Shown one piece after another: positions 1 through 64,000 of a stretch of DNA of 64,000 nt. Source of the DNA: Pseudomonas iranensis. GTDB taxonomy: Bacteria > Pseudomonadota > Gammaproteobacteria > Pseudomonadales > Pseudomonadaceae. The stretch is from the NCBI RefSeq assembly GCF_014268585.2, contig NZ_CP077092.1, positions 2,356,001 through 2,420,000 on the forward strand, given 5' to 3'. A program made the translations under genes and the position numbers. The first letter of the stretch is position 1, and every line of letters starts with the position of its first letter. The notes beneath the pieces are model-generated. The model saw nothing but the letters and a program-made list of their open reading frames with translations, was not told the origin of the DNA and searched no databases.

Positions 1-10
1 TCTGGCTAAA

Positions 11-217
11 ATGGAAGACTCTCCTGAAAATATTAAGGCAGTGAGTGATTTAAAGGTGCTTGCAGAGCGGATGGGTGAAAGCGAAAAAAGCGCGCAAGAA
101 ATAAGTAAGCTGTCGATGAGACTCGCAATTAAAGAGTTTGAAACTGTCGATGAGTTAAAATCTTATATTGAAGTGCATATTTCAAAAATAGTCTCTCAGC
201 GCGAATTAACAAAGTAA
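11..217 (+). CDS. hypothetical protein, possibly the C-terminal end of a longer gene
   Basis: The frame is open to the left edge of the window (codons for Leu-Ala-Lys precede the ATG), so the 68 residues seen may be a complete small protein or the tail of a longer one. The peptide is acidic/charged and predicted helical, with no motif I recognise. It is more AT-rich than the genes to its right, as accessory genes near an attachment end often are. No ribosome binding site can be judged because only 10 bases precede the ATG. Confidence 0.4.
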   Translation: MEDSPENIKAVSDLKVLAERMGESEKSAQEISKLSMRLAIKEFETVDELKSYIEVHISKIVSQRELTK

Positions 218-415
218 ATGATCGTCGCCGACGCAAATACACCTGACTGGTGACACGTCTCACGATATCTAGGGGAGACTGTGCTGTTTTAGCGGACGAT
301 TAGTGAGTCGGCGATGGGCGGCCTTGCGAGCACATTGGCGACTAGGCGCCACATTAGCTGGGACATTAATAGCCTCGGCGTTATATTGAGAGATGACTTC
401 ACAAAGGGGATAGGG

Positions 416-1072
416 ATGTCGATTTGTTTTGCGATCACGGATACGGACTGGGCGCTTACGAAGGATGTCTTCAGCGTAATTGGTACAGTGGTAAGCGCGG
501 TGGGCGTAGCAGTGGCCGGTTGGGTTGGTTTCTCCGGTCTAGCGACATGGCGCAGGCAGAACAAAGGAACAGCAGATCATGACCTCGCCAGGCGTCTGTT
601 GATGGATCTCTATCGGCTACGCGATGGTATCAGCCACGTTCGCAACCCTGTCATGCTTGGGAATGAGGGCGCCACAGGCGAGGAAGAGCCTCAGAACCTC
701 AATTTCCAGGAGAGAAACTACAGAAACACAGCGCGCGCCTATCAGAGTCGTTTTGCGCCGATAGGCGAGGTTCGGGCACGTATTAGCACCTCTCTGTTAG
801 AGAGCGAAGCGGTCTGGGGTAGAGAATTGAAATTCCGCTTCGATCCAATCTTTAATCTCCAGCATGAACTGTGGATCAACGTTAACGCGTACGTGACATC
901 GATCAATCCGGATGAAACAGAAAGCCGATCCCGCTCGTATCAAAAGATTCTTGCTGAGAGAAGGGAAGTTTTGTATGAAATGCCGCCAGGAATGGATGAT
1001 GATTTCCGAGATGAATTGGATGCGGCTCTTGCTCTTGTCGAAGACTATCTAAGACCCAAACTCATAAGGTAA
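416..1072 (+). CDS. hypothetical membrane-anchored protein
   Basis: 218 residues. I chose the ATG at 416 because a purine-rich AAGGGGATAGGG tract lies just upstream; an in-frame ATG at 314 would add 34 residues with no obvious binding site. One hydrophobic segment (about residues 18-41, rich in V/A/G) is followed by basic residues and a soluble helical domain with many Arg/Glu, so the bulk is probably cytoplasmic. It resembles the one-helix-plus-soluble-domain layout of phage-encoded accessory proteins, but I recognise no family. It converges on the PP-loop gene and ends one base from it. Confidence 0.55.
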   Translation: MSICFAITDTDWALTKDVFSVIGTVVSAVGVAVAGWVGFSGLATWRRQNKGTADHDLARRLLMDLYRLRDGISHVRNPVMLGNEGATGEEEPQNLNFQERNYRNTARAYQSRFAPIGEVRARISTSLLESEAVWGRELKFRFDPIFNLQHELWINVNAYVTSINPDETESRSRSYQKILAERREVLYEMPPGMDDDFRDELDAALALVEDYLRPKLIR

Positions 1073-1073
1073 G

Positions 1074-2024
1074 TCACTCGCAGAGCCCGTAGGCTGAAGA
1101 GCAACTGTTCTGGCTGTCAGAGCGTGCAATTAGGTCAACCATGTCGAACTGGCGGCCACCGCGCGCGGTGTTGCTCCAATCGACTATTCGGTCAATGCCG
1201 TGTGTGACGGCGCTGACCTTGTCATCCGATCGTACGGTAGGGTCGGTGACGGTAGCGAAGAACGTAGCCGCTCCGCGCTTGCTGGCGATGCTCACCAGTC
1301 TCTCCCACTCGCGCACCCGGTCAACTTCCGCTGGCCACCTGGCCGCAATCTGCCGCAGTTCGTCCTTCGCGCACATTATGCAGGGCATGCAGCCAACGCG
1401 ATTGCAGCCTTGCAAGTACAACGGGTTCGGCTTGATACCAGCCGCGCGGTGAGCTTCGAACACTGAGTCGACGGTCCATTTCAGGATCGGCCGGTAGTTG
1501 AACAGGCCGCCTCCGACCTCATCGCACTCTGGTAAGTACTTGCGGGCCGGCGACTCATCAGCCCGCACGCCTTGCCAGGACAGCAGCATGTTCTCGCCGT
1601 CCATAAGTGGCAGGTACACCTGCTCGATGATGGGGTTGCGCTTCAGTTCATCGGTGCAGAAGCGGGCTTTGGTGCTCGGGAATCGGCCTTTCCATAAGCA
1701 CAAGTCCAGGAACGGATTACCGGTTGGGTGCAGGACTTGCAGAGCGCCAAGAACCACAGATTCCGGCACACCCTTTTCGCGCCATTTCGTTTCGATGAAT
1801 TTGCGCTTGCCGGCGATCTGCTTGGCGAAGTCTGCCTTCACCCACCGGATGGGTACGCCAGTGGCTTCGGCCAGGTAGTGGATGTAGTCGTACGTTTCTG
1901 GATGCTCATGCCCGGTATCAGCCACTACTGCGCTGAGGTTCGGCACCTCCAGCTCGCGAGCGACCAGCAATGTAGCCGTGCTATCTTTACCGCCGCTCAT
2001 GCTGACGATGTTGTGAATAGGCAT
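1074..2024 (-). CDS. PAPS reductase/ATP-pyrophosphatase (PP-loop) family protein
   Basis: 316 residues. The N-terminus carries the PP-loop SGGKDS (residues 10-15) of adenylating enzymes, and GVRADES (152-158) is the second conserved patch of the phosphoadenosine phosphosulfate reductase-like superfamily. Four cysteines (207, 212, 215, 218) form a CNRVGCMPCIMC cluster that could hold a metal or Fe-S centre, with C123 nearby. The family includes CysH/CysD and the DNA-phosphorothioation protein DndC, but no Dnd partner genes are visible. Phage copies are commonly annotated only as PAPS reductase-like. A cellular reaction cannot be assigned; a nucleic-acid or nucleotide modification role is a guess. 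Confidence 0.75.
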   Translation of the reverse strand: MPIHNIVSMSGGKDSTATLLVARELEVPNLSAVVADTGHEHPETYDYIHYLAEATGVPIRWVKADFAKQIAGKRKFIETKWREKGVPESVVLGALQVLHPTGNPFLDLCLWKGRFPSTKARFCTDELKRNPIIEQVYLPLMDGENMLLSWQGVRADESPARKYLPECDEVGGGLFNYRPILKWTVDSVFEAHRAAGIKPNPLYLQGCNRVGCMPCIMCAKDELRQIAARWPAEVDRVREWERLVSIASKRGAATFFATVTDPTVRSDDKVSAVTHGIDRIVDWSNTARGGRQFDMVDLIARSDSQNSCSSAYGLCE

Positions 2025-2105
2025 AGGGGATCCTCGCCGGCTGGCGTGATTCGAAGAAGTGGGGTATTTGTGTTCGGCCCGGCATGGAGCCGGAAGGAGA
2101 AAAAA

Positions 2106-2405
2106 GTGGGAAAAATCAAGATAGAGCGTCTGACTATCAGCTCTGGATCAAACCTCGCTACCTACGACCGCGAGAAAAGCACTGAGGATCTTTTCTTGGA
2201 GGACACCGACGAGCTCAATGTTTACAAGGTGACTCTTCGAGAAGGTACCTACGGTCACACTGGAGAGGTGCGCGCACAAGGTGAGTTCGAAGCAACTCTA
2301 TCAATCGGCAGCAGCATGCATGGCCAAGTAGTTTCGCAATTGCCGGGCCTTACTCAGGAAGGTGAGCCGGAGACAATCATTCTTACGCTTGAGGCTGAGC
2401 GTTAA
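2106..2405 (+). CDS. hypothetical protein
   Basis: 99 residues from a GTG at 2106, which sits 9 bases after a GGAAGGAG ribosome binding site. The same frame is open far upstream, antisense to the PP-loop gene, but that part is a shadow. The product is hydrophilic with alternating beta-like stretches and no motif I recognise. It is the only plus-strand gene in this part of the left arm and overlaps the stop of the next minus gene by 4 bases. Confidence 0.55.
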   Translation: MGKIKIERLTISSGSNLATYDREKSTEDLFLEDTDELNVYKVTLREGTYGHTGEVRAQGEFEATLSIGSSMHGQVVSQLPGLTQEGEPETIILTLEAER

Positions 2406-2761
2406 GGCTCGATGATTTCGTCGTCAGGCTCTGGCGGATCATCGGCGAGCGACTTCATGCCGGCGGCCTGAATAATGCGCGACACCTTTTCCGTAACAAC
2501 AAAAGGTGTCGTGACACAGCGAAGCATCTTGGCCTGGGTTTCGAAGTCGGCGGCGATCAGGTTCATCAGCAGCAGTTGGTAAACCTCCTGCTGGTTGTTG
2601 ATGCCGTGAGCGGCCATGACGCGCTTGAGGTCGGGCTTGAACACCCCAGCCACTTCAACCGTAAACTTCTCGACGCCCAATGCAGCGTCCTTTGCTGCTG
2701 CCTTCTCGCGCTTTTTCTTCTGCTTGATGGCTTCCTTCGTCGGCTCCGTTACTTCGGCCAT
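2402..2761 (-). CDS. hypothetical phage protein containing one copy of the 41-bp palindromic element
   Basis: 119 residues. A very Lys/Glu-rich N-terminus (about residues 5-26) is followed by a predicted alpha-helical domain and an acidic tail rich in D, E and P. Residues 83-96 (VTTPFVVTEKVSRI) are encoded by copy C of a palindromic element also found at 12261 and 19406. The helical middle (VMAAHGINNQQEVYQLLLMNLI) looks like a small DNA-binding ribbon/helix domain, but this is an impression. It is part of the leftward early series. Confidence 0.6.
   Translation of the reverse strand: MAEVTEPTKEAIKQKKKREKAAAKDAALGVEKFTVEVAGVFKPDLKRVMAAHGINNQQEVYQLLLMNLIAADFETQAKMLRCVTTPFVVTEKVSRIIQAAGMKSLADDPPEPDDEIIEP
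2475..2515 (-). repeat. palindromic element copy C (in-frame V-T-T-P-F...V-S-R)
   Basis: On the minus strand this 41-bp stretch begins GTCACGACACCTTTT and ends AAAAGGTGTCGCGCAT, with 10-bp perfect arms (2481-2490 and 2501-2510) around a 10-base spacer. It has the same length, arm layout and reading phase as copies at 12261-12301 and 19406-19446. It lies inside codons 83-96 of the surrounding gene. Confidence 0.7.
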
Positions 2762-2836
2762 GGCCTACCTCTTCAATTCCGCTGGCCGGCAAGTCCAGCC
2801 AGGTCTGTCGTTTGCGTTGTTGGGGTCTGGAACGTC

Positions 2837-3301
2837 TCACGCAGCTACCTTCACCTGATGCCAGGCGCCGGCGGCATAGAACAGCTTCGCGGCTTGAGCT
2901 TCGTCCATCGAGATCTCGTCGGGAACAGCGATCCAGCCTGACGCGACCAGATGGTTCGGGTTCGCGCTGTTGCGCAGCTCCAGGTAGTAATGCTCGATGG
3001 CATCGGTCAGGCGCTCGACCTTGTAGATGCCCTCCGGCGAGATCTCCACCGACTTGATGTACTCGGCGCCGCGCTCGTCTCGACACATGGCGGCGATGTA
3101 GATCGTCCAGCGGTAGGAGAAGTCGAAGATCGCGTTGGCGATCGCCAGACTGCGGATCTGCCGGCAGCTCTTCCAGTTCGCCATGATCTGGCTGCCGCTG
3201 GGATCGATGTTCACGACCGCGACGTGGTTGGTGCGCAGCAGCGCCCGGCAACTGCGTTCAGCCCGGGCGAAACCGTTGTTGGGTTTGCGTTTCGACTTCA
3301 T
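2837..3301 (-). CDS. hypothetical phage protein
   Basis: 154 residues, with a strongly basic N-terminus (KSKRKPNNGFARAER) followed by a compact mixed alpha/beta domain. I do not recognise a family. The start codon overlaps the stop of the upstream gene at 3298 (ATGA), so translation is probably coupled. It belongs to the leftward early operon downstream of the recombination genes. Early, non-structural expression is inferred from position only. Confidence 0.6.
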   Translation of the reverse strand: MKSKRKPNNGFARAERSCRALLRTNHVAVVNIDPSGSQIMANWKSCRQIRSLAIANAIFDFSYRWTIYIAAMCRDERGAEYIKSVEISPEGIYKVERLTDAIEHYYLELRNSANPNHLVASGWIAVPDEISMDEAQAAKLFYAAGAWHQVKVAA

Positions 3302-3540
3302 AGCGAGTCCGCCATTTTGCGCAGCGCCTTGCGTTCGGCCGCCGATATCGGCTTCGGCCGGCGCTTGAGGACCGTTTCAGGGTCTATTTTCTTCGAGCGG
3401 GGCGGCGGCAGCGGATTGCGCGGCGGGCTTTTCAACTGGTCGATCCGTCCGCCGGCGGCCAGATACTGCGCGATTCGTTCAGCGATCGACTCGGCGTCCG
3501 GTCGGTGCTGCTCGACGAGGTTTAGGTGGTTGCTGATCAT
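3298..3540 (-). CDS. small basic hypothetical protein
   Basis: 80 residues, rich in Pro, Arg and Lys, with a helical N-terminal half (ESIAERIAQYLAAGGRIDQL) and a basic Pro-rich tail. No family recognised. It starts 2 bases after the exonuclease gene ends and its stop overlaps the next start by 4 bases. This tight packing makes it a real member of the leftward operon. Confidence 0.6.
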   Translation of the reverse strand: MISNHLNLVEQHRPDAESIAERIAQYLAAGGRIDQLKSPPRNPLPPPRSKKIDPETVLKRRPKPISAAERKALRKMADSL

Positions 3541-3542
3541 GC

Positions 3543-4211
3543 TCAGGCTCCTAATCGATGGGCTTGCGCCCGCGCTCTGTCGGCGACTTCATCAACCATC
3601 CTGCCGAGTTCCAGATTGAACTGAACCAGCTCTTGATGAAGCATTGCGATGTACTCGTCATCGCGCTTGATGGTCTCGATGTATAGGCGGCAGTCTTCGT
3701 CTTGGCGCGGATCGAACGACAGGAAATCCCACCACTCCCTGCCCGTGACGAACATGCAGCCCTGAACCTGCGGCTTGTGTTCGTCGGGCATGCCTTCGAG
3801 CCAGGTACGGACGTGGACGGCTTCATTGAATGGACACTTCGACTCAATGCCACCGTCCTCGCCAATCAAGCCGTCCGGCGAGCAGCCCAACCAGTCGTAT
3901 TTTGGATGAACCAAGAAGCCCGACTTGATGACGGTATTGCCGGTCAGGATTTCGTAAAAGTCGTGACTCGACTGCTCAACTTCAGTCCCCCAGGCCATCG
4001 ACTTGCTGCTGACCGAATGCTTTGATCGGTTGGCCAGTCTCTCGAAGGCCAGCTCGCGCATGTAAGTGGTGCGAGCCGCGAGCGGCTTGCGCTTTCCGTG
4101 CTTGTCACGATCACCCCAAGCAATCACATCCTTGAACCTGCTTGCCGTTAGGCGCCCGCTGCGTTCTTGATGCCACTGCTCGGTGCGTTGAAGGTCTACT
4201 GAGGCGTTCAT
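3543..4211 (-). CDS. YqaJ/lambda-exonuclease family viral recombinase
   Basis: 222 residues. The motifs of the PD-(D/E)XK fold of lambda Exo/YqaJ nucleases are visible: SPDGLI (D113), GIESKCP (E123 and K125), followed by PQVQGCMF (Q148, Q150), preceded by TASRF near residue 22. Such enzymes degrade the 5' strand of double-stranded ends and hand the 3' tail to a partner annealase. The partner RecT is encoded immediately upstream with a 4-base ATGA overlap, matching the lambda Exo-Bet layout. It is expected to act in the cytoplasm during phage recombination and concatemer formation. Confidence 0.9.
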   Translation of the reverse strand: MNASVDLQRTEQWHQERSGRLTASRFKDVIAWGDRDKHGKRKPLAARTTYMRELAFERLANRSKHSVSSKSMAWGTEVEQSSHDFYEILTGNTVIKSGFLVHPKYDWLGCSPDGLIGEDGGIESKCPFNEAVHVRTWLEGMPDEHKPQVQGCMFVTGREWWDFLSFDPRQDEDCRLYIETIKRDDEYIAMLHQELVQFNLELGRMVDEVADRARAQAHRLGA

Positions 4212-5188
4212 TGCTCGCCGCCCTGAACATCGTCGCTCGCATTGCCGTTTGCGCTTTCGTTGAGGGTTGTGAACTCTGCCTCAATTGTCTGTGCAATCGA
4301 CTTCAGCTCACCGTGACGTGTCACGCCAATAGCGCCGCGCTGCTGCGGCTTCAACGCCTTCCAGGCCTTTTCGTAGCCATCAATCCCTTGTTCTTGAGCG
4401 ATCTTTTTCAGCTGCTCGAACAGGTCCGCAGTTGCGTCGGTTGCGTCGCCCTGAGGAACCGACGCAGCTCCAACATCTGCTGGTTTTTCGTTGGTAGATC
4501 GTGGGGTAACATCCGTTTCCGGAAGCGCGTAGCCGTCGTCCAGCTCGTCACGGGTGTACACGCCCAGAATCACGTCGGGGCAATATAGACGAGCCCATTT
4601 TTTAAGCGCCAGATACGCGATCTGCTGCTTCGGATCGTCCGCCCATAGCGTAGAGTTCCGGGTTCGCGCCTGAGTCATCAAGGTGGTCAGTTCGCGTGGA
4701 GCGTCTTCGCCAACGAACGTAGCCCAAACGCGGACGCCGAGGCCTTTCTCGTCGTTTATGTTCCAGTTTGGGACGCGGTATTTCTTCGGCTGTCCGTGAT
4801 CATCCATTTGCTTTTTGCTTTCGATTTCACGGAAGTTGCCAATGATCTTGTCCCAGTCGCCGAACCACTCATAATGGATTCGATCAAGGGTCGGCGCTCT
4901 CGTGGTAATCACCGCGTTGACGAGCTGTGCTTCATAGCTGAGCTGGCCGCCATTGACGATGAATGTCTTCTGCGCCACCTGGAAGGGGTTCATGCCCCAT
5001 TGCATAGACTGCATGATCACTGCCATGCAGTCGGCAGTGTTGCCGTGGAAATGCTTCGGCAGGGTGGTTTTGCCGCCTGCCATGATGCCCGCGAGTTCAG
5101 TCATCGATTGCATGCTGTCGCGATTGAGGATCAGCCCTGTCGGGCTGGTGTCCATTGGTACAGTAGCGATCTGGGTTTGAGCGTTCAT
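4208..5188 (-). CDS. recT: RecT family single-strand annealing protein
   Basis: 326 residues. The central region (about 40-230: AVIMQSMQWGMNPFQVAQKTFIV, then the W-x-x-D-rich segments) is typical of RecT/Bet annealases. These coat ssDNA made by the neighbouring exonuclease and pair it with homologous DNA. I start at the ATG at 5188, which has GGAGTTAGGA just before it; an ATG 12 bases upstream lacks a binding site. The C-terminal 90 residues are acidic and Ala/Thr-rich, as is usual for an SSB-contact tail. The gene overlaps the exonuclease start by 4 bases. Confidence 0.9.
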   Translation of the reverse strand: MNAQTQIATVPMDTSPTGLILNRDSMQSMTELAGIMAGGKTTLPKHFHGNTADCMAVIMQSMQWGMNPFQVAQKTFIVNGGQLSYEAQLVNAVITTRAPTLDRIHYEWFGDWDKIIGNFREIESKKQMDDHGQPKKYRVPNWNINDEKGLGVRVWATFVGEDAPRELTTLMTQARTRNSTLWADDPKQQIAYLALKKWARLYCPDVILGVYTRDELDDGYALPETDVTPRSTNEKPADVGAASVPQGDATDATADLFEQLKKIAQEQGIDGYEKAWKALKPQQRGAIGVTRHGELKSIAQTIEAEFTTLNESANGNASDDVQGGEQ

Positions 5189-5243
5189 TCCTAACTCCAT
5201 AGCCGACGACTTTGGCCGGCCTCCGGGGTGATTTCAGGGTTTG

Positions 5244-6386
5244 TTAGAACGACAGGGCGCGCAGCCAGGCCGATGCCTCGTCATTGGTGACGCAGAAGGC
5301 CATGGCCACGACCTCGACCACTTCGCTGGCGCTCGGCATGTTCGAGTCAGCGACTTCGTCAGCCACTGGAACCGGATCAGCTCCCGCTGCAGTTGTTGAC
5401 GATGTGTCGGTAACGTCGGGTGTCGTGATTACGTCTGCAACCGCAGCGGGCGCTGCAGCCAGTGCGCGCAGGCGAGCCAACTCTTCTTGGTCGCGCTGAT
5501 ACTGCGCATCGCGTTCGCGCTGCTGGCGTTGCTGTTCTTCTTGCTGCTCACGTTGCTGGCGTTGTTGCGCTTCCATATCGCGGCGCTGCTGGTCGAGTTC
5601 ATCCTGCTGCTTCTTCAAACGCAGGCGATCTTCCTCGGCGCGCTGCTTGCGCAACTCTTCTGCTTCAGCATCGGCGATGCGTTGCTTCTCACGCAGTTCA
5701 TCCAGCTCTTTTTGTTGTGCCAGCAGCTTGGTTGCCGCCTCTTCGCGGTCAACAGCAGCCCTTTGCAGTACTTCAAGCTGATCAATAGCGTTGTCGCGGG
5801 CAATGGTGGCTTCCGCTTCGAACTCGGCGTATTCGTCTGGCAGGATTACCGACTCTTTGACGCTCAGAAGGACGTTGGCAACATCGGCAGCGCTACGGCT
5901 TGCATATGCAGCGGCGACTGAGCTGAATCGGGTGATTTTTGCTCGAATGGCTTCGATGCGCTCAGCTTCGATGCGCTCGCGTTCGGCCTTGGCGTCAGCT
6001 GCGCGCTTTTCTTCGGCCTTGATGGCTTCGTCGACAGGCGCTTCGATCGCAAGTACGCGATCCTTCAACGCCTCACCGAATTCCTTCACTTGGTTGACGC
6101 GAGCCTGGGCGTCTTTAACCGCCTGTTGATAGGGAATCAGCGCCGTTTTCGTGGTATTGGCCAAGGCGTAGCGGACATCGCGAATATCAACGCGAACTTC
6201 CTTCGCATTCGCCAAGCCCTCACTTGTAGAGCAGTCGACAACGAGGTTCGCGTAGGTCGTTTCCAATCGGACGATTTGCTCTTCATGCGGCCGATATTCG
6301 GCGATATCGGTGACAGCTACTTTTGGCGCTACAGCGGTCATTTCGATGGACTCTTGCAAAGGTGCTTGTTGGGCTTTTGCGGACAT
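5244..6386 (-). CDS. coiled-coil phage protein of the recombination cluster (DUF1351-like)
   Basis: 380 residues. The N-terminal third is a mixed domain (EYRPHEEQIVRLETTY...). Residues about 115-320 are an almost uninterrupted Glu/Gln/Arg/Ala-rich heptad coiled coil with a run of Q/R/E (about 265-300). A Pro/Thr/Val-rich linker and a small terminal domain follow. Proteins of this layout usually sit upstream of recT in phages of Pseudomonas and Gram-positives and are annotated DUF1351 or unknown. A role as a recombination accessory factor (Gam- or SbcC-like) is inference from position only. Confidence 0.65.
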   Translation of the reverse strand: MSAKAQQAPLQESIEMTAVAPKVAVTDIAEYRPHEEQIVRLETTYANLVVDCSTSEGLANAKEVRVDIRDVRYALANTTKTALIPYQQAVKDAQARVNQVKEFGEALKDRVLAIEAPVDEAIKAEEKRAADAKAERERIEAERIEAIRAKITRFSSVAAAYASRSAADVANVLLSVKESVILPDEYAEFEAEATIARDNAIDQLEVLQRAAVDREEAATKLLAQQKELDELREKQRIADAEAEELRKQRAEEDRLRLKKQQDELDQQRRDMEAQQRQQREQQEEQQRQQRERDAQYQRDQEELARLRALAAAPAAVADVITTPDVTDTSSTTAAGADPVPVADEVADSNMPSASEVVEVVAMAFCVTNDEASAWLRALSF

Positions 6387-6429
6387 GACGGTTCCTTGCC
6401 GCGCCGAGCGCAGCTTGTGGTGGTGTTGT

Positions 6430-6546
6430 TTATTGAGTGATGCGATCGGCGAGGGCGCTGAGCAGCATCAGGAAGGTGTAAATCGAGAGGACTCGAAACG
6501 AGCCGCGCCGAATCAGGATGCGGCGTGCACGCTGAAGGCTGGTCAT
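6430..6546 (-). CDS. tiny hydrophobic protein (38 aa)
   Basis: 38 residues (MTSLQRARRILIRRG...), with a basic N-terminus and then a hydrophobic stretch (FRVLSIYTFLMLLSALA) long enough to cross a membrane. The ATG overlaps the TGA of the gene upstream (ATGA at 6543-6546). This continues the chain of coupled small genes and is the main reason to accept so short a frame. Function unknown; topology N-in is likely from the positive charges. Confidence 0.5.
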   Translation of the reverse strand: MTSLQRARRILIRRGSFRVLSIYTFLMLLSALADRITQ

Positions 6547-6668
6547 CGGAACACGTTGTAGGAGGTGGAGCGCGGCATCTGGCACACGCCGGACGAATAT
6601 TGAGCCGCGCTGTAAGCAGCCATAACCACCAACAGGCCAGCGGCAAGACACCAGAACATGATTTTCAT
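6543..6668 (-). CDS. tiny membrane or secreted protein (41 aa)
   Basis: 41 residues beginning MKIMFWCLAAGLLVVMAAYS, a Lys-then-hydrophobic N-terminus like a signal anchor, followed by a short polar tail with one Cys. Start and stop overlap the neighbouring genes by ATGA at both ends. Unknown function. The product is too short for default gene-finding limits but is supported by the perfect translational-coupling geometry. Confidence 0.5.
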   Translation of the reverse strand: MKIMFWCLAAGLLVVMAAYSAAQYSSGVCQMPRSTSYNVFR

Positions 6669-6835
6669 GACCGAGCCCTCACAGCGATGCGGCCTTGTTT
6701 GATGGCCGCCACCAGCGGAGGAGGGAGCGCCGAAACAGGGAGCTCACGAGGGATACCAGCGCCGACAACCGCGAGGCTGCGTTCAATTTCCTCCAGCTGC
6801 TCATCGAGAAGCGTTTTTACCGGTGCGGTTGTCAT
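6665..6835 (-). CDS. small hypothetical protein (56 aa)
   Basis: 56 residues (MTTAPVKTLLDEQLEEIERS...), an acidic helix followed by a Pro-rich segment (RELPVSALPPPLVAAIKQGRI). The ATG overlaps the upstream stop (6832-6835) and the TGA overlaps the downstream ATG (6665-6668). No family recognised. It is part of a chain of five overlapping leftward small genes. Confidence 0.5.
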   Translation of the reverse strand: MTTAPVKTLLDEQLEEIERSLAVVGAGIPRELPVSALPPPLVAAIKQGRIAVRARS

Positions 6836-7065
6836 GCTGCAGCTCCTTGCGAGGTGGAGGCGTTGTAGGAGGCGTAAATCTGGTCGATGCGAGCGCGGTA
6901 GTGGCGGTGCTCGTTGTCATCAATGGCACGAAGCATGAAGGCCAGGGTGATGCAGGATGTCGCTGCGGCGCTGGCGTTGGGCTTGCCGAGGTCGCGGATC
7001 ATGTTGCTGATCTCGCCCTCGATCCACGTCACCGCCGTTTGATGGTCACGCTGCTGGATGTTCAT
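6832..7065 (-). CDS. small hypothetical protein (77 aa)
   Basis: 77 residues, predicted mostly alpha-helical (TAVTWIEGEISNMIRDLG... CITLAFMLRAIDDNEHRHYRARIDQIYASYNAS). No motif known to me. Both ends overlap neighbours by the ATGA arrangement. Early expression from the operator-controlled leftward promoter is inferred. Confidence 0.55.
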   Translation of the reverse strand: MNIQQRDHQTAVTWIEGEISNMIRDLGKPNASAAATSCITLAFMLRAIDDNEHRHYRARIDQIYASYNASTSQGAAA

Positions 7066-7298
7066 TTGAGCCCCCAGAATTCGCCATAGGCGACCACTGC
7101 TGCCGCGACTCGCTTGGCCCGCGCCTTGCGGTCGACCAACTCTTGAGCGGCCATCAGCGCCTGACGCTGTGTGAGTTCTTGCGCTGCGGCTTCGTAGTCG
7201 TGGAAGTCTTCAACCTGCGGCGCTTTGGGCCGGCCCCATTCATCAAAGCGCCGATCCCACTCTCGGGCCTGCGCACTGTCTGCATAGCTGGTTGCCAT
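7062..7298 (-). CDS. small hypothetical protein (78 aa), first gene of the coupled chain
   Basis: 78 residues from the ATG at 7298, which follows GGAGGCGACC, a strong ribosome binding site. An in-frame ATG further upstream (7346) has none. The product is charged and Ala/Gln-rich, predicted helical (AREWDRRFDEWGRPKAPQVEDFHDYEAAAQELTQRQALMAAQELVDRKARAKR in part). No family recognised. It heads a run of five genes, each overlapping the next by 4 bases. Confidence 0.55.
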   Translation of the reverse strand: MATSYADSAQAREWDRRFDEWGRPKAPQVEDFHDYEAAAQELTQRQALMAAQELVDRKARAKRVAAAVVAYGEFWGLK

Positions 7299-7986
7299 GG
7301 TCGCCTCCGTGGTGGCGGGTGTTGATCCAACAAAACTCGGATGCACTCAGCCGCTCCGCTGGTTGCCGTTGGGCGCGGAGGGGAGTGCATTCGGGGTTGG
7401 TCGGGGGAGGGTGGCCCGGTCTCGCTGCTGGCGACAGACCGGGTTTGCAGCGTCAAGTTGTCTTCGTGCGCTGGGGTGGCCTACCTCATTCGGCCGATGC
7501 GCGGTGACATCGACGGCCTACTGTCCGCTGCCTGTATGAGTGATGGGCGCCGGCCTTCAGGCTTGCCGCGCCGCGCAGGTGAATCGGTCACTGTTACATG
7601 ATGGTCATCCTCCTATGGCTCGCTCACTGGGCAGGCAGTGGCCACCTATCGAATGGGTTGCCGGTCTTTCCCGGCTGTCGCGGCGCTTGTGCCAGATCAA
7701 GGTAGCTCGCCAATACCAGGTTGGCGCTGACCCTGCGCAATGCGGGTTGAGCTATTCGCCGAGTGATGCAGGTGGGCGGTTATAGGCCGCAGTTTCGTCC
7801 GCATCGGGGTGTGATCTACGCGAGGTCGTCACCTCTGGCTTTGCCTGCCGCCGCGCTTTGTCGACGGTGCTCAGTGGCTGGCCTGATTACGAGTCAGGTG
7901 CCTTGCTCCGCTGTAGATCACACCCCGATTCGCTCTCATAGAGAGGATCGGGCAGTTAACGACAGGCTGTCGTGGCGCTGGTTGTC
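7299..7986. other. gene-poor leader segment with repeated hairpins
   Basis: About 690 bases with no convincing gene on either strand; the frames here are short and have no matching ribosome binding sites. On the minus strand an AGGAGG followed by a 4-codon ATG frame (near 7600) could be a leader peptide. Hairpin-prone stretches include CGCCAA...TTGGCG (7708-7726) and the large inverted repeat at 7803-7929. The segment lies within the expected leftward early transcript. Confidence 0.4.
7803..7929. repeat. 17-bp perfect inverted repeat enclosing a multi-hairpin segment
   Basis: ATCGGGGTGTGATCTAC at 7803-7819 is exactly complementary to GTAGATCACACCCCGAT at 7913-7929. Inside are a GAGGT-CGTC-ACCTC hairpin (7822-7835) and a 5-bp-stem/7-base-loop arm CCTGA-TTACGAG-TCAGG (7882-7898) shaped like a tRNA anticodon arm. 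No T-arm or canonical D-arm can be drawn, and the closing stem is far longer than an acceptor stem. It is therefore not an ordinary tRNA. It could be a structured RNA or a protein-binding DNA cruciform. Confidence 0.6.
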
Positions 7987-8106
7987 CTATTTGAGGAAGG
8001 CAGAAAGGCACAGCGCTTTCAATTTCTTGGCCTTGATACCTTTGCGACGGCTTCTGGTTTCGAATCGCGTCTGTTTTTCTGGGCGCTGCGGGTTGCTGGT
8101 GAACAT
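7987..8106 (-). CDS. 39-aa Arg/Lys-rich protein in the early leader (N-like antiterminator candidate)
   Basis: 39 residues beginning MFTSNPQRPEKQTRFETRS and continuing with RRKGIKAKK, ending in a hydrophobic patch. CCGGAG lies 9 bases before the ATG at 8106, a good binding site. The basic stretch TRFETRSRRKGIKAKK resembles the arginine-rich RNA-binding motif of lambdoid N proteins. The gene is the first one downstream of the leftward early promoter and of a BoxA sequence. N function is inference; a full N protein is longer (about 107 aa in lambda). Confidence 0.5.
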   Translation of the reverse strand: MFTSNPQRPEKQTRFETRSRRKGIKAKKLKALCLSAFLK

Positions 8107-8383
8107 CGAATTTCTCCGGTTGTTTTCCCAATACACCCGTCACCAGGTGCATCAGTGAAAAATTCCGTGTTTCTCCGCACCCGCTTACCAGGTCATTCAC
8201 TCAGTTCGGTCAACACCTCGTCCGCCGTCGCAGTGGGCTGCGCGTGGGCAGGCTTTCGGGCCTGTCGGATCGCCGGTCGCCGGTAGAGGCAAGTGCGGTT
8301 TTGTTCATCGGTTTACTGACCTCCCACCGATGGAGCCGGGAGTGACCTAACCGGACTGGCCGGGTAGTCGTTCATGGCGCTGG

Positions 8384-8395
8384 TTGTTAAAGAGC
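8384..8395 (-). promoter_or_regulatory. BoxA antitermination signal in the leftward early leader
   Basis: Read on the minus strand the sequence is GCTCTTTAACAA, identical to the bacterial rRNA BoxA core that recruits NusB/S10. It sits about 50 bases downstream of the proposed leftward promoter -10 and upstream of the basic 39-aa ORF, the position of lambda nutL. Possible boxB-type hairpins follow but none is a clear GNRA-loop match. Confidence 0.65.
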
Positions 8396-8441
8396 GGCGC
8401 GGCTTTCACTGCTGGGCCGTTGCTGTCATGGCTTGCGAATA

Positions 8442-8481
8442 AAAGTAGCAGCGCTGCTATTCAAAGTAAATAGCGCTGCTA
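8442..8481 (-). promoter_or_regulatory. leftward early promoter with two repressor operators (OL)
   Basis: The perfect palindrome TAGCAGCGCTGCTA lies at 8446-8459, and a weaker copy AAATAGCGCTGCTA at 8468-8481, centres 22 bp apart. The minus-strand promoter elements TTTACT (-35, 8465-8470) and TACTTT (-10, 8442-8447) are separated by 17 bp, with the strong operator inside the spacer. The same arrangement occurs at the rightward promoter near 11391, so the prophage repressor and Cro very probably bind both. Confidence 0.75.
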
Positions 8482-8501
8482 ATAATAAATTCTTTGGGCG
8501 T

Positions 8502-8526
8502 AAAAAAGCCCGCACATGGCGGGCTT
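8502..8526 (-). terminator. intrinsic terminator after the superinfection-immunity gene
   Basis: On the minus strand AAGCCCGC-loop-GCGGGCTT is followed by six T residues. It lies 15 bases past the stop of the gene ending at 8541 and just before the OL region, so it insulates the early promoter. Confidence 0.8.
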
Positions 8527-8540
8527 GGGAAAAGCGGGGT

Positions 8541-9122
8541 TCAGTCGAGAATTGGCGGGTATTTCCCGCTTACGGAATCCCGGTACATGATTTCACTGAA
8601 AAGCCTCGGCTCATTCCGTAGGAGCGCTGAGGCTTGTTTGGCTTCGTCCTTCGTTTCAAAAGGGCCGGCTCCAATTGCCGCGCCAATCATTGGAACCACA
8701 GGAAGTCCGAGCGACTTGATCGCCTCGATGGTGCTTAACTGCTCTTCACCAGCCTTGCACGGCACAGACGCAACCCACCCGTTCTTAAGGCGCGGCACCT
8801 GAATAGCATCAACATCAGCGCCGCAGTGCTTGCACTTGATGGCTGCGCTCTTGATCGTTTCGGCGCAGAAAGGGCAGGCCCGCTCGGCGGCCGCACCGGA
8901 TGCTACCGCCGAATTGCTTTTCGGTTCCTTTGTGTTTGCGGAGGAGGCCCAGACCAATGCTACGACCCAGCCTAGAAACGTCCATCCAAGGAAAAGATTG
9001 ACTAGGAAAATGGACGTTCCGTTGAGGTGCTTCCGATTCGAGGCAATGAATGTGGGAAGGAAATAGATGACGAAGCCGACCACCAGAAACAAAAAGCCAG
9101 CCATAGGACTTCCACTATCCAT
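8541..9122 (-). CDS. superinfection-immunity (Imm-type) membrane protein with zinc ribbon
   Basis: 193 residues from the ATG at 9122. Two transmembrane segments (about residues 7-22 and 38-57), with YFLPTFIASNRKH between them and LFLGWTFLGWVVALVWA in the second, match the T4 Imm-like superinfection-immunity family, which blocks DNA entry of related phages. A zinc ribbon (CPFCAETIKSAAIKCKHCG) follows. Then comes a domain ending in a SPOR-like G-P-F-x5-A stretch. It is expected in the inner membrane, expressed from the prophage next to the immunity region. The zinc ribbon and tail are an addition to the basic two-helix family. Confidence 0.75.
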   Translation of the reverse strand: MDSGSPMAGFLFLVVGFVIYFLPTFIASNRKHLNGTSIFLVNLFLGWTFLGWVVALVWASSANTKEPKSNSAVASGAAAERACPFCAETIKSAAIKCKHCGADVDAIQVPRLKNGWVASVPCKAGEEQLSTIEAIKSLGLPVVPMIGAAIGAGPFETKDEAKQASALLRNEPRLFSEIMYRDSVSGKYPPILD

Positions 9123-9217
9123 ATCGTAAAACCTGATCCATTGAAGGGGGTGGGGCGCGTATTTTACCATTCGTGGCGGTACGCCACCATTGACTGGGAG
9201 GGAGGAGGGGGAATGAA

Positions 9218-9240
9218 GAAGCCCGGCGCTAGCCGGGCAT
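9218..9240 (-). terminator. hairpin terminator after the YafO-type toxin gene
   Basis: GCCCGGC-GCTA-GCCGGGC at 9221-9238 begins directly after the toxin gene stop codon. On the minus strand it is followed by CTTCTTCATT, a weak T-rich tail. Confidence 0.6.
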
Positions 9241-9677
9241 CAGTTCTGTTCGCGCCACTCTTTTGCTAGGTGAGCCAAATATCGCATAACTACGTTGTTT
9301 CTTGCTTGTTCGTGAGCGTCCGGCCAGAAGAATGCAAGAATCAAATAGTGATCTTCCTCAAGCTCCCCCTGCACGTAAACCAATGCTGCGTCCTCGTGAG
9401 GCTTCTTAAAGTCGCACACCCGGTAATATTGAGCGCAGTCCTGGCGAAACCTGCCCGGCGGAAGCTTGATGTGGATATGAGATAGGTGAGCGTTGAGCGC
9501 TGCCTGCGGCTGGGTATAGGGGGCGTCTCTGCCAAAATACAAGGGCGTTCTGGTTTGTCTCGATTCCATGTAAGCCAGAAAGTCAGAAGCAATTTTCGCG
9601 GATAAACCTGGATATTTTTTATCAATCGGCTCGAAAAACTCTGCGAACGTCGCCTCGTGGAAGCTTACAGAAGCCAT
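9240..9677 (-). CDS. yafO: YafO-family type II toxin (mRNA interferase)
   Basis: 145 residues. The C-terminal two-thirds contains the family hallmarks: FGRDAPY, then L-x-HIHI, ALVYVQGELEEDHYLILAFF in part and PDAHEQARNN, aligning by eye with E. coli YafO, a ribosome-dependent mRNA endonuclease of about 132 aa. The N-terminal 40 residues are helical and slightly longer than in YafO. It lies 8 bases after an upstream 166-aa gene that would be the antitoxin. As usual for toxin-antitoxin pairs, the toxin is the second gene. It acts in the cytoplasm when the partner is degraded. Confidence 0.75.
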   Translation of the reverse strand: MASVSFHEATFAEFFEPIDKKYPGLSAKIASDFLAYMESRQTRTPLYFGRDAPYTQPQAALNAHLSHIHIKLPPGRFRQDCAQYYRVCDFKKPHEDAALVYVQGELEEDHYLILAFFWPDAHEQARNNVVMRYLAHLAKEWREQN

Positions 9678-9685
9678 TTTCTCCC

Positions 9686-10186
9686 TTAGGCGATATGCGC
9701 CAAGCGGGCATTCGTGAAACTTGCCAGCTCTTTCAATCCATTGAAATTTACTTCTGTATCTATGTATTCAGGCATGCGAGTAGCTTGACGATAGAGGCTG
9801 TCTAGCTCAGCAAGCCTGGCGCGAGTTCCGGCTACAACACGTCGAAATTTCAGGTGGTCAGCGGCCAACTGCACCGGTGGCTGCGCACTCTTAAGAGCCG
9901 ACTCTAAAGCTCGAGTTGCGTTTAGCAGCTCTGCTACTCGAGAAAATTCCTGATGAGCAATGTTGTCACGTTTGAGGCAAGCCCTCAAAGCGCTCGCAAA
10001 TATTCCATCGAGCGCAGACCAACCTTCAGCTAATTCCTTTAGCTCTTTCCGCATTTCCGCAAGCTCCAGATGGTTGCATTCCACCTCCAAGCGAGGGGGC
10101 GGGCTCTGATGTGTTGCGGCTTCGGAGTAGCTACCCATCAAAGCGAGAGCTGCAACCATCATCTGTGATGCTGCGCGATAATCCAC
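9686..10186 (-). CDS. hypothetical protein, candidate antitoxin of the YafO-type toxin
   Basis: 166 residues from a GTG at 10186, preceded at 9 bases by TTGGAG; a TTG at 10213 is the alternative. The product is predicted almost wholly alpha-helical with a central charged helix pair (LAEMRKELKELAEGWSALDG; RVAELLNATRALESALKSAQ). It shows no PHD/YefM fold such as YafN has. Position directly before a YafO toxin, with an 8-base gap, argues for a cognate antitoxin or co-regulated partner. The family is not recognised. Confidence 0.5.
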   Translation of the reverse strand: MDYRAASQMMVAALALMGSYSEAATHQSPPPRLEVECNHLELAEMRKELKELAEGWSALDGIFASALRACLKRDNIAHQEFSRVAELLNATRALESALKSAQPPVQLAADHLKFRRVVAGTRARLAELDSLYRQATRMPEYIDTEVNFNGLKELASFTNARLAHIA

Positions 10187-10213
10187 GATGAGGATCTCCA
10201 AATTTAAAAACAA

Positions 10214-10544
10214 CCGGATGTCGCTTCGCAGCGAGAAAACTCCGGATCAGTCGTTAGACGTTAAGCTTTTTGGAAAACGTCACACACAATGATCATACGG
10301 CAGTTTATTTTTTTTTCCGATGGAATCCGATGTGCGCCATGACCGTGTATCGGTGTAAGAGATCTCTTACAAGGATGCATGGTGCATGGCTTTCCGCGTT
10401 TCGCACAACGGCATCAGCGGCTGGAGCTGGGGGGGTACCGGGCAATTAAGCCTATATTGTTGGTGGTCAATATATTGAAAAATACTGGATACTCGACGGT
10501 TGCGAAGATTCAACGGCGGAAGTGTCAATTTATGGAAAATGCCT
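10214..10544. other. intergenic region between the toxin pair and the repressor gene
   Basis: About 330 bases without a credible gene. It contains a T-rich tract (about 10306-10317), the perfect 16-bp palindrome at 10355-10370 and an AT-rich stretch at 10440-10500. It must hold the promoter of the leftward toxin pair and the 3' end of the repressor transcript, but no clear terminator is seen. Confidence 0.5.
10355..10370. promoter_or_regulatory. perfect 16-bp palindrome, putative operator
   Basis: GTAAGAGATCTCTTAC is fully self-complementary and lies upstream of the leftward toxin pair. It is unlike the TAGCAGCGCTGCTA repressor sites. It could be the autoregulatory site of that pair. Confidence 0.45.
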
Positions 10545-11333
10545 CTATCGCGAGTACATCGCCCACCAAAAAACATGTCCAAGGATCGATATCTGCTGCT
10601 CCTGGATCTGCTGGAATGTGTAGTCCTCATCCGGATGCTCGTCACGGTTGAAGCTACGCAGGCGAAGACCGGTAGGGATGCGATAGACCTGCTTCACGCG
10701 AAGCTGGCCGTTGTGGTTTATTGCGTACATCTCGCCGTCGACGATATCGCTCAGGGAGTTTTTCCCCACGTTCACGCCGACGGTGGCGCCGTCGCGCAGC
10801 ACAGGCACCATGCTGTTGCCACCGACCTTCACGCACTTCGCATTGCTGAACTGAACGCCGTTGTGGCGCAGGTCCTTCTTGTTGAAGCGCAAGCGTGAGT
10901 TGGCGCTTTCCTCAATCGCAAACCTGCCAGATCCGGCCGCCAGTTCGACTTCATGAAGGAAGGGGACGTAGACCTCATCGTCATCGAGCGGGGTTTCGTC
11001 GTCCCAAGTCTCGATGCTTCCTAATTTTACGCTTGGCTGTACGCGGTCCTGCTGCACGCTGGCAACAGTGGATAACAGTCGAGAGCTGACCTCGCTTGCG
11101 TCGAAGTTGAGCGCCTTTGCGAGCTTCAGCAGCGCTTCCACATTTAGTGGCACCTTCCCGGTGGCGTATTGGCTGAATGCGCTTTGCCCAGACCATCCGC
11201 ACGCTTCGGCAACGTCCGCCTGCGTCAGGCTGCGCCCGGCAGCTTTTGCAGCTGACTTCCGCTGTTCGTAGATGGCCTTGAGCCTGGCGCTCTCGGCGAC
11301 TTCTTCGGTGGTTAGGGGGCGACGTATTTTCAT
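10545..11333 (-). CDS. CI-like prophage repressor (HTH plus S24 peptidase)
   Basis: 262 residues from the ATG at 11333. The helix-turn-helix lies at about 36-76 (SLTQADVAEACGWSGQSAFSQYATGK). The S24/LexA-type autoprotease domain is complete: Ala133-Gly134 cleavage bond (LAAGSG), Ser174 in GGNSMVP and Lys214 in RVKQVY. It should therefore be cleaved on RecA activation, giving SOS induction. The start lies only a few bases after a possible -10 (TAATAC), so the maintenance transcript may be nearly leaderless, as for lambda PRM. Divergent from cro across the operators at 11348-11415. Confidence 0.9.
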   Translation of the reverse strand: MKIRRPLTTEEVAESARLKAIYEQRKSAAKAAGRSLTQADVAEACGWSGQSAFSQYATGKVPLNVEALLKLAKALNFDASEVSSRLLSTVASVQQDRVQPSVKLGSIETWDDETPLDDDEVYVPFLHEVELAAGSGRFAIEESANSRLRFNKKDLRHNGVQFSNAKCVKVGGNSMVPVLRDGATVGVNVGKNSLSDIVDGEMYAINHNGQLRVKQVYRIPTGLRLRSFNRDEHPDEDYTFQQIQEQQISILGHVFWWAMYSR

Positions 11334-11347
11334 ACGAATAAGAGTAT

Positions 11348-11415
11348 TAGCAGAGCTGATATCCAAGCAAACAGCGCTGCTAGTATTTTGTTGCTGATAA
11401 AAAGCAGCGCTGCTA
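11348..11415. promoter_or_regulatory. three repressor/Cro operators (OR)
   Basis: Three 14-bp sites related to TAGCAGCGCTGCTA: TAGCAGAGCTGATA (11348-11361), AAACAGCGCTGCTA (11369-11382) and AAGCAGCGCTGCTA (11402-11415). Centres are 21 and 33 bp apart, i.e. two and three helical turns, which suits cooperative dimers on one DNA face. The same motif recurs at the leftward promoter (8446-8481). Confidence 0.8.
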
Positions 11416-11419
11416 CTAT
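11391..11419 (+). promoter_or_regulatory. rightward early promoter (PR)
   Basis: TTGCTG (-35, 11391-11396) and TACTAT (-10, 11414-11419) with a 17-bp spacer that contains one operator. It reads into cro, which starts 31 bases after the -10. Confidence 0.75.
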
Positions 11420-11449
11420 CCATGGCAGATATCAAGCCGTGGAAATTCC

Positions 11450-11653
11450 ATGAAAAAGATCCCTTTGAGCAAATACCTAGAAGAGCACGGCACCCAAGCC
11501 GCGCTTGCTGCTGCTCTCGGCGTGAACCAGAGCGCGATCTCGCAAATGGTTAGAGCCGGTAGAAGCATCGAAATCACCCTTTATGGCGACGGCCGTATTG
11601 AGGCGAATGAGATTCGTCCGATCCCGGCGCGCCCAAAGCGCACAGCAGCCTGA
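11450..11653 (+). CDS. cro: Cro-like repressor
   Basis: 67 residues. The fold of lambda Cro is evident: MKKIPLSKYLEEHGTQAALA, then the recognition part ALGVNQSAISQMVRAG (about residues 21-37) and a beta-strand tail ITLYGDGRIEANEIRPIP. It is the first gene of the rightward early transcript, divergent from the CI-like repressor, and should bind the same operators to favour lytic growth. Size is typical (66-75 aa). Confidence 0.9.
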   Translation: MKKIPLSKYLEEHGTQAALAAALGVNQSAISQMVRAGRSIEITLYGDGRIEANEIRPIPARPKRTAA

Positions 11654-11734
11654 GGCAGTCATTGCTTGCTGCCTAAACAAATGATCGCCCACGCACTGGC
11701 AGGGCGCCACGGAAACAAATTAGAGGTTTTACGA

Positions 11735-12157
11735 ATGGAAGATTTTCTGCGGGCCTGCCAGAGCGCTGTCCTGGATAACGAAGCCAAGACCCTTGCTGCA
11801 AAGATGGGCGTTCCACACGTTGGCCTGCTTCAGCGCGCCAATCCGGACAACGATGCTCACCACCTGACGGTGGAGCACCTATTCGGAATTTTGTTGCACA
11901 CCGGTGATATGCGGCCTCTGGCGGCACTGGCGAACGAGTTCGGTTTCGACCTCGTTACGAAAACCGCGCCCGCGCCACAAGCGCTGACCAAGTCACTAAT
12001 CAATGTCGGCAAGGAAGTAGCCGATCTGACGATTGCGGTGCACCAAGCACTAGATGACAACCACGTCAGCGCTTTCGAGAAAAATCTGATCCGTCAGGAA
12101 ATCAACCACGTCCGGCAAAGCCTTGATGTGATGGATGCCTCGGTGAAGGCCGCCTGA
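11735..12157 (+). CDS. phage regulatory protein of the CII (CP76) family
   Basis: 140 residues from the ATG at 11735, preceded by TTAGAGG; an upstream ATG frame extension has no binding site. The MEDFLRACQSAVLDN opening, HVGLLQRANPDNDAHHLTVEHLFGILLHTGDMRPL motif in parts and a C-terminal helical region match the regulatory CII family of P22/186-type Pseudomonas phages. That family activates lysogenic transcription. It lies directly downstream of cro in the cII position. Function by homology and synteny. Confidence 0.75.
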   Translation: MEDFLRACQSAVLDNEAKTLAAKMGVPHVGLLQRANPDNDAHHLTVEHLFGILLHTGDMRPLAALANEFGFDLVTKTAPAPQALTKSLINVGKEVADLTIAVHQALDDNHVSAFEKNLIRQEINHVRQSLDVMDASVKAA

Positions 12158-12173
12158 ATCCCGGGCACAAAAA

Positions 12174-12194
12174 AGCCGACGGAGAAGGTCGGCT
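12174..12194. terminator. hairpin downstream of the CII-like gene
   Basis: AGCCGAC-7 base loop-GTCGGCT with an A-run on its left and no T-run on its right. It would work as an intrinsic terminator for the minus strand and only weakly for the plus strand. On the early rightward transcript it may act like an attenuator (tR1-like position). Confidence 0.5.
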
Positions 12195-12221
12195 GATTCG
12201 CAAAACTAGAGAGGCCCGATT

Positions 12222-13073
12222 ATGCAGAGCCAGCCAAATTCCAGCAATACCCCTAACAATGTCGCGACACGTTTTAACAAATCGCAAAACGTGTCGCGCA
12301 CCTCATCAGTAATTCCTTTCGACTTCGATGGTGGCGCCATCCGCGTTATCACCGACGGGCTCGGCGATCCGTGGTTCGTTGCCCGTGACGTAGCCGACGC
12401 CCTGGGTTATGCAAAGCCAGAGAACGCTATCTCCCGTCACTGCAAGGCCGCGACCACTACCCCGAAACAGGGTGGTGGATTCATGACGGTTATTCCTGAG
12501 CGCGATGTCTACCGACTGGTGATGCGCTCCAAGCTTGTCGGCGCCGAGCGCTTCGAAGAATGGGTGGTTGGCGAGGTGCTGCCAAGCATTCGCAAAACCG
12601 GGAAGTTCGAAGCCTCCAGCCCTAGCAGCTCGAAGGTTGTCGGGGAATTGGCGCTAATGGAGTGCTATACGCGCCTCCTAAAGCCGTCGCCCTCAAGCCA
12701 GGTGATGATGCTGGCGAAGATCGCCACCAACAACGGTCTGGAGTCGAGCTTCCTGCCGGCCTACGCGATTGATGCCGCGCCAGATGCCTCAGGCGGCAGC
12801 TCGATGCCAACCAAGGCCATAACCGCGCTGATCAAAGATCACTGTATCGCCAGTACCGCACGCACTTTCAACATTGCACTGGAAGCTCACGGCTTTCTCA
12901 AAGTCCTTCAGCGCAAAAACTCCAAACAAGAGATGGTCGACTTCTGGTCGGTGACTGACAAGGGGCTGGCCTACGGCAAGAACCTCACCAGCCCTCAATG
13001 CCCCCGCGAAACACAGCCTCACTGGTACGTCGATCGCTTCCTCGAACTGGCCAAACTGGTCGGGAAGGCCTGA
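12222..13073 (+). CDS. Bro-N domain phage antirepressor-like protein
   Basis: 283 residues. A Bro-N domain occupies about 28-130 (FDFDGGAIRVITDGLGDPWFVARDVADALGY, ERDVYRLVMRSKL, FEEWVVGEVLPSIRKTG in parts). A KilA/Ant-type C-terminal DNA-binding half follows (MLAKIATNNG..., TARTFNIALEAHGFL, WSVTDKGLAYGKN). Such proteins act as antirepressors or transcription regulators. Residues 14-27 (VATRFNKSQNVSRT) are encoded by copy A of the palindromic element. It is transcribed rightward, one base before the replication initiator gene. Confidence 0.8.
   Translation: MQSQPNSSNTPNNVATRFNKSQNVSRTSSVIPFDFDGGAIRVITDGLGDPWFVARDVADALGYAKPENAISRHCKAATTTPKQGGGFMTVIPERDVYRLVMRSKLVGAERFEEWVVGEVLPSIRKTGKFEASSPSSSKVVGELALMECYTRLLKPSPSSQVMMLAKIATNNGLESSFLPAYAIDAAPDASGGSSMPTKAITALIKDHCIASTARTFNIALEAHGFLKVLQRKNSKQEMVDFWSVTDKGLAYGKNLTSPQCPRETQPHWYVDRFLELAKLVGKA
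12261..12301 (+). repeat. palindromic element copy A (in-frame V-A-T-R-F...V-S-R)
   Basis: Starts GTCGCGACACGTTTT and ends AAAACGTGTCGCGCA; 12-bp perfect arms at 12264-12275 and 12286-12297 enclose a 10-base spacer. It shares length, arm sequence (ACACsTTTT/AAAAsGTGT) and codon phase with copies at 2475-2515 and 19406-19446. It lies within codons 14-27 of the Bro-N gene, close to its start. Confidence 0.75.
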
Positions 13074-13074
13074 T

Positions 13075-14046
13075 ATGCAATTCACCGTCACGATCAATCA
13101 GGTGAAGGCGTTGGAGTGGGGGCTGAACTCTCAGCAGGCCCTGCTGTTCGCCTTCGTCTACGGCTGCCCGAGCTGGACCAAGCCAATCAAGACCGACGAC
13201 GGGATCTTCTTCGCGCTGAGCAAGGCCAAGATCATCGAGGAGCTGCCGCTGCTCACCGACAAGCCAGACACTGCTTACCGCATGCTGAAGGCCCTAGAAG
13301 AGGCCGGTCTGATTGAGCTTTCCAGCACTTCGAACATCACGCTGTTCCGCCTGACCGAGAAGGCGATTGAGTGGAATCAGAAGCTGGACGGGTCGGAAAA
13401 ATATCCGACCCCACCAAAGAACGAAGGTCGGAAAAAAATCCGATCTACCTCGGAAAAAAATCCGAGCAAGGTCGGAGAAAAATCCGAACAAGGGTCGGAA
13501 AAATCTCCGACAAATCAGGATACCAATCATCAGGTTACCAATCAGGATACCAGTCAGGACTTGCAACGCAGCCCGGACAAGCCGGCCCGCAATCTGGTTC
13601 TCGTGGTCGATCGCACCGATGCGCCACGGGTCGAGATCCCTGCCGACATGCCAGGCCCAAAAGACCGGTCCTGCAAAACCTTCAAGGTCTGGGCGAACTA
13701 CGCCATGGCCTACCGCAAGCGCTACAGCACCTGGCCGGTGTGGAACGCTAAGGTCGGTGGCCAGCTCGGTCAATTGGTCGACCGCCTCGGCGCCGATGTC
13801 GCCCATCACGTCGCCGCCCACTTCCTGAAAACCAGCGATGCCACCGTTCTGCGCAAATGCCACAGCCTTAACGAGTTGCTGGCCAATGCCGAGAGCTACC
13901 ACACCCAGTGGGTGACCGGGCAGCGCATCAACGGAACAACCGCGCGCCAGATGGAACGTACCGAAGCGAACGTCTCCGCCGCCGAGCAGGCCGCGCAAAT
14001 GGTCTTGGCCAAGCGCCAAGCAGGGGAGCGCAATGAGTACCTTTGA
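13075..14046 (+). CDS. phage replication initiator (lambda O-like) containing the origin iterons
   Basis: 323 residues. The N-terminal 100 residues form a winged-helix-like domain (VKALEWGLNSQQALLFAFVYG, KIIEELPLLTDKPDTAYRMLKALEEAGLIELSS in parts) of the replication-O/DnaD-like type. A low-complexity linker (about 105-165, Lys/Ser/Asn/Gln-rich) is encoded by two sets of DNA repeats. The C-terminal domain has W-x-x-Y-x-x-A-Y-x-x-R-Y helices. This is the lambda O layout: iteron-binding head, origin in the middle of the gene and a helicase-recruiting tail. It begins 2 bases after the Bro-N gene stop and overlaps the next gene by 14 bases. Confidence 0.8.
   Translation: MQFTVTINQVKALEWGLNSQQALLFAFVYGCPSWTKPIKTDDGIFFALSKAKIIEELPLLTDKPDTAYRMLKALEEAGLIELSSTSNITLFRLTEKAIEWNQKLDGSEKYPTPPKNEGRKKIRSTSEKNPSKVGEKSEQGSEKSPTNQDTNHQVTNQDTSQDLQRSPDKPARNLVLVVDRTDAPRVEIPADMPGPKDRSCKTFKVWANYAMAYRKRYSTWPVWNAKVGGQLGQLVDRLGADVAHHVAAHFLKTSDATVLRKCHSLNELLANAESYHTQWVTGQRINGTTARQMERTEANVSAAEQAAQMVLAKRQAGERNEYL
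13391..13511. repeat. five iterons inside the replication gene, probable origin
   Basis: Five palindromic repeats of the form GGTCGGAAAAATATCCGACC: TCGG starts at 13393, 13428, 13450, 13472 and 13495, so the last four are spaced 22-23 bp (two helical turns). The A-rich centres give a bent-DNA character. Location inside an O-like gene is the same as lambda ori, where O binds iterons. Confidence 0.8.
13514..13560. repeat. 12-15-bp direct repeats beside the iterons
   Basis: Four copies of rTCAGGwTACCA-like sequence begin at 13514, 13529, 13541 and 13553 (the last one truncated), encoding NQDTNHQVTNQDTSQD. They adjoin the palindromic iterons and are the most AT-rich part of the gene. They could be the unwinding element or a second protein-binding array. 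Confidence 0.6.
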
Positions 14047-14830
14047 AATGAATGACCAACAGGTTGCCGGGCTCGCTGCTGCGATCTGCGCCACTGCTGA
14101 GGCCATGGGGCAGGAAATGAACCCAGGCACTGCGGCGATCATGGCCGAAGACCTCTGTGCTTACCCGGTGCCGGTCGTGAAAGCCGCACTGAAGGCCTGC
14201 CGCTTTGAAGTGAGAGGCAAGTTGGCAATGGCTGACATTCTTCAACGCGTTCAGGTCGCCGATGGCCGCCCCGGCAAGGACGAAGCATGGGCGATCGCGA
14301 TGACCACCAACGATGAATTCGAAACCGTAGTGCTGACGGACGAAATTCAGCTCGCGCTGGCAGCCGCGAAACCTGTCCTCGACGCCGGCGACAAGGTCGG
14401 TGCGCGCATGGCATTCAACAGTGCTTACGAGCGTCTGGTGGGGCAGGCCCGGGAGGACAGCAAGGAAGTGAACTGGCATGTGTCGGTCGGCTTCGACGCC
14501 AACCGCCGCACACAGGCGATCGCCAAGGCCGTGCAGATGCAGCGAATCCCTCAGGAGCGCGCTCAGCAGTACCTGGCCGACTTGAGTGTCGTGCCGGTCA
14601 CTGAAGACGGTCGGGCCGTCGTTGCGCTGCTCACCGGTGTGGTAGCGCGGCCTTCGCCAAAGCTGCGCGAAAAGCTCGCCGCGGTGAAGGACTCGATGCT
14701 CGCCATGCGCCAGGCATCGGCCGAGGAAAAAACAGAACTGCGAATTCTGGCAGCCAATGAGCTGGCGGATCGCCGGGCGCTGCTCATTCAGCAGGCCGAA
14801 CAATTGGAAGCAAGGAGTGCGGCTCATTGA
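14033..14830 (+). CDS. putative helicase-loader-like replication protein (P position)
   Basis: 265 residues, mostly alpha-helical. An N-terminal domain (VAGLAAAICATAEAMGQEMNP...MAEDLCAYPVPVVKAALKACRFEV in parts) resembles the replisome-organiser or loader-type helical domains of phages, and a long charged C-terminal helix follows. It overlaps the initiator by 14 bases, exactly where lambda P follows O. I cannot confirm the helicase-loader function from motifs; there is no Walker A. Confidence 0.55.
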   Translation: MSTFEMNDQQVAGLAAAICATAEAMGQEMNPGTAAIMAEDLCAYPVPVVKAALKACRFEVRGKLAMADILQRVQVADGRPGKDEAWAIAMTTNDEFETVVLTDEIQLALAAAKPVLDAGDKVGARMAFNSAYERLVGQAREDSKEVNWHVSVGFDANRRTQAIAKAVQMQRIPQERAQQYLADLSVVPVTEDGRAVVALLTGVVARPSPKLREKLAAVKDSMLAMRQASAEEKTELRILAANELADRRALLIQQAEQLEARSAAH

Positions 14831-15333
14831 CTATCGACAAACAAAAACTCCAGAAGCTGCTGTGGAGTGAAGTCGCCTCCTGGAAGGCTGACTGCGGAGA
14901 GTGGAAGCAGAACGCTGAAGCGCTCGGCGAATTCCTCGGGGAGAAGACCGTGGAGGAGGTGGCGCTGGACCTGCTGGCGGAGAACGATCGCCTCGGACGC
15001 ATCGAGCAAGCATTTTCTGAGTGGATCGAAAAAACCGAATGGGTGCAGGAGTCCGTTCAAGCGCTGGAACTGGGTCGTCACCGAGCGGATGTGCTGCGCA
15101 CACGTATTGACCAGCTCAATGCCGAGGTTGATTCGCTTACCCGAGAAGCTGACAGGCAATACACGACCATTGAAGCGTATCGCAAGGACGCCGAGCGCTA
15201 CCGGTGGCTTCAGCACGGTCACAGTGGCTACATCGAAGTCGTCGAGTGGATCGGACCGCACGCTACCGGGATGACCGGCGAAGACCTCGACGCGCTTGTG
15301 GACGGCGCGATGGCCAAGACGGTGCAGCCATGA
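14827..15333 (+). CDS. hypothetical coiled-coil phage protein
   Basis: 168 residues from a TTG start that overlaps the upstream TGA (14827-14830), with AAGGAG 9 bases before it. Residues about 40-125 are heptad-rich (LGRHRADVLRTRIDQLNAEVDSLTREADRQ in part). The ending DAERYRWLQHGHSGYIEVVEW is a short motif seen in many phage ead/Ea22-like proteins. Function unknown. It is part of the early rightward operon before ninB. Confidence 0.6.
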   Translation: MTIDKQKLQKLLWSEVASWKADCGEWKQNAEALGEFLGEKTVEEVALDLLAENDRLGRIEQAFSEWIEKTEWVQESVQALELGRHRADVLRTRIDQLNAEVDSLTREADRQYTTIEAYRKDAERYRWLQHGHSGYIEVVEWIGPHATGMTGEDLDALVDGAMAKTVQP

Positions 15334-15728
15334 ATGAGTTCGCAATCCGTAGCCAGCGCGATATCAGCCGCCTCATGGGCGTCCTGCACGCATCCGACTT
15401 CACCAAACCCAAGATCGTGGTCATCAAGGACGAAAAACGCCCGGACGTCTGCAACCGCAAGATGTGGGCAATGCTCAAGGACGTTTCCGAGCAGGTGGTT
15501 TGGCATGGCAAGAAACTGACCAGCGAAGACTGGAAGTGCCTTTTCAGTGCCTCGCTGGAGAAGCAGCGCGCAGAGCCTGGCCTCGACGGTGGCTTCGTCG
15601 TGATGGCCGTATCGACCCGCAAGCAGTCGCAGAAGTGGTTCAGCGATCTGTTCGAGCTGATGCACGCCTTCGGCGCCGAGCATGACGTGCGCTGGACAGA
15701 GAAGGACAAGTGGGGAGGGCGGTATTGA
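15330..15728 (+). CDS. ninB: NinB recombination protein
   Basis: 132 residues from the ATG at 15330, which overlaps the previous stop by 4 bases. Sequence blocks RPDVCNRKMWAMLKDVSEQVVWHGKKLTSEDWK (in parts), GLDGGFVVMAVSTRKQS and FSDLFELMHAFGAEHDVRW are those of the lambda NinB/Orf family, a ssDNA-binding recombination mediator that can act without RecFOR. Size is slightly shorter than lambda NinB (146 aa). Transcribed with ninG. Confidence 0.85.
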   Translation: MNEFAIRSQRDISRLMGVLHASDFTKPKIVVIKDEKRPDVCNRKMWAMLKDVSEQVVWHGKKLTSEDWKCLFSASLEKQRAEPGLDGGFVVMAVSTRKQSQKWFSDLFELMHAFGAEHDVRWTEKDKWGGRY

Positions 15729-16378
15729 TGCGAACCGCCATCAAGGAACAGAAGGCCCCGAAGCCGAAGAAGTGCAAGAACCCAGCGTGCGGCATCAGCT
15801 TCCAGCCGCAGCGCTTGGGGCAAGCGGTTTGCAGTCCGAAGTGTGCGCTGGCCATTGCGCCGGCGAATAGCGAGAGAGCCAGTAAGGCGATCGCCCAGCT
15901 CGGTCGCCGCGAGATCAAGGTCCGCAAAGAGGCCCTGAAAAGTCGCGGCGATCACCTCAAGGATGCCGAGAAGGCTGTGCGCGACTATCGGCGCACCTAT
16001 GAGCTGAGCATCGGCAGCGGTTGCATGAGCTGCGGCGAGTCGCAGGAATCGATTCTGGCGACGCAGGGCTGGAAGACTGGAGGTGCGTTCGATGCCGGCC
16101 ACTTCCTTGGCAAGGGCGCACGGCCCGAGCTGCGGCTGGTGCCGAACAACATCTGGTTGCAGTGTAAGAGCTGCAATGCCGGGTCATCCAAGTACGCCAG
16201 AAAGGGCCAGACGGTTTCGCAAGGATTCCGCACCGGTTTGATTGCCCGCATCGGTCTGGAGGCTGTTGAAGCGCTCGAAGCAGACCACGAACCGCGCAAG
16301 CACACCGTAGAAGAACTCAAGGCGATCACCGCCGACTACCGGGCCAAGACCCGCGAACTGAAGAGGGCTGCAGCATGA
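15728..16378 (+). CDS. ninG: NinG/Rap recombination endonuclease
   Basis: 216 residues; the ATG overlaps the ninB stop (TGATG). An N-terminal zinc-finger-like pair (CKNPAC...CSPKC, about 15-40), a basic helical linker and the HNH-like C-terminal part (SCGESQ..., AGHFLGKGARPELR, NNIWLQCKSCN) are the hallmarks of lambda NinG (Rap), a Holliday-junction/D-loop endonuclease. It forms the nin-type block with ninB and the Q-position gene, with ATGA overlap at its end. Confidence 0.9.
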   Translation: MRTAIKEQKAPKPKKCKNPACGISFQPQRLGQAVCSPKCALAIAPANSERASKAIAQLGRREIKVRKEALKSRGDHLKDAEKAVRDYRRTYELSIGSGCMSCGESQESILATQGWKTGGAFDAGHFLGKGARPELRLVPNNIWLQCKSCNAGSSKYARKGQTVSQGFRTGLIARIGLEAVEALEADHEPRKHTVEELKAITADYRAKTRELKRAAA

Positions 16379-16920
16379 CCTATCGCAACGTGATTTCCGC
16401 CGTAGTCCGCGCGCTGGCCGCCGAGACGATCAGCTCTGCAGGTGGCTGCGACTTTGAGCCCAAGGTGCAGTGCGCCAAGCAGAAGGGGGAGATCGTAGGC
16501 AAAGAGGCGGCTCTGCTCCAAGATTGTTGGGTGTTCGGACGCCTGCACAAGGCGCTCACGCCGGTGCACTGGCGCGCACTGGTAGCGAAGTATTCAACGC
16601 ACGAAGAGCGAAAGCACAGCGCGATACTCGAGCTGCTGAGTTCCGTGAAGTCGCCGGCACCGCAACGGTTCCGTGAGTGTGCCGTGCTGACCTGGGCAAT
16701 ACCGCAGGTTGGCGGCACTGATGGGAAGCGCTCATCTGCGGTGCTGCCTGCCGCCTGGTATGACATCACTAACTGGGACAACGACGGCAGGCCTGAATCG
16801 ACCCGGTACCGGTGGAGATCTTCGATCCGGAGGGCGCTAGACGATCAGGTAAATGAGGCGCTCACAGCGGCGCAGGAACTGCTCGATGCGGAGGGCTTGA
16901 TCGAAAGTTGCGCGGCGTAG
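16375..16920 (+). CDS. hypothetical protein in the late-antiterminator (Q) position
   Basis: 181 residues, overlapping ninG by 4 bases and followed by a terminator. Helical with conserved-looking patches VHWRALVAKYSTHEERKH and the C-terminal WRSSIRRALDDQVNEALTAAQELLDAEGL. Lambdoid phages encode the late antiterminator Q right after the nin genes, and the late genes here are interrupted by terminators, so Q is the obvious candidate. I cannot match it to a named Q family by motif, so function is inferred from position. Confidence 0.5.
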   Translation: MTYRNVISAVVRALAAETISSAGGCDFEPKVQCAKQKGEIVGKEAALLQDCWVFGRLHKALTPVHWRALVAKYSTHEERKHSAILELLSSVKSPAPQRFRECAVLTWAIPQVGGTDGKRSSAVLPAAWYDITNWDNDGRPESTRYRWRSSIRRALDDQVNEALTAAQELLDAEGLIESCAA

Positions 16921-17000
16921 CAAAAAGCCATTGCAATGAATGAGAAAGTGAGAGAATATTTACCCATCCTGTCGATCTTGCGCGTTAGGGATTGACATGA

Positions 17001-17028
17001 AAAACCCGGCCAACGTGCCGGGTTTTTT
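17001..17028. terminator. bidirectional intrinsic terminator between early operon and hicB
   Basis: AACCCGGC-CAACGT-GCCGGGTT with A-run on the left and six Ts on the right. It separates the converging early operon and the leftward HicAB pair. Confidence 0.85.
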
Positions 17029-17033
17029 GTTGC

Positions 17034-17750
17034 TTATTTCAAGCGTATCAAGCCTGCAGGAACACCGGACTGCTTCGGAATATGTTCGATTTTCCCGGTC
17101 GCGACCAAGTCGTCAATAACTTCTCGGACGGCCTGCATCGTGTCTGGTCGCTTCGCGTAGCGGGTGCGCAGGAAATAGTCGAGCGAGTCGGGATTGACTG
17201 TGCCCAAGACTCCCGCAACCGCGCCGACTAGCATTTCGCCGCGTGGGCGCTGTTGAAGCTCATCAATCAATCGACCTACGTAGAATCCGGCTTGCCCGCC
17301 CCCATAGGGCAGGTTGATCCATTCTGGATCGGCGGGGCTCACGCGAATAGAGGCGTTCAATGCGTCCAAGGCTTTCTCCAATTGTTCCATTTTCGAAGTG
17401 TGAGTGAAGTCAACCAGGCGGTCTCCGATTGTCTGGGAGACGCCTAGGCGTCTGCATAACTCAGCCTTCTTCATCCCGAGACGCATCATCTCGTTCCAAA
17501 TGGCGATTTTAGCGACTGTAACGGCTGGAAGATGAACAACGTGCTCACCCTCTTTAGCAGGACTTGCCTCAGGGATAGGCCGGCGCAAGTCCACATAGAG
17601 TGAAAGTGTCGTTTCAATGGCGTCCGACGCTTCACGAATCGCGTGCTCCCGGTCATCGCCGTAGCTATTCAGCTCTGGCAGGTCGCGGCAGAAAACGGCA
17701 ATACCAGTGGCGTTATCGTCCTGTTCAAATCGAATTGCATAGTCGTACAT
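17034..17750 (-). CDS. hicB: HicB-family antitoxin with an extra C-terminal domain
   Basis: 238 residues from the ATG at 17750 (AAGGAG at the right distance). Residues 1-70 are the HicB partial RNase-H fold (YDYAIRFEQDDNATGIAVFCRDLPEL in parts). Residues 75-120 form a helix-turn-helix/RHH-like DNA-binding segment (AELCRRLGVSQTIGDRLVDF). HicB proteins are usually 100-150 aa; here about 110 further residues (WINLPYGGGQAGFYV... to the end) form an extra domain I do not recognise. It should neutralise HicA and repress the pair's promoter. It follows hicA with a 51-base gap. Confidence 0.8.
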   Translation of the reverse strand: MYDYAIRFEQDDNATGIAVFCRDLPELNSYGDDREHAIREASDAIETTLSLYVDLRRPIPEASPAKEGEHVVHLPAVTVAKIAIWNEMMRLGMKKAELCRRLGVSQTIGDRLVDFTHTSKMEQLEKALDALNASIRVSPADPEWINLPYGGGQAGFYVGRLIDELQQRPRGEMLVGAVAGVLGTVNPDSLDYFLRTRYAKRPDTMQAVREVIDDLVATGKIEHIPKQSGVPAGLIRLK

Positions 17751-17801
17751 GGCCACTCCTTAGAGGTGATAGTCCAGCATCAGATATGGTGTAGGGGCTC
17801 A

Positions 17802-17981
17802 TCAGAGCCCCAGTTGTTTAATGATCGCCTTGCGGGTCGGTTCCGGCATTTCCTTGGACCCGTGATCCGCGAAGGTGCTTCTATTGCCGTTTGGGGCGAT
17901 GATCTTGAAGTGGCTTCCTTTGCCGGCTTCGAAGGTCACCCCTTGGGCCTTCAACCATCGTCTGAACTCGCTGAACTTCAT
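17802..17981 (-). CDS. hicA: HicA mRNA interferase toxin
   Basis: 59 residues from the ATG at 17981, after GAGGCGAGGTG. The double-stranded RNA-binding-like fold of HicA is clear: MKFSEFRRWLKAQG, GKGSHFKI with the catalytic His, and a C-terminal EMPEPTRKAIIKQLGL. HicA cleaves mRNA and is inhibited by HicB. The toxin-first order is the norm for hicAB. The pair is inserted, in reverse orientation, between the early operon and the lysis genes. Confidence 0.9.
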   Translation of the reverse strand: MKFSEFRRWLKAQGVTFEAGKGSHFKIIAPNGNRSTFADHGSKEMPEPTRKAIIKQLGL

Positions 17982-18015
17982 CACCTCGCCTCGTTGTTTG
18001 GATGAGTCCATTCTA

Positions 18016-18043
18016 CAACACTTATGTGTTGATACAACACTTT
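18016..18043 (-). promoter_or_regulatory. putative hicAB operator
   Basis: AACAC-TTAT-GTGTT palindrome at 18017-18030 followed by a further ACAACACTT copy (18034-18042), 19 bp apart, 36 bases upstream of the hicA start. Likely the site of HicB autorepression. Confidence 0.55.
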
Positions 18044-18071
18044 TGTTTTATTGGTTTAGCACCTATTCAGG

Positions 18072-18096
18072 GCCTCTGCATTCGCGGAGGCTTTTT
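18072..18096 (+). terminator. intrinsic terminator ahead of the late operon (tR'-like)
   Basis: GCCTCTGC-ATTC-GCGGAGGC followed by TTTTTCGTTTT. It lies about 100 bases before the first late gene with no plus-strand gene immediately upstream. That fits a terminator in the leader of a late promoter that must be overcome by a Q-type antiterminator. Confidence 0.7.
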
Positions 18097-18198
18097 CGTT
18101 TTCGGCTCCCCACACCCATAGCCCCGAGCTGGGAGTGCAGCTGGAGCTGACTTATTTGTACGGGTCGTACGTCGGCCACCTTTCTCTATGGAGTGGCG

Positions 18199-18570
18199 AT
18201 GGATCCTAACGACCTGGGGCCTGGCACGTTCGCGTGGCTCGGCGGTACCGGCACTGTGTTGCTCGGTGGCCTGTTATGGCTGAGGAAATTTCTCTCCAAG
18301 GATGCGACTGACCGGGCGATGGATAACGCCGATATCGGCACCGTCCGCCGGTTGAATGAGCTGCTCGATACCGAGCGTGCTCGCGCCAACGCCGCCGAGG
18401 CCCGTGCTGACCAGTTCGCCAAGGAGCGCAACGAGCTTGCCGCTACCGTCGGACGCATGGAGGGCAGGGTAGAACTTTTGGCCGGCCAGATTGCGACCCT
18501 CACTGAAAGGGTGACCACGCAGAGCGCAGAGATTGCGCGTCTGCGGGCACAGCTCGGAGGTATCAACTGA
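18199..18570 (+). CDS. membrane/coiled-coil protein of the lysis cassette (holin candidate)
   Basis: 123 residues from the ATG at 18199, with GGAG five bases before it (a GTG six bases earlier is less likely). One transmembrane segment (about 9-27, TFAWLGGTGTVLLGGLLWL) is followed by a long Ala/Glu/Arg coiled coil (45-115). It is the first gene of the late region, next to other single-helix proteins and spanins, so it may be a holin or pinholin-like protein. No holin family recognised. Confidence 0.6.
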   Translation: MDPNDLGPGTFAWLGGTGTVLLGGLLWLRKFLSKDATDRAMDNADIGTVRRLNELLDTERARANAAEARADQFAKERNELAATVGRMEGRVELLAGQIATLTERVTTQSAEIARLRAQLGGIN

Positions 18571-18908
18571 TGGACAGATGCGCAATCAACTTTATCGCCC
18601 GCCACTGGTGGAGACGCGCCGAGGTGTGGGTGATCGCACTGTTACTAGTCGCCGGTGGATCGATCCTTGGCTACCAGGCCGGCGTCTGGTCCGCCAGCAG
18701 TGAGCACACAAAGCAGCTCACCGAAGTTCGCCGCGCTTATGACGCTGCACTGGGCAAGCGCGATGTCCGACTGAACAGTTTGGCCGAGAAGACTCAGGAC
18801 GCAGCAGTGAAGGTGCAAGAGGCCTCGCACTCAGTCGTCCAGGCCGCTGACACCGCGAGCAAGGCGGCAGAGAAGGTCAACGAAGCCGTCGAACGGCAGA
18901 CGCCATGA
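18570..18908 (+). CDS. single-helix membrane protein with coiled coil, lysis cassette
   Basis: 112 residues. Basic N-terminus, one transmembrane helix (about 20-40, VWVIALLLVAGGSILGYQAGV) and an Ala/Val/Lys-rich coiled coil likely in the periplasm. Start coincides with the last base of the previous stop. The layout is like an i-spanin or an accessory lysis protein; the true Rz-like gene follows immediately. Function uncertain. Confidence 0.6.
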   Translation: MDRCAINFIARHWWRRAEVWVIALLLVAGGSILGYQAGVWSASSEHTKQLTEVRRAYDAALGKRDVRLNSLAEKTQDAAVKVQEASHSVVQAADTASKAAEKVNEAVERQTP

Positions 18909-19405
18909 ACGCCTTGCTGAAGTTGGTCCCTGTATGGTTGTGGGTGGTGCTGGCAGCGCTCGCAGCCGTCGGTTATCTGTCACTGCGACTGGATAGCGTG
19001 AAGGACGATCGAGCAGCAATTACCGCCCAGTTCGATACCGCCAACGCCCGGGTGGATTCGCTCACCAACACGCTCCGCATCCAGCGCGAGATCACCAATG
19101 ACATCAATCGAGTCTCCGACGATGCGAAAGCCAAAACTGAGCATGTATCGGCTGCCGTTGTTGTTGCTGATAACCGGGCTCGCAGCCTGCAGCAGCAAAT
19201 CACCGACCTCCTCGCCAAGCGAAAGTCTTGTGCTGCCGAGGTTGCCAGCGGAAGCCAGGCAAGAGCCGACCTTACCGTTTTGCTCGCCGACCTGCGTAGA
19301 AGCGCTGACGAAGAAGCGGGAAGACTGGCAGAAGCGCTTGATCGAAGCCGAATAGCCGGCTTTGCGTGTGAGGCTGCATACGCGGCAGCGCAGAATAACA
19401 GGTAG
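18905..19405 (+). CDS. Rz-like inner-membrane spanin (DUF2514 type)
   Basis: 166 residues. N-terminal signal anchor (LVPVWLWVVLAALAAVGYLSL, about 7-27) followed by a periplasmic coiled coil with Ala/Asp/Arg heptads and two Cys. This is the Rz/DUF2514 i-spanin layout, which with an outer-membrane lipoprotein fuses the two membranes in the last step of lysis. An Rz1-type gene is nested in the +1 frame (19122-19355), a diagnostic arrangement. Palindromic element copy B begins in frame directly after its TAG stop. Confidence 0.8.
   Translation: MNALLKLVPVWLWVVLAALAAVGYLSLRLDSVKDDRAAITAQFDTANARVDSLTNTLRIQREITNDINRVSDDAKAKTEHVSAAVVVADNRARSLQQQITDLLAKRKSCAAEVASGSQARADLTVLLADLRRSADEEAGRLAEALDRSRIAGFACEAAYAAAQNNR
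19122..19355 (+). CDS. Rz1-like outer-membrane lipoprotein spanin nested in Rz
   Basis: 77 residues from the ATG at 19122 (an ATG at 19098 is the alternative). Basic N-terminus, hydrophobic LPLLLLITGLAAC ending in a lipobox with the lipidated Cys, then a Ser/Pro-rich region, typical of Rz1 o-spanins. Entirely inside the Rz gene in another frame, as in lambda. It ends in charged helix ALTKKREDWQKRLIEAE, longer than lambda Rz1's tail. Confidence 0.8.
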   Translation: MRKPKLSMYRLPLLLLITGLAACSSKSPTSSPSESLVLPRLPAEARQEPTLPFCSPTCVEALTKKREDWQKRLIEAE

Positions 19406-19446
19406 GTCGCGACACGTTTCGCGAGAGTGCAAATTGTGTCGCGACA
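19406..19446 (+). repeat. palindromic element copy B (V-A-T-R-F...V-S-R, after the Rz stop)
   Basis: GTCGCGACAC (19406-19415) and GTGTCGCGAC (19436-19445) are perfect 10-bp arms. Read in the Rz frame it would encode VATRFARVQIVSRH followed by TAA, matching the peptide of copy A, but it lies immediately after the Rz TAG. Same length and phase as the copies at 2475 and 12261. Confidence 0.75.
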
Positions 19447-19479
19447 CTAAGCAGCCAGTCAGGACTCCGGCGAAGTCAA

Positions 19480-19689
19480 TTACTTGACCTTAAGGGCTTC
19501 CTGGATTTTATCTGCGTAGTCAGAAAGGTTAGCCATTTCCTCCTTGAGCATCGAAGCGCGCTCTGGAGTGTTTCCTACTTTCGAGTTGATAAGGGTGAGG
19601 GCAGCAGATACCGCTGCATCCCTCCTAGCCGCAGCTGAGCCTTCTGCGAGGCCGTTATTGCGGAGAAGGTTTTTGAAGTTCTCGGACAT
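19480..19689 (-). CDS. small hypothetical protein, leftward moron in the late operon
   Basis: 69 residues from the ATG at 19689 with AAGGAAAG before it. Alpha-helical (MSENFKNLLRNNGL, AAVSAALTLINSKVG, EEMANLSDYADKIQEALKVK in parts), no known family. Orientation opposite to all neighbouring late genes means it has its own promoter, as for phage morons expressed from the lysogen. Confidence 0.55.
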   Translation of the reverse strand: MSENFKNLLRNNGLAEGSAAARRDAAVSAALTLINSKVGNTPERASMLKEEMANLSDYADKIQEALKVK

Positions 19690-19762
19690 GTTGCTTTCCT
19701 TGCTGTGAGTTGAATCCCACCAATACCGGCATCCAGCCATCATTACAAGTGCAAGGTGAGCC

Positions 19763-20386
19763 ATGAACAGGCCGATGCCTCCGGAGTCGTTGCTCGACCT
19801 ATCGGATCTGTCCAGCCTGGGTATTCGCCTGATCCCTGCTCCTGAGGTGTGGGAGTGGCTCCAAGCCGAGATCCTCGCCGACACCGGAAGCATCCACAAC
19901 GAAGACCATGCCCATCTGATCGATGCGGACGTGAGAGTCATGTGGGCGTCTGCCGCATTCACGAAGAAGGGTCGCACGGTGGTCGGTCAAGCCGAACAGG
20001 TAGCGTTCCGCGCCGGCGGCTGGCAGAAGGCTCGGATAGAACAGCAGATGCTGGATTGGTTCGGCAACGTGCCGGCCTACATCATCACTCTTGCTGCTGA
20101 CTACTGTGCCCAGTGCAGTGACGCTGACTTCTGCGCACTGGTCGAGCATGAGCTGTACCACATCGCTCAGGCGACCGATCAGTACGGCGCACCCAAGTTC
20201 ACCCCGGAAGGATTGCCCAAGCTTGAAATGCGCGGACACGACGTTGAAGAGTTCGTCGGTGTGGTGCGCCGCTACGGGGCAAGCCCTCAAGTGCAAGAGC
20301 TGGTGGACGCTGCAAACAATCCTGCCGAGGTGGGGAAATTGAACATATCGAGGGCCTGCGGAACCTGTCTGCTCAAGTCGGCCTGA
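19763..20386 (+). CDS. putative phage zinc metallopeptidase
   Basis: 207 residues. HELYH at 129-133 within VEHELYHIAQ is a clear HExxH zinc site; a downstream His/Glu pair (GHDVEEFVGVVRRY) could complete it. This combination and size match the putative phage metallopeptidase domain family often found just before the terminase genes. Substrate unknown; a maturation or host-take-over role is speculative. Confidence 0.7.
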   Translation: MNRPMPPESLLDLSDLSSLGIRLIPAPEVWEWLQAEILADTGSIHNEDHAHLIDADVRVMWASAAFTKKGRTVVGQAEQVAFRAGGWQKARIEQQMLDWFGNVPAYIITLAADYCAQCSDADFCALVEHELYHIAQATDQYGAPKFTPEGLPKLEMRGHDVEEFVGVVRRYGASPQVQELVDAANNPAEVGKLNISRACGTCLLKSA

Positions 20387-20416
20387 CTTTGACAGTACTT
20401 TGACGGATGCCCACTT

Positions 20417-20893
20417 ATGGCCGCACTCAGAGACGAGGTGAAAGCCTTTGTCGTACAGGCTCTCGCCTGCTTTGACACGCCATCGCAAGTCGTGGCGTCC
20501 GTCAAAGAAAGATTCGGGCTCGAAGTGACCCGCCAGCAATGCGAGGCATACGACCCAACCAAGTACGTTGGACGCAACCTGCACGTGAAGTGGCAGACGC
20601 TGTTCAACGACACCCGCAAGAGGTTTCGCGAAGAGACGGCAGAGATCCCGATCGCCAACCGAGCATATCGACTTCGCACCCTGGGACGCATGGCCGAGAA
20701 GGCCGAGAACATGAAGAACATGGCGCTGACTGCCCAGTTGCTGGAGCAGGCAGCCAAAGAAGTGGGCGACGTTTATGTGAATCGTCGCCTCGAACCTGAA
20801 AAACCTCTGGGCTCCCAAGCGGACCAGCAGCACGCCGTTGCTGAGTACACCCTGGAGCCTGATGAGAATGTCCCCGCTACCCCGTACCTATGA
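20417..20893 (+). CDS. terminase small subunit (DUF2280 family)
   Basis: 158 residues. The N-terminal helix-turn-helix region (VKAFVVQALACFDTPSQVVASVKERFGLEVTRQQCEAYDP in parts) and the following RFREETAEIPIANRAYRLRTL match the DUF2280 family, which serves as the DNA-recognition subunit of terminase in many Pseudomonas phages. Overlaps the large subunit by 32 bases, as expected for a subunit pair. It would select the packaging site, whose position I cannot see. Confidence 0.8.
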   Translation: MAALRDEVKAFVVQALACFDTPSQVVASVKERFGLEVTRQQCEAYDPTKYVGRNLHVKWQTLFNDTRKRFREETAEIPIANRAYRLRTLGRMAEKAENMKNMALTAQLLEQAAKEVGDVYVNRRLEPEKPLGSQADQQHAVAEYTLEPDENVPATPYL

Positions 20894-22187
20894 TCCGCCG
20901 GTAAAGCTGACGCCGAAACAAGCGAACATTTATTGTTGGGGCTTCCAGCCTCAGGCGCGCTTCCGCGATGCGGTGTGTGGTCGCCGGTTCGGCAAGACGT
21001 TCTTGGGCAAAGCTGAGATGCGCCGAGCTGCTCGACTTGCTGCTGAGTGGGGTGTGAGCGTTGAGGACGAGATCTGGTACGGCGCGCCGACGTTCAAACA
21101 GGCCAAGCGTGTGTTCTGGCGACGGCTGAAGCAGGCGATCCCTGAGGCCTGGCGTGCACACCGTCCGAACGAAACGGAATGCTCGATCACACTCAAGTCT
21201 GGCCACGTCATGCGCGTGGTAGGGCTCGACAACTACGACAATCTGCGCGGCTCCGGTCTGTTCTTCGTCCTGGTGGATGAATGGGCTGACTGTCCATGGG
21301 AGGCTTGGGAAGAGGTTTTGCGGCCGATGCTTTCGACCTGCCAATACTCGATACCGGGCATCGGCATGCGGAAGGGTGGTCACGCGCTACGCATCGGCAC
21401 GCCCAAGGGATTCAACCACTGCTACGACACGTTCCAAGACGGCCGGCCGGGGCATGAGCCTGATCACAAGAGCTGGCTCTACACCTCGCTCGATGGCGGC
21501 AACGTTCCGGCTGAAGAGCTGGATGCGGCCCGTCGCAAGATGGACCCTCGAACCTTTCGACAGGAATACGAGGCCAGCTTTGAGAACTACGCGGGTGTCG
21601 TCTATTACACGTTCAATCGTGAGGCGAACCGCACCAGCGAAACCATTAAGCGCGGTGAAGCCCTGCACATCGGCATGGACTTCAACGTCATGAAGATGGC
21701 GGCAGTTGTGCACGTCATTCGCGATGACCTGCCACTGGCACTCAGCGAGTTTTCAGATGTACGGGACACGCCTGAAATGATCGAGAAGATCAAGCTCCGC
21801 TTTCCTGACCACAGCATTGCGATCTACCCGGACGCCAGCGGCCAGAACACAAGCAGTAAGAGCGCGAGCGAATCTGACCTGTCATTGCTCAAAAAGGCAG
21901 GATTTACCGTAGTGGTGGATTCGACCAACCCCGCTGTGAAGGATCGGGTCAACGCCATGTGCGCGATGTTCGCCAATACGTATGGTGAGCATCGATATCT
22001 GGTCAACGTCGAACAGTGTCCGAAATACACGCAGTGCCTGGAGCGCCAGATTTACACGGACAAGGGCGAGCCCGACAAGAAGGCCGGCTACGACCACCTG
22101 GTGGATGCCCCTGGCTACTTCATTGCCAAGCGGTACCCGATCAAAACACGCACAGGCGGAACACGCCGAATTGGAGGCTTGGCCTGA
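20862..22187 (+). CDS. terL: terminase large subunit
   Basis: 441 residues from the ATG at 20862 (GGAG six bases before). ATPase motor: Walker A CGRRFGKT (39-46), Walker B FFVLVDE (134-140). The RNase-H-like nuclease begins at HIGMDFNVMK, with further acidic residues at YPDASG and the D near AGYDHLVDA. It pumps DNA into proheads and cuts the concatemer. Ends TGATG with the portal start. Length is normal for the family. Confidence 0.92.
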   Translation: MRMSPLPRTYDPPVKLTPKQANIYCWGFQPQARFRDAVCGRRFGKTFLGKAEMRRAARLAAEWGVSVEDEIWYGAPTFKQAKRVFWRRLKQAIPEAWRAHRPNETECSITLKSGHVMRVVGLDNYDNLRGSGLFFVLVDEWADCPWEAWEEVLRPMLSTCQYSIPGIGMRKGGHALRIGTPKGFNHCYDTFQDGRPGHEPDHKSWLYTSLDGGNVPAEELDAARRKMDPRTFRQEYEASFENYAGVVYYTFNREANRTSETIKRGEALHIGMDFNVMKMAAVVHVIRDDLPLALSEFSDVRDTPEMIEKIKLRFPDHSIAIYPDASGQNTSSKSASESDLSLLKKAGFTVVVDSTNPAVKDRVNAMCAMFANTYGEHRYLVNVEQCPKYTQCLERQIYTDKGEPDKKAGYDHLVDAPGYFIAKRYPIKTRTGGTRRIGGLA

Positions 22188-23647
22188 TGCCAGTGCAATC
22201 GACAAACCCCGACTACGATGCGCACATCGCCGAATGGGAAATGATGGACGACGCCCTCGAAGGCGAATGTGCCGTGAAGCGTAACGAGCGCAACCTGCCC
22301 AAGCCGAGCGGCATGGTCGAAGCTGAGAAGATCGACACCGCTGGGAACAAGTACCTCTACGAGAACTACACGAACCGTGCCCAGTACGAGCACTGGGTGC
22401 GTGACTCTCTGCGGTCGATGATGGGGCTGGTTTCCAGGCTGATTCCCGAGATTGAGCTGCCCGCTGGCCTGAAGGGGCTGGAGAACAACGCCACCTCAGA
22501 CGGCTTCGGCCTGAAGCAGCTGTTCTTCCGCATGGTGCGCCAGGCCATCTCTCACGGCCGCGTCCCGCTGGTGGTGAACATTGATGAGCGCGGCGAACCG
22601 TACTTCTCGACGTACGCCACTCGAAACGCCATCAACTGGGAAACCGCTGATCAAGGTGGCCGGCAAGATCTGGTCCTTTCGGTTTTCCGGGAGTTCCGCA
22701 AAAAGGGTGGCGACCGCTACAGCCATGACTGCGACACGGTGTTCCGTGAGTTCTTCATGCAAGGCGAGACCTGTTACACCGCTGTGCGGAACGAAGGTGG
22801 GGAGATCGTCGAGGAAGAAAAGCCCCTAGGCACTATTGGCACCGACAACCGACTGGTCAAAGGCCTGTACTACCTTCCGGTGATCTATTGCGGCTCGACC
22901 GACAACTCGCCGGAAGTGGACGAGGTGCCGCTGCTCACAATGGCGCGGGCCGCGCTGAAGTCCTACCAACTAAGCGCTGACTACTTCACTGCGCTACACC
23001 AGACCAGCCATCCGCAACCATGGGTGTCTGGCCTTGATGATTCTGTAGAGCTGAGCGTGACCGGACCATCTGCAGCATGGGACCTCGGTCCATCCGGTCA
23101 ATGTGGCTATCTAGAGTTTCAAGGTGCTGGCATTGAAGCAGTCCGCAAGGCGATGGACGACCAGAAGAACGCCGCCCTTGAGGCGGGCGCCAAGGTCATG
23201 GATGTCGGCGGTACCGAGTCGGGTGAGGCACGCAAAACACGCCAGAACGACCAGCACGCCACGTTGCACAGCATTGTCGTCACGGTGGCAGAGGCAGTGG
23301 AGCAGGGGCTGCGGTACGCGGCTGAGTGGAAGGGCTACGACCCCAAGCAGGTCAAGTTCAAGGTGAGCCCTGAGTTTGTGACCCCAGTGGTCGATGCCCA
23401 GGTGCTTGCCGAGCTGCTCAAGGGCGTGATGGCTGGCACGATCAGCGCCGACACCTACTGGCAGTACCTGACCACTGCCAAACTGCCGGATCGCCCATAC
23501 GAAGACGAAGCCGACCTGATCAGCGATGAGCGCGAGTCGGCCGGCATCAACCTGGATAAAGACGATGCCATTGACAAACCTGGCGCAGGCGGACAGCCAA
23601 CTGCTGGAGCAGACGACGCGCCACTCGGTAATGCTGGAGCGACTTAA
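22187..23647 (+). CDS. portal protein (DUF4055 family)
   Basis: 486 residues from the ATG overlapping the terminase stop. The acidic start, NYTNRAQYEHWVRDSLRSMMGLVSR region in part, central FQGAGIEAVRKAMDDQKNAALEAGA segment and C-terminal EADLISDERESAGI are those of DUF4055, a portal family in lambdoid and Mu-like phages of Pseudomonas. It forms the dodecameric DNA channel at the capsid vertex. It overlaps the minor head protein by 83 bases. Confidence 0.85.
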   Translation: MPVQSTNPDYDAHIAEWEMMDDALEGECAVKRNERNLPKPSGMVEAEKIDTAGNKYLYENYTNRAQYEHWVRDSLRSMMGLVSRLIPEIELPAGLKGLENNATSDGFGLKQLFFRMVRQAISHGRVPLVVNIDERGEPYFSTYATRNAINWETADQGGRQDLVLSVFREFRKKGGDRYSHDCDTVFREFFMQGETCYTAVRNEGGEIVEEEKPLGTIGTDNRLVKGLYYLPVIYCGSTDNSPEVDEVPLLTMARAALKSYQLSADYFTALHQTSHPQPWVSGLDDSVELSVTGPSAAWDLGPSGQCGYLEFQGAGIEAVRKAMDDQKNAALEAGAKVMDVGGTESGEARKTRQNDQHATLHSIVVTVAEAVEQGLRYAAEWKGYDPKQVKFKVSPEFVTPVVDAQVLAELLKGVMAGTISADTYWQYLTTAKLPDRPYEDEADLISDERESAGINLDKDDAIDKPGAGGQPTAGADDAPLGNAGAT

Positions 23648-24677
23648 AGCCGGCGAGGTCAAGAAGTTCGAGAAGTACCTGCGCCAGATCGACACGCTTG
23701 TGCGGGTGCAGTTGACCCGCAAGGAGCTGACCACCTACAGCCGGGACCGCCTTGAGCAGTTCTTGGCTCGTGTGGACGGTAAGCTGCTGGAGATCTACAA
23801 GGCCTACGGTGATCTGGTTCAGGCGGATCTTGTGGATATCGCGCTATACGAGTCGACCTTTGAGGCCAACAGCCTGAGCAATGCGCTGTCCATCGATGCG
23901 GTGGTGCCGAGCAACACAGTGATCCGCGCGGCGGTGTTTTCCTATCCTCTACAGGTGAAAGGCATCGACGGCGGCAAGTTGCTGAAGAGTTTCGTCAGTG
24001 GCTGGACGCGCACGGAGACGATGCGCGTGACGAACACCATCAGGCTTGGTTTCGGCCAGGGTCAAACGAACGCCCAGATCATTCAGGCGATTCGCGGCAC
24101 TGCGGCACAGAACTTCACGGACGGCGTTCTCGCGGTGAGCAATCGCAATGCTGCTGCCGTGGTGCAGACGGCAATCCAGCACGTGGCCACGACGTCGCGA
24201 ATGGAGACACTGAAAGCCAACAGCGACGTGGTGCTGGGTTATCGCTGGGTATCGACGCTCGACCGCAAGACGTCGCAGCAGTGCAAGGGACTGGATGGCA
24301 TGCGTTTCGACTTGGGCAAAGGGCCGCTGCCGCCGGCGCATATCAACTGCCGGTCAACCACCGTACCGACAACCCGTCTTTCCGAGATGTTCGCCAAGGA
24401 CTCCACGCGTGCTTCGGTGGGCGACAATGGCGGGGCGCAGGTCGATGCCAGCCTGAACTATTACGAGTGGCTGGCAACGCAGCCGGCGAGTTTCCAAGAT
24501 CATGCGCTCGGCCCGGTGCGGGCCAAGTTGTTCCGTGATGGAGGATTGACTCCGGAGAAGTTCGCCAAGCTTCAGCTCGACAAGTCGTTCAAGCCGCTGA
24601 CGCTGGCGCAACTGAAAGCAGCTGAGCCGGACATGTTCATCCGTGCAGGCGTTACACTCGGCGCTTCACCGGGTTGA
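23565..24677 (+). CDS. minor head/morphogenesis protein (Mu gpF-like)
   Basis: 370 residues. The start at 23565 gives MPLTNLAQADSQLLEQTTRH; a later ATG at 23631 is possible. The central KTSQQCKGLDGMRF and PLPPAHINCRSTTVP are the Mu-F domain with its conserved Cys and H-x-NCRS. Found next to portal genes, it is packed inside the head or helps prohead assembly. A second domain with FRDGGLTPEKFAKLQLDKSFKPLTLAQLK (in parts) follows. Confidence 0.85.
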   Translation: MPLTNLAQADSQLLEQTTRHSVMLERLKAGEVKKFEKYLRQIDTLVRVQLTRKELTTYSRDRLEQFLARVDGKLLEIYKAYGDLVQADLVDIALYESTFEANSLSNALSIDAVVPSNTVIRAAVFSYPLQVKGIDGGKLLKSFVSGWTRTETMRVTNTIRLGFGQGQTNAQIIQAIRGTAAQNFTDGVLAVSNRNAAAVVQTAIQHVATTSRMETLKANSDVVLGYRWVSTLDRKTSQQCKGLDGMRFDLGKGPLPPAHINCRSTTVPTTRLSEMFAKDSTRASVGDNGGAQVDASLNYYEWLATQPASFQDHALGPVRAKLFRDGGLTPEKFAKLQLDKSFKPLTLAQLKAAEPDMFIRAGVTLGASPG

Positions 24678-24685
24678 GAAAGCCG

Positions 24686-25177
24686 ATGCATATCATTGTT
24701 GAAGACGGAAAGGGCAGACCGGACGCAAATAGCTTCGTGCCGCTGGAGAAGCTGACCTTTTACCGCGACTACTACGGGTTCCGGATACCTGAAGCAGAGG
24801 TCGAGCAGGTCGAACTGCTGCTGCGCGCCGCGGCTGACATCAACGGTCGACAGTGGAAGGGTCGAAAGGCCAATCCTAATCAGGCAATGGCCTGGCCACG
24901 GCGTGACTGCAAGATTGAATACCAGACACTGTCCGAGACGTTCGTGCCCTTTGAGCTTGAATGGGGTCAGGTGCGGTTGGCAGTTGAGTTGTACGCCGCT
25001 GAGCGTGGCTTCCGGATCGAAGAGCCGACGCATTGCACAGAGCCAAACGGGCGACGAACTCGTCTCAATCGCGAGACACCGGGTATTCGCATGCGACCGC
25101 CGCCATATGCTCCAAGCAGGACGCAGTTCGCTGATTACCTTAAAATGCGCGGCTTGCACTTGGTGGCTAAGGAATAG
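24686..25177 (+). CDS. head-tail connector-region protein (DnaT-like fold family)
   Basis: 163 residues from the ATG at 24686. The start MHIIVEDGKGRPDANSFV and W-rich/N-x-x-Q-x-M-x-W-P-R motif (NPNQAMAWPRRD) are typical of phage head-tail connectors annotated DnaT-like. It lies between the minor head protein and scaffold, an unusual but known position. It would contribute to the neck. Confidence 0.65.
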   Translation: MHIIVEDGKGRPDANSFVPLEKLTFYRDYYGFRIPEAEVEQVELLLRAAADINGRQWKGRKANPNQAMAWPRRDCKIEYQTLSETFVPFELEWGQVRLAVELYAAERGFRIEEPTHCTEPNGRRTRLNRETPGIRMRPPPYAPSRTQFADYLKMRGLHLVAKE

Positions 25178-25180
25178 CTG

Positions 25181-25777
25181 ATGTTCAAATTGCTACGTTG
25201 GACGTTTTGGTTCGTGGCTTTATCGGCCGTAATTGGTTTGGCCTTTTTGCTGGGACTCTCATTTGGCCTGGGAAATAATCACCACGAGTTCATTGCCGAG
25301 ACCGTTCCAGTCCTCTCCATGCTTGGCGGATGGGTATCGGGACTTGGAGCTCTAGCGGCGGTCTTCACAACATTGTGGTTGGCAGACAAGCAGCGTAGGG
25401 AAGATGTTGAAAGCCTCCGAATATCTGTTCGTTCGGCCATAGCAGACACGGGAGAAGGTGGGTGGTTTATCGCGATTGGTATTACGTCGGATGGCAAGCG
25501 CCCGGTGAGGGTCACAAGTCTGTCCGTGCAGTCGCCGCACGCGAAAAGCTATCTTCATGTAAGCCAATTTTGGTGGGGCAGTGATTCTCTGCCGGCCCCG
25601 ATGACTTACGGTGACAGTATTTCCCTACACCTCCCGCCCGGCTTTGATCGACAGATAAATGAGTACGTCAGTAGGCATTGCCGGGGTAATACGGCTGGCT
25701 TGAAATTTGTTGTCAGCACCACGCTCCACGATTTCCCAGGATCGATACACCGAAACCTGCTCACGTTGAGCGACTGA
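25181..25777 (+). CDS. hypothetical two-helix membrane protein (moron)
   Basis: 198 residues. Two transmembrane segments (about 7-30 and 45-67) and then a soluble beta-rich domain (IAIGITSDGKRPVRVTSLSV..., GDSISLHLPPGF in part). No structural-gene homology; its lower GC than its neighbours and the terminator after it suggest an inserted moron, perhaps expressed in the lysogen at the host envelope. Function unknown. Confidence 0.6.
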   Translation: MFKLLRWTFWFVALSAVIGLAFLLGLSFGLGNNHHEFIAETVPVLSMLGGWVSGLGALAAVFTTLWLADKQRREDVESLRISVRSAIADTGEGGWFIAIGITSDGKRPVRVTSLSVQSPHAKSYLHVSQFWWGSDSLPAPMTYGDSISLHLPPGFDRQINEYVSRHCRGNTAGLKFVVSTTLHDFPGSIHRNLLTLSD

Positions 25778-25798
25778 ATAAAGTCTCAGATTCACACA

Positions 25799-25824
25799 AA
25801 CCTCGGCCATGCCGGGGTTTTTTT
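25799..25824 (+). terminator. intrinsic terminator before the scaffold gene
   Basis: ACCTCGGC-CAT-GCCGGGGT followed by seven Ts. An ATG right after the T-run (25825) is in frame with the scaffold but is unlikely to be the start. Confidence 0.75.
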
Positions 25825-25866
25825 ATGCCTGCAAAGCGGGCCGACCAAACCCAAGGGGTGCACCAA

Positions 25867-26604
25867 GTGGCAGACGATAACCACATTGATCTTGAAGACC
25901 CGGCAGTTCAGACCGCCATTGCTGCAGCTGTTGAGGCTGCAACGTTGGGCCTCAAGAACAAAAACACCGAGCTGCTTGGCTCGCTCCGGACCACCAAAAC
26001 TGAGCTGGACGGTTTCAAGTCCCAGTTCGAAGGTTTGGATATCGCAGCCGTGAAAGGACTGCTGACCAAGGTCGGTCAGGACGAGGAAACCAAGCTGATT
26101 GCCGAGGGCAAGCTGGACGAAGTTATTACACGCCGTACCGAGCGCCTGCGCACCGACTACGACACCAAGCTGGCCGCCGAGAAAGCGCGTGCCGACAAGG
26201 CCGAGCAATTCGCGGCCAAGTACAGCGACAAGGTTCTGGCTGATTCCATCCGTGCCGCCGCCATCAAGGCCGGCGCGCTCCCTGAGGCTGCCGAGGACAT
26301 CATCCTGCGCGCTCGGGGCACTTTCAAACTCAGTGAAGACGGTGAGGCAATTGCCACCGACCGTGACGGCGAGGTCGTTTACGGAAAGGACGGGAAAACC
26401 CCGCTGTCGCCGCTCGAATGGGCGGAGTCGCTGCGTGAAACAGCAACACACCTGTGGCCAAGGGCTCAGGGTGCCGGTCCGACCGGCGATCAAGGTGGCA
26501 AGGCCACGAAAAAATGGGGCGAGTACACGGAAACCGAGCGCGCTGCGATCGCCCGTGACAACCCCGAGCTGTTCAAGAAAATCCAGGCCACCAAAGGAAC
26601 CTAA
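25867..26604 (+). CDS. scaffolding protein
   Basis: 245 residues from the GTG at 25867, with AAGGGG ten bases before it; the in-frame ATG at 25825 lies in the terminator T-run. Acidic, helical and coiled-coil (LKNKNTELLGSLRTTKTELDGFKSQFEGL in parts), a KVLADSIRAAAIKAG... middle and a C-terminal SPLEWAESLRETATHLWP, typical of phage scaffolds directly before the capsid gene. It shapes the prohead and leaves before packaging. Confidence 0.75.
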   Translation: MADDNHIDLEDPAVQTAIAAAVEAATLGLKNKNTELLGSLRTTKTELDGFKSQFEGLDIAAVKGLLTKVGQDEETKLIAEGKLDEVITRRTERLRTDYDTKLAAEKARADKAEQFAAKYSDKVLADSIRAAAIKAGALPEAAEDIILRARGTFKLSEDGEAIATDRDGEVVYGKDGKTPLSPLEWAESLRETATHLWPRAQGAGPTGDQGGKATKKWGEYTETERAAIARDNPELFKKIQATKGT

Positions 26605-26607
26605 TTC

Positions 26608-27585
26608 ATGGCGACTACCCAACTGACCGACATCTTCGTCGGTGACTACTATGCCTCGCTGGAGCCGGTAAACAGCCCGGAAAAAACCGCTGTCTACGAG
26701 TCGGGCATCGTTACCCGCTCGCCTGTCCTGGACGCTATCGCTTCCGGCAGCCAAGGCACCGCCGAGATCAGCTACTGGCAGGATCTCAATGCTGATGAAG
26801 CCCCGAACATCAGCAACGATGACCCGAACGACCAGGGCGAAGTCGGCAAAGTCACTCAGGACAGCATGCGTGCTCGCGTCCTATACCTCAACAAAGGTTA
26901 TGGCGTAGCCGACCTGACCGCCGAACTCGCGAACAGCGAGCCTCAGCAGCAGATCCGTAACCGCTTCGGCACCTACTGGACTCGCCAGTGGCAGCGTTAC
27001 GCTCTCGGTGCAGCGCGCGGCATCATCGCCTCGAACATTGCCAACAACGGCGGTGACATGGTCATCGACGCTGGCGCCGCTATCAGCGCGAACGCGTTTC
27101 AGGATGCCGCTTTCACTGCCGGCGATGCGGCCGACCAGTTCGGCGCGATCGGCGTGCACTCGGTGGTGATGAACCAGATGGTAAAGCAGGACCTCATCGA
27201 GTATCTGCGCGATTCCGACGGCAAGATCATCCTAGCCACCTATCTGGGTAAGCCAGTGTTCATGGACGACGGCTTGGTGTACGGCGCCGGCAAATATCTG
27301 TCGGTGTTCTTCGGCCAAGGCGCGTTCGGCTACGGCGAAGGCACGCCGAAGGTGCCGGTAGAGATCGAGCGCAAACCGGGCGGCGGTAATGGCGGCGGTG
27401 CTGAGGTGCTGTGGGAGCGGAAGACGTACATCCTCCAGCCTGCGGGCTTCAGCTGGAAAGGCTCCGAGGCTCAGAACCTCAGCCCGACCGCGACCCAGTA
27501 TGCCGCTGCTGCGAACTGGGAGCGCGTGTTCAGCCGCAAGCAGGTCCCATTCGCCGCCGTCATCAGCGGTACCACCACGCCGTAA
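26608..27585 (+). CDS. major capsid protein
   Basis: 325 residues, start 4 bases after the scaffold stop. P22/phage-coat-like fold: FVGDYYASLEPVNSPEKTAVYESGIV in parts, SGSQGTAEISYWQDLN, AELANSEPQQQIRNRFGTYWTRQWQRYALG in parts, VYGAGKYLSVFFGQGAFGYGEG, WKGSEAQNLSPT. This family assembles the icosahedral shell. Position after portal, minor head protein and scaffold fixes the call. A Gly-rich loop (PGGGNGGGA) is probably surface exposed. Confidence 0.88.
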   Translation: MATTQLTDIFVGDYYASLEPVNSPEKTAVYESGIVTRSPVLDAIASGSQGTAEISYWQDLNADEAPNISNDDPNDQGEVGKVTQDSMRARVLYLNKGYGVADLTAELANSEPQQQIRNRFGTYWTRQWQRYALGAARGIIASNIANNGGDMVIDAGAAISANAFQDAAFTAGDAADQFGAIGVHSVVMNQMVKQDLIEYLRDSDGKIILATYLGKPVFMDDGLVYGAGKYLSVFFGQGAFGYGEGTPKVPVEIERKPGGGNGGGAEVLWERKTYILQPAGFSWKGSEAQNLSPTATQYAAAANWERVFSRKQVPFAAVISGTTTP

Positions 27586-27603
27586 TCCGGCCTTCATTTA
27601 CCC

Positions 27604-27621
27604 TGGCGCCCGCAAGGGCGC
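27604..27621 (+). terminator. hairpin after the capsid gene
   Basis: GGCGCCC-GCAA-GGGCGCC without a T-run. It may stabilise the abundant capsid mRNA rather than terminate. Confidence 0.5.
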
Positions 27622-27642
27622 CGGGCTGCATTGGGGTGACTC

Positions 27643-27948
27643 ATGAAAGTTATCTACACGGACAAGCCAGGAAAAGAGCGCGGCGTTTGCTACCGCCTGT
27701 TGAGCGAATTCTTCGGTGTCATTGGCACTGCCACTGAGGTGGTCATCGAAGGTGATGCGCCTGAAATTTACGATGCATACGAAGCGGCGGGCATCGAAGT
27801 TTCGGACGGCAAGGAGCCTGAAAATGCTGAAACCGACCCTCTGAAAATGAAGGTCCCCGAGCTGAAAGACTGGCTGACGGCGAAGGGCATCACCTTCGAC
27901 CCGACTGCCAAGAAAGAAGACCTGCAGGCCCTGGTGCCAGCGGAATAA
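27643..27948 (+). CDS. HeH/LEM-domain phage head protein
   Basis: 101 residues. The C-terminal 40 residues (MKVPELKDWLTAKGITFDP..., KKEDLQALV) form a HeH/LEM helix-extended-loop-helix domain, found in many phage proteins next to the capsid gene. The N-terminal half (IYTDKPGKERGVCYRLL, VVIEGDAPEIYDAYE) is a small alpha/beta domain. It may bind DNA or protein at the head. Precise role unknown. Confidence 0.7.
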   Translation: MKVIYTDKPGKERGVCYRLLSEFFGVIGTATEVVIEGDAPEIYDAYEAAGIEVSDGKEPENAETDPLKMKVPELKDWLTAKGITFDPTAKKEDLQALVPAE

Positions 27949-27958
27949 GGACAAGCAC

Positions 27959-28336
27959 ATGACCGACTTCATCACCGTTGCCGATGTTGACGCTTCGCTG
28001 GGTCCTGGCTGGGCCGGCGCCGGTGATCCGGTCCTTGCTGTGACCATGGCCAACGCCTGGCTCACGGCCAAGATCAAGCGGGTTGTTCCGGATCCGGTTC
28101 CTACCGAGATCAAGACAGCCGGCGCTCAGATCGCCAAAGAGGCGGCGGCGGGCAAGTTGTACACGGCCACGCAGAAGGAAGTGCAGAGCAAAACGGTTTC
28201 GGCTCAGTCCGGCACGTCCGTGAGCAAGACCTACGTGGCCGGATCTACTGATCAGTCGGCGGGTGTGAACTTCGCCCTGGCGCTGCTGGAGCCTTGGATC
28301 AAGCGCTCCGGCGTGATGATGCTGAAAAGGATCTGA
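27959..28336 (+). CDS. head-tail connector-like protein
   Basis: 125 residues. Helical (FITVADVDASLGPGW..., AVTMANAWLTAKIKRV) with a Ser/Thr-rich C-terminal part, similar in size and place to gp6-like neck proteins that follow the capsid gene. No clear motif. Adjacent genes are 10 and 2 bases away. Confidence 0.55.
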   Translation: MTDFITVADVDASLGPGWAGAGDPVLAVTMANAWLTAKIKRVVPDPVPTEIKTAGAQIAKEAAAGKLYTATQKEVQSKTVSAQSGTSVSKTYVAGSTDQSAGVNFALALLEPWIKRSGVMMLKRI

Positions 28337-28338
28337 TC

Positions 28339-28731
28339 ATGGGCATGCGCGAAGAGATTCAGGCCGAAATGGCTGAGGCGTTCGATGACCCTGACGGACT
28401 CGCTGACGCGGTCCAGCCGGTGACTGGTGTGCGTAAGGTCGCGGGCGAGTATGACCCCGACCTAGGCGGCGAGACGCCGGAGACCACCATCACTTACATG
28501 GGGCGCGGCGTTTTGGGTAGCTACCTGTCCAAGGAAATCGATGGGTCTCTCATCCAGACCACCGACAAGAAGCTACTGGTGCTGCAAAACGAGCTGTTCG
28601 TTTCGGAGGCGGGCTCGCCAACAGCTGCACCCGCCGAGCCCGCCATCGGCGATATCGTCAACGGGTTGCGGGTGATGAACGTGTCTGCGGACCCTGCTGA
28701 TGCAACGTGGTCGGCGCAACTGAGGAAATGA
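28339..28731 (+). CDS. hypothetical neck/tail-completion protein
   Basis: 130 residues from the ATG at 28339. Acidic N-terminal helix (REEIQAEMAEAFDDPDGLADAV in part) then a beta-rich domain (ETTITYMGRGVLGSYLSKEIDGSLIQ in parts; KKLLVLQNELF). The layout resembles head-tail joining proteins of the lambda FII group by size and order only. Between a connector and a gp10-like gene. Confidence 0.5.
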   Translation: MGMREEIQAEMAEAFDDPDGLADAVQPVTGVRKVAGEYDPDLGGETPETTITYMGRGVLGSYLSKEIDGSLIQTTDKKLLVLQNELFVSEAGSPTAAPAEPAIGDIVNGLRVMNVSADPADATWSAQLRK

Positions 28732-28732
28732 C

Positions 28733-29317
28733 ATGGCCGCTCAATCCGGCAGCTTCGCCCTGAGCCTGGCCGAGTTCGCGGCGCATACCAGCGAAGCGAT
28801 CGATGCCAGTGTGCGCGAGATCATCATCGAGGTCGGTAGCAGCCTGATCCGCATGTCTCCCGTGGGCAACCCGGAGATCTGGGCGCAGAATGCGATTGCG
28901 ACCGAGTGCAACAAGGCTGTCGACGAACACAACACTGCGCTGCGCAGCGACCCGTCCAACCTGACTAAGGGTGGCAGGCTCAAGAAAGGCCGCAAGCTCA
29001 ACGATGGCATGGACATCAAGGCGCCCGAAGGCTACGTCGGCGGCCGGTTCCGCGCGAACTGGCACATCTCTCTCGGCGTGGTCGAAAGCGTCACCTTCGA
29101 CGAGGTAGACCCGAGCGGAGCCGAAACCACTGCCGCGCTGGTCGCGGCAATGAGCGACTTCACCGCCGGCCAGATAGCCTACATCATCAACAACTTGCCT
29201 TATGCGATTCCGCTGGAGTTCGGCCATTCGACCCAGGCCCCCGGCGGAATGGTTCGGGTAACCGTGGCTCGCTTCCAGCAAATCGTGTTGGAGGCCATCA
29301 GGAACAACCAGGTATGA
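28733..29317 (+). CDS. HK97 gp10-like tail-completion protein
   Basis: 194 residues. The core has SPVGNPEIW, GGRLKKGRKLNDGMDIKAPEGYVGGRFRANWHISLG (in parts) and IIYAIPLEFGHSTQAPGGMVRVTV-like ending (NLPYAIPLEFGHSTQAPGGM in part). The R-x-N-W and LE-x-G-H-S motifs are those of gp10/HK97-type head-tail adaptor or tail completion proteins. It is followed by the tail terminator with a 4-base overlap. Confidence 0.75.
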   Translation: MAAQSGSFALSLAEFAAHTSEAIDASVREIIIEVGSSLIRMSPVGNPEIWAQNAIATECNKAVDEHNTALRSDPSNLTKGGRLKKGRKLNDGMDIKAPEGYVGGRFRANWHISLGVVESVTFDEVDPSGAETTAALVAAMSDFTAGQIAYIINNLPYAIPLEFGHSTQAPGGMVRVTVARFQQIVLEAIRNNQV

Positions 29318-29733
29318 GTCACGCCATCATCGCCTCGATCTACGAGGCAAAGCTGATCGCCTGGAACAATGCTAGGCAGGAGAGGCTGAAAATCGTTTTT
29401 GAGAACATGGCCTACACCCCGGCGGCAGGTGAGACCTATCTGCGGGCGTTCACCATTCCGGGCGACACGGCGAGCAACACGCTCGGCGGCGACCACCGAC
29501 TGTATACCGGTGTGTTTCAGGTGAGCATTATTTGCCCGGCAGGCACAGGTAAAGCAAAAGCCAACCCCATTGCCGCCGAGATCGTCGCGTTATTCCCGCT
29601 TTATGTGCGCGACGTGAAGAACGGTTTCGTAGTTACGCCGATGACGCCTGTAGATGTCGGCCCAGGCATAACTGGCGATTCAACTTACACCGTCCCGCTG
29701 TCGTTCTCATACCGATCCGACACCACGCCATAA
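29314..29733 (+). CDS. tail terminator protein (gpU-like, DUF4128)
   Basis: 139 residues. YLRAFTIPGDTASNTLGGDHRLYTGVFQVSII in parts and the C-terminal TGDSTYTVPLSFSYR are typical of the DUF4128/lambda gpU family, which caps the growing tail tube and joins it to the head. Short, immediately before the tail tube gene. A hairpin CCCGC-CTCTGA-GCGGG with TTTTG (29758-29777) follows it. Confidence 0.78.
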   Translation: MSHAIIASIYEAKLIAWNNARQERLKIVFENMAYTPAAGETYLRAFTIPGDTASNTLGGDHRLYTGVFQVSIICPAGTGKAKANPIAAEIVALFPLYVRDVKNGFVVTPMTPVDVGPGITGDSTYTVPLSFSYRSDTTP

Positions 29734-29757
29734 CACGCCCGTTGGGCAAATCCTGAA

Positions 29758-29777
29758 CCCGCCTCTGAGCGGGTTTT
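29758..29777 (+). terminator. hairpin between tail terminator and tail tube genes
   Basis: CCCGC-CTCTGA-GCGGG followed by TTTTG, 25 bases before the tail tube start. A leaky terminator or processing site. Confidence 0.5.
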
Positions 29778-29802
29778 GTCATTTCTGCAAAGAGGAAAAC
29801 CC

Positions 29803-30474
29803 ATGTCTGTTTACTTCCCCAACGGGGCGACGCTTTCGATCTCCAGCGGTTTCGCCGCCGCCAAGCTGATTTCGGCCATCAGCAACGCGAACCCGGGTGT
29901 CGCTACCAGCGCCGCAAACGGCTTCGCCAATGGCGATATTCTTCTGATCACCTCCGGCTGGGAGGACATCAACGAGCGCGCCGTGCGCGTATCCAACGCG
30001 GCGGCAGGCGCATTCACCCTTGAAGGCATCGACACGTCCAACGTGGCTTTCTTTCCCGATGGCATCAGCGGCGGTACCGCCAAGAAAGTGACCGGCTGGG
30101 TAGCCGTCAACCAGGTTATCGGCAACTCCATGTCCGGCGGCGAGCAGCAGTACTGGACTTACGCGCCGCTCGAAGCGCGCCGTGACAAGCAGATCCCGAC
30201 AACCAAAAATGCGCAGGCGTTCGCTTTCCAACTGGCTGACGATGACAGCCTGGCCTGGTACGAAGAACTGGATAAGGCCGATCGGGAGAAGGAAGTGCGC
30301 ATCTTGCGTATGTCGCTGCCCAACGGCAAAACGATCTACTACGCAGGCTATGCATCGTTCAACAAAACCCCGACGCTGGTGCGCAACGAAGGTGCGGCCG
30401 TTTCCTTTGGCTTCACCATCAATGCTGAAATCACAGCGTATCGCGCGCCGGTTGCCGCTGGCGGCGGGGCCTGA
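29803..30474 (+). CDS. major tail tube protein
   Basis: 223 residues from the ATG at 29803, after GAGGAAAACCC. Beta-rich start (FPNGATLSISSGFAAAKLISA in part), repeated ANGFANGDILLITSGWEDINERAVRVS (in parts) and a Gly-rich end belong to the lambda gpV-like tail tube family of Pseudomonas phages. It forms the stacked hexamer tube around the tape measure. Located directly before the G/GT chaperones, as in lambda. Confidence 0.8.
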   Translation: MSVYFPNGATLSISSGFAAAKLISAISNANPGVATSAANGFANGDILLITSGWEDINERAVRVSNAAAGAFTLEGIDTSNVAFFPDGISGGTAKKVTGWVAVNQVIGNSMSGGEQQYWTYAPLEARRDKQIPTTKNAQAFAFQLADDDSLAWYEELDKADREKEVRILRMSLPNGKTIYYAGYASFNKTPTLVRNEGAAVSFGFTINAEITAYRAPVAAGGGA

Positions 30475-30476
30475 TC

Positions 30477-30857
30477 ATGGCGAAGTTCAAGATTGCGCAA
30501 GCGCCCACATTCACCGATGCGGTGATGGTCCCGGTAGTTGGCCAAGACGCGGTGAAGGTGGAATTTACCTTCAAATATCGAGACCGCATCGAACTTGCCG
30601 CGCTGTTTGATGAATGGAATCAGCGACAAAAGCAAAGCCTCGAGCAGGTCGGCGACAAGCCTACGATGTCTCAAATCGTTGCGGTCGACACCGAAAACCA
30701 AGTTCAGCAGATCAAGGATCTGGTTGTTGGTTGGGAGTTCGATGACAAGTTCGACGACGAGGGCATCAAGGCGCTGGTGACGTCTTGCCACGGTGCAACC
30801 GAGGCCGTGGTAAATGCCTACCAGGCGGCCTACGCCAAGGCCCGCACGGGAAACTGA
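30477..30857 (+). CDS. tail assembly chaperone (gpG-like)
   Basis: 126 residues. AQAPTFTDAVMVPVVGQDAVKVEFTFKYR in parts, then helical QQIKDLVVGWEFDDKFDDEG. Typical size of the phage tail assembly chaperone. The last codons ACG GGA AAC run straight into TGA and contain the GGGAAAC slippery heptamer, so part of the ribosomes should shift -1 into the DUF1799 frame and make a longer G-T fusion. The chaperone keeps the tape measure soluble and recruits tube protein. Confidence 0.85.
   Translation: MAKFKIAQAPTFTDAVMVPVVGQDAVKVEFTFKYRDRIELAALFDEWNQRQKQSLEQVGDKPTMSQIVAVDTENQVQQIKDLVVGWEFDDKFDDEGIKALVTSCHGATEAVVNAYQAAYAKARTGN
30848..30854 (+). promoter_or_regulatory. programmed -1 frameshift slippery site GGGAAAC
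   Basis: In the chaperone frame the heptamer reads G GGA AAC, the exact X-XXY-YYZ form, directly before the TGA at 30855. Lambda uses GGGAAAG at the same place. A small CTCCG-AATG-CGGAG hairpin lies 33 bases downstream (30888-30901). Confidence 0.85.
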
Positions 30858-31177
30858 TTCGCGCCGCCCGAGCCATGTATGAGCCCCCTCCGAATGCGGA
30901 GCAACTTGCCGCATTCGGGTTGGATGCAGAGGACATCGAAGAGGAATTCGAAGTTTGGCCGTGCCTTTGGCCAGCCTTCCTCCTGTTCAACAGGATGTCC
31001 ACTCAGTGGCGTGCAGGCACCGGCGGCGCTATCGGTCTCGACTACAGCAGCATCCGCGATGTGGCCGGACTCCTCGGCATCAAGAAAAAGAAACTCGCCG
31101 CGATCTTTCCTGACCTGCAGGTGTTGGAAGGCGAAGCCCTGCGCGTCATGGCGGAGGAAAGGGAAAACAGCCCGTAA
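30854..31177 (+). CDS. DUF1799 C-terminal extension (gpT-like) expressed by -1 frameshift
   Basis: 107 codons read from 30854 after the shift: LIRAARAMYEPPPNAEQLAAFG..., then VWPCLWPAFLLFNRMSTQWRAG in parts, GLDYSSIRDVAGLLGI. This is the DUF1799 family, the T half of the G-T chaperone. A free start (ATG 30875) exists but has no ribosome binding site, supporting expression as a fusion of about 233 residues. The T part binds the tape measure protein encoded next. Confidence 0.82.
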   Translation: MIRAARAMYEPPPNAEQLAAFGLDAEDIEEEFEVWPCLWPAFLLFNRMSTQWRAGTGGAIGLDYSSIRDVAGLLGIKKKKLAAIFPDLQVLEGEALRVMAEERENSP

Positions 31178-31204
31178 ACGCGGGCATCAATACAAGGTGA
31201 GTCG

Positions 31205-34200
31205 ATGAACATTGCAGAACTCGGCGTCAAGATCGACTCGGCCGACGCTATTCAGGCCAAAACCAGCCTGGATGAAATGGCGAAGGCCGGCGGCCGCGCC
31301 GAGCAGTCCGCCGTTTCGTTGATGAACGAAATGCAGGCGCTGGAGAAATCGCTGTCTACCAACGCCAAGACCACGCAGGATCTCGCAAAACAGCGGGAAG
31401 CATTGGCGAAGCTGACCAAGACCGGTGCCTATGGCGAGGCTGAGGCCGCCAAGATTTCTGCGCAGCTCGACAAGCAGCAGGTGGCGCTGGCCAAGTCAGC
31501 CATGGATGAACAGAAGGCACTGACCAGCCTGCTGGGTGCCATCGACCCGGCCCGCGCCGCACTGGCGAAGCTGGAGACTCAGGTAGAGCAACTGGGCAAG
31601 CATCTGGACGCCGGCCGCATCAGCCAGGATGAGTACAACGCCGCGCTGGGCAAGATCGATAAGGATTACGACAAGCTCAATAAAACCACCACCGGCTTCG
31701 AAAAGTTGCGCCTCGGCTCGCGCCAGGCGCAGGAAAATGTGGTTCAGCTGGGGAACGCGCTGTCGTCCGGCGACTGGGGAAGCGGTGTTCGTGCCGTTGC
31801 TCAGTTGGGCGCCGGAGCGGGTGAGGGCGCGGCGGGCCTGCTGGCGATTCTCGGCCCGCTGGCGCTGGCCACTGCCGCGGCGGGTGGGTTGGCATACGCT
31901 TTCTACAAGGGGAGCGAGGAGCAAGACAGCTACAACAAGTCGCTGATCCTGACCGGCAATTACGCCGGTGTGAGTGCTGGGCAGCTCGGCGATATGGCGC
32001 GTCAGGTGAGCGCGACTGTAGGCACAACCGGGCAAGCCGCTGAGGTTCTCGCGCTGCTGGCCGGCAATGGAAAGATTGCTGGCGAAAGCTTTACGGGCAT
32101 CACTCAAGCAGCGGTGTCGATGCAGGAAGCGACCGGCAAGGCCGTTAGCGAGACTGTCGCGGAGTTTGCCAAGCTCGCCGACGACCCGGTCAAGGCATCT
32201 GCTGCGCTGAATGAGCAGTACCACTATCTCACCGCGTCGGTTTACTCGCAGATCACAGCACTGGAGAAGCAGGGCGACCATGCCGGCGCCGTGAAGCTGG
32301 CTACTGAGTCGTTCGCCGATGCGATCAACGAGCGCACGCCGCGGATCCTCGAGAATCTGAGCTTTTGGGAGAGGGGATACAACGCAGTTGCTCGCGCTGC
32401 TGATGGATTGAAGAATATCGGGCGCAGCGATATCGGTGCTGATATCGAACAAGCCCGCCGTGACTTGGCGGGCGCTCAGGCGGGCGACGTAGGCCTGTTC
32501 CAGAACAAGCAAGAGATGATCGATCTCTATCAAAATCGCCTCAACATGCTGGAGGATCAGCAGGCTGCAGAAGCCGATATCGCCAAGTGGCAAGGTGAGC
32601 AGGCAAAGGCCCAAGGTGATGCCGTCTCATCCATGGCGAAGGTCGACGCTCTCACCAAGTCGGCGTGGACGAATGAGCAGAAACGTAACGACGCGATCAA
32701 GGAGTACAAGCGGCAACTGGAAGACATCCGCGAGGTAGCGCCGAACGATCCTCGCCTGAATCAGGCGGCGATCGACAAGAACCTGGCAAACATCAACGAC
32801 CAGTTCAAGGATTCAAAAACGGCCAGTTCACAGGTCGATCTGACCAGCTTCAACAACGCCAAAAACAACCTGGTAGCCATCGGCGCTGAATACAAAAACG
32901 CCCAAAAGGAATTGGACGCAGCACAGAAGGCTGGACTCGTTTCCCAAGCCGACTACGCCCTGAAGCGTGAAGCGCTGATCGGCAACGAGCGCGACGAAGT
33001 GACCGCAGCCTACGAGGCTGAGATCGCTGCGCTGGAAGCCGCTAAGGCGAAAAAGACCACATCTGCCGCGCAAAGCATCCAGCTGGATCAGAAGATTGCC
33101 GATGCTCGCGCCGGCATGGTCAAGGCTCAAAAGGAAGCTGACAGCCAGCTCGAAGTGCTCGCTACCAGCGAAACCGGAAGGCTGGCGAAGCAGGATCGAG
33201 CGATTTCCTCCTACGTTCAGGCTTTGAGCCAGCAGCAGAGAGCACTGGAGCTGGCAGGGCAGCGGGCGGTAGTTGGCGTTGGCCAGGGTGATCGGCAGAA
33301 CGCACTGAACGGCGAACTGAACAGCCAGCAAGATCGGTTCGCTCAGCAATCGCTCGAGCTGGAAAATCAGCGATCTGACCCATCCCGCAACATGTCGGAA
33401 GAGGAGTTCTCTCGGAAGTCGCAGGCGCTCGCGGATGCGAACAAGGCCGCAACCGATCAGATCCGGCAAAACTACGCAGATGTTGAGAAAGCTCAAGGGG
33501 ACTGGACCAAGGGCGCAACGTCGGCCTGGGCCAATTACCTGGAATCGGCGAGCAACATCGCCGGCCAGACGAAAACCCTGTTCGGCAACGCCTTCAGCTC
33601 CATGGAAGACGCAGTCGTCAACTTTGCCATGACCGGGAAGCTGTCGTTTGCTGACTTCACCAAGTCGATTCTGGCGGATATGGCGCGCATCGCGACCCGT
33701 CAGGCCAGTTCGGCGCTGCTGAGTAGTCTTGTTGGTGCGGCTACCAGCTACTTCACTGGTGGTGGTGGTGGTAATGGCTTGGCGGCTGGGTCTGCGGGTG
33801 CGGCGTCATCGAAACTCGGTGCGTCCTCGGCAGGGTACTCCGGCAGCTACTTCCCGCAGGCGCTCGGCGGCGCCTGGTCGTCGGGTGTGCAGATGTTTGC
33901 CAATGGCGGCGCCTTCACCAACAGCATCGTCAGCACGCCGACAGCTTTCGGGATGGCCGGCGGCAGGGCGGGCGTGATGGGAGAGGCGGGACCGGAGGCG
34001 ATCATGCCACTTACCCGGACTTCCAGCGGCAAGCTGGGCGTTCTCGCTGCTGGTGGCGGTTCCGGGACTACGATCAGCATCAGTGCGCCGGTCACGGTGG
34101 TAACTGAGGACCGTGGATCTGAAGGCATGCAGATTGACCAGCAAGCGCTATCGAAAAACCTTCAATCGCAAATGCAGGCCGTGGCCGAGAAAGCCGTCGC

Positions 34201-34255
34201 TGACTCTTGGCGAGCCGGCGGCACCAGCTTTCGTAATGCCAATGGGAGGGCCTGA
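31205..34255 (+). CDS. tail tape measure protein
   Basis: 1016 residues. Long helical/coiled-coil start (residues 1-180), a hydrophobic membrane-like segment (about 205-240, GAAGLLAILGPLALATAAAGGLAYAF in part), further coiled coil and an Ala/Gly-rich C-terminal region with the AGEAGPEAIMPLTR motif that is typical of lambda-type tape measures. It fixes tail length: at about 1.5 angstrom per residue the tail would be near 150 nm. It follows the G/GT chaperones and precedes the minor tail genes. Confidence 0.9.
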   Translation: MNIAELGVKIDSADAIQAKTSLDEMAKAGGRAEQSAVSLMNEMQALEKSLSTNAKTTQDLAKQREALAKLTKTGAYGEAEAAKISAQLDKQQVALAKSAMDEQKALTSLLGAIDPARAALAKLETQVEQLGKHLDAGRISQDEYNAALGKIDKDYDKLNKTTTGFEKLRLGSRQAQENVVQLGNALSSGDWGSGVRAVAQLGAGAGEGAAGLLAILGPLALATAAAGGLAYAFYKGSEEQDSYNKSLILTGNYAGVSAGQLGDMARQVSATVGTTGQAAEVLALLAGNGKIAGESFTGITQAAVSMQEATGKAVSETVAEFAKLADDPVKASAALNEQYHYLTASVYSQITALEKQGDHAGAVKLATESFADAINERTPRILENLSFWERGYNAVARAADGLKNIGRSDIGADIEQARRDLAGAQAGDVGLFQNKQEMIDLYQNRLNMLEDQQAAEADIAKWQGEQAKAQGDAVSSMAKVDALTKSAWTNEQKRNDAIKEYKRQLEDIREVAPNDPRLNQAAIDKNLANINDQFKDSKTASSQVDLTSFNNAKNNLVAIGAEYKNAQKELDAAQKAGLVSQADYALKREALIGNERDEVTAAYEAEIAALEAAKAKKTTSAAQSIQLDQKIADARAGMVKAQKEADSQLEVLATSETGRLAKQDRAISSYVQALSQQQRALELAGQRAVVGVGQGDRQNALNGELNSQQDRFAQQSLELENQRSDPSRNMSEEEFSRKSQALADANKAATDQIRQNYADVEKAQGDWTKGATSAWANYLESASNIAGQTKTLFGNAFSSMEDAVVNFAMTGKLSFADFTKSILADMARIATRQASSALLSSLVGAATSYFTGGGGGNGLAAGSAGAASSKLGASSAGYSGSYFPQALGGAWSSGVQMFANGGAFTNSIVSTPTAFGMAGGRAGVMGEAGPEAIMPLTRTSSGKLGVLAAGGGSGTTISISAPVTVVTEDRGSEGMQIDQQALSKNLQSQMQAVAEKAVADSWRAGGTSFRNANGRA

Positions 34256-34593
34256 TGGCCATCGAAAAATTCACCTGGCCAACCGAGCGCGGTGAAACAC
34301 CCGAAATCACCTATCGGGTGCGCACCTCTAAATTCGGTGGCGGATACACGCAGAGCGTTGGCGACGGCCCGAACAACAAGGAGGACTCGTATCCGATCAC
34401 CTGCTCCGGTCGAAAGGCCAAGGTGCTGGAGATCATGGGGTTCCTTGACCGGCACGGCGGCGCAAAGGCGTTTCTGTGGACAACGCCGCTCGGCGAACTT
34501 GGGCTGTTCACCTGCAAAAATCCCGCTCCCACGCCAATGGGCGGCGGGGTCTTCAAACTCACCGCCACGTTCGAGCGTGCATTCCATCCATAA
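34255..34593 (+). CDS. minor tail protein (gpM-like)
   Basis: 112 residues, start overlapping the tape measure stop by one base. EKFTWPTERGETPEITYRVRTSKFGGGYTQSVGDG in parts, FLDRHGGAKAFLWTTPLGEL in part and KLTATFERAF are the features of lambda gpM, a minor protein of the tail tip. Order M-L-K-I-J follows lambda exactly. Confidence 0.88.
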   Translation: MAIEKFTWPTERGETPEITYRVRTSKFGGGYTQSVGDGPNNKEDSYPITCSGRKAKVLEIMGFLDRHGGAKAFLWTTPLGELGLFTCKNPAPTPMGGGVFKLTATFERAFHP

Positions 34594-34602
34594 GGGGCAA
34601 CC

Positions 34603-35352
34603 ATGCCGCTGATCAGTGACATCCAAGTGCTTGAGCCTGGCAGCGAAGTGCTGCTCTTTGAACTGGACGGGACGGACTATGGCGCGGACGTTCTGCGCTT
34701 CCACGGGCACGCGATACCGCACACGCCGACCGAGTTGATCGCCGCTGGCGACAATGCCGACCAGTTGCCGGCGAAGGCTATCTACTGGCAGGGCAACGAG
34801 TACAGCGCCTGGCCGATGCAAATTGACGGCATCGAGGCGAACGGCGACGGCACGGCAGTTCGGCCGACATTGTCGGTGGGCAACGTCAACGGGCGCATCA
34901 CAGCGCTCTGTCTTGCTTTCGAGGATCTGCTCGAGTTCAAGCTGACGATGCGGCACACGCTCGGCAGCTACCTCGACGCGGCGAACTTCCCGGCTGGCAA
35001 CCCGACCGCCGACCCAACTCAGGAGACGATCGAGGTCTGGTATATCGACCAGAAGACGAACGAGGACGGGGAGACGGTCAGCTGGGAGTTGGCCAGCCCG
35101 GGCGACGTCGGCAATGAGTCGATCGGACGGCAAGCGACAACGCTGTGCCACTGGTGCCTCACCGGTGGGTATCGCGGGCCGAACTGTGGGTACACCGGCC
35201 CGTATGTCACGAAGGACGGCGTCATCACTGATAACCCTGAATTGGACCAATGCGACGCCACGCTGGGCAAGGGCTGCATCCCGCGCTTCGGCGAGGGTAA
35301 CCCGCTGCCGTTCGGTGGCTTCCCGGCCGTTTCCCTGATCGCACGGAGCTGA
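34603..35352 (+). CDS. minor tail protein L with Cys cluster
   Basis: 249 residues. N-terminal beta domain (EPGSEVLLFELDGTDYGADVLRFHGH in parts) and a C-terminal Cys cluster (CHWC, NCGYTGPY, LDQCDA, GKGC) that in lambda gpL ligates a 4Fe-4S cluster. Tail-tip hub component. The cluster is intact here. Followed after one base by the K gene. Confidence 0.88.
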   Translation: MPLISDIQVLEPGSEVLLFELDGTDYGADVLRFHGHAIPHTPTELIAAGDNADQLPAKAIYWQGNEYSAWPMQIDGIEANGDGTAVRPTLSVGNVNGRITALCLAFEDLLEFKLTMRHTLGSYLDAANFPAGNPTADPTQETIEVWYIDQKTNEDGETVSWELASPGDVGNESIGRQATTLCHWCLTGGYRGPNCGYTGPYVTKDGVITDNPELDQCDATLGKGCIPRFGEGNPLPFGGFPAVSLIARS

Positions 35353-35353
35353 C

Positions 35354-36172
35354 ATGCGAAAGCACATCTTGAATGCGATCCAGGCGCACGCGGCGGCCGA
35401 GTACCCGAAAGAATGCTGCGGTCTGCTGCTGGCGATCGGACGCAAGCAACAATACTTCCCCTGCATCAATGTCTCGACGGAGCCGAACGAAGAGTTCCGA
35501 ATCGATCCTGAGCAGTACGCCGCGGCCGAGGATGTCGGCGAAGTTATCGGCGTGATGCACTCGCATCCGGACGCCACCAGCAGGCCGTCACCGCGCGACC
35601 TAGCCATGTGCGAAGCGACGGCGATGCCTTGGCACATTCTGAGCTGGCCGGAAGGGGATCTGCGGACCATCGTGCCAACCGGCCAAGTCCCGCTGCTGAA
35701 GCGCCCATTTGTGCACGGCGCCTGGGACTGCTGGCAGGTCTGCGCCGATTGGTACAAGCGTGAGCGGGGGCTGGAGTTCGAAGCTTTCAAGCGCACCGAT
35801 GGCTGGTGGGAAAGCACGGACAACACCAGCCTGTACGAGGCGAACTACGAAGCCGCTGGCTTCTACCGCGTCGACCAGCCACAGCGCGGTGACATGATTG
35901 TGATGGAGGTAGGGCGCACCGTTTACCCGAACCACGCCGGGATATTTCTCGGCTCCGATCCGGCGCTGCCGGGTGAAGATGCCGCGACTTTCGGCCCTGG
36001 TCCTTTTCTTTTGCACCACCTGTATGGCAGGCCGTCGGAGGTTATCGTTTTCGGTGGCCCATGGTTTGATCGTACCCGCCTGATCCTTAGGCACAGAAAA
36101 ACTAATGCTGAGCGTTATCTGGCTTCATCGCAGCACACCGTCTTACCTGAATTGCAAGAGATGCAATCATAG
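35354..36172 (+). CDS. tail tip protein K: JAMM/MPN plus NlpC/P60 domains
   Basis: 272 residues. An N-terminal JAMM metalloprotease domain with E20, H69-x-H71 and D82 (VMHSHPDATSRPSPRD) is joined to an NlpC/P60 peptidase with Cys126 in HGAWDCWQVC and a His in YPNHAGIF. This is lambda gpK-like, which processes tail components and may cut peptidoglycan. The C-terminal 70 bases are antisense-overlapped by the leftward gene at 36102. Confidence 0.88.
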   Translation: MRKHILNAIQAHAAAEYPKECCGLLLAIGRKQQYFPCINVSTEPNEEFRIDPEQYAAAEDVGEVIGVMHSHPDATSRPSPRDLAMCEATAMPWHILSWPEGDLRTIVPTGQVPLLKRPFVHGAWDCWQVCADWYKRERGLEFEAFKRTDGWWESTDNTSLYEANYEAAGFYRVDQPQRGDMIVMEVGRTVYPNHAGIFLGSDPALPGEDAATFGPGPFLLHHLYGRPSEVIVFGGPWFDRTRLILRHRKTNAERYLASSQHTVLPELQEMQS

Positions 36173-36605
36173 TGTTATCGGCAGGGTCGGTTATATTGGC
36201 CGATGTCTTCAGGTATTTTTGGTAGACGCTATCATCAAGATAGGCTAGTGCCTGTATCTGTAATTTTGACTTTAATTTTAATGCTGGGGATCTGACTTCT
36301 CGATCAATGTCTTGAGCGGCTATAGTGGCGTCGCCAAGTTGTTTGTATATAGCTAAGGCATCACTGCAATATTTTGACCTGGCTTGGAAATCTCTATCTT
36401 GCAAAAGTGATTCTCTTTCTTTGGCTGATTTCAAATTCTCTAATGCTACTGATTGTTCCTGCCTAATTCGCTCAATCGATAGCGTGCTTTCTAGCTTTAG
36501 TTTTTCAAGTACTTTATTCGTTTGGTTGTTTTCGTAAGTTGCGTATCCCGCCGTAAGCGATGTGAAAATAACCGATACCACTGCGACCCAGTTCGCCCCG
36601 CTCAT
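36102..36605 (-). CDS. hypothetical membrane-anchored protein (moron)
   Basis: 167 residues from the ATG at 36605, with GGGAGCG before it. One N-terminal transmembrane helix (about 4-22, NWVAVVSVIFTSLTAGYAT) followed by a coiled coil and a small domain with two Cys. Its 3' end overlaps the K gene by 71 bases tail-to-tail. AT-rich and reversed relative to all tail genes, so a moron with its own promoter. Function unknown. Confidence 0.6.
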   Translation of the reverse strand: MSGANWVAVVSVIFTSLTAGYATYENNQTNKVLEKLKLESTLSIERIRQEQSVALENLKSAKERESLLQDRDFQARSKYCSDALAIYKQLGDATIAAQDIDREVRSPALKLKSKLQIQALAYLDDSVYQKYLKTSANITDPADNTMIASLAIQVRRCAAMKPDNAQH

Positions 36606-36746
36606 TGAACGCTCCCTATTGTCAAAGGTCGCGATCATAGCGAACGGCCACATTCTGTGCACCTTCAGGTTTTGGATCGCTGAATAGAGCAATTTCTCTC
36701 TACGGTTTCAGGTGGTAGAGTTCTGCTAAAACAGAGAGGGAAGGAA

Positions 36747-37091
36747 ATGCGGATTTTGATAGTGGCGTTGGCGGTAACACTGTTGGCGGGGTGCGTGTCG
36801 CCCGGCGACCTGCAAAAAAATGATCCAAGCTTCAAGGCAGCCACAGCGAAAGACCCGAAGCGCTACGCGCTATGCGTGTTTCCGAAATGGCAGGACGCCA
36901 GAAGCGATGCCTCAATGTCCGAGACAGAAAACGGATACAGATTGCTGGTCGCGAGCAACAATATGACCGACGAGCTGCTGGATATACGAAAAGCACCGAA
37001 GGGCAGTACTGTAACGCTGTATCAGCGCATGGCATGGTCGCCGGGCTATGGTCGAGGAGACATGAAGCAGGCGATAAAAGATTGCCTCTGA
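36747..37091 (+). CDS. small lipoprotein (moron)
   Basis: 114 residues. Signal peptide with lipobox (MRILIVALAVTLLAGC) then a soluble domain with one further Cys pair (YALCVFPKW, IKDCL). GAGGGAAGGAA precedes the ATG. It interrupts the K-I tail gene order, so it is an insertion probably expressed in the lysogen and placed in the outer membrane. Possibly superinfection exclusion (Cor-like), which is speculation. Confidence 0.65.
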   Translation: MRILIVALAVTLLAGCVSPGDLQKNDPSFKAATAKDPKRYALCVFPKWQDARSDASMSETENGYRLLVASNNMTDELLDIRKAPKGSTVTLYQRMAWSPGYGRGDMKQAIKDCL

Positions 37092-37141
37092 ATATCAATA
37101 AACAGCCACCGAAAGGCGGTTTTTTATGCCTGGAGAAAACC

Positions 37142-37732
37142 GTGACAGAAACTGCACACTGCGGCCCGATGATGACGACCATTCTTCTATCGGGTCCGCT
37201 GATTAAACTGTTCGGGCGAGTTCACTACCGCGAACTGGGCAGCCGCTCCGTAGGAGAGGCGTTCAAGGCGCTGAAGTGCACGCTGGAGGGGTTCGACGCA
37301 GCGATCAAAGACTTGGAGCGGCGCGGTCTGCGCTTCGCCATTTTCCGAAACAGAAAGAACGTACCTGAGAAGGATTTCGCGCTGGGCGGCGCTCAGGAAA
37401 TCCGCATAGTGCCTGTGGTTGGTGGCAGCAAACGTGCTGGATTGCTTCAAACCATCATTGGGGCAGTTCTGATTGCGGCGTCGTTCATTCCGGGGTTTCA
37501 AGCTTTGGCCCCGGTGGGCATTGCACTCGTAGCAGGCGGCGTGATCCAAATGCTCAGCCCGCAAGCCTCAGGCCTAAAGCAGAGCGCATCCCCCGAAAAC
37601 TCCCCGTCCTACGCCTTCGGCAGCGCCAAGAACACCACCGCCAGCGGCAACCCAGTACCGATCTGCATCGGCGAACGCCGGTGGGGCGGGATGATCATTT
37701 CGGCCTCGATCCTGGCTGAAGACAAAGTGTAA
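37142..37732 (+). CDS. tail assembly protein I
   Basis: 196 residues from the GTG at 37142, which has CTGGAG before it. FGRVHYRELGSRSVGEAFKALKCTLEGF in parts, then a hydrophobic stretch (TIIGAVLIAASFIPGFQALAPVGIALVAGG in part) and the ending PSYAFGSAKNTTASGNPVPICIGERRWGG in parts are the lambda gpI family. Required for tail tip assembly and for J. Between K (split by the lipoprotein) and J. Confidence 0.85.
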   Translation: MTETAHCGPMMTTILLSGPLIKLFGRVHYRELGSRSVGEAFKALKCTLEGFDAAIKDLERRGLRFAIFRNRKNVPEKDFALGGAQEIRIVPVVGGSKRAGLLQTIIGAVLIAASFIPGFQALAPVGIALVAGGVIQMLSPQASGLKQSASPENSPSYAFGSAKNTTASGNPVPICIGERRWGGMIISASILAEDKV

Positions 37733-37790
37733 TCAGGACAGCAGCACACCGACCGCCCGCGAGGCGTTTTTTTTATGCCTGGAGGAAAGC

Positions 37791-40700
37791 ATGGGCGCAG
37801 CAGCACAGATCGACATCCACGGCGAGAAGGGCGGCAGCAGCAAGCCGAAGTCGCCGACCGAAGCCAGCGACAGCCTGCGCTCGACCAACTTGGCCAAGCT
37901 GCTGATTGCCGTGGGCGAGGGTGAATTCGACAGCGTCCCGACCGATTACGACATCTACCTGGATAACACGCCGATCCGCGATGCCAGCGGCAACTACAAC
38001 TTCCCGAACGTGAAGTGGGACTGGCGCCCGGGCTCGGTGGATCAGACGTACATCCCCGGCATTCCTTCCGTCGAGAACGAGACGTCGCTGAACATTGAGT
38101 TGCGCAGCGATTCGCCATGGGTGCGCTCGATCACAAATACCCAGCTTTCCGCCGTGCGCATGCGGTTGGCGTGGCCAGCGCTGCAACGTTCCGATGACCA
38201 GGGCAATGTCGGCGGTTACCGCATCGAGTACGCAATCGACGTGGCCACTGATGGCGGCGCCTATCAGCAGGTACTGGTGGACGCAGTCGACGGCAAGACC
38301 ACCACGCGCTACGAGCGCTCCCGCCGCATCGATCTGCCCGACGCCACTACTGGCTGGCAGATCCGCGTGCGCCGGCTCACGCCAAACCAGAACACCAACA
38401 AGATCGCCGACACCATGCTGGTTGCCGGCTATACCGAAGTCATCGACGCCAAGCTGCGCTACCCGAACACCGCGCTGCTCTACATCGAATTTGACGCCGA
38501 GCAGTTCACCAACATCCCGGCCGTCACCGTGAAGTGTAAGGCGCGCCGCTGGATGGTGCCGAGCAATTACGACCCGATCCTGCGCACCTATACAGGGACG
38601 TGGGACGGCTCGATGAAGTCGGCCTGGACCAATAACCCGGCGTGGATCACCTACGGCATCTGCACCGAAGACCGCTTCGGCCTGGGCAAGCGCATCAAGC
38701 CGTTCATGGTCGACAAGTGGGAGCTGTACCGCATCGCTCAATACTGCGACCAGTTGGTGCCGAACGGACTGGGCGGCCAGGAACCGCGCTTCCTCTGCGA
38801 CATGAATCTGCAGGGCAAGGCCGATGCCTGGTCGCTGCTGCGCGACATCTCGGCGATTTACCGGGGCATGACGTACTGGGCTCAGGGCCAGCTGGTGATG
38901 CAGTCGGACATGCCGCGCGCGCAGGACTTCGACTACGTGTTCACCCGGTCCAACGTCATCGACGGCAAGTTCTCCTATGGCAGCGCCTCGGCGAAGACCC
39001 GTTACACCCGAGCGCTGGTCAGCTACGACAACCCGGCGAACAATTACGACACCGATGTCATCCCGTTCGCTGACCTGGATCTGCAACGTCGCTACGGCGA
39101 CCGGCCCACCGAGCTGAGCGCCATTGGCTGCACCCGCGCGTCTGAGGCCCAGCGCCGTGGCAAGTGGGCGATTCTCAGCAACAATCAAGACCGCACCGTC
39201 TCGTTCAAGACCGGTATGGAAGGGGTCATCCCGCTGCCCGGCCATATCATCCCGGTGGCTGATTCTCTTCTGGCTGGCCGTGAAGTGGGCGGCCGGATCT
39301 CGGCGGTGGCGGGGCGGGTTATCACGCTCGATCGCGACACCCAGGCCAAGGCCGGCGACCGGCTGATCATCAACCTCCCCGGCGGCCGCGCCGAAGGTCG
39401 GACCGTGCAGAGCGTCAATGGCCGCGCCGTGACTGTCACGGTTGCCTACAGCGAACCGCCGGTGGTGCAGTTGCAATGGGCGCTCGACGCGGACGATCTG
39501 GCAATCCCGCTGTATCGCGTGCTGCGCACCAAGCGCACCACCGAGGGCGATTACGAAATCAGCGCGCTCCAGTTCGAGCCGAGCAAGTTCGCTTTCATCG
39601 ACACCGGCGCACGCCTGGAAGAACGCCCGATCAGCGTGATCCCGATCACCGTTGTGCCGGCTCCGGCGAGCGTGTCGCTGTCGTCGACTTCATCGGTCGT
39701 GCAGGGCCTGGCCGTGGCCACCATGACAATCACCTGGCCTGCGGTGGACGGCGCGGTCGGCTACGACGTCGAATGGCGCAAGGACAGCGGCAACTGGATC
39801 AAGCTGCAGCGCACCGGCATGACCAACGTTGACGTGGTCGGCATTTACGCCGGCGCTTATGTGGCCCGGGTGCGCGCGGTGAGCGCGTTCGACATCACGT
39901 CGCCGTGGCGCAACTCGATCCTGACCAACCTCAGCGGTAAGCAAGGGCTGCCCCCGGCGCTGGCGTTCCTGACTGCCACGCCGCTGCTGTTCGGCATCTA
40001 TCTCAAGTGGGGATTCCCTGCTGGCGCCGAGGACAGCCAGCGCACGGAGATCTGGTACGGGCCGACGACCGATCTTAAGGCTGCGACCAAGCTGACAGAC
40101 CTGGCTTATCCGCAGACCGATTTCTCCATGCTCGGCCTGCGCGCGGGCGTGACCTTCTATTTCTGGGGACGCATCGTAGACAAGATCGGCAACATCGGTC
40201 CGTGGTATCCGATCGGGCTTGGCGTGCAGGGGCAATCCAGTTCCGACGCAGCAGCCATTCTCGAGATGATCGCCGGGCAAATCACCGAAACGGAACTGGG
40301 GCAGGACCTGCGAGACGAGATCGACAAGATCCCGGGCCTTCAGGCGCAGATTGATGCGCTCGACGGCCTGAAAGGCTACGACCCGGAAGCCACCTACCAA
40401 GAGTACGACTTGGTGGTGCAGGGCAAGCGGATCTACCAGGCCACCGGGCCGGTGCCTATCGAAACCCCACCGCCGAATCCGCTCTACTGGCTCGACGTTG
40501 GGCAGACAGTGGAGACGGCGAACGGTCTTGCCCAGCAGGTGGCGACAAACACCGCCGAGATCATCGAGATCGATGGCGTTGTTACTGCCCAAGCCACGGC
40601 CTTCGAAGCCCTTCGCGCCTCCTACCGAGACGATGACGGCGCTGGTGATCTCGCGGACGTAATTAAAAGCTACACCAGCACCGCAGCGATCGCTTCCGAA

Positions 40701-41357
40701 TCGAAGGTTCGAGCCTCCGAAAACGAGGCAATGGCAAGGCGTGTGACGACCTTCGACGCAAAAATCGGAGAGAACGCGGCGAACATCACCGAGTTGGAAG
40801 AGGTGGTGGCCACGAACGAATCGGCGACCGCGACGAAGATCGATCAGCTAAATGTTTCGGTCGGGGAAAACTCGGCGGCCATTCAGCAGACGTCCACAGC
40901 TTATGCGGAAACGGCCGGGAAGCTGAGCACCATGTGGTCGGTGAAGATGCAGGTCACGTCGAATGGGCAGTACGTCGCAGCCGGCATCGGCCTCGGCATC
41001 GAGAATACCGGTGCCGGCTTGCAAAGCCAGTTCTTGGTAAGCGCTGACCGCTTCGCCATCGTTAACACCATCGCCGGCGGCGCGATCGCGGTGCCGTTTG
41101 CGGTGCAGGGCGGACAGGTGTTCATGAACTCGGCGTTCATTCAGGACGCCTCGATCGGAAACGCCAAGATCGGTTTCTTCATCCAGTCAGACAACTACAT
41201 CGCAGGTGTTCAGGGCTGGCGCATCGACAAGGCCGGCAACTTCGAGTTGAACAGCCCGCTGGGTGGTGGCGCTCGCCAAGTCATCAACAACAACGGCGGC
41301 AAAGTGTTCGACGAGAACGGCGTGAAGCGCTATCAGTGGGGGAACTTGAACGCATGA
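37791..41357 (+). CDS. tip attachment / host-specificity protein J
   Basis: 1188 residues. N-terminal J-like hub domains (GEKGGSSKPKSPTEASDSLRSTNLAKLL in parts), then FN3-like repeats (about 620-830, APASVSLSSTSSVVQG..., GYDVEWRKDSGNW) and a C-terminal coiled region (VATNTAEIIEIDG...) ending in a beta-rich receptor part. It forms the central tail fibre and sets host range. GGAGGAAAGC precedes the ATG. Overlaps the next gene by 4 bases. Confidence 0.9.
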   Translation: MGAAAQIDIHGEKGGSSKPKSPTEASDSLRSTNLAKLLIAVGEGEFDSVPTDYDIYLDNTPIRDASGNYNFPNVKWDWRPGSVDQTYIPGIPSVENETSLNIELRSDSPWVRSITNTQLSAVRMRLAWPALQRSDDQGNVGGYRIEYAIDVATDGGAYQQVLVDAVDGKTTTRYERSRRIDLPDATTGWQIRVRRLTPNQNTNKIADTMLVAGYTEVIDAKLRYPNTALLYIEFDAEQFTNIPAVTVKCKARRWMVPSNYDPILRTYTGTWDGSMKSAWTNNPAWITYGICTEDRFGLGKRIKPFMVDKWELYRIAQYCDQLVPNGLGGQEPRFLCDMNLQGKADAWSLLRDISAIYRGMTYWAQGQLVMQSDMPRAQDFDYVFTRSNVIDGKFSYGSASAKTRYTRALVSYDNPANNYDTDVIPFADLDLQRRYGDRPTELSAIGCTRASEAQRRGKWAILSNNQDRTVSFKTGMEGVIPLPGHIIPVADSLLAGREVGGRISAVAGRVITLDRDTQAKAGDRLIINLPGGRAEGRTVQSVNGRAVTVTVAYSEPPVVQLQWALDADDLAIPLYRVLRTKRTTEGDYEISALQFEPSKFAFIDTGARLEERPISVIPITVVPAPASVSLSSTSSVVQGLAVATMTITWPAVDGAVGYDVEWRKDSGNWIKLQRTGMTNVDVVGIYAGAYVARVRAVSAFDITSPWRNSILTNLSGKQGLPPALAFLTATPLLFGIYLKWGFPAGAEDSQRTEIWYGPTTDLKAATKLTDLAYPQTDFSMLGLRAGVTFYFWGRIVDKIGNIGPWYPIGLGVQGQSSSDAAAILEMIAGQITETELGQDLRDEIDKIPGLQAQIDALDGLKGYDPEATYQEYDLVVQGKRIYQATGPVPIETPPPNPLYWLDVGQTVETANGLAQQVATNTAEIIEIDGVVTAQATAFEALRASYRDDDGAGDLADVIKSYTSTAAIASESKVRASENEAMARRVTTFDAKIGENAANITELEEVVATNESATATKIDQLNVSVGENSAAIQQTSTAYAETAGKLSTMWSVKMQVTSNGQYVAAGIGLGIENTGAGLQSQFLVSADRFAIVNTIAGGAIAVPFAVQGGQVFMNSAFIQDASIGNAKIGFFIQSDNYIAGVQGWRIDKAGNFELNSPLGGGARQVINNNGGKVFDENGVKRYQWGNLNA

Positions 41358-41677
41358 GCTTCGGCATAAGGATATGGGACGCCGATGGGGCGCTCCAGCT
41401 GGACGAGAACTCATTCACGATACGCGTCGTGCTTTCGGTGCAGGTGACGTTCGCGCTTGGAGCCAGCAAAGGAACGCAGGATTTCGCCGTTCCCGGCGTA
41501 GGTCCTGGCAACGGAACCGCAATCGTGATCCCGATCGGTACCTATTCGCAGAACCAAATGCAGTTCGAAACCGAGATGCTCGACGGAGTCGTCCGCGTCT
41601 ACAACTACACCCGGACTTACGCGGCGAGTACCACGTCCTCCGGAACCATGCGCTTGATAGTAATGAGGTGGAGCTGA
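41354..41677 (+). CDS. small tail protein downstream of J
   Basis: 107 residues from the ATG overlapping the J stop. Beta-rich (SFGIRIWDADGALQLDENSF, IVIPIGTYSQNQMQFETEML in parts). Its first residues resemble the gene two places downstream (GMRLWDGAGKLLFDS), suggesting a shared fold. Probably a tail tip or fibre-associated protein; family unknown. Confidence 0.6.
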   Translation: MSFGIRIWDADGALQLDENSFTIRVVLSVQVTFALGASKGTQDFAVPGVGPGNGTAIVIPIGTYSQNQMQFETEMLDGVVRVYNYTRTYAASTTSSGTMRLIVMRWS

Positions 41678-42357
41678 TGAGCTACGGCGTTCAGTTCACA
41701 AACAACAATAACGTCGTCACTTTGGATTCAGAGTATGCACGGCTGATGGTCATTGCTTCAGGGCGATATGCACCAAACCAAGAGTCTGGGCTTGGCTCGG
41801 TTACCACGTTTGCACGCCCCGTCACCTCGCAAGAGCCTCCGCTCGTATTCGTGCGACCTGACACTATCAACGGGGTAGCAGGACTTTGCCGGATGAGTCT
41901 TCTCGGCTCTGCGGGTAACTGGACTGGCTTTTATGTCAGGGCGTACGACGTCAGCGTTGCCGGCCTGAATGGGCGTTATTTCGTCGCCGCCTTTGGTGCC
42001 CAGCCTGTTGCTCAATACGGGATGCGTTTGTGGGACGGCGCCGGAAAGCTGCTATTTGACTCCGGCACTCCGAACGCAACGTTTACTCGCGCGTTTCAGA
42101 ACTGGACGTATGTTCGCTATGACACCACCCCTCAGGGCCTGACGCGAATCTTCTACAGCGTTCCGTTCAACTTCCCTGAGAACGAGTACATGTTGCTCAA
42201 CACATTCGGCATGCCGATGACTTCCGGAAGCGGTATCCCTCGCGATCTTTATTGCTGGTGGGATTTCCCAAACAACACGCTCTACGCCATCACCATTGCG
42301 GCATCGAACCCCTTCGCTTTCTTCCTGCCGGCCGTGTTCGCCAAACAAGCCGCATAA
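41677..42357 (+). CDS. tail/fibre-associated protein
   Basis: 226 residues, ATG sharing a base with the previous stop. Beta-rich, with a R-L-W-D-x-x-G-K-L-L-F-D-S segment that matches the I-W-D-A-D-G-A-L-Q-L-D-E-N start of the preceding small protein. Likely part of the distal tail. Function unknown. Confidence 0.6.
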   Translation: MSYGVQFTNNNNVVTLDSEYARLMVIASGRYAPNQESGLGSVTTFARPVTSQEPPLVFVRPDTINGVAGLCRMSLLGSAGNWTGFYVRAYDVSVAGLNGRYFVAAFGAQPVAQYGMRLWDGAGKLLFDSGTPNATFTRAFQNWTYVRYDTTPQGLTRIFYSVPFNFPENEYMLLNTFGMPMTSGSGIPRDLYCWWDFPNNTLYAITIAASNPFAFFLPAVFAKQAA

Positions 42358-42377
42358 CTCTTTTATAGGATGCACCC

Positions 42378-43604
42378 ATGCCCTGGTACAAAACGGGAAC
42401 GGTCTCTGTCACCCAAAATTCCAATGCGGTGATCGGCACAGGCACTGCATTTATCGCAAACAGCCGGGTAGGCGACGGATTTCGCGGCCCGGATGGCCGT
42501 TGGTACGAGGTGACGAACATCGCCAGCAACACCGCTCTGTCGATCTCGCCTAACTACGAAGGACCGACAGCGGCCGGCGGCTTCTACGCGATCATGCCGG
42601 TACAGGGCTACCAGAAGGATCTGTCCGACCAGGTGCGCGCAATCCTCAACGACTATGGCGAAAAGCTGGCGGCACTCGGAATCACCGGCAACTATGAAAT
42701 TTTACCGGTCAACAAAGGCGGTACCGGGAGCACAACGCCTTCCAGTGCTCTTACTGAGCTGGGCTTTTCGGATTTCACAAAAACGCTGATTGATGACGCT
42801 AACGCAGGGGCTGCACGCTCTACGTTGGGGGCAGCAAAATCTGGCGCTAACAATGACATCACGTCCATTACTGGGATGACCGTCGCCCTCTCTGTTGCTC
42901 AAGGTGGCACAGGTGGCAAGACGCAGGCAGAAGCAAGGACCGGGCTGGGATTGGGTGGAGCTGCTGCTCTAGAGGTGGGCACGACCGCCGGTACCGTGGC
43001 TGCCGGTAACGACTCCCGTATTACTGGCGCCGTGCAGACTGGCTCGGCAGCAAACGTTCTCACATTGCGCCTTAACAATTCCACGACGCTTTCGAGTTCT
43101 GCAGGTTATTTAATTTCCAGTTCTGTTTTCTTTCCGCCAGGTTATCGGTCGAGTAGCGGTACCGGGCAATCTGGATCGAACCAATGGAATCTTTTCTGGG
43201 CTGGGTCTGGGATGCAGGTTTGGGTGGATGGATCGAACACCGGCACGATCCAATACACCGCCTCGGATGAGCGCATCAAGGAGGAAATCAATTACATTCA
43301 AGACACCTCAGGCGACCTTTCGCTAGTCGAGTCCTTGAGGCCTGTTACTTACAGATTCTCACAGCGTGGGCCGGTTTCTCAGTCGAGCGTAAAACGAGGT
43401 TTCATCGCTCAGGACGTGATGCTTTCGGATTCTTCATTGGTAACGGGTGATATCATCGAGGGCGAAACGAAGGATAACATTACGTCAATTCTCTCCCTTG
43501 ATTCGCTCGGTCTCGTTTCTTACTTGGTTGGCGCGGTTCAAGAGCTTTCATCGAAAAACCATCAGCTCGAAAGCCGAATCAGGGCGCTTGAACAAGTCCA
43601 ATAG
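42378..43604 (+). CDS. tail fibre with C-terminal S74 intramolecular chaperone
   Basis: 408 residues. An N-terminal collar part (WYKTGTVSVTQNSNAVIGTGTAF in part), a triple-helix-like Gly/Thr-rich shaft (NKGGTGSTTP, AQGGTGGKTQAEARTGLGLGG in parts) and a C-terminal peptidase-S74 domain (SDERIKEEINYI... with GFIAQDVM). The S74 domain trimerises the fibre and then cuts itself off at the Ser of SDER. It determines adsorption. Fibre is immediately followed by the acyltransferase that may alter the same receptor. Confidence 0.85.
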   Translation: MPWYKTGTVSVTQNSNAVIGTGTAFIANSRVGDGFRGPDGRWYEVTNIASNTALSISPNYEGPTAAGGFYAIMPVQGYQKDLSDQVRAILNDYGEKLAALGITGNYEILPVNKGGTGSTTPSSALTELGFSDFTKTLIDDANAGAARSTLGAAKSGANNDITSITGMTVALSVAQGGTGGKTQAEARTGLGLGGAAALEVGTTAGTVAAGNDSRITGAVQTGSAANVLTLRLNNSTTLSSSAGYLISSSVFFPPGYRSSSGTGQSGSNQWNLFWAGSGMQVWVDGSNTGTIQYTASDERIKEEINYIQDTSGDLSLVESLRPVTYRFSQRGPVSQSSVKRGFIAQDVMLSDSSLVTGDIIEGETKDNITSILSLDSLGLVSYLVGAVQELSSKNHQLESRIRALEQVQ

Positions 43605-43777
43605 ATTACCGTTTTGATACGCCCGCCATCGACGAGCAGGTCGAAGTGATACGGGGATGGGCGGCAGCGTGAGTGGGTTATTAGCCCATATGTACCGCCG
43701 CCCCTCACCTGAAAATAGAAATGACAACAAAATATTGGGCGAGTACCATCCACTGAATTTGAAATCAGGGATTGAGC

Positions 43778-44806
43778 ATGGACACAAGAAGCAGACAATT
43801 TTCCGTAGGCTTAGATATAGCTCGAGTGGTCGCTTGCATACTGGTTGTAGTTGTACATATATCCGCAAATGATTTTTTTGTGTTCGGTGAAAAATGGTTT
43901 TCGGCCAATTTCTTTGATTCTCTGGCGAGGGCTTCTGTACCCATATTCTTCATGATTACAGGAGCATTGCTCGTGTCGAGAGATGAGGGGGTATTTCCAT
44001 TTTATAAGAGTCGGGTTGGTAGGATTCTTCAACCATTGATTTTCTGGTCAGTCATTTATGCTGCGGTATATTGGAAAGAATATCCAGGGGTTTTCGGCAG
44101 CATTAAGTTGCTGCTGACTGCGCCTTCGAATGGGCATCTTTGGTATTTTTACTCTCTTCTCGGCATTTACGTATTACTGCCTTTCTTGGGGAAGATATTT
44201 AGAAATTCAACTAATAATGAGCGGTTGATGTTTCTCGGTGCTTGGTTCCTGTGTAACTGTGTTTGGGGTACGTTCGGGCAGTTTTTAGCCCCCGGAGCAG
44301 ACCCCATAAAGCTCTACTCACTATTCAGCTTTACTGGGTATTTCGGTTTTGTGTTTCTCGGGGCTTATCTCTTCGACCGAAACAAAAACAAAGGGGGTAT
44401 GGGTTGGCTGGCTCTAAACCTGTTCCTAGCTTTTGTTGGGTCCGCAGGCACGTGCTATCTGACATATCTCGTTTCCGTACGAGCCGGTCACCCTTTGCAA
44501 ACCTTCTATGTTTACCAGTCACCACTCATAGTTCTCGCGGCTTGCGCTGTTTTTAATATTGCTTTGATGGTTCGGTCGGTTCCTGATCTCATTAAGCCAA
44601 TTGTTTCTGCGATCTCTGCTTGTTCACTTGGGATATATGCATTTCATCCGCTCGTGATGGACGTACTAATACGATATTTCGATCTCAACAAGGCGGATGT
44701 TTCCGGCTGGATAACGATCCCGGGATTGGTTTTCCTTACAATGGCAATTTCGCTTGTTATCGTGTGGGGGTTCCGAAAAATCCCAGTTTTTAGAAGAGTC
44801 TTTTAA
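43778..44806 (+). CDS. acyltransferase-3 family membrane protein (O-antigen acetylase-like)
   Basis: 342 residues from the ATG at 43778. About ten transmembrane helices; the family's N-terminal GLDIARVVACILVVVVHIS carries the conserved His in an R-x10-H arrangement of acyltransferase 3 (WecH/OafA). Such prophage genes O-acetylate lipopolysaccharide or other glycans and change phage receptors. It has a clearly lower GC than its neighbours and sits between fibre and endolysin, a classic conversion-gene position. Confidence 0.82.
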   Translation: MDTRSRQFSVGLDIARVVACILVVVVHISANDFFVFGEKWFSANFFDSLARASVPIFFMITGALLVSRDEGVFPFYKSRVGRILQPLIFWSVIYAAVYWKEYPGVFGSIKLLLTAPSNGHLWYFYSLLGIYVLLPFLGKIFRNSTNNERLMFLGAWFLCNCVWGTFGQFLAPGADPIKLYSLFSFTGYFGFVFLGAYLFDRNKNKGGMGWLALNLFLAFVGSAGTCYLTYLVSVRAGHPLQTFYVYQSPLIVLAACAVFNIALMVRSVPDLIKPIVSAISACSLGIYAFHPLVMDVLIRYFDLNKADVSGWITIPGLVFLTMAISLVIVWGFRKIPVFRRVF

Positions 44807-44827
44807 CGACTTAATTAACGGTTGAGT

Positions 44828-44852
44828 ACCCGCCATCGAGCGGGTATTTTTT
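44828..44852 (+). terminator. intrinsic terminator before the endolysin gene
   Basis: TACCCGC-CATCGA-GCGGGTA followed by seven Ts, directly before GCCTGGAGAAAACCATG of the endolysin. Stops transcription of the acyltransferase unless antiterminated. Confidence 0.85.
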
Positions 44853-44867
44853 TGCCTGGAGAAAACC

Positions 44868-45401
44868 ATGCCCATCACCCAGCAGCAGTTGCTGCAGATC
44901 CTCCCGAACGCCCGCACCCAAGCGGGCGTTTTTGTTTCCGCCTTGAATACCGCTATGCAGCATTACCAGATCGTCGGGGCCAAGCGCGCAGCGGCGTTCA
45001 TTGCGCAGATTGGCCATGAATCTGGCCAGCTGGGCTATGTCCGTGAAATCTGGGGGCCGACCGCTGCCCAGCGCGGGTACGAAGGTCGTGAGGACCTGGG
45101 CAATACCGTGCCGGGCGATGGCCGGAAGTATTGCGGTCGCGGCCTGATTCAAATCACAGGCCGGGCGAACTACGCCAAGTGCGGCGAGGCGCTGGGGCTC
45201 GACCTGATCAGCCATCCCGAGCTGCTCGAACTGCCGCAGCATGCCGCGATGTCGGCAGCGTGGTTCTGGAAACAGAAGGGGCTGAATGATTTGGCCGATC
45301 GGGATCAATTCAACACCATCACCCGGCGCATCAATGGCGGGCTGAACGGTCTGCCCGATAGGCTGGCGCTGTGGGAGAAGGCGCGCAAGGTGCTGGCTTG
45401 A
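44868..45401 (+). CDS. GH19 endolysin (chitinase-like muramidase)
   Basis: 177 residues. Glycoside hydrolase 19 fold: catalytic Glu51 in AQIGHESGQLGYVRE and Glu60, GDGRKYCGRGLIQITGRANY in parts, and AAWFWKQKGLNDLAD. It cleaves peptidoglycan at lysis. No signal peptide or transmembrane helix, so a holin is needed. It lies 26 kb from the spanin genes, i.e. the lysis functions are split between both ends of the late region. Confidence 0.9.
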   Translation: MPITQQQLLQILPNARTQAGVFVSALNTAMQHYQIVGAKRAAAFIAQIGHESGQLGYVREIWGPTAAQRGYEGREDLGNTVPGDGRKYCGRGLIQITGRANYAKCGEALGLDLISHPELLELPQHAAMSAAWFWKQKGLNDLADRDQFNTITRRINGGLNGLPDRLALWEKARKVLA

Positions 45402-45486
45402 GCGCGCCGTGCTGAAATTGATGGCTCTGAGCCACACTTGCGGGGCCTTTGGTCTTGAACCATCATTCCTTTTTGATGATGGCGTT

Positions 45487-45582
45487 ATGTACGTGGACAA
45501 GCGACTTGCAGGGCTTTCGTTCTTGATGACCCTCGTTTGGGTTACGGTCGTCCTGGCAGTGATGTATTGGATGTCGCGCTGA
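45487..45582 (+). CDS. 31-aa membrane peptide after the endolysin
   Basis: 31 residues, MYVDKRLAGLSFLMTLVWVTVVLAVMYWMSR: short charged start, one transmembrane helix, basic tail. The frame also continues upstream to 45421 without a clear binding site. A mini-holin or accessory lysis peptide would fit size and place, but this is conjecture. Confidence 0.4.
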   Translation: MYVDKRLAGLSFLMTLVWVTVVLAVMYWMSR

Positions 45583-45616
45583 ATATAAAGGGTAAATAGT
45601 TGTGCAAGGCGTAGTG

Positions 45617-45832
45617 ATGGGCGACAAAATGCAGCGAGAGGCCGATCGCCTGCTGGCACAGATCGTCCGGACAGATTCGATGATCACTGCAGTGAAGGCG
45701 GGAGCACGGGCTGAAGGTTTCGTGCTTGGGCTGGAAACCGCCGGCGCATTGCGCTCCGGCGATGCTGAAAGGCTCTACATCATTTTCGAAGCTGCTCTGG
45801 TGGAGCACCTGAAAACCTTGTCGCAACGATGA
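45617..45832 (+). CDS. small hypothetical protein
   Basis: 71 residues from the ATG at 45617 (AAGG six bases before; GTG at 45602 is an alternative). Helical, charged (MQREADRLLAQIVRTDSM, EGFVLGLETAGALRSGDAE). Last plus-strand gene of the prophage. Ends one base from the convergent SRAP gene. Function unknown. Confidence 0.55.
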   Translation: MGDKMQREADRLLAQIVRTDSMITAVKAGARAEGFVLGLETAGALRSGDAERLYIIFEAALVEHLKTLSQR

Positions 45833-45833
45833 A

Positions 45834-46514
45834 TCATTCGGCCGGCTTGATCAGTTCCGGCCCCTGATTGCGTACGTTACCCACGGCGCGGTCAACCTTG
45901 AACCATTCGAAAGCCTCGGATGGCTCGCCCTCATGCAGCACCATCTGTTCGGCGCGCTCTTTGGGCGTGGCTGGGTCCAACCATTCACGCGCGAGCTCTG
46001 GCGGAAGAACGACCGGTCGCCGGTCATGAACGTCCACCATTCCGCCAGCGCTGTCGGCGGTGATGATCACGAAACCGTCATGTTCGCCGGGGCCGTGCTC
46101 TTCGTTCGGGTATTGGCCGATCGCGGCGCAGAGAACCGGGGATTGGTCCCGATGCCTGATCAGGTAGGGCTGCTTCTTCGGTCCACCTTCATCGACCCAC
46201 TCGAACCAGTTGTTGATCGCGATGATTGCCCGGTGCGGCCAGATCGCGCGGAAGAACGGGCCGTGGGCGACTTTCTCTACGCGGGCGTTGATTGGCGCGG
46301 CGCGGTCTTTTGCCCAGTGCGGGCGCCATCCCCAGCGAACCATGTCTGCATGCAGAAACTCGCCCTCCTGGTGGAAGAGGGCGAGCTGAGTGGTCGGCGC
46401 GGCGTTGTACCGCTCGAATGGCTGCTTGCCGGTCGAGTTGATGAGCGCGTTCGGCATGCTGAGCGCCGCCACGAAGTCGTGGATGCCACTGTATTGGGAG
46501 AGTCGTCCGCACAT
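45834..46514 (-). CDS. SRAP/HMCES-like protein (DNA-protein crosslink at abasic sites)
   Basis: 226 residues. MCGRLSQYS: the start is placed at the ATG at 46514 because catalytic Cys must be residue 2 after Met removal; an ATG two codons upstream would bury it. PINARVE (N76, R78), NNWFEW (E105) and DVHDRRPVVL (active His) complete the SRAP site. The family forms a thiazolidine link to abasic sites in ssDNA and protects forks. A LexA box lies upstream of the leading gene (46954), fitting SOS expression of a two-gene unit. Confidence 0.88.
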   Translation of the reverse strand: MCGRLSQYSGIHDFVAALSMPNALINSTGKQPFERYNAAPTTQLALFHQEGEFLHADMVRWGWRPHWAKDRAAPINARVEKVAHGPFFRAIWPHRAIIAINNWFEWVDEGGPKKQPYLIRHRDQSPVLCAAIGQYPNEEHGPGEHDGFVIITADSAGGMVDVHDRRPVVLPPELAREWLDPATPKERAEQMVLHEGEPSEAFEWFKVDRAVGNVRNQGPELIKPAE

Positions 46515-46568
46515 TGCCATGCCCTCAGCTGGATCTGATTCAGCGTAGACCCGCCAGCGCTGGCTTCG

Positions 46569-46940
46569 TCACAAACCTTTTTCGGCGCAACATTCGCAAT
46601 GACCTGCCAGCTCCTCGCGATCTCGAGCTTCTCGGAGCAGGCGCTGGTTTTCATTGAACAGATGGCTTCTGTTGTGCTCGACGTTGGCGAATCTGCGCTT
46701 CTCGCTCAGTAAATCTCCTTCGGCGTACTGAAGCTTTGCCCTGAGAGAGTTTCTCTCCTCCGTGAGCGCGTCATTGTCTCTGACCAGGCCTTCGATATTC
46801 GCCAGCGCTCGATCGAGCTTGAGAGTGAGCGCTTCGAATTCGTTCTCGTACATCCTGAGCTGGTGTCGGCAGGTTTCGAGCGGGGTCGGGTTGCCGAGCC
46901 AATCGTCGGTATCTTCTATATAGAGGGGGTCCACGGGCAC
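46569..46940 (-). CDS. coiled-coil protein co-transcribed with the SRAP gene
   Basis: 123 residues. The central 90 residues are a heptad coiled coil (YENEFEALTLKLDRALANIEGLVRDND...), with a Cys-rich C-terminal end (HCECC). It lies 54 bases before the SRAP gene in the same direction and 14 bases after a LexA box, so it heads an SOS-induced unit. Function unknown; not a family I recognise. Confidence 0.6.
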   Translation of the reverse strand: MPVDPLYIEDTDDWLGNPTPLETCRHQLRMYENEFEALTLKLDRALANIEGLVRDNDALTEERNSLRAKLQYAEGDLLSEKRRFANVEHNRSHLFNENQRLLREARDREELAGHCECCAEKGL

Positions 46941-46953
46941 GCCTTACTGAATA

Positions 46954-46969
46954 CTGTTTGCATATACAG
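46954..46969 (-). promoter_or_regulatory. LexA (SOS) box
   Basis: CTGT-TTGCATAT-ACAG, exactly the CTGT-N8-ACAG LexA consensus with an extended A/T flank. It lies 14 bases upstream of the coiled-coil gene. Confidence 0.8.
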
Positions 46970-47012
46970 TAATCGAGGCTGTGCCAGCGGGCGAGGGTGA
47001 GGCGACGAGCTG

Positions 47013-47222
47013 TCAGTCGGGCGTCATCAAAACAGCCAAGGTCATTTTGATGAATTCTTCATTCCGATCAAGCGCGGCCAGAGAGCTTCGGACATTTTCG
47101 GCGACATCGGCTGATCCGCGCTGCTCGACCCAGAGGGTGAGTTCCATGATGGCGGCTTCAAGGGCAAGTTGGTTTTCGTTGATCTTGGCGAGCAGGGAAG
47201 GGAGTAGATCTGAGTTCGGCAT
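47013..47222 (-). CDS. small helical hypothetical protein
   Basis: 69 residues, ATG at 47222 preceded by GGAGGACACCCA. Acidic, helical (LLPSLLAKINENQLALEAAIMELTLWVEQRG in parts). No family recognised. Upstream of the SOS-box gene in the same direction, near the attachment site, so a lysogen-expressed moron is plausible. Confidence 0.6.
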   Translation of the reverse strand: MPNSDLLPSLLAKINENQLALEAAIMELTLWVEQRGSADVAENVRSSLAALDRNEEFIKMTLAVLMTPD

Positions 47223-47413
47223 TGGGTGTCCTCCATGGAAGAACCCAGAATAGCAGAGGGAGATTTGATTGGCAGAACGCCGGGGAAGGGCAGAGCACTG
47301 TAGGAAAATACAGCGCTAAGTTGTTGATTCTTATAGCGAGTAAGGTCAGTTTTTCACCCTGCCAATTTCGGTGGGTTTCCTTTGCGCATCAATAGGTTGC
47401 GCGTGTTTCGTGG
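47223..47413. other. prophage right end before the attachment core
   Basis: About 190 bases without a gene; AT-rich patches and no clear hairpins. Presumed attP-arm DNA next to the attachment core. Confidence 0.4.
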
Positions 47414-47463
47414 TCACCTTGACATGGTGGGGGTCGTTGGTTCGAGTCCAATCGCGCCTACCA
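47414..47463 (+). repeat. attachment-site core: truncated 3' half of tRNA-Val(GAC)
   Basis: Anticodon arm TCACC-TTGACAT-GGTGG (anticodon GAC), variable loop, T-arm GTTGG-TTCGAGT-CCAAT and acceptor strand CGCGCCT with ACCA are all present, but the 5' half (acceptor, D-arm) is missing: the bases before do not pair. This is the att core left by integration into a tRNA-Val gene; the complete tRNA should be at the other prophage end. Not a functional tRNA. Confidence 0.85.
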
Positions 47464-47494
47464 AACAAAATCCGCTCTGCTGGGCGGTCTGGAA

Positions 47495-47522
47495 GGGCTC
47501 ACCGAAAGGTGAGCCCTTTTTT
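47495..47522 (+). terminator. intrinsic terminator of the host tRNA locus
   Basis: GGGCTCACC-GAAA-GGTGAGCCC with six Ts, 31 bases after the CCA. Marks return to host DNA. Confidence 0.9.
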
Positions 47523-47928
47523 GTTGTCTGCGATTTGCGCAACGCCTGTTACCGGTCATTTCCGCTTCGCTCTGATAAGCGCTCCATTCATTACTGTTTG
47601 CGCAAAATGATCAAGCGCCATTTTGGTGCATTCTTCTTCCATTTCGTTGTTGAAAACACCTGAATATCCAAAGGCTTACAGCTCTTTTTCTCCAACCGGT
47701 TATCGAAAAAGCCTTGTTGCATGTTGGGAATTTAAGTAACATCCGTTCCGCGTTCACCACCACGGTTTATGCATTTTTAAATCCCAAGCTTCCATCAGCT
47801 GCTTGGGATTTTTTTTGCCTGCGATTTGGCGTTTGGGCGCTTGTCCCTCCCTCACCTCCAAGCGAGGCGCGGTTTTTTCGTCTACTACTGACTGGCCGAT
47901 TTTCAACTCTTTATAAAGGAGTGCGTCG
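47523..47928. other. intergenic region with a second terminator
   Basis: About 400 bases without a credible gene. It holds a strong terminator at 47780-47816 and a weak CCTC-GAGG/TTTTTT structure near 47857-47880. The promoter of the DUF2214 gene must be here. Confidence 0.5.
47780..47816 (+). terminator. intrinsic terminator
   Basis: AATCCCAAGC-11 base loop-GCTTGGGATT followed by eight Ts in total. No gene lies directly upstream on the plus strand, so it may end a small transcript or the tRNA operon. Confidence 0.8.
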
Positions 47929-48384
47929 ATGCTGAGTCAGTGGGTCCTTGCCGCTATTCATCTATTCGCGTTTGCCTTGGCTTTCTGGGCGGCGCTGACG
48001 CGCGGCACAGCTTTCCGAAAACTCTCGGCGGGCACGGGAGAGGTCAAGCGCGTTCTGCTCGCGGATAACCTTTGGGGGCTTTCAGCTTTGACGCTGCTTA
48101 TCACCGGAGCAATGCGTGCGTTTGGTGGTTACGAGAAAGGCTCTGGCTATTACCTGCATCAGCCGCTGTTTCATCTGAAGATGACGCTGTTCTTGCTGAT
48201 ACTACTGATGGAGCTTGCACCGATGATCACGCTGATCAAATGGCGCATCGCATCCTCGCGCGGTGTGGCGCTTGATAGCGGACGTGCGAAGTTGTACGCG
48301 CGAATCAGTCATGTTGAAGCGCTGCTGCTGATCCTGATGATGGTCGCGGCGACAGGCATGGCGCGTGGCGTGATATTCGCTTAG
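47929..48384 (+). CDS. DUF2214 family membrane protein
   Basis: 151 residues. Four transmembrane helices with the family pattern: FAFALAFWAALTRGTAFRKL, LLADNLWGLSALTLLITGAMRAFGG in parts, FHLKMTLFLLILLMELAPMITLIKWR in parts, ISHVEALLLILMMVAATGMARG in parts. A conserved His/Lys/Glu pattern suggests a transported or bound ligand, but function is unknown. AAAGGAG precedes the ATG. Inner membrane. Confidence 0.8.
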   Translation: MLSQWVLAAIHLFAFALAFWAALTRGTAFRKLSAGTGEVKRVLLADNLWGLSALTLLITGAMRAFGGYEKGSGYYLHQPLFHLKMTLFLLILLMELAPMITLIKWRIASSRGVALDSGRAKLYARISHVEALLLILMMVAATGMARGVIFA

Positions 48385-48603
48385 AAGGCGAAATTCGCCG
48401 TGCTCTATCGGAAACGTCCGACAGCCAGCTCCAGGAGTGAAAGGTAATATCGGCGCAAGAAAGGAGGGGGGGGCAAGTGAAAGGAGTCAGCATGCTTCAG
48501 GCGCCGTGCCCAGCGGGGTGAAATGCGGATGGCTAAACGGCGCGTGAATCTTTAGCCAGTCTTGCGCGACGGCAATAGGACTGGCTACGTAATGCAAAGT
48601 GGC

Positions 48604-48798
48604 TCAGGGCGTTTGCGGCTTGTCCGGAGCGGTCAGGCCGGCCTGGATGCGTTGATAAATTTCTTCACGGTGCACTGCCACGTTTTTCGGAGCGTTGATA
48701 CCGATGCGGACTTGTTGGCCGCTGACTCCGAGGATGGTGATCGTGATGTCATCACCAATGTTTATGCTTTCACCGACTTTGCGGGTGAGTATCAGCAT
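48604..48798 (-). CDS. csrA: CsrA/RsmA RNA-binding post-transcriptional regulator
   Basis: 64 residues from the ATG at 48798 (AAGGAGAAGACC). [43 protein letters not shown] is the complete CsrA fold, with L4, R6 and R44 RNA-contact residues present. It binds GGA motifs at ribosome sites and represses secondary metabolism in Pseudomonas, where it is called RsmA. A single gene with its own promoter. Confidence 0.95.
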
Positions 48799-49048
48799 GG
48801 TCTTCTCCTTGATTGCTTTGTAGGGCACCTGATTCAGACAGTGCAGAGGTCGGTGGTATCTATAGATTAGTGCGAAGTCTCACGGTTTGGGTGCCTCTTT
48901 CTGACGCGCAGAAGCGGCATTAATTCCCAGGGCGTAACTATACAGAGGCTGCAATCATCATTCTCGTTGTTTTGTGCCCATTTTGCGGGGCTCGCGAAGT
49001 ATTTTTGAATGATAAGATCGCGGCTTTACGAATTCCGAGGAAAGCGTT

Positions 49049-49414
49049 GTGCGCAAATTGGTTTGGCTGGTAGCGGCACTGGCATTGGCAGGCTGCGGTG
49101 AAGGCAAGAATGTAGATGCGCCGAAGCCTGAGACGAAGGTCGCGGCAGCGCCGGGGGCCGCCGCGCCACAGTGGGATCTGGAAGTGCGTGGCGAGACTCC
49201 TCAGGCCGTCAGTGACCTGAGCGGCTGGTTGATCGAGCATGCTTTCGTTCCGACGGTCGTCAAGGACGGCAGCGGTAAAACACGAATTCTGATCGGTCCG
49301 TTCAATTCCCAGGCTGATGCCGAGGCGCGAAAGGTGCAGGTCGATGCAGCGCTGGTCAAAGCCAAGAAACAAAATATCGAATCCGTGGTGATCGAGCATC
49401 CGCTAACGCCATAA
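49049..49414 (+). CDS. SPOR-domain lipoprotein
   Basis: 121 residues from a GTG at 49049 with GAGGAAAGC before it. Lipoprotein signal LVAALALAGC, Pro/Ala-rich linker and a SPOR domain (VRGETPQAVSDLSGWLIEH..., ILIGPFNSQADAEARK in part). SPOR domains bind denuded septal peptidoglycan, so it may act at division sites in the outer membrane. Followed by a bidirectional terminator shared with endA. Confidence 0.8.
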   Translation: MRKLVWLVAALALAGCGEGKNVDAPKPETKVAAAPGAAAPQWDLEVRGETPQAVSDLSGWLIEHAFVPTVVKDGSGKTRILIGPFNSQADAEARKVQVDAALVKAKKQNIESVVIEHPLTP

Positions 49415-49448
49415 GCGAAGCGCCTTCAAAACACGCGGAACAGACATT

Positions 49449-49486
49449 AAAAAGGCCTCGAGCATAACGCTCGAGGCCTTTTTATT
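49449..49486. terminator. bidirectional intrinsic terminator
   Basis: AAAGGCCTCGAGC-ATAAC-GCTCGAGGCCTTT with A- and T-tails, between the SPOR lipoprotein and endA, which converge. Confidence 0.9.
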
Positions 49487-49496
49487 TCCGCTGCAA

Positions 49497-50186
49497 TCAG
49501 CCGCAGGCTTTCAGATTTACCGAGCCGACAAACTCGTTGCCGCGCCCCATCACGCACGCCACGCTCTGGTTGCGCTGACGTTCCCAGTCCTGCACTGGAT
49601 AGGTCTTGTCCCACGCTTCGTACAACTGCCGATCCTGCTTCGATAGGCGAAGTCCGTATTGTTTGCTCATATAAAAATAAGTGCGGGCGATCATGCCGCG
49701 AATCGAAGGGCGGGGCATGACCTTCTTGGCCTTGAAGTCGACCTGTGTCAGGCAAGAGCCATACTGACCGGACTGCACCGGCAACCAGCCGTAGCTGAAG
49801 TTGCTGCGGTCACCGTTGACCTCACCGATGCTTGGTACCAGGTTGTGCAGATCAGCTTCGGCTTTTTGATACACCGGATCGTAACGCGTGCAATTCTTGC
49901 GTCCGCCTTGCTGCCAGCACTGTCGCTGATGTCCGATCTGCCAGGCCGGCACGATGTGCTCCCATTCGATTCTCGATGCACGCTTGGCGTTCTTGCGCGG
50001 CACATAGCCGCAAGCCTTCAGGTCGACCTTGTTGCCGGTGTACTTGCAGCCGCAGTAAAACTCGGTGGATTGCGGCGCATAAAGTTTCCACGCGGCTTTC
50101 TTGGCTTCGGAAAATGTACGTGGGGCGCCAGCCTGGGCACCCATGGCGAAAAACAACAACAGCAAAGCAACACAGCGGACACTCAT
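49497..50186 (-). CDS. endA: endonuclease I (secreted DNase)
   Basis: 229 residues from the ATG at 50186, AAGGAAGATTG before it. Signal peptide [19 protein letters not shown], then the endonuclease I core: [18 protein letters not shown] (in parts, with the catalytic H of the beta-beta-alpha-metal fold), [19 protein letters not shown] and [12 protein letters not shown]. Cysteines suggest disulfides in the periplasm. Cuts dsDNA non-specifically. It starts 4 bases after the DUF1654 gene, so an SOS-controlled two-gene operon is likely. Confidence 0.92.
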
Positions 50187-50190
50187 TGAA

Positions 50191-50430
50191 TCAATCTTCC
50201 TTCGGCACAACCCAAAAAATCTGCACGCCACCGTCATCGCGATAAGCGAGGGTAACGTTGTCGTTCTCGTCGATTTCCTCGAGCAAGCGCTCCCAGTCGT
50301 CCATCGGCTCATCCGGCAGACGGAAAATCAGTGCGGCTTTGGCTTTTTGTGCGGTGGGGGAATTGATGATTTTCTGAACGCGCATACCCATGCGTTCGTA
50401 AGCGTCAGGAGCAGCAGGAGAGGTGGCCAC
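50191..50430 (-). CDS. DUF1654 family protein
   Basis: 79 residues from a GTG at 50430, with AAGGAT six bases before it. An ATG at 50460 in the same frame lies inside the LexA box and is a poor start. [29 protein letters not shown] in parts and [30 protein letters not shown] in parts are the DUF1654 family, found in Pseudomonas. Function unknown; SOS control and co-transcription with a DNase suggest a DNA-damage link. Confidence 0.78.
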
Positions 50431-50448
50431 GAGGTTATCCTTATTAAG

Positions 50449-50464
50449 CTGTACGTGCATACAG
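50449..50464 (-). promoter_or_regulatory. LexA (SOS) box of the DUF1654-endA operon
   Basis: CTGT-ACGTGCAT-ACAG, a perfect CTGT-N8-ACAG match. It lies 18 bases upstream of the proposed GTG start. Confidence 0.8.
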
Positions 50465-50589
50465 TATTTAACTGTAAGCGATTTCGCAACTGCTTAAAAT
50501 TCAAGAAAATCCTCTGACAGCGTGTTTCCGGTTTTGGTGTAGGACTCGGCAAGTTTTTTGTGGGAAAAATGCTTGAAGGGTGTAAGCCG

Positions 50590-50618
50590 GGCACCACCTG
50601 CCACGCTGGCAGGTGGTG
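50590..50618 (-). terminator. GC-rich hairpin after ansB
   Basis: GCACCACCTGCC-ACGCT-GGCAGGTGGTGC, a 12-bp stem with no T-run. It may protect the mRNA end or act as a rho-assisted stop. Confidence 0.5.
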
Positions 50619-50657
50619 CGCAATTGCCCGATCGAGACGTGATCAGGCGAAGGACAA

Positions 50658-52082
<1,425 letters not shown>

Positions 52083-52529
52083 ATGTCACTGACGGTCGGT
52101 TTTGCCAATCCCGCTGCTGTCACCATCGGCGGTAAAACTGCAGCGACGATCAACACCCTGAACGAAGCCGACGAGGCATCGACGCAGGCGCTGGGTGCCG
52201 AGAAGACTGAGAAGAATCAGGTCAGAACCGGTGGTGGTCCTGTGCAGGAAAACAGTGAAACCGAGGCCGACAGCAATCTCAGCATTACCGTCAAGACACT
52301 GCTCAAGCGGATGAAGGAGTTGCAAAAGCAACTTCAGGAGCAGCAACAGCAACTGGCTGCGGCTCAGGCTGCAAGCTATCCGACTCCCGAAGCGAAGTCC
52401 CAGGCAGTGATGTCGATTCAGGGCCAGATCGCGCAAACCAGCGCCGCACTGGCGGAAGTGGCGGGTGCGTTGGTCAAGGAGATGTCGAAAAGCGCTACCA
52501 GCGGCGGCTTGGTCAATACGACTGCCTGA
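52083..52529 (+). CDS. hypothetical Gln/Ala-rich coiled-coil protein
   Basis: 148 residues, TAGGAG before the ATG. Low-complexity: Ala/Thr/Glu-rich start, a coiled coil (LKRMKELQKQLQEQQQQLAAAQAAS in part) and a helical end (IQGQIAQTSAALAEVAGALVKEM in part). No signal peptide. Unknown function; possibly a small cytoplasmic or secreted effector-like protein. Lies before the rbs promoter. Confidence 0.6.
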   Translation: MSLTVGFANPAAVTIGGKTAATINTLNEADEASTQALGAEKTEKNQVRTGGGPVQENSETEADSNLSITVKTLLKRMKELQKQLQEQQQQLAAAQAASYPTPEAKSQAVMSIQGQIAQTSAALAEVAGALVKEMSKSATSGGLVNTTA

Positions 52530-52585
52530 AGCGCCAAATTGCCAATTCGGCGATTCGGCCTACAACAAAAGACGATTTCTGATTG

Positions 52586-52614
52586 TTGACAAATGCCGGC
52601 GGGATTCTCATAGT
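52586..52614 (+). promoter_or_regulatory. rbs operon promoter
   Basis: TTGACA (-35, 52586-52591), 17-bp spacer, CATAGT (-10, 52609-52614). The first RbsR operator begins about 2 bases after the predicted start point. Confidence 0.7.
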
Positions 52615-52622
52615 TCGGTGTA

Positions 52623-52636
52623 CGCAAACGTTTGCG
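52623..52636 (+). promoter_or_regulatory. RbsR operator 1
   Basis: CGCAAACGTTTGCG is a perfect LacI-family palindrome just downstream of the promoter, so repressor binding would block transcription start or elongation. Confidence 0.8.
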
Positions 52637-52686
52637 CGGCTTGGAAGGGCATTTCCTCCCGGAGCCGTGACGTAGCTTACGTCAGC

Positions 52687-52697
52687 GCAAACGTTGC
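52687..52697 (+). promoter_or_regulatory. RbsR operator 2 (half-palindrome)
   Basis: GCAAACGTTGC shares the core of operator 1 and lies 64 bp downstream, allowing looping. Confidence 0.6.
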
Positions 52698-52727
52698 TCA
52701 CAATAATCATAAGATCGGAGTGAACCC

Positions 52728-53684
52728 ATGAAGCTGCCATTCGCCGCACGTCTTCTTGCTGTCGCTATGCTGGCTGCCACAGCCGCCGCACTACCTGTCT
52801 CCTCGGCTTTCGCCGAATCCGCAGAAAAACCCAAAGTCGCGCTGGTCATGAAATCCTTGGCCAATGAATTCTTCCTGACCATGGAAGACGGCGCCAAGGC
52901 CTACCAGAAAGAACACTCCGCCGATTTCGATCTGATCTCCAACGGTATCAAAGACGAAACCGATACCGCCGGCCAGACTCGCATCGTCGAACAGATGATC
53001 CTGGCCAAGGTGAATGCACTGGTGATCGCGCCTTCTGACTCCAAGGCCATGGTGCCGGTTATCAAGAAGGCCGTAGACGCCGGTATCACGGTCATCAACA
53101 TCGACAACCAGCTCGATCCCGCCGTTGTCAAAAGCAAAAACATCAACGTGCCTTTCGTAGGTCCGGACAACCGCAAGGGTGCGCGTCTGGTTGGCGAATA
53201 CCTGGCCAAGCAACTGAAGGCGGGCGACGAGGTCGGCATCATCGAAGGCGTGTCCACCACCACCAACGCACAGGCGCGCACGGCCGGTTTCAAGGACGCG
53301 ATGGAAGCCGCGCAGATCAAAGTGGTCTCGCTGCAATCCGGTGATTGGGAGATCGACAAGGGCAACAAGGTTGCCGCTTCGATCCTCAGTGAATACCCGG
53401 ATGTCAAAGCGCTGCTGGCCGGTAACGACAGCATGGCGGTCGGCGCCGTTTCCGCAGTCCGTGCCGCTGGCAAGGCAGGGCAGGTAAAAGTCGTCGGTTA
53501 CGACAACATCAATGCGATCAAGCCAATGCTCAAGGACGGTCGTGTGCTGGCGACGGCTGACCAGTTTGCAGCCAAGCAGGCCGTGTTCGGCATCGAAACC
53601 GCACTGAAGATCATCAAGGGCGAGAAAGTCGACAGCGGTGCCAACGGCGTGATCGAAACACCGGTCGAGCTGGTCACCCAGTAA
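52728..53684 (+). CDS. rbsB: ribose ABC transporter periplasmic binding protein
   Basis: 318 residues. Signal peptide (LLAVAMLAATAAALPVSSAFA about 7-27), then the periplasmic sugar-binding fold (KVALVMKSLANEFFLTMEDGAK in part, IVEQMILAKVNALVIAPSDSKA in part, LLAGNDSMAVGAVSAVRAAG). It delivers ribose to the RbsAC transporter. First gene of the operon, 30 bases after operator 2. Confidence 0.93.
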   Translation: MKLPFAARLLAVAMLAATAAALPVSSAFAESAEKPKVALVMKSLANEFFLTMEDGAKAYQKEHSADFDLISNGIKDETDTAGQTRIVEQMILAKVNALVIAPSDSKAMVPVIKKAVDAGITVINIDNQLDPAVVKSKNINVPFVGPDNRKGARLVGEYLAKQLKAGDEVGIIEGVSTTTNAQARTAGFKDAMEAAQIKVVSLQSGDWEIDKGNKVAASILSEYPDVKALLAGNDSMAVGAVSAVRAAGKAGQVKVVGYDNINAIKPMLKDGRVLATADQFAAKQAVFGIETALKIIKGEKVDSGANGVIETPVELVTQ

Positions 53685-53739
53685 GTCATCTGGCGACACA
53701 ACGGCGCTCGTCCGTCCGGGCGAGCGCATGGAGATTTCT

Positions 53740-55293
53740 ATGTCAGTTTCCGCCCCGAACGCTGTCCTCTCGGTCAGCGGTATCGGCAAGACCTATGCGC
53801 AACCGGTGCTCACCGGCATCGATCTGACGCTGATGCGCGGTGAAGTACTGGCGCTGACCGGCGAAAATGGTGCCGGCAAAAGTACCCTGTCGAAGATCAT
53901 TGGTGGTTTGGTCACGCCCACTACCGGCCAGATGCAATTCCACGGCAAGGACTATCGTCCGGGCAGCCGTACCCAGGCTGAAGAGCTTGGCGTGCGCATG
54001 GTCATGCAAGAACTCAATCTGTTGCCGACGCTGTCGGTGGCGGAAAACCTGTTTCTGGATAATCTGCCGAGCAGCGCTGGCTGGATCAGCCGCAAGCAGT
54101 TGCGCAAGGCCGCGATCGAAGCCATGGCGCAAGTCGGCCTCGATGCGATCGATCCGGACACGCTGGTCGGCGAACTCGGTATCGGCCATCAGCAGATGGT
54201 CGAAATCGCGCGCAACCTGATTGGCGATTGCCACGTGCTGATCCTCGATGAGCCGACCGCGATGCTCACGGCGCGCGAAGTCGAAATGCTCTTCGAGCAG
54301 ATCACCCGATTGCAGGCTCGCGGCGTTTCCATCATCTATATCTCTCATCGTCTCGAAGAACTGGCGCGGGTGGCGCAGCGTATTGCTGTGCTGCGTGACG
54401 GCAATCTGGTCTGCGTCGAGCCGATGGCCAACTACAACAGCGAGCAACTGGTCACCTTGATGGTCGGTCGCGAACTGGGTGAACACATCGACATGGGGCC
54501 GCGCAAGATCGGCGCTCCGGCGCTGACGGTCAACGGCCTGACGCGTTCGGACAAAGTCCGCGACGTCTCCTTCGAAGTGCGTGCCGGGGAGATCTTCGGT
54601 ATTTCCGGATTGATCGGGGCAGGGCGCACGGAATTGCTGCGGCTGATCTTCGGTGCCGATACCGCTGATAGCGGTACCATCGCCCTCGGCTCGCCGGCCA
54701 AAGTCGTGAGTGTTCGCTCGCCAGTGGATGCCGTGCGCAACGGCATCGCGTTGATCACCGAGGATCGCAAGGGCGAAGGGCTGCTGCTCAGTCAGTCGAT
54801 CAGCGCCAACATCGCCCTGGGTAACATGCCGGAAATCTCCAGTGGTGGTTTCGTCAACAACGGCGACGAAATCTCCCTGGCGCAGCGTCAGATCGAAGCC
54901 ATGCGCATCCGCAGTTCGAGCCCGACGCAGCTGGTCTCGGAACTGTCCGGCGGCAATCAGCAGAAGGTCGTGATCGGTCGCTGGCTGGAACGCGACTGTT
55001 CGGTACTGCTGTTCGACGAGCCGACTCGCGGGATTGATGTCGGCGCCAAGTTCGATATTTACGGTTTGCTCGGCGAGTTGACCCGCCAGGGCAAGGCATT
55101 GGTCGTGGTGTCCAGTGACTTGCGTGAGTTGATGCTGATCTGCGACCGGATCGGCGTGCTCTCGGCGGGACGCCTGATCGACACCTTCGAGCGCGACAGC
55201 TGGACCCAGGATGATTTGCTTGCCGCCGCTTTCGCCGGCTACCAGAAACGTGATGCGTTGCTCAATGAAGCAGCGCCTAGGGATCTCCCATGA
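53740..55293 (+). CDS. rbsA: ribose ABC transporter ATP-binding protein
   Basis: 517 residues from the ATG at 53740, GGAG seven bases before. Two ATPase halves: Walker A GENGAGKST and signature LVGELGIGHQQMVEIARNL-type in the first, degenerate GLIGAGRTE and LSGGNQQKVVIGRWL in the second, each with Walker B (LILDEPT, LLFDEPT). It powers import. Overlaps rbsC by 4 bases. Confidence 0.95.
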   Translation: MSVSAPNAVLSVSGIGKTYAQPVLTGIDLTLMRGEVLALTGENGAGKSTLSKIIGGLVTPTTGQMQFHGKDYRPGSRTQAEELGVRMVMQELNLLPTLSVAENLFLDNLPSSAGWISRKQLRKAAIEAMAQVGLDAIDPDTLVGELGIGHQQMVEIARNLIGDCHVLILDEPTAMLTAREVEMLFEQITRLQARGVSIIYISHRLEELARVAQRIAVLRDGNLVCVEPMANYNSEQLVTLMVGRELGEHIDMGPRKIGAPALTVNGLTRSDKVRDVSFEVRAGEIFGISGLIGAGRTELLRLIFGADTADSGTIALGSPAKVVSVRSPVDAVRNGIALITEDRKGEGLLLSQSISANIALGNMPEISSGGFVNNGDEISLAQRQIEAMRIRSSSPTQLVSELSGGNQQKVVIGRWLERDCSVLLFDEPTRGIDVGAKFDIYGLLGELTRQGKALVVVSSDLRELMLICDRIGVLSAGRLIDTFERDSWTQDDLLAAAFAGYQKRDALLNEAAPRDLP

Positions 55294-56267
55294 AAACTGC
55301 ATCTTCTGCCAGTAAACGTAGTGGCAATTTCTTTGGCCTGGGTACTTATCTGGGCCTGGCCGGTGCCTTGCTGGCGATGATTGCGCTGTTCTCGGTCCTG
55401 AGCAGCCATTTCCTCTCGTACAACACCTTCAGCACCCTGGCCAACCAGATTCCCGACCTGATGGTGCTGGCGGTGGGCATGACCTTTGTGCTGATCATCG
55501 GCGGCATCGATTTGTCCGTCGGCTCGGTCCTCGCGCTGGCCGCATCGACGGTCAGCGTTGCGATTCTCGGCTGGGGCTGGAGCGTTTTGCCAGCGGCGCT
55601 GCTCGGCATGGCGGTGGCGGCTCTGGCCGGGACCATCACTGGCTCAATCACCGTGGCCTGGCGGATTCCGTCGTTCATCGTCTCCCTCGGCGTGCTGGAA
55701 ATGGCCCGTGGTGTGGCGTATCAGATGACCGGGTCGCGCACCGCGTACATCGGCGATGCGTTCGCCTGGCTGTCGAATCCGATCGCGTTCGGCATTTCCC
55801 CGTCGTTCATCATCGCTTTGCTGGTGATCTTCATTGCGCAGGCGGTTCTGACCCGCACGGTTTTTGGTCGTTATCTGATCGGCATCGGCACCAACGAAGA
55901 GGCCGTGCGGCTGGCCGGGATCAATCCCAAGCCCTACAAGATTCTGGTGTTCAGCCTGATGGGGCTGCTGGCAGGTATCGCTGCGCTGTTTCAGATTTCC
56001 CGTCTGGAAGCAGCTGACCCGAACGCAGGTTCGGGCCTGGAACTGCAAGTGATCGCAGCGGTGGTCATCGGCGGCACCAGCCTGATGGGCGGGCGCGGTT
56101 CGGTGATCAGCACTTTCTTTGGTGTGTTGATCATTTCCGTGCTCGCGGCCGGTCTCGCGCAGATTGGTGCGACTGAGCCAACCAAGCGCATCATCACCGG
56201 TGCGGTGATCGTCATTGCCGTGGTGCTCGACACCTATCGCAGTCAACGCGCCAGTCGCCGGGGCTGA
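55290..56267 (+). CDS. rbsC: ribose ABC transporter permease
   Basis: 325 residues, eight or more transmembrane helices. Motifs VGMTFVLIIGGIDLSVGSVLALAAS in part and GGTSLMGGRGSVISTFFGVLII in part are those of RbsC-like permeases. Inner membrane partner of RbsA/RbsB. Overlaps rbsA by 4 bases; rbsR follows 3 bases later. Confidence 0.93.
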   Translation: MKTASSASKRSGNFFGLGTYLGLAGALLAMIALFSVLSSHFLSYNTFSTLANQIPDLMVLAVGMTFVLIIGGIDLSVGSVLALAASTVSVAILGWGWSVLPAALLGMAVAALAGTITGSITVAWRIPSFIVSLGVLEMARGVAYQMTGSRTAYIGDAFAWLSNPIAFGISPSFIIALLVIFIAQAVLTRTVFGRYLIGIGTNEEAVRLAGINPKPYKILVFSLMGLLAGIAALFQISRLEAADPNAGSGLELQVIAAVVIGGTSLMGGRGSVISTFFGVLIISVLAAGLAQIGATEPTKRIITGAVIVIAVVLDTYRSQRASRRG

Positions 56268-56270
56268 ACC

Positions 56271-57290
56271 ATGGCAACGATCAAGGATGTAGCGGCGCTC
56301 GCGGGCATTTCCTACACGACTGTGTCGCACGTGGTGAACAACACCCGCCCGGTCAGCAAGGAAGTGCGCCTGAAAGTCGAAGCAGCAATCAAAAGCCTCG
56401 ACTACGTGCCCAGTGCCGTGGCGCGCTCGCTGAAAGCCAAAACCACGGCGACCATCGGCCTGCTGGTGCCTAACAGCCTCAACCCGTACTTCGCGGAATT
56501 GGCGCGCGGAATCGAGGATTACTGCGAGCGCAACGGCTATTGCGTGATCCTCTGTAACTCCGACGACAACCCGGACAAGCAGCGCAGCTATTTGCGTGTC
56601 TTGCTGGAAAAGCGCATCGACGGTTTGATCGTCGCCTCCGCCGGCGGTGATAGTGGTCTGGCGCAAGGGCTGGCGGGCGTGAAGACGCCGATGGTCATCG
56701 TCGACCGGGGTCTGGAAGGTGTAAATGCCGATCTGGTGCGCATCGACCACGAATACGGCGCTTATCTGGCAACCCGTCATCTGCTCGAGTTGGGGCATCG
56801 CGACATCGCCACGATCGGCGGTCCGGCCAGTACCAGCGTGGCGCAAATGCGTCAGGCCGGTTATTGCCGAGCGCTGCAAGAGGCGGGAATCGAGGTGCGC
56901 GAAGAGCGCATGCTGGAAAGCGACTTCACCAGCACCGGCGGTTACAACGCCGCTGCCCGGCTGCTTGAAAGCAATCCGCCCAGTGCGATTTTTGCCGGCA
57001 ACGACATGATTGGTATCGGTGTGCTGCGTGCGGCGGCCGAACGTAACGTCCGGGTGCCCGCCGAGCTGTCAGTGATCGGCTTCGATGACATTCAGATGAG
57101 TCGTTATGTCTATCCGGCGCTGACCACGGTCGGCCAGTCGATCCTGCAACTGGGCGAGATGGCCGCCGAAGTGCTGTTGCGCAGAATTGCTGCGCCGGAC
57201 TCGGACACCGATCAACGCATCGTGACCCCGAGCATTGTCCTGCGTGAATCGACCGCGCCGCTGTCCGGCGTGTTCACCGAATATCGCTGA
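56271..57290 (+). CDS. rbsR: LacI-family ribose operon repressor
   Basis: 339 residues. LacI helix-turn-helix at the N-terminus (ATIKDVAALAGISYTTVSHVVNN), hinge helix PSAVARSLKAK, then a periplasmic-binding-like sensor domain that resembles RbsB. It should bind the GCAAACG operators at 52623 and 52687. Located inside the operon it represses, giving feedback. Confidence 0.92.
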   Translation: MATIKDVAALAGISYTTVSHVVNNTRPVSKEVRLKVEAAIKSLDYVPSAVARSLKAKTTATIGLLVPNSLNPYFAELARGIEDYCERNGYCVILCNSDDNPDKQRSYLRVLLEKRIDGLIVASAGGDSGLAQGLAGVKTPMVIVDRGLEGVNADLVRIDHEYGAYLATRHLLELGHRDIATIGGPASTSVAQMRQAGYCRALQEAGIEVREERMLESDFTSTGGYNAAARLLESNPPSAIFAGNDMIGIGVLRAAAERNVRVPAELSVIGFDDIQMSRYVYPALTTVGQSILQLGEMAAEVLLRRIAAPDSDTDQRIVTPSIVLRESTAPLSGVFTEYR

Positions 57291-57314
57291 AACCGAATTG
57301 ATGAGTAGTGATGT

Positions 57315-58232
57315 ATGCCAGCAAATGTAGTGGTAATAGGCAGCCTGAACATGGACCTGGTCACCCGGGCGCCACGGCTGCCGCGCGACGGTGAAACGCT
57401 GATCGGTCATTCCTTTGCCACCGTGTCGGGCGGCAAGGGCGCCAATCAGGCGGTTGCCGCTGCGCGGTTGGGTGCGCAGGTGGCGATGGTTGGCTGCGTT
57501 GGCAATGACGACTATGGTGTGCGATTGCGCGATGCCTTGCTCGCTGAGCAAGTCGACTGCACGGCCGTCAGTGTTGTGGAGGATTCCAGCGGCGTAGCGC
57601 TGATTGTGGTGGATGACAACAGCCAGAACGCCATCGTGATTGTCGCCGGTGCCAACGGCGCGATGACGCCGGCAGTGATCGACCGCTTTGACGCGGTTTT
57701 ACAGGCCGCCGATGTGGTGATCTGTCAGCTCGAGATTCCCGATGCGACGGTCGGGCATGCGCTCAAGCGTGCGCGTGAACTGGGCAAAACCGTCATCCTC
57801 AATCCGGCGCCGGCGAGCCGCCCACTGCCGGCGGACTGGTTTGCCGCCATCGACTACCTGATTCCCAACGAGAGCGAAGCCGCCGCGTTGAGCGGGCTCG
57901 CTGTCGACTCGTTGCAGTCGGCAGAAGCGGCTGCCACCCAATTGATTGCCATGGGCGCCGGTAAAGTCATCGTCACCTTGGGCGCGCAGGGTTCGTTGTT
58001 CGCCAATGGCGAAGGCTTCGAACATTTCCTCGCGCCGACCGTGAAGGCGCTGGATACCACGGCTGCGGGTGACACCTTTGTCGGCGGTTTCGCCGCAGCG
58101 CTGGCCAATGGCAAATCCGAGGATGAGGCGATCCGCTACGGTCAGATCGCCGCTGCGCTGTCTGTCACCCGCGCCGGTGCGCAACCGTCGATTCCAACCA
58201 TGTCCGAAGTACAGGCGTTCAAACCCGTATGA
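57315..58232 (+). CDS. rbsK: ribokinase
   Basis: 305 residues. PfkB fold: [21 protein letters not shown] in part, [21 protein letters not shown]-type lid, and the catalytic [16 protein letters not shown] with the base Asp. Phosphorylates ribose to ribose 5-phosphate. Ends overlapping rbsD by 4 bases. Confidence 0.93.
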
Positions 58233-58633
58233 AAAAGACTCCTTTGCTCAACGTCGCGCTGTCGCGACTGATCGCTTCGCTTGGCCACGGTGACATGGTC
58301 GTGATCGGCGACGCCGGTTTGCCCGTGCCACCGGGTGTCGAGTTGATCGATCTGGCACTGACCCATGGCATCCCTGATTTCGTCAGCACGCTGAAAGTCG
58401 TACTCAGCGAGATGCAGGTGGAAAGCCATGTGTTGGCCAAAGAGATCTTCGATAAGCAGCCCTCGGCGCTGGCCGATCTGGACGCGTTGAACGAAGAGGG
58501 CGCGCTGGGCCGTAGGGATCTGCTCACTCACGAGCAGTTCAAGGTACTGAGCCGACAAGCCAGGGCGATCATTCGTACAGGAGAATGTCAGCCGTACTGC
58601 AACATCGTTCTGGTCGCCGGGGTTACATTCTGA
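58229..58633 (+). CDS. rbsD: D-ribose pyranase
   Basis: 134 residues. [18 protein letters not shown] with catalytic His20, [13 protein letters not shown] and [11 protein letters not shown] are the RbsD/FucU family. It interconverts pyranose and furanose ribose before RbsK. Start overlaps the rbsK stop. Confidence 0.93.
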
Positions 58634-58664
58634 TTTCCGATTTCACCTGCACAAGGAATGCGCC

Positions 58665-59693
58665 ATGCAACGCTATGCTGAAAAAATTCACCAACTGATC
58701 CGGAGTCTGCTGCTCTTGTCCGTGATAACTGCGACCGGCGCCCAGGCGGCGGAAAAGATCGACCTGATCATCGACACCGATCCGGGCGCTGACGATGTGG
58801 TCGCCTTACTGTTCGCTCTGGCGTCGCCGGATGAATTGAATATTCGCGCTCTGACTACCGTGGCCGGCAACGTGCGCCTGGACAAGACTTCGCGTAACGC
58901 GCGGCTCGCTCGCGAATGGGCAGGGCGCGAAGATGTGCCGGTTTACGCTGGCGCACCGAAGCCGCTGATGCGCACGCCGATTTACGCCGAGAACATTCAT
59001 GGCAAGGAAGGCTTGTCGGGCGTGACGGTTCACGAGCCGAAGAAAGGCCTGGCGAAAGGAAATGCGGTCAATTATCTGATCGACACTCTTAAATCGGCCA
59101 AACCGCACAGCATCACCATCGCCATGCTCGGCCCGCAGACCAACCTGGCTCTGGCGTTGATCCAGGAGCCGGAGATCGTTCAGGGCATCAAGGAAGTGGT
59201 GATCATGGGCGGGGCGCATTTCAACGGTGGCAACATCACCCCTGTGGCTGAATTCAACCTGTTCGCTGATCCGCAGGCTGCCGAGGTGGTGCTCAAGAGC
59301 GGGGTGAAACTCACCTATCTGCCGCTGGACGTGACCCACAAGATCCTGACCAGCGATGCACGCCTGAAGCAGATCGCCGCGCTGAACAACAATGCGAGCA
59401 AGATCGTCGGCGACATTCTCAACGAATACATCAAGGGCGATATGGAGCACTACGGCATTCCCGGCGGCCCGGTGCATGACGCCACCGTTGTGGCGTATCT
59501 GCTCAAGCCTGAGTTGTTTACCGGTCGGGCGGTCAACGTCGTGGTGGATAGCCGTGAAGGACCGACATTCGGCCAGACCATCGTTGACTGGTATGACGGC
59601 CTGAAAGCGCCGAAGAATGCATTCTGGGTCGAAAATGGCGACGCCCAGGGATTCTTTGATCTGCTGACCGAGCGCCTGAAACGCCTGAAATAA
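58665..59693 (+). CDS. secreted nucleoside hydrolase
   Basis: 342 residues. Signal peptide about 1-29 (LIRSLLLLSVITATGAQA), then IIDTDPGADD, the Ca-binding Asp cluster of inosine-uridine nucleoside hydrolases, and the late GGPVHDATVVAYLL with the His-Asp pair. It would free ribose from nucleosides in the periplasm for RbsB to bind. 31 bases after rbsD, followed by a shared terminator. Confidence 0.9.
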   Translation: MQRYAEKIHQLIRSLLLLSVITATGAQAAEKIDLIIDTDPGADDVVALLFALASPDELNIRALTTVAGNVRLDKTSRNARLAREWAGREDVPVYAGAPKPLMRTPIYAENIHGKEGLSGVTVHEPKKGLAKGNAVNYLIDTLKSAKPHSITIAMLGPQTNLALALIQEPEIVQGIKEVVIMGGAHFNGGNITPVAEFNLFADPQAAEVVLKSGVKLTYLPLDVTHKILTSDARLKQIAALNNNASKIVGDILNEYIKGDMEHYGIPGGPVHDATVVAYLLKPELFTGRAVNVVVDSREGPTFGQTIVDWYDGLKAPKNAFWVENGDAQGFFDLLTERLKRLK

Positions 59694-59700
59694 GTCGTCG

Positions 59701-59728
59701 ACCCGCAGGCAGTTTGCCTGCGGGTTTT
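59701..59728. terminator. intrinsic terminator ending the rbs operon
   Basis: ACCCGCAGGCA-GTT-TGCCTGCGGGT with a T-run, between converging genes. Confidence 0.85.
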
Positions 59729-59928
59729 CACTGCGGCTGTTCGGCCTGGCCGATCGGATAGCGTTCGAATACCTGGTTGATAAAATGCTGCGCCGCTTCT
59801 ATCCCCAACTCCTTGACCAGTAGATCGATGCCGATCAGCGCCAGTTCTTCCGTCGTGCCGGGGCTGTAAGAGCTGTGTCCTTCGGCCCATTTGGCGTTGA
59901 TGGCGGCGTCGATGCTTACACTGGTCAT
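59728..59928 (-). CDS. small hypothetical protein
   Basis: 66 residues, ATG at 59928. Helical with hydrophobic patches (IDAAINAKWAEGHSSY, LALIGIDLLVKELGIEAAQHFI in part). GAGCC-type weak binding site. No known family to me; seems a conserved-looking Pseudomonas small protein. Confidence 0.6.
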   Translation of the reverse strand: MTSVSIDAAINAKWAEGHSSYSPGTTEELALIGIDLLVKELGIEAAQHFINQVFERYPIGQAEQPQ

Positions 59929-60058
59929 GGGAGGCTCGAAAGGTCAGGATGTCTGTTTTTCGAGTTAACCATTTTGCGCGGCGTTTGGCACTGCGACTTA
60001 GGCATGAGCGGAGCGCTATGCGACACTTGGTCTTTTCCGGCTTACCAAGGACCCTGTT

Positions 60059-60361
60059 GTGCAGATCGATCTGAATAGCCCTGACGGCCTCACACTCGAT
60101 GCCGTGCGCCAATTGCTCGCCTCGGCCTGTGACGACGTACACAACCAATTGCGCGTGACCAAAGACGGCATCGCCTATCTGTCCACCGTGACCGGTGGAC
60201 AGGATATCGACGGTCTGCTGTTTCGCTTGGAAACCTGGGCAAAGGGCTCCGGCTATGTGGGTAACGTCGCAGCCAGCGATGAAGTCTGGGTGATGCAGAT
60301 TTACAACGCGCTCAGGGACAACTGGCCGAATCCGCCGTATGACTACATCGACGTTTATTGA
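60059..60361 (+). CDS. small hypothetical protein
   Basis: 100 residues from a GTG at 60059, AAGGACC before it. Mixed alpha/beta with a W-rich end (EVWVMQIYNALRDNWPNPPYDYIDVY in parts). No signal peptide. Family not recognised. Confidence 0.6.
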   Translation: MQIDLNSPDGLTLDAVRQLLASACDDVHNQLRVTKDGIAYLSTVTGGQDIDGLLFRLETWAKGSGYVGNVAASDEVWVMQIYNALRDNWPNPPYDYIDVY

Positions 60362-60527
60362 GGTCGTTAATATTCAGTCACGATTGTTTGCTGAGTCGCC
60401 GCGCGCAGCTCAGGCACACTCGGCATTTTTCCGCTCGTGGGGCAGGGCATGGCTTGAGCCTTGAAACCAAACGCCGCATTGGCGGTCGCACGATCTCTGC
60501 TTAAACATTTGAAAACAAGGAGGCTTC

Positions 60528-60845
60528 ATGCCTTTGAAGTTCGCGACACTGGGTGCACTGATGGCCGCTGCGCTGTTGGCTGGTTGCAGCACAACCTCCA
60601 GCGAGTCGGCAAAGGAACCCGTGGCTGCTGAATCGGGGAACAGCCGCTGCGAAGCATCGGCAGCGCAATTCGCCATCGGCAAGAAGGCATCCCCTGAATT
60701 GCTGGATCAGGCACGTGCCAAGGCTGGGGCGCAAAATGCGCGCTTCCTCAAGCCGAACGACATGATCACCCTGGAATACCGCTCCGATCGCCTGAACCTG
60801 AACACCGACAACAACCTGATAGTCACCCGCGTCAACTGCGGCTGA
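60528..60845 (+). CDS. I78-type protease inhibitor-like lipoprotein
   Basis: 105 residues. Lipoprotein signal LMAAALLAGC, then a domain with ASPELLDQARAKAGAQNARFL and the end YRSDRLNLNTDNNLIVTRVNCG (in part), typical of the I78 inhibitor family (Cys-linked wedge, W/G-rich end). It would sit in the outer membrane and inhibit serine proteases such as elastase or subtilisin types. GAGG precedes the ATG. Confidence 0.75.
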   Translation: MPLKFATLGALMAAALLAGCSTTSSESAKEPVAAESGNSRCEASAAQFAIGKKASPELLDQARAKAGAQNARFLKPNDMITLEYRSDRLNLNTDNNLIVTRVNCG

Positions 60846-60863
60846 GTCCTTTTGTCTCAGGCA

Positions 60864-60896
60864 TAAAAAACCCCGTCACTTGGACGGGGTTTTTTT
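60864..60896. terminator. bidirectional intrinsic terminator
   Basis: ACCCCGTC-ACTTG-GACGGGGT with A-run left and seven Ts right, between the I78 lipoprotein and the cold-shock gene. Confidence 0.9.
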
Positions 60897-60910
60897 AGTG
60901 CGCCGAGAAA

Positions 60911-61123
60911 TTACTCTGGGCGAACCTGTGCAGCTTGCATACCCTTTTGGCCTTTCTCAGCCACGAAAGAGACGGTCTGGCCTTCTTTCAGGCTTTTGAA
61001 ACCGTCGGATTCGATAGCTTTGAAGTGTACGAACAGGTCGTCACCGCCACCTTGAGGAGTGATGAAGCCGAAGCCTTTTTCATCGTTGAACCATTTAACG
61101 GTGCCGGTTTGGCGATTAGACAT
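60911..61123 (-). CDS. cold-shock domain protein (CspA family)
   Basis: 70 residues from the ATG at 61123. [16 protein letters not shown] (RNP1) and [10 protein letters not shown] (RNP2) are intact. An RNA-chaperone that melts secondary structure. The roughly 290-base leader upstream is consistent with the long 5' UTR of cold-shock genes. Confidence 0.93.
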
Positions 61124-61413
61124 GGTGTATCTCCAAGAAACATATATTTTCAGTAGTACTGTGCTGCTCAGGCCAACTGGGCACACCCGGGTATCATAGT
61201 CGAAATGTTCGCTTTGGGAGCCCCCCGGACGTGCTGTTTGCCAATCAGTCGCGTTTTCTTTACCACCCGTTTCTGCTGAAAGCCCCGGTTTGAAAGGCTT
61301 TCAGCGAAACGTAAAGACGATAAAAAAACCTGTAAAACCTGCATAAATCGTCTGAAAAGGCTCATTTCCAGCACTTTTTTCCGCCTTTCAGCCGATGTTA
61401 ATACCCGATTTTA
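61124..61413. other. cold-shock leader / intergenic region
   Basis: About 290 bases, AT-rich, without a gene. Likely 5' UTR and promoter of the cold-shock gene; a GAAAGCC-type inverted pair (GAAAGCC...GGCTTTC near 61277-61300) could fold. Short reading frames here lack binding sites. Confidence 0.45.
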
Positions 61414-61716
61414 TTATTTTTTCGGGGCGGTATTTGCCTTGCATTTGGCGATCTGGCCAAGGGCTTTCTGTTGCAATTCAGGAGTCGCCTTGTTGTCCAT
61501 CAGCGCCTGAATGTCGCTGGCCGGATAGGACTTGATGGCGTCAGCTCCGCAAGCGCAGTGGGATTTCGCCGCTGCAGCACCGATCTGCTGGGTCGCAGCC
61601 TGAGTGCACTGGGCCATGTACTTCTCGCGCTCGCCTTTCGGCCAGTCGGCATGGGCGCTCAGTGGCAGCAGCAGAACGACGGGGGCGACGATGGCGAATA
61701 AGCTTTTCAGACGCAT
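61414..61716 (-). CDS. small secreted hypothetical protein
   Basis: 100 residues from the ATG at 61716 with AAGGAGC before it. Signal peptide (LFAIVAPVVLLLPLSAHA about 6-23) and a mature part with four Cys (CTQAAT..., HCACGADAI, AKCKANTA). The Cys pattern suggests disulfides in the periplasm. No family assigned. Confidence 0.65.
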   Translation of the reverse strand: MRLKSLFAIVAPVVLLLPLSAHADWPKGEREKYMAQCTQAATQQIGAAAAKSHCACGADAIKSYPASDIQALMDNKATPELQQKALGQIAKCKANTAPKK

Positions 61717-61740
61717 GCGAGGATGCTCCTTGTGGGTCAA

Positions 61741-62046
61741 TGTCTTGTTATCTGAGGGCGCAAGGGCCGATCAAGTTCAGCACTCTGGCATAAAATCGGA
61801 CATTTCGCCTTCTGCCAAATCAGGGCGTGAGCGACCGCTCATCTGTGCTAGCATGCCGGGCTCAAGCGTTCTCAGGCTTCGGATGACCTTCAGTCCCGAG
61901 GCGGTCGGCGTGCGAATTTTTTCGATTTGAATCCCAGTCACTCTGGTTCGGTTTTCCGGTTGGCCGCAAGGCTCCTGCCGCTGTAAGGCAGGCGTTCGTC
62001 ATTGAATGGCCTGGATCGGATCTTGTACTGGCTCATCCCAACCCAC
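61741..62046 (+). promoter_or_regulatory. thrS upstream region
   Basis: About 300 bases, no gene. It must hold the thrS promoter. Several imperfect hairpins (e.g. GCCTTAC/GTAAGGC near 61975-61990) are visible; together with the anticodon-like arm at 62047 they could form a multi-domain thrS operator. Confidence 0.4.
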
Positions 62047-62067
62047 GTGACCTTTGGTAGGGGTCAC
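62047..62067 (+). promoter_or_regulatory. tRNA-Thr(GGU) anticodon-arm mimic, thrS operator
   Basis: GTGACCT-TTGGTAG-GGGTCAC: a 7-bp stem (last pair T-G) with a 7-base loop whose positions 34-36 are GGT, preceded by T33 and followed by A37. It ends 5 bases before the GGAGAGGAGG ribosome binding site. In E. coli thrS, ThrRS represses its own translation by binding such mimics. Confidence 0.75.
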
Positions 62068-62086
62068 CACTAGGAGAGGAGGCGCC

Positions 62087-64000
62087 ATGCCAACTATTAC
62101 TCTTCCCGACGGCAGTCAACGTTCATTCGATCACCCGGTTTCCGTAGCCGAGGTCGCCGCATCCATTGGTGCAGGTCTGGCCAAGGCCACGCTCGCCGGC
62201 AAGGTCAATGGCCAACTGGTCGACGCCAGCGACATCATCAGCAGCGACGCGACCCTGCAAATCATTACGCCAAAGGATGAAGAGGGGCTGGAGATCATTC
62301 GCCACTCTTGCGCGCACCTGGTTGGCCACGCGGTCAAACAGCTGTACCCGACCGCGAAGATGGTCATCGGCCCGGTCATCGACGAAGGCTTCTATTACGA
62401 CATCGCCTACGAACGTCCTTTCACGCCGGAAGACATGGCGGCCATCGAACAGCGCATGCAGCAGCTGATCGAGAAGGATTACGACGTCATCAAGAAAGTC
62501 ACTCCGCGCGCCGAAGTGATCGAAGTGTTCAAGGCCCGTGGCGAAGACTACAAGCTGCGCCTGGTCGAAGACATGCCGAACGAGCAGGCCATGGGTCTGT
62601 ACTATCACGAAGAATACGTCGACATGTGCCGCGGTCCGCACGTGCCGAACACGCGCTTCCTGAAATCCTTCAAGCTGACCAAGCTGTCGGGCGCCTACTG
62701 GCGTGGCGACGCCAAGAACGAGCAATTGCAGCGCGTTTACGGCACTGCCTGGGCCGACAAGAAGCAACTGGCGGCATACATCCAGCGCATCGAAGAAGCC
62801 GAGAAGCGCGATCACCGCAAGATCGGCAAGCGCCTGGGCCTGTTCCACACTCAGGAAGAGTCGCCGGGCATGGTGTTCTGGCACCCGAATGGCTGGACTC
62901 TGTACCAGGTGCTCGAGCAGTACATGCGCAAGATCCAGCGCGACAACGGCTACCTTGAGATCAAGACTCCTCAAGTCGTCGACCGCAGCCTGTGGGAAAA
63001 ATCCGGGCACTGGGCCAACTACGCCGACAACATGTTCACCACTCAGTCGGAGAACCGCGACTACGCCATCAAGCCGATGAACTGTCCGTGCCACGTGCAG
63101 GTGTTCAACCAGGGCCTGAAAAGCTACCGCGAGTTGCCGATGCGTCTGGCCGAGTTCGGTGCCTGCCACCGTAACGAGCCGTCGGGTGCGTTGCACGGCA
63201 TCATGCGCGTGCGAGCGTTCACTCAGGACGACGCGCACATTTTCTGCACCGAAGAGCAGATGCAGGCCGAGTCCGCTGCGTTCATCAAGCTGACCATGGA
63301 CGTCTATCGCGATTTCGGCTTTACCGAAGTCGAGATGAAACTGTCCACTCGTCCGGAAAAACGCGTCGGCTCCGATGAGCTGTGGGATCGCGCTGAAGCA
63401 GCATTGGCTGCAGCCCTTGATTCTGCTGGCCTGCCGTACGATCTGCAGCCAGGCGAGGGTGCTTTCTACGGGCCGAAGATCGAGTTCTCGCTGAAAGATT
63501 GTCTCGGTCGCGTCTGGCAGTGTGGTACCTTGCAGCTCGATTTTAACCTGCCTGTCCGTTTGGGCGCTGAATACGTCTCCGAAGACAACAGCCGCAAACA
63601 CCCAGTGATGTTGCACCGCGCGATCCTCGGTTCGTTCGAGCGTTTCGTCGGGATTCTGATCGAGCACTACGAAGGTGCCTTCCCTGCGTGGCTCGCGCCG
63701 ACCCAGGCGGTGATCATGAATATCACTGATAAACAGGCAGATTTTGTTGCAGAGGTTGAAAAAACTCTCAACGAAAGCGGATTTCGTGCCAAGTCCGACT
63801 TGAGAAATGAAAAGATCGGCTTTAAAATCCGCGAGCATACTTTGCTCAAGGTTCCCTATCTTTTGGTTATCGGAGATAAGGAAGTCGAGATGCAGACTGT
63901 CGCTGTGCGTACTCGTGAAGGTGCTGACCTGGGCTCGATGCCCGTCGCCCAGTTCGCTGAGTTTCTCGCGCAAGCGGTTTCCCGGCGTGGTCGCCCAGAT
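62087..64000 (+). CDS. thrS: threonyl-tRNA synthetase (3' end beyond window)
   Basis: 638 codons visible with no stop yet; the enzyme is normally about 640 residues, so only the last few are cut off. TGS domain (1-62), editing domain with [10 protein letters not shown] (H73, H77) and MCRGPH, catalytic class II core ([10 protein letters not shown] with zinc Cys, [18 protein letters not shown] in part) and an anticodon-binding end. It charges tRNA-Thr in the cytoplasm. GGAGAGGAGG gives strong translation unless the upstream arm is bound by the enzyme. Confidence 0.97.

Follow-up and report, generated by a model that had tools for sequence, protein, structure and literature searches.

A near-palindromic element that recurs at set places in Pseudomonas prophages is read here as a DNA signal made of two half-sites. 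It likely serves as the operator of a small protein with a predicted ribbon-helix-helix fold, whose gene is present in most of these phages and itself contains one copy of the element (copy B); we put the probability of this reading at roughly 0.45. It was preferred because the symmetry of the element is that of a protein site, because the widest gene family of these phages looks DNA-binding and carries the site, and because a test on named phages worked. Confidence was held at this level because the partner is a candidate and half-site class tracks lineage. Across the phages the site keeps a near-fixed spacing, falls into half-site classes I, II and III, follows a B-A-C layout and marks an edge at which similarity between neighbours drops.

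In the window, the whole 64,000-nucleotide stretch of DNA that was analysed, copy A (GTCGCGACACGTTTT-N10-AAAACGTGTCGCG, class I) lies at 12261-12300 on the plus strand and occupies codons 14-27, in phase 0, of a 283-aa antirepressor ORF (12222-13073, +; Pfam PF02498, 6.8e-20; PHROG anti-repressor Ant), confirming the earlier note, which had placed a palindromic element at these codons of a Bro-N antirepressor. Codons 1-13 form a leader, and the element precedes the Bro-N domain (residues 40-121); it is not an ordinary part of a conserved domain, as that note had allowed it might be. Copy B lies on the minus strand at 2476-2515, covers codons 83-96 in phase 0 of the ORF 2402-2761 (-), which encodes the 119-aa predicted ribbon-helix-helix protein, and has incompletely symmetric arms. 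Copy C (19406-19445, +) directly follows the TAG stop of an Rz-like spanin gene (18905-19405, +; PHROG_312, 3.3e-26; DUF2514) and thus stands outside that ORF. From outer arm to outer arm all three copies measure 40 bp: the equal length claimed at first holds, at 40 rather than 41 bp and with B beginning at 2476 rather than 2475, and the claimed common phase applies to A and B, C only starting at the codon border after the stop. A encodes the in-frame peptide VATRF....NVSR and B a similar one.

The core pattern was matched once in the window and never in 100 dinucleotide shuffles. When the whole genome (6,073,514 bases) was searched with 24 fixed bases and up to 3 mismatches, A, B and C, all inside 17 kb, were the sole matches, with none for the reversed-pattern control. 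A single box, GTGTCGCGACAC, was found at 14 places with up to one mismatch compared to 43 for its reversed control; it is not enriched, and what counts is therefore the pairing of the boxes. The central cores of the three copies are unlike each other within this one phage. CI was considered as the binder and provisionally set aside: next to the CI-type S24 repressor ORF (10545-11435, -) the repeats differ in sequence, and the cI-cro region holds, at 11370-11425, two CAGCGCTGCT repeats that are likely CI operators unrelated to the element. A PAPS-reductase-like gene (PF01507; 1074-2024, -) lies at the left edge of the prophage.

The core of the element reads CG[C/T]G[A/C]CAC-N2-TT-N12-AA-N2-GTG[T/G]C[G/A]CG; the arms and the TT/AA pair are conserved and the centre varies. 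We collected 483 distinct elements, 462 of 40 bp and 21 of 41 bp. By half-site they comprised 170 of class I (GCGACAC), 150 of class II (GCGCCAC), 49 of class III (GTGACAC), 106 of B type (ACGACAC/GCGACAC) and 8 mixed, counts to which most scan patterns contributed a preference for symmetric elements. A scan blind to the variable positions was therefore added, and in it the outer halves were identical in 28/30 fetched loci. Half-sites change together and symmetrically, and mixed elements are rare (1/157 in one set, 8/483 in the full set). Among 225 pairs at a spacing of 6-44 bases, from loci partly picked at fixed spacing, 156 stood at N20, 18 at N8 (with 2-3 mismatches) and 17 at N21, the others being scattered. 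The class I half-site centres are 32 bp apart, about three helical turns.

Inverted arms could also form an RNA hairpin that acts in the transcripts, at the starts or ends of genes, on translation, processing or antitermination, and the position of A near gene starts and of C beside stop codons would suit such a role. An RNA target had been among the first suggestions; the arms speak against it, and we consider it improbable. In 196 distinct A-type elements the match between arms was clearly above expectation only at positions 5/36 and 7/34, and in 142 other elements at position 7 (1.00 vs 0.50). Matching at A-type positions 11, 12 and 15 was no higher than expected and at 18 and 19 somewhat higher; at C-type positions 12, 18 and 19 it fell below expectation, with 17 and 20 somewhat above. 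Compensatory changes along the stem were thus confined to two positions per arm, with inconsistent pairing inside. Most arm positions are invariant rather than compensating, the 106 B-type elements retain one arm mismatch, and Rfam gave three matches under the families' own cut-offs, none at element sites. The class III change in the right arm, TCG to TCA, is silent in the reading frame of A, which places the constraint on the nucleic acid and not on the peptide. Because the arms change together at two positions without pairing inside, a protein site in DNA is favoured over an RNA stem; the symmetry is, as judged from the elements themselves, that of a symmetric protein reading two half-sites and not of an evolving stem. 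Among the earlier suggestions, a phage protein's binding site within coding DNA is the one best supported by the sequences, and the B-site gene, with the ribbon-helix-helix protein it is predicted to encode, supplies the candidate partner.

In a seemingly high-GC phage record (L072 3758-3835, G331), three GTGTCGCGACACC boxes surround what looks like a promoter next to a small ORF. We rejected these boxes as the same element, since their spacings differ; they are perhaps an unrelated operator. The small ORF looked RHH-like by eye, and Pfam found no match in it.

A motif search across the genus, as had been proposed, matched the element in 78/298 genomes, with zero matches for reversed controls. 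When only the inner CACGTTTT-N10-AAAACGTG was fixed in the pattern, 55/298 genomes matched and a second allele, CGCGCCACG...CGTGGCGCG, came to light. A similar pattern with up to one mismatch was found in 0/368 other genomes of the class; only the window's genome matched among the 369 sampled, which included a single further member of its family and three members of its order. The hosts of the matching phages, and the named homologues, were Pseudomonas, which is taken to be the genus concerned; among the genomes sampled the element was seen in that genus only. Viral-record scans gave match numbers that are to be read as "at least"; no match to the class II query was seen in plasmids. L160 (19107-19146 and 27226-27265) and G326 mark phages in which sites of both classes, II and I, occur together, possible recent recombinants. 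At L618 (8364 and 8917; genome G120) one element of class I and one of class II lie 550 bases apart, and the family gene was not detected in the stretch around them.

The element keeps to three positions: towards the 3' end of the predicted ribbon-helix-helix gene (B), in antirepressor-type genes (A) and past the stop codon of a lysis-type gene (C). Among the 28 records, which were obtained complete or almost so, most have B first, then A after about 10 kb and C after a further 6-8 kb or so; in some, B cannot be recognised or another of the three is missing. In the A type (207 elements) a leader of about 12-13 codons precedes the element, and frame 0 stays open for at least 60 codons from it in 170/207. 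Among nine A-type ORFs, hand-picked for variety, Pfam identified Rha in four (from residues 28, 29, 29 and 43), KilA-N in two (31 and 35), HNH in one (54) and T5orf172 in two (39 and 38, one at and one below cut-off). The same kind of leader and element thus runs on in frame into Rha, Bro-N, KilA-N, HNH or T5orf172 domains, and because the element ends at residue 26-27, these differing domains begin soon after one shared leader. Of the PHROG profiles, 8/15 matching the antirepressor ORF begin past the element, at residues 28-35; three others begin at 8-21, one at 26, and three match the rear part only. In a group of 12 the next gene comes immediately behind leader and element, which looks as though there were no antirepressor; at L049 220, L006 1499 and L051 4727 (cluster 9) the antirepressor cassette seems to be missing in this way. 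Among the 108 C-type elements, at least 85 directly adjoin a stop triplet; the upstream ends form several clusters, some of which read by eye like holin or Rz ends. An E-type element lies beside genes that by eye resemble excisionase/integrase.

The near-fixed length and the in-frame peptides recall Rickettsia palindromic elements, selfish palindromic inserts in coding genes, and a unit of that kind jumping in frame into genes is one conceivable origin. Identical positions recur in distant phages, and the central ten bases vary, indicating that the copies do not derive from one master; near-identical whole copies, core included, were not found at unrelated loci. We regard this origin as very improbable. 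Of the earlier idea of a unit entering genes without frame loss, the in-frame joint pattern survives, and a unit that transposes is hard to reconcile with the variability of the core.

The neighbours of the element change around it. C-type elements showed 66 upstream-downstream pairs among 108. In the 583 pairs sharing an upstream cluster, identity was about 0.65 before the element, 0.75 in it and 0.24-0.33 after it; pairs sharing a downstream cluster showed a weak contrast, 0.39 falling to 0.29. One A-type upstream cluster was joined to 17 downstream clusters, and ungapped identity, leaving out cluster 5, was 0.52 adjoining the element vs 0.28 beyond. The end of similarity at the element is clear for C-type elements that share the upstream gene and weaker for the A type and for shared downstream genes. 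Recombination, at a passive or a dedicated joint, could be the main function, with Erf/Rad52-like annealing recombinases or a site-specific enzyme swapping modules at the element; the many C-type pairings, the loss of identity past the element and the in-frame joining of one A-type leader to five domain kinds are all consistent with this. However, a joint resting on homology alone would need no half-sites that match and no conserved dyad around a free core, a single phage can have unlike cores in A, B and C, the A-type leader shows divergence of its own, and the C pairs with shared downstream genes are weak. As the main function it is unlikely.

The gene at the B site supplies the candidate partner. 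No window protein was common to all site-bearing phages in the first twelve records (one of them actinophage-like), and the 28-record set was assembled for this reason. There the B-site family was the widest ORF family, found in 14/15 class I, 11/11 class II and 1/2 mixed records, with the CI family narrowly behind (14 class I, 10 class II, 1 mixed). It occurs in 139/298 genomes and comprises 3056 proteins among 7996 scored candidates. Its members are strongly diverged and most retain the element-coding stretch near the 3' end; 63/84 family genes fell within the strict definition, as did 0/7 of subtype S2. Pfam gave no match for the window's 119-aa protein, one distant homologue passed the Pfam cut-off for RepB-RCR_reg, and a sequence search of the PDB yielded no convincing relative. 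An AlphaFold model of the ORF 2402-2761 protein (mean pLDDT 78.6, pTM 0.43) matched NikR best, with CopG among the others, weakly and over residues 28-78. The model is tentatively read as a ribbon-helix-helix fold, and together with the family's distribution it makes this protein the candidate binder.

Strand subtypes of the family were compared with the class of the other sites in the same phages. With the QELRHT and ELRHKVRPG subtypes the other sites were class II (19 pure, 2 mixed, 0 pure I), and with RSLIVSK and ELRHR.RLG they were class I, 11 vs 1, the exception being a phage that also has a QELRHT gene. The FTVEV subtype went with 18 I, 1 III and 2 II, ELRLRVRPG with 9 II, 3 I, 1 mixed and 1 without, R.H with 8 I, 3 II and 1 mixed, and the remaining subtypes with 3 II and 1 III. 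As a control, 13/57 other ORF families tracked class more closely than the B-site family (22/25). Class therefore reflects lineage at least as much as function, and we discarded class agreement as proof that the B-site protein is the partner.

Phages found by protein similarity to the family (3 + 21 records) served as an out-of-sample set; 6/24 were fetched, none known beforehand from the element, and a satellite was added. Perfect 14/14 elements numbered 2 in phiPSA1, 1 in PseuP_222 (first 50 kb), 1 in PseuP_224, 1 in PfDIW6, 4 in Medea1 and 0 in PotUPM1, compared to 0 in reversed strings and Markov means of 0 to 0.1. A perfect element was thus present in 5/6 phages, and 4/6 carry one outside the family gene; the sole perfect element of PfDIW6 is inside it. 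In phiPSA1 and Medea1 elements lie in the family gene, within the annotated antirepressor or Rha gene some 30-40 bases from its start, and at the genes before terminase, the last being a weaker 13/14 element in phiPSA1; the fourth element of Medea1 is near cI. Of two records known earlier, SC8 had no 14/14 element and BR133a had one, with the family gene absent.

phiAH14a and phiAH14b have been described as helper and satellite (PMC4936722). In phiAH14b a perfect element of class II stands 6 bases 3' of the p18 stop and a weaker second one near the end of p08; the first is kept in six AH14b-like loci, five of class II and one (L081) of class I. P4-like Pseudomonas satellites have the element at one place, in surrounding DNA that is 75-85% identical (L567 10504-10543; L230 6010; L312 7462; L201, L207 and L212 1494; L081 1545); apart from L081, which is class I, those listed are class II.

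These distributions also bear on whether the site is read by another factor, either a protein of the host genus or a second regulator of the phage, the B-site gene merely carrying a copy. The confinement to one genus would fit such a factor, as would the element's presence in a helper-dependent satellite and in records where no full-length family member was detected, the S6 phages, in which the class of B differs from that of A and C, and the CI family, which is nearly as widespread. However, in each of the genomes G103 and G152 one locus is class I and another class II, so class is not set by one host factor of one specificity, and the B-site family is the widest, if narrowly. We consider another factor possible, though it is the less probable reading.

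If the B-site protein reads the element as its operator, two dimers, forming a tetramer as in NikR, would occupy the two half-sites. Bound at B, A and C in the prophage, the protein may repress leftward, antirepressor and late transcription. It would do so as an internal roadblock, given that B and A are intragenic and that C separates a stop codon from the following gene. The operator may double as a mosaic joint: a site kept while its neighbours change would be the main sequence common to unrelated modules, and hence the place where they recombine. A satellite with the same site could read its helper's state through it. The fullest version, a phage-wide circuit in which one RHH protein with at least three specificities acts at sites in its own gene, the antirepressor gene and the head of the late genes, the same site serving as a dedicated in-frame joint for swapping antirepressor and lysis modules and as a satellite port, is doubtful, and we hold it more loosely than the operator itself. 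If the operator reading is right, a common group of Pseudomonas prophages would possess a second, CI-independent control circuit, the widespread family of 3056 proteins would gain a function, the set places and kept reading frame of the module joints would be explained, and there would be a concrete starting point for understanding how satellites sense their helper.

A literature search by theme found no published description of the element, and searches with exact arm strings returned unrelated papers only. The NikR site is GTATGA-N16-TCATAC, and like it and the CopG/CopB operators the element has two inverted half-sites and a spacer that is not conserved; it differs in half-site sequence, phage location and intragenic position, and unlike NikR the B-gene protein has no evident metal-binding domain. 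P2-P4 helper-satellite regulation uses Ogr/delta sites, which resemble the element as a dyad site common to helper and satellite, whereas the phiAH14b element lies just past a stop codon, without a mapped activator or promoter. The stoperators of mycobacteriophage immunity repressors, many sites of one regulator across the genome that act on transcription elongation (PMC9283540), likewise spread a regulator's sites through a phage. They are asymmetric sites of a monomeric two-domain repressor; the element is a near-palindromic 40-bp double half-site, occurs mostly two or three times per phage and is provisionally tied to a predicted RHH protein, not to an S24 CI. Similar to boundary sequences of mosaic modules, it is a short conserved sequence at the joints of unrelated modules; unlike them, it is symmetric and protein-site-like, with allelic half-site classes and in-frame coding copies.
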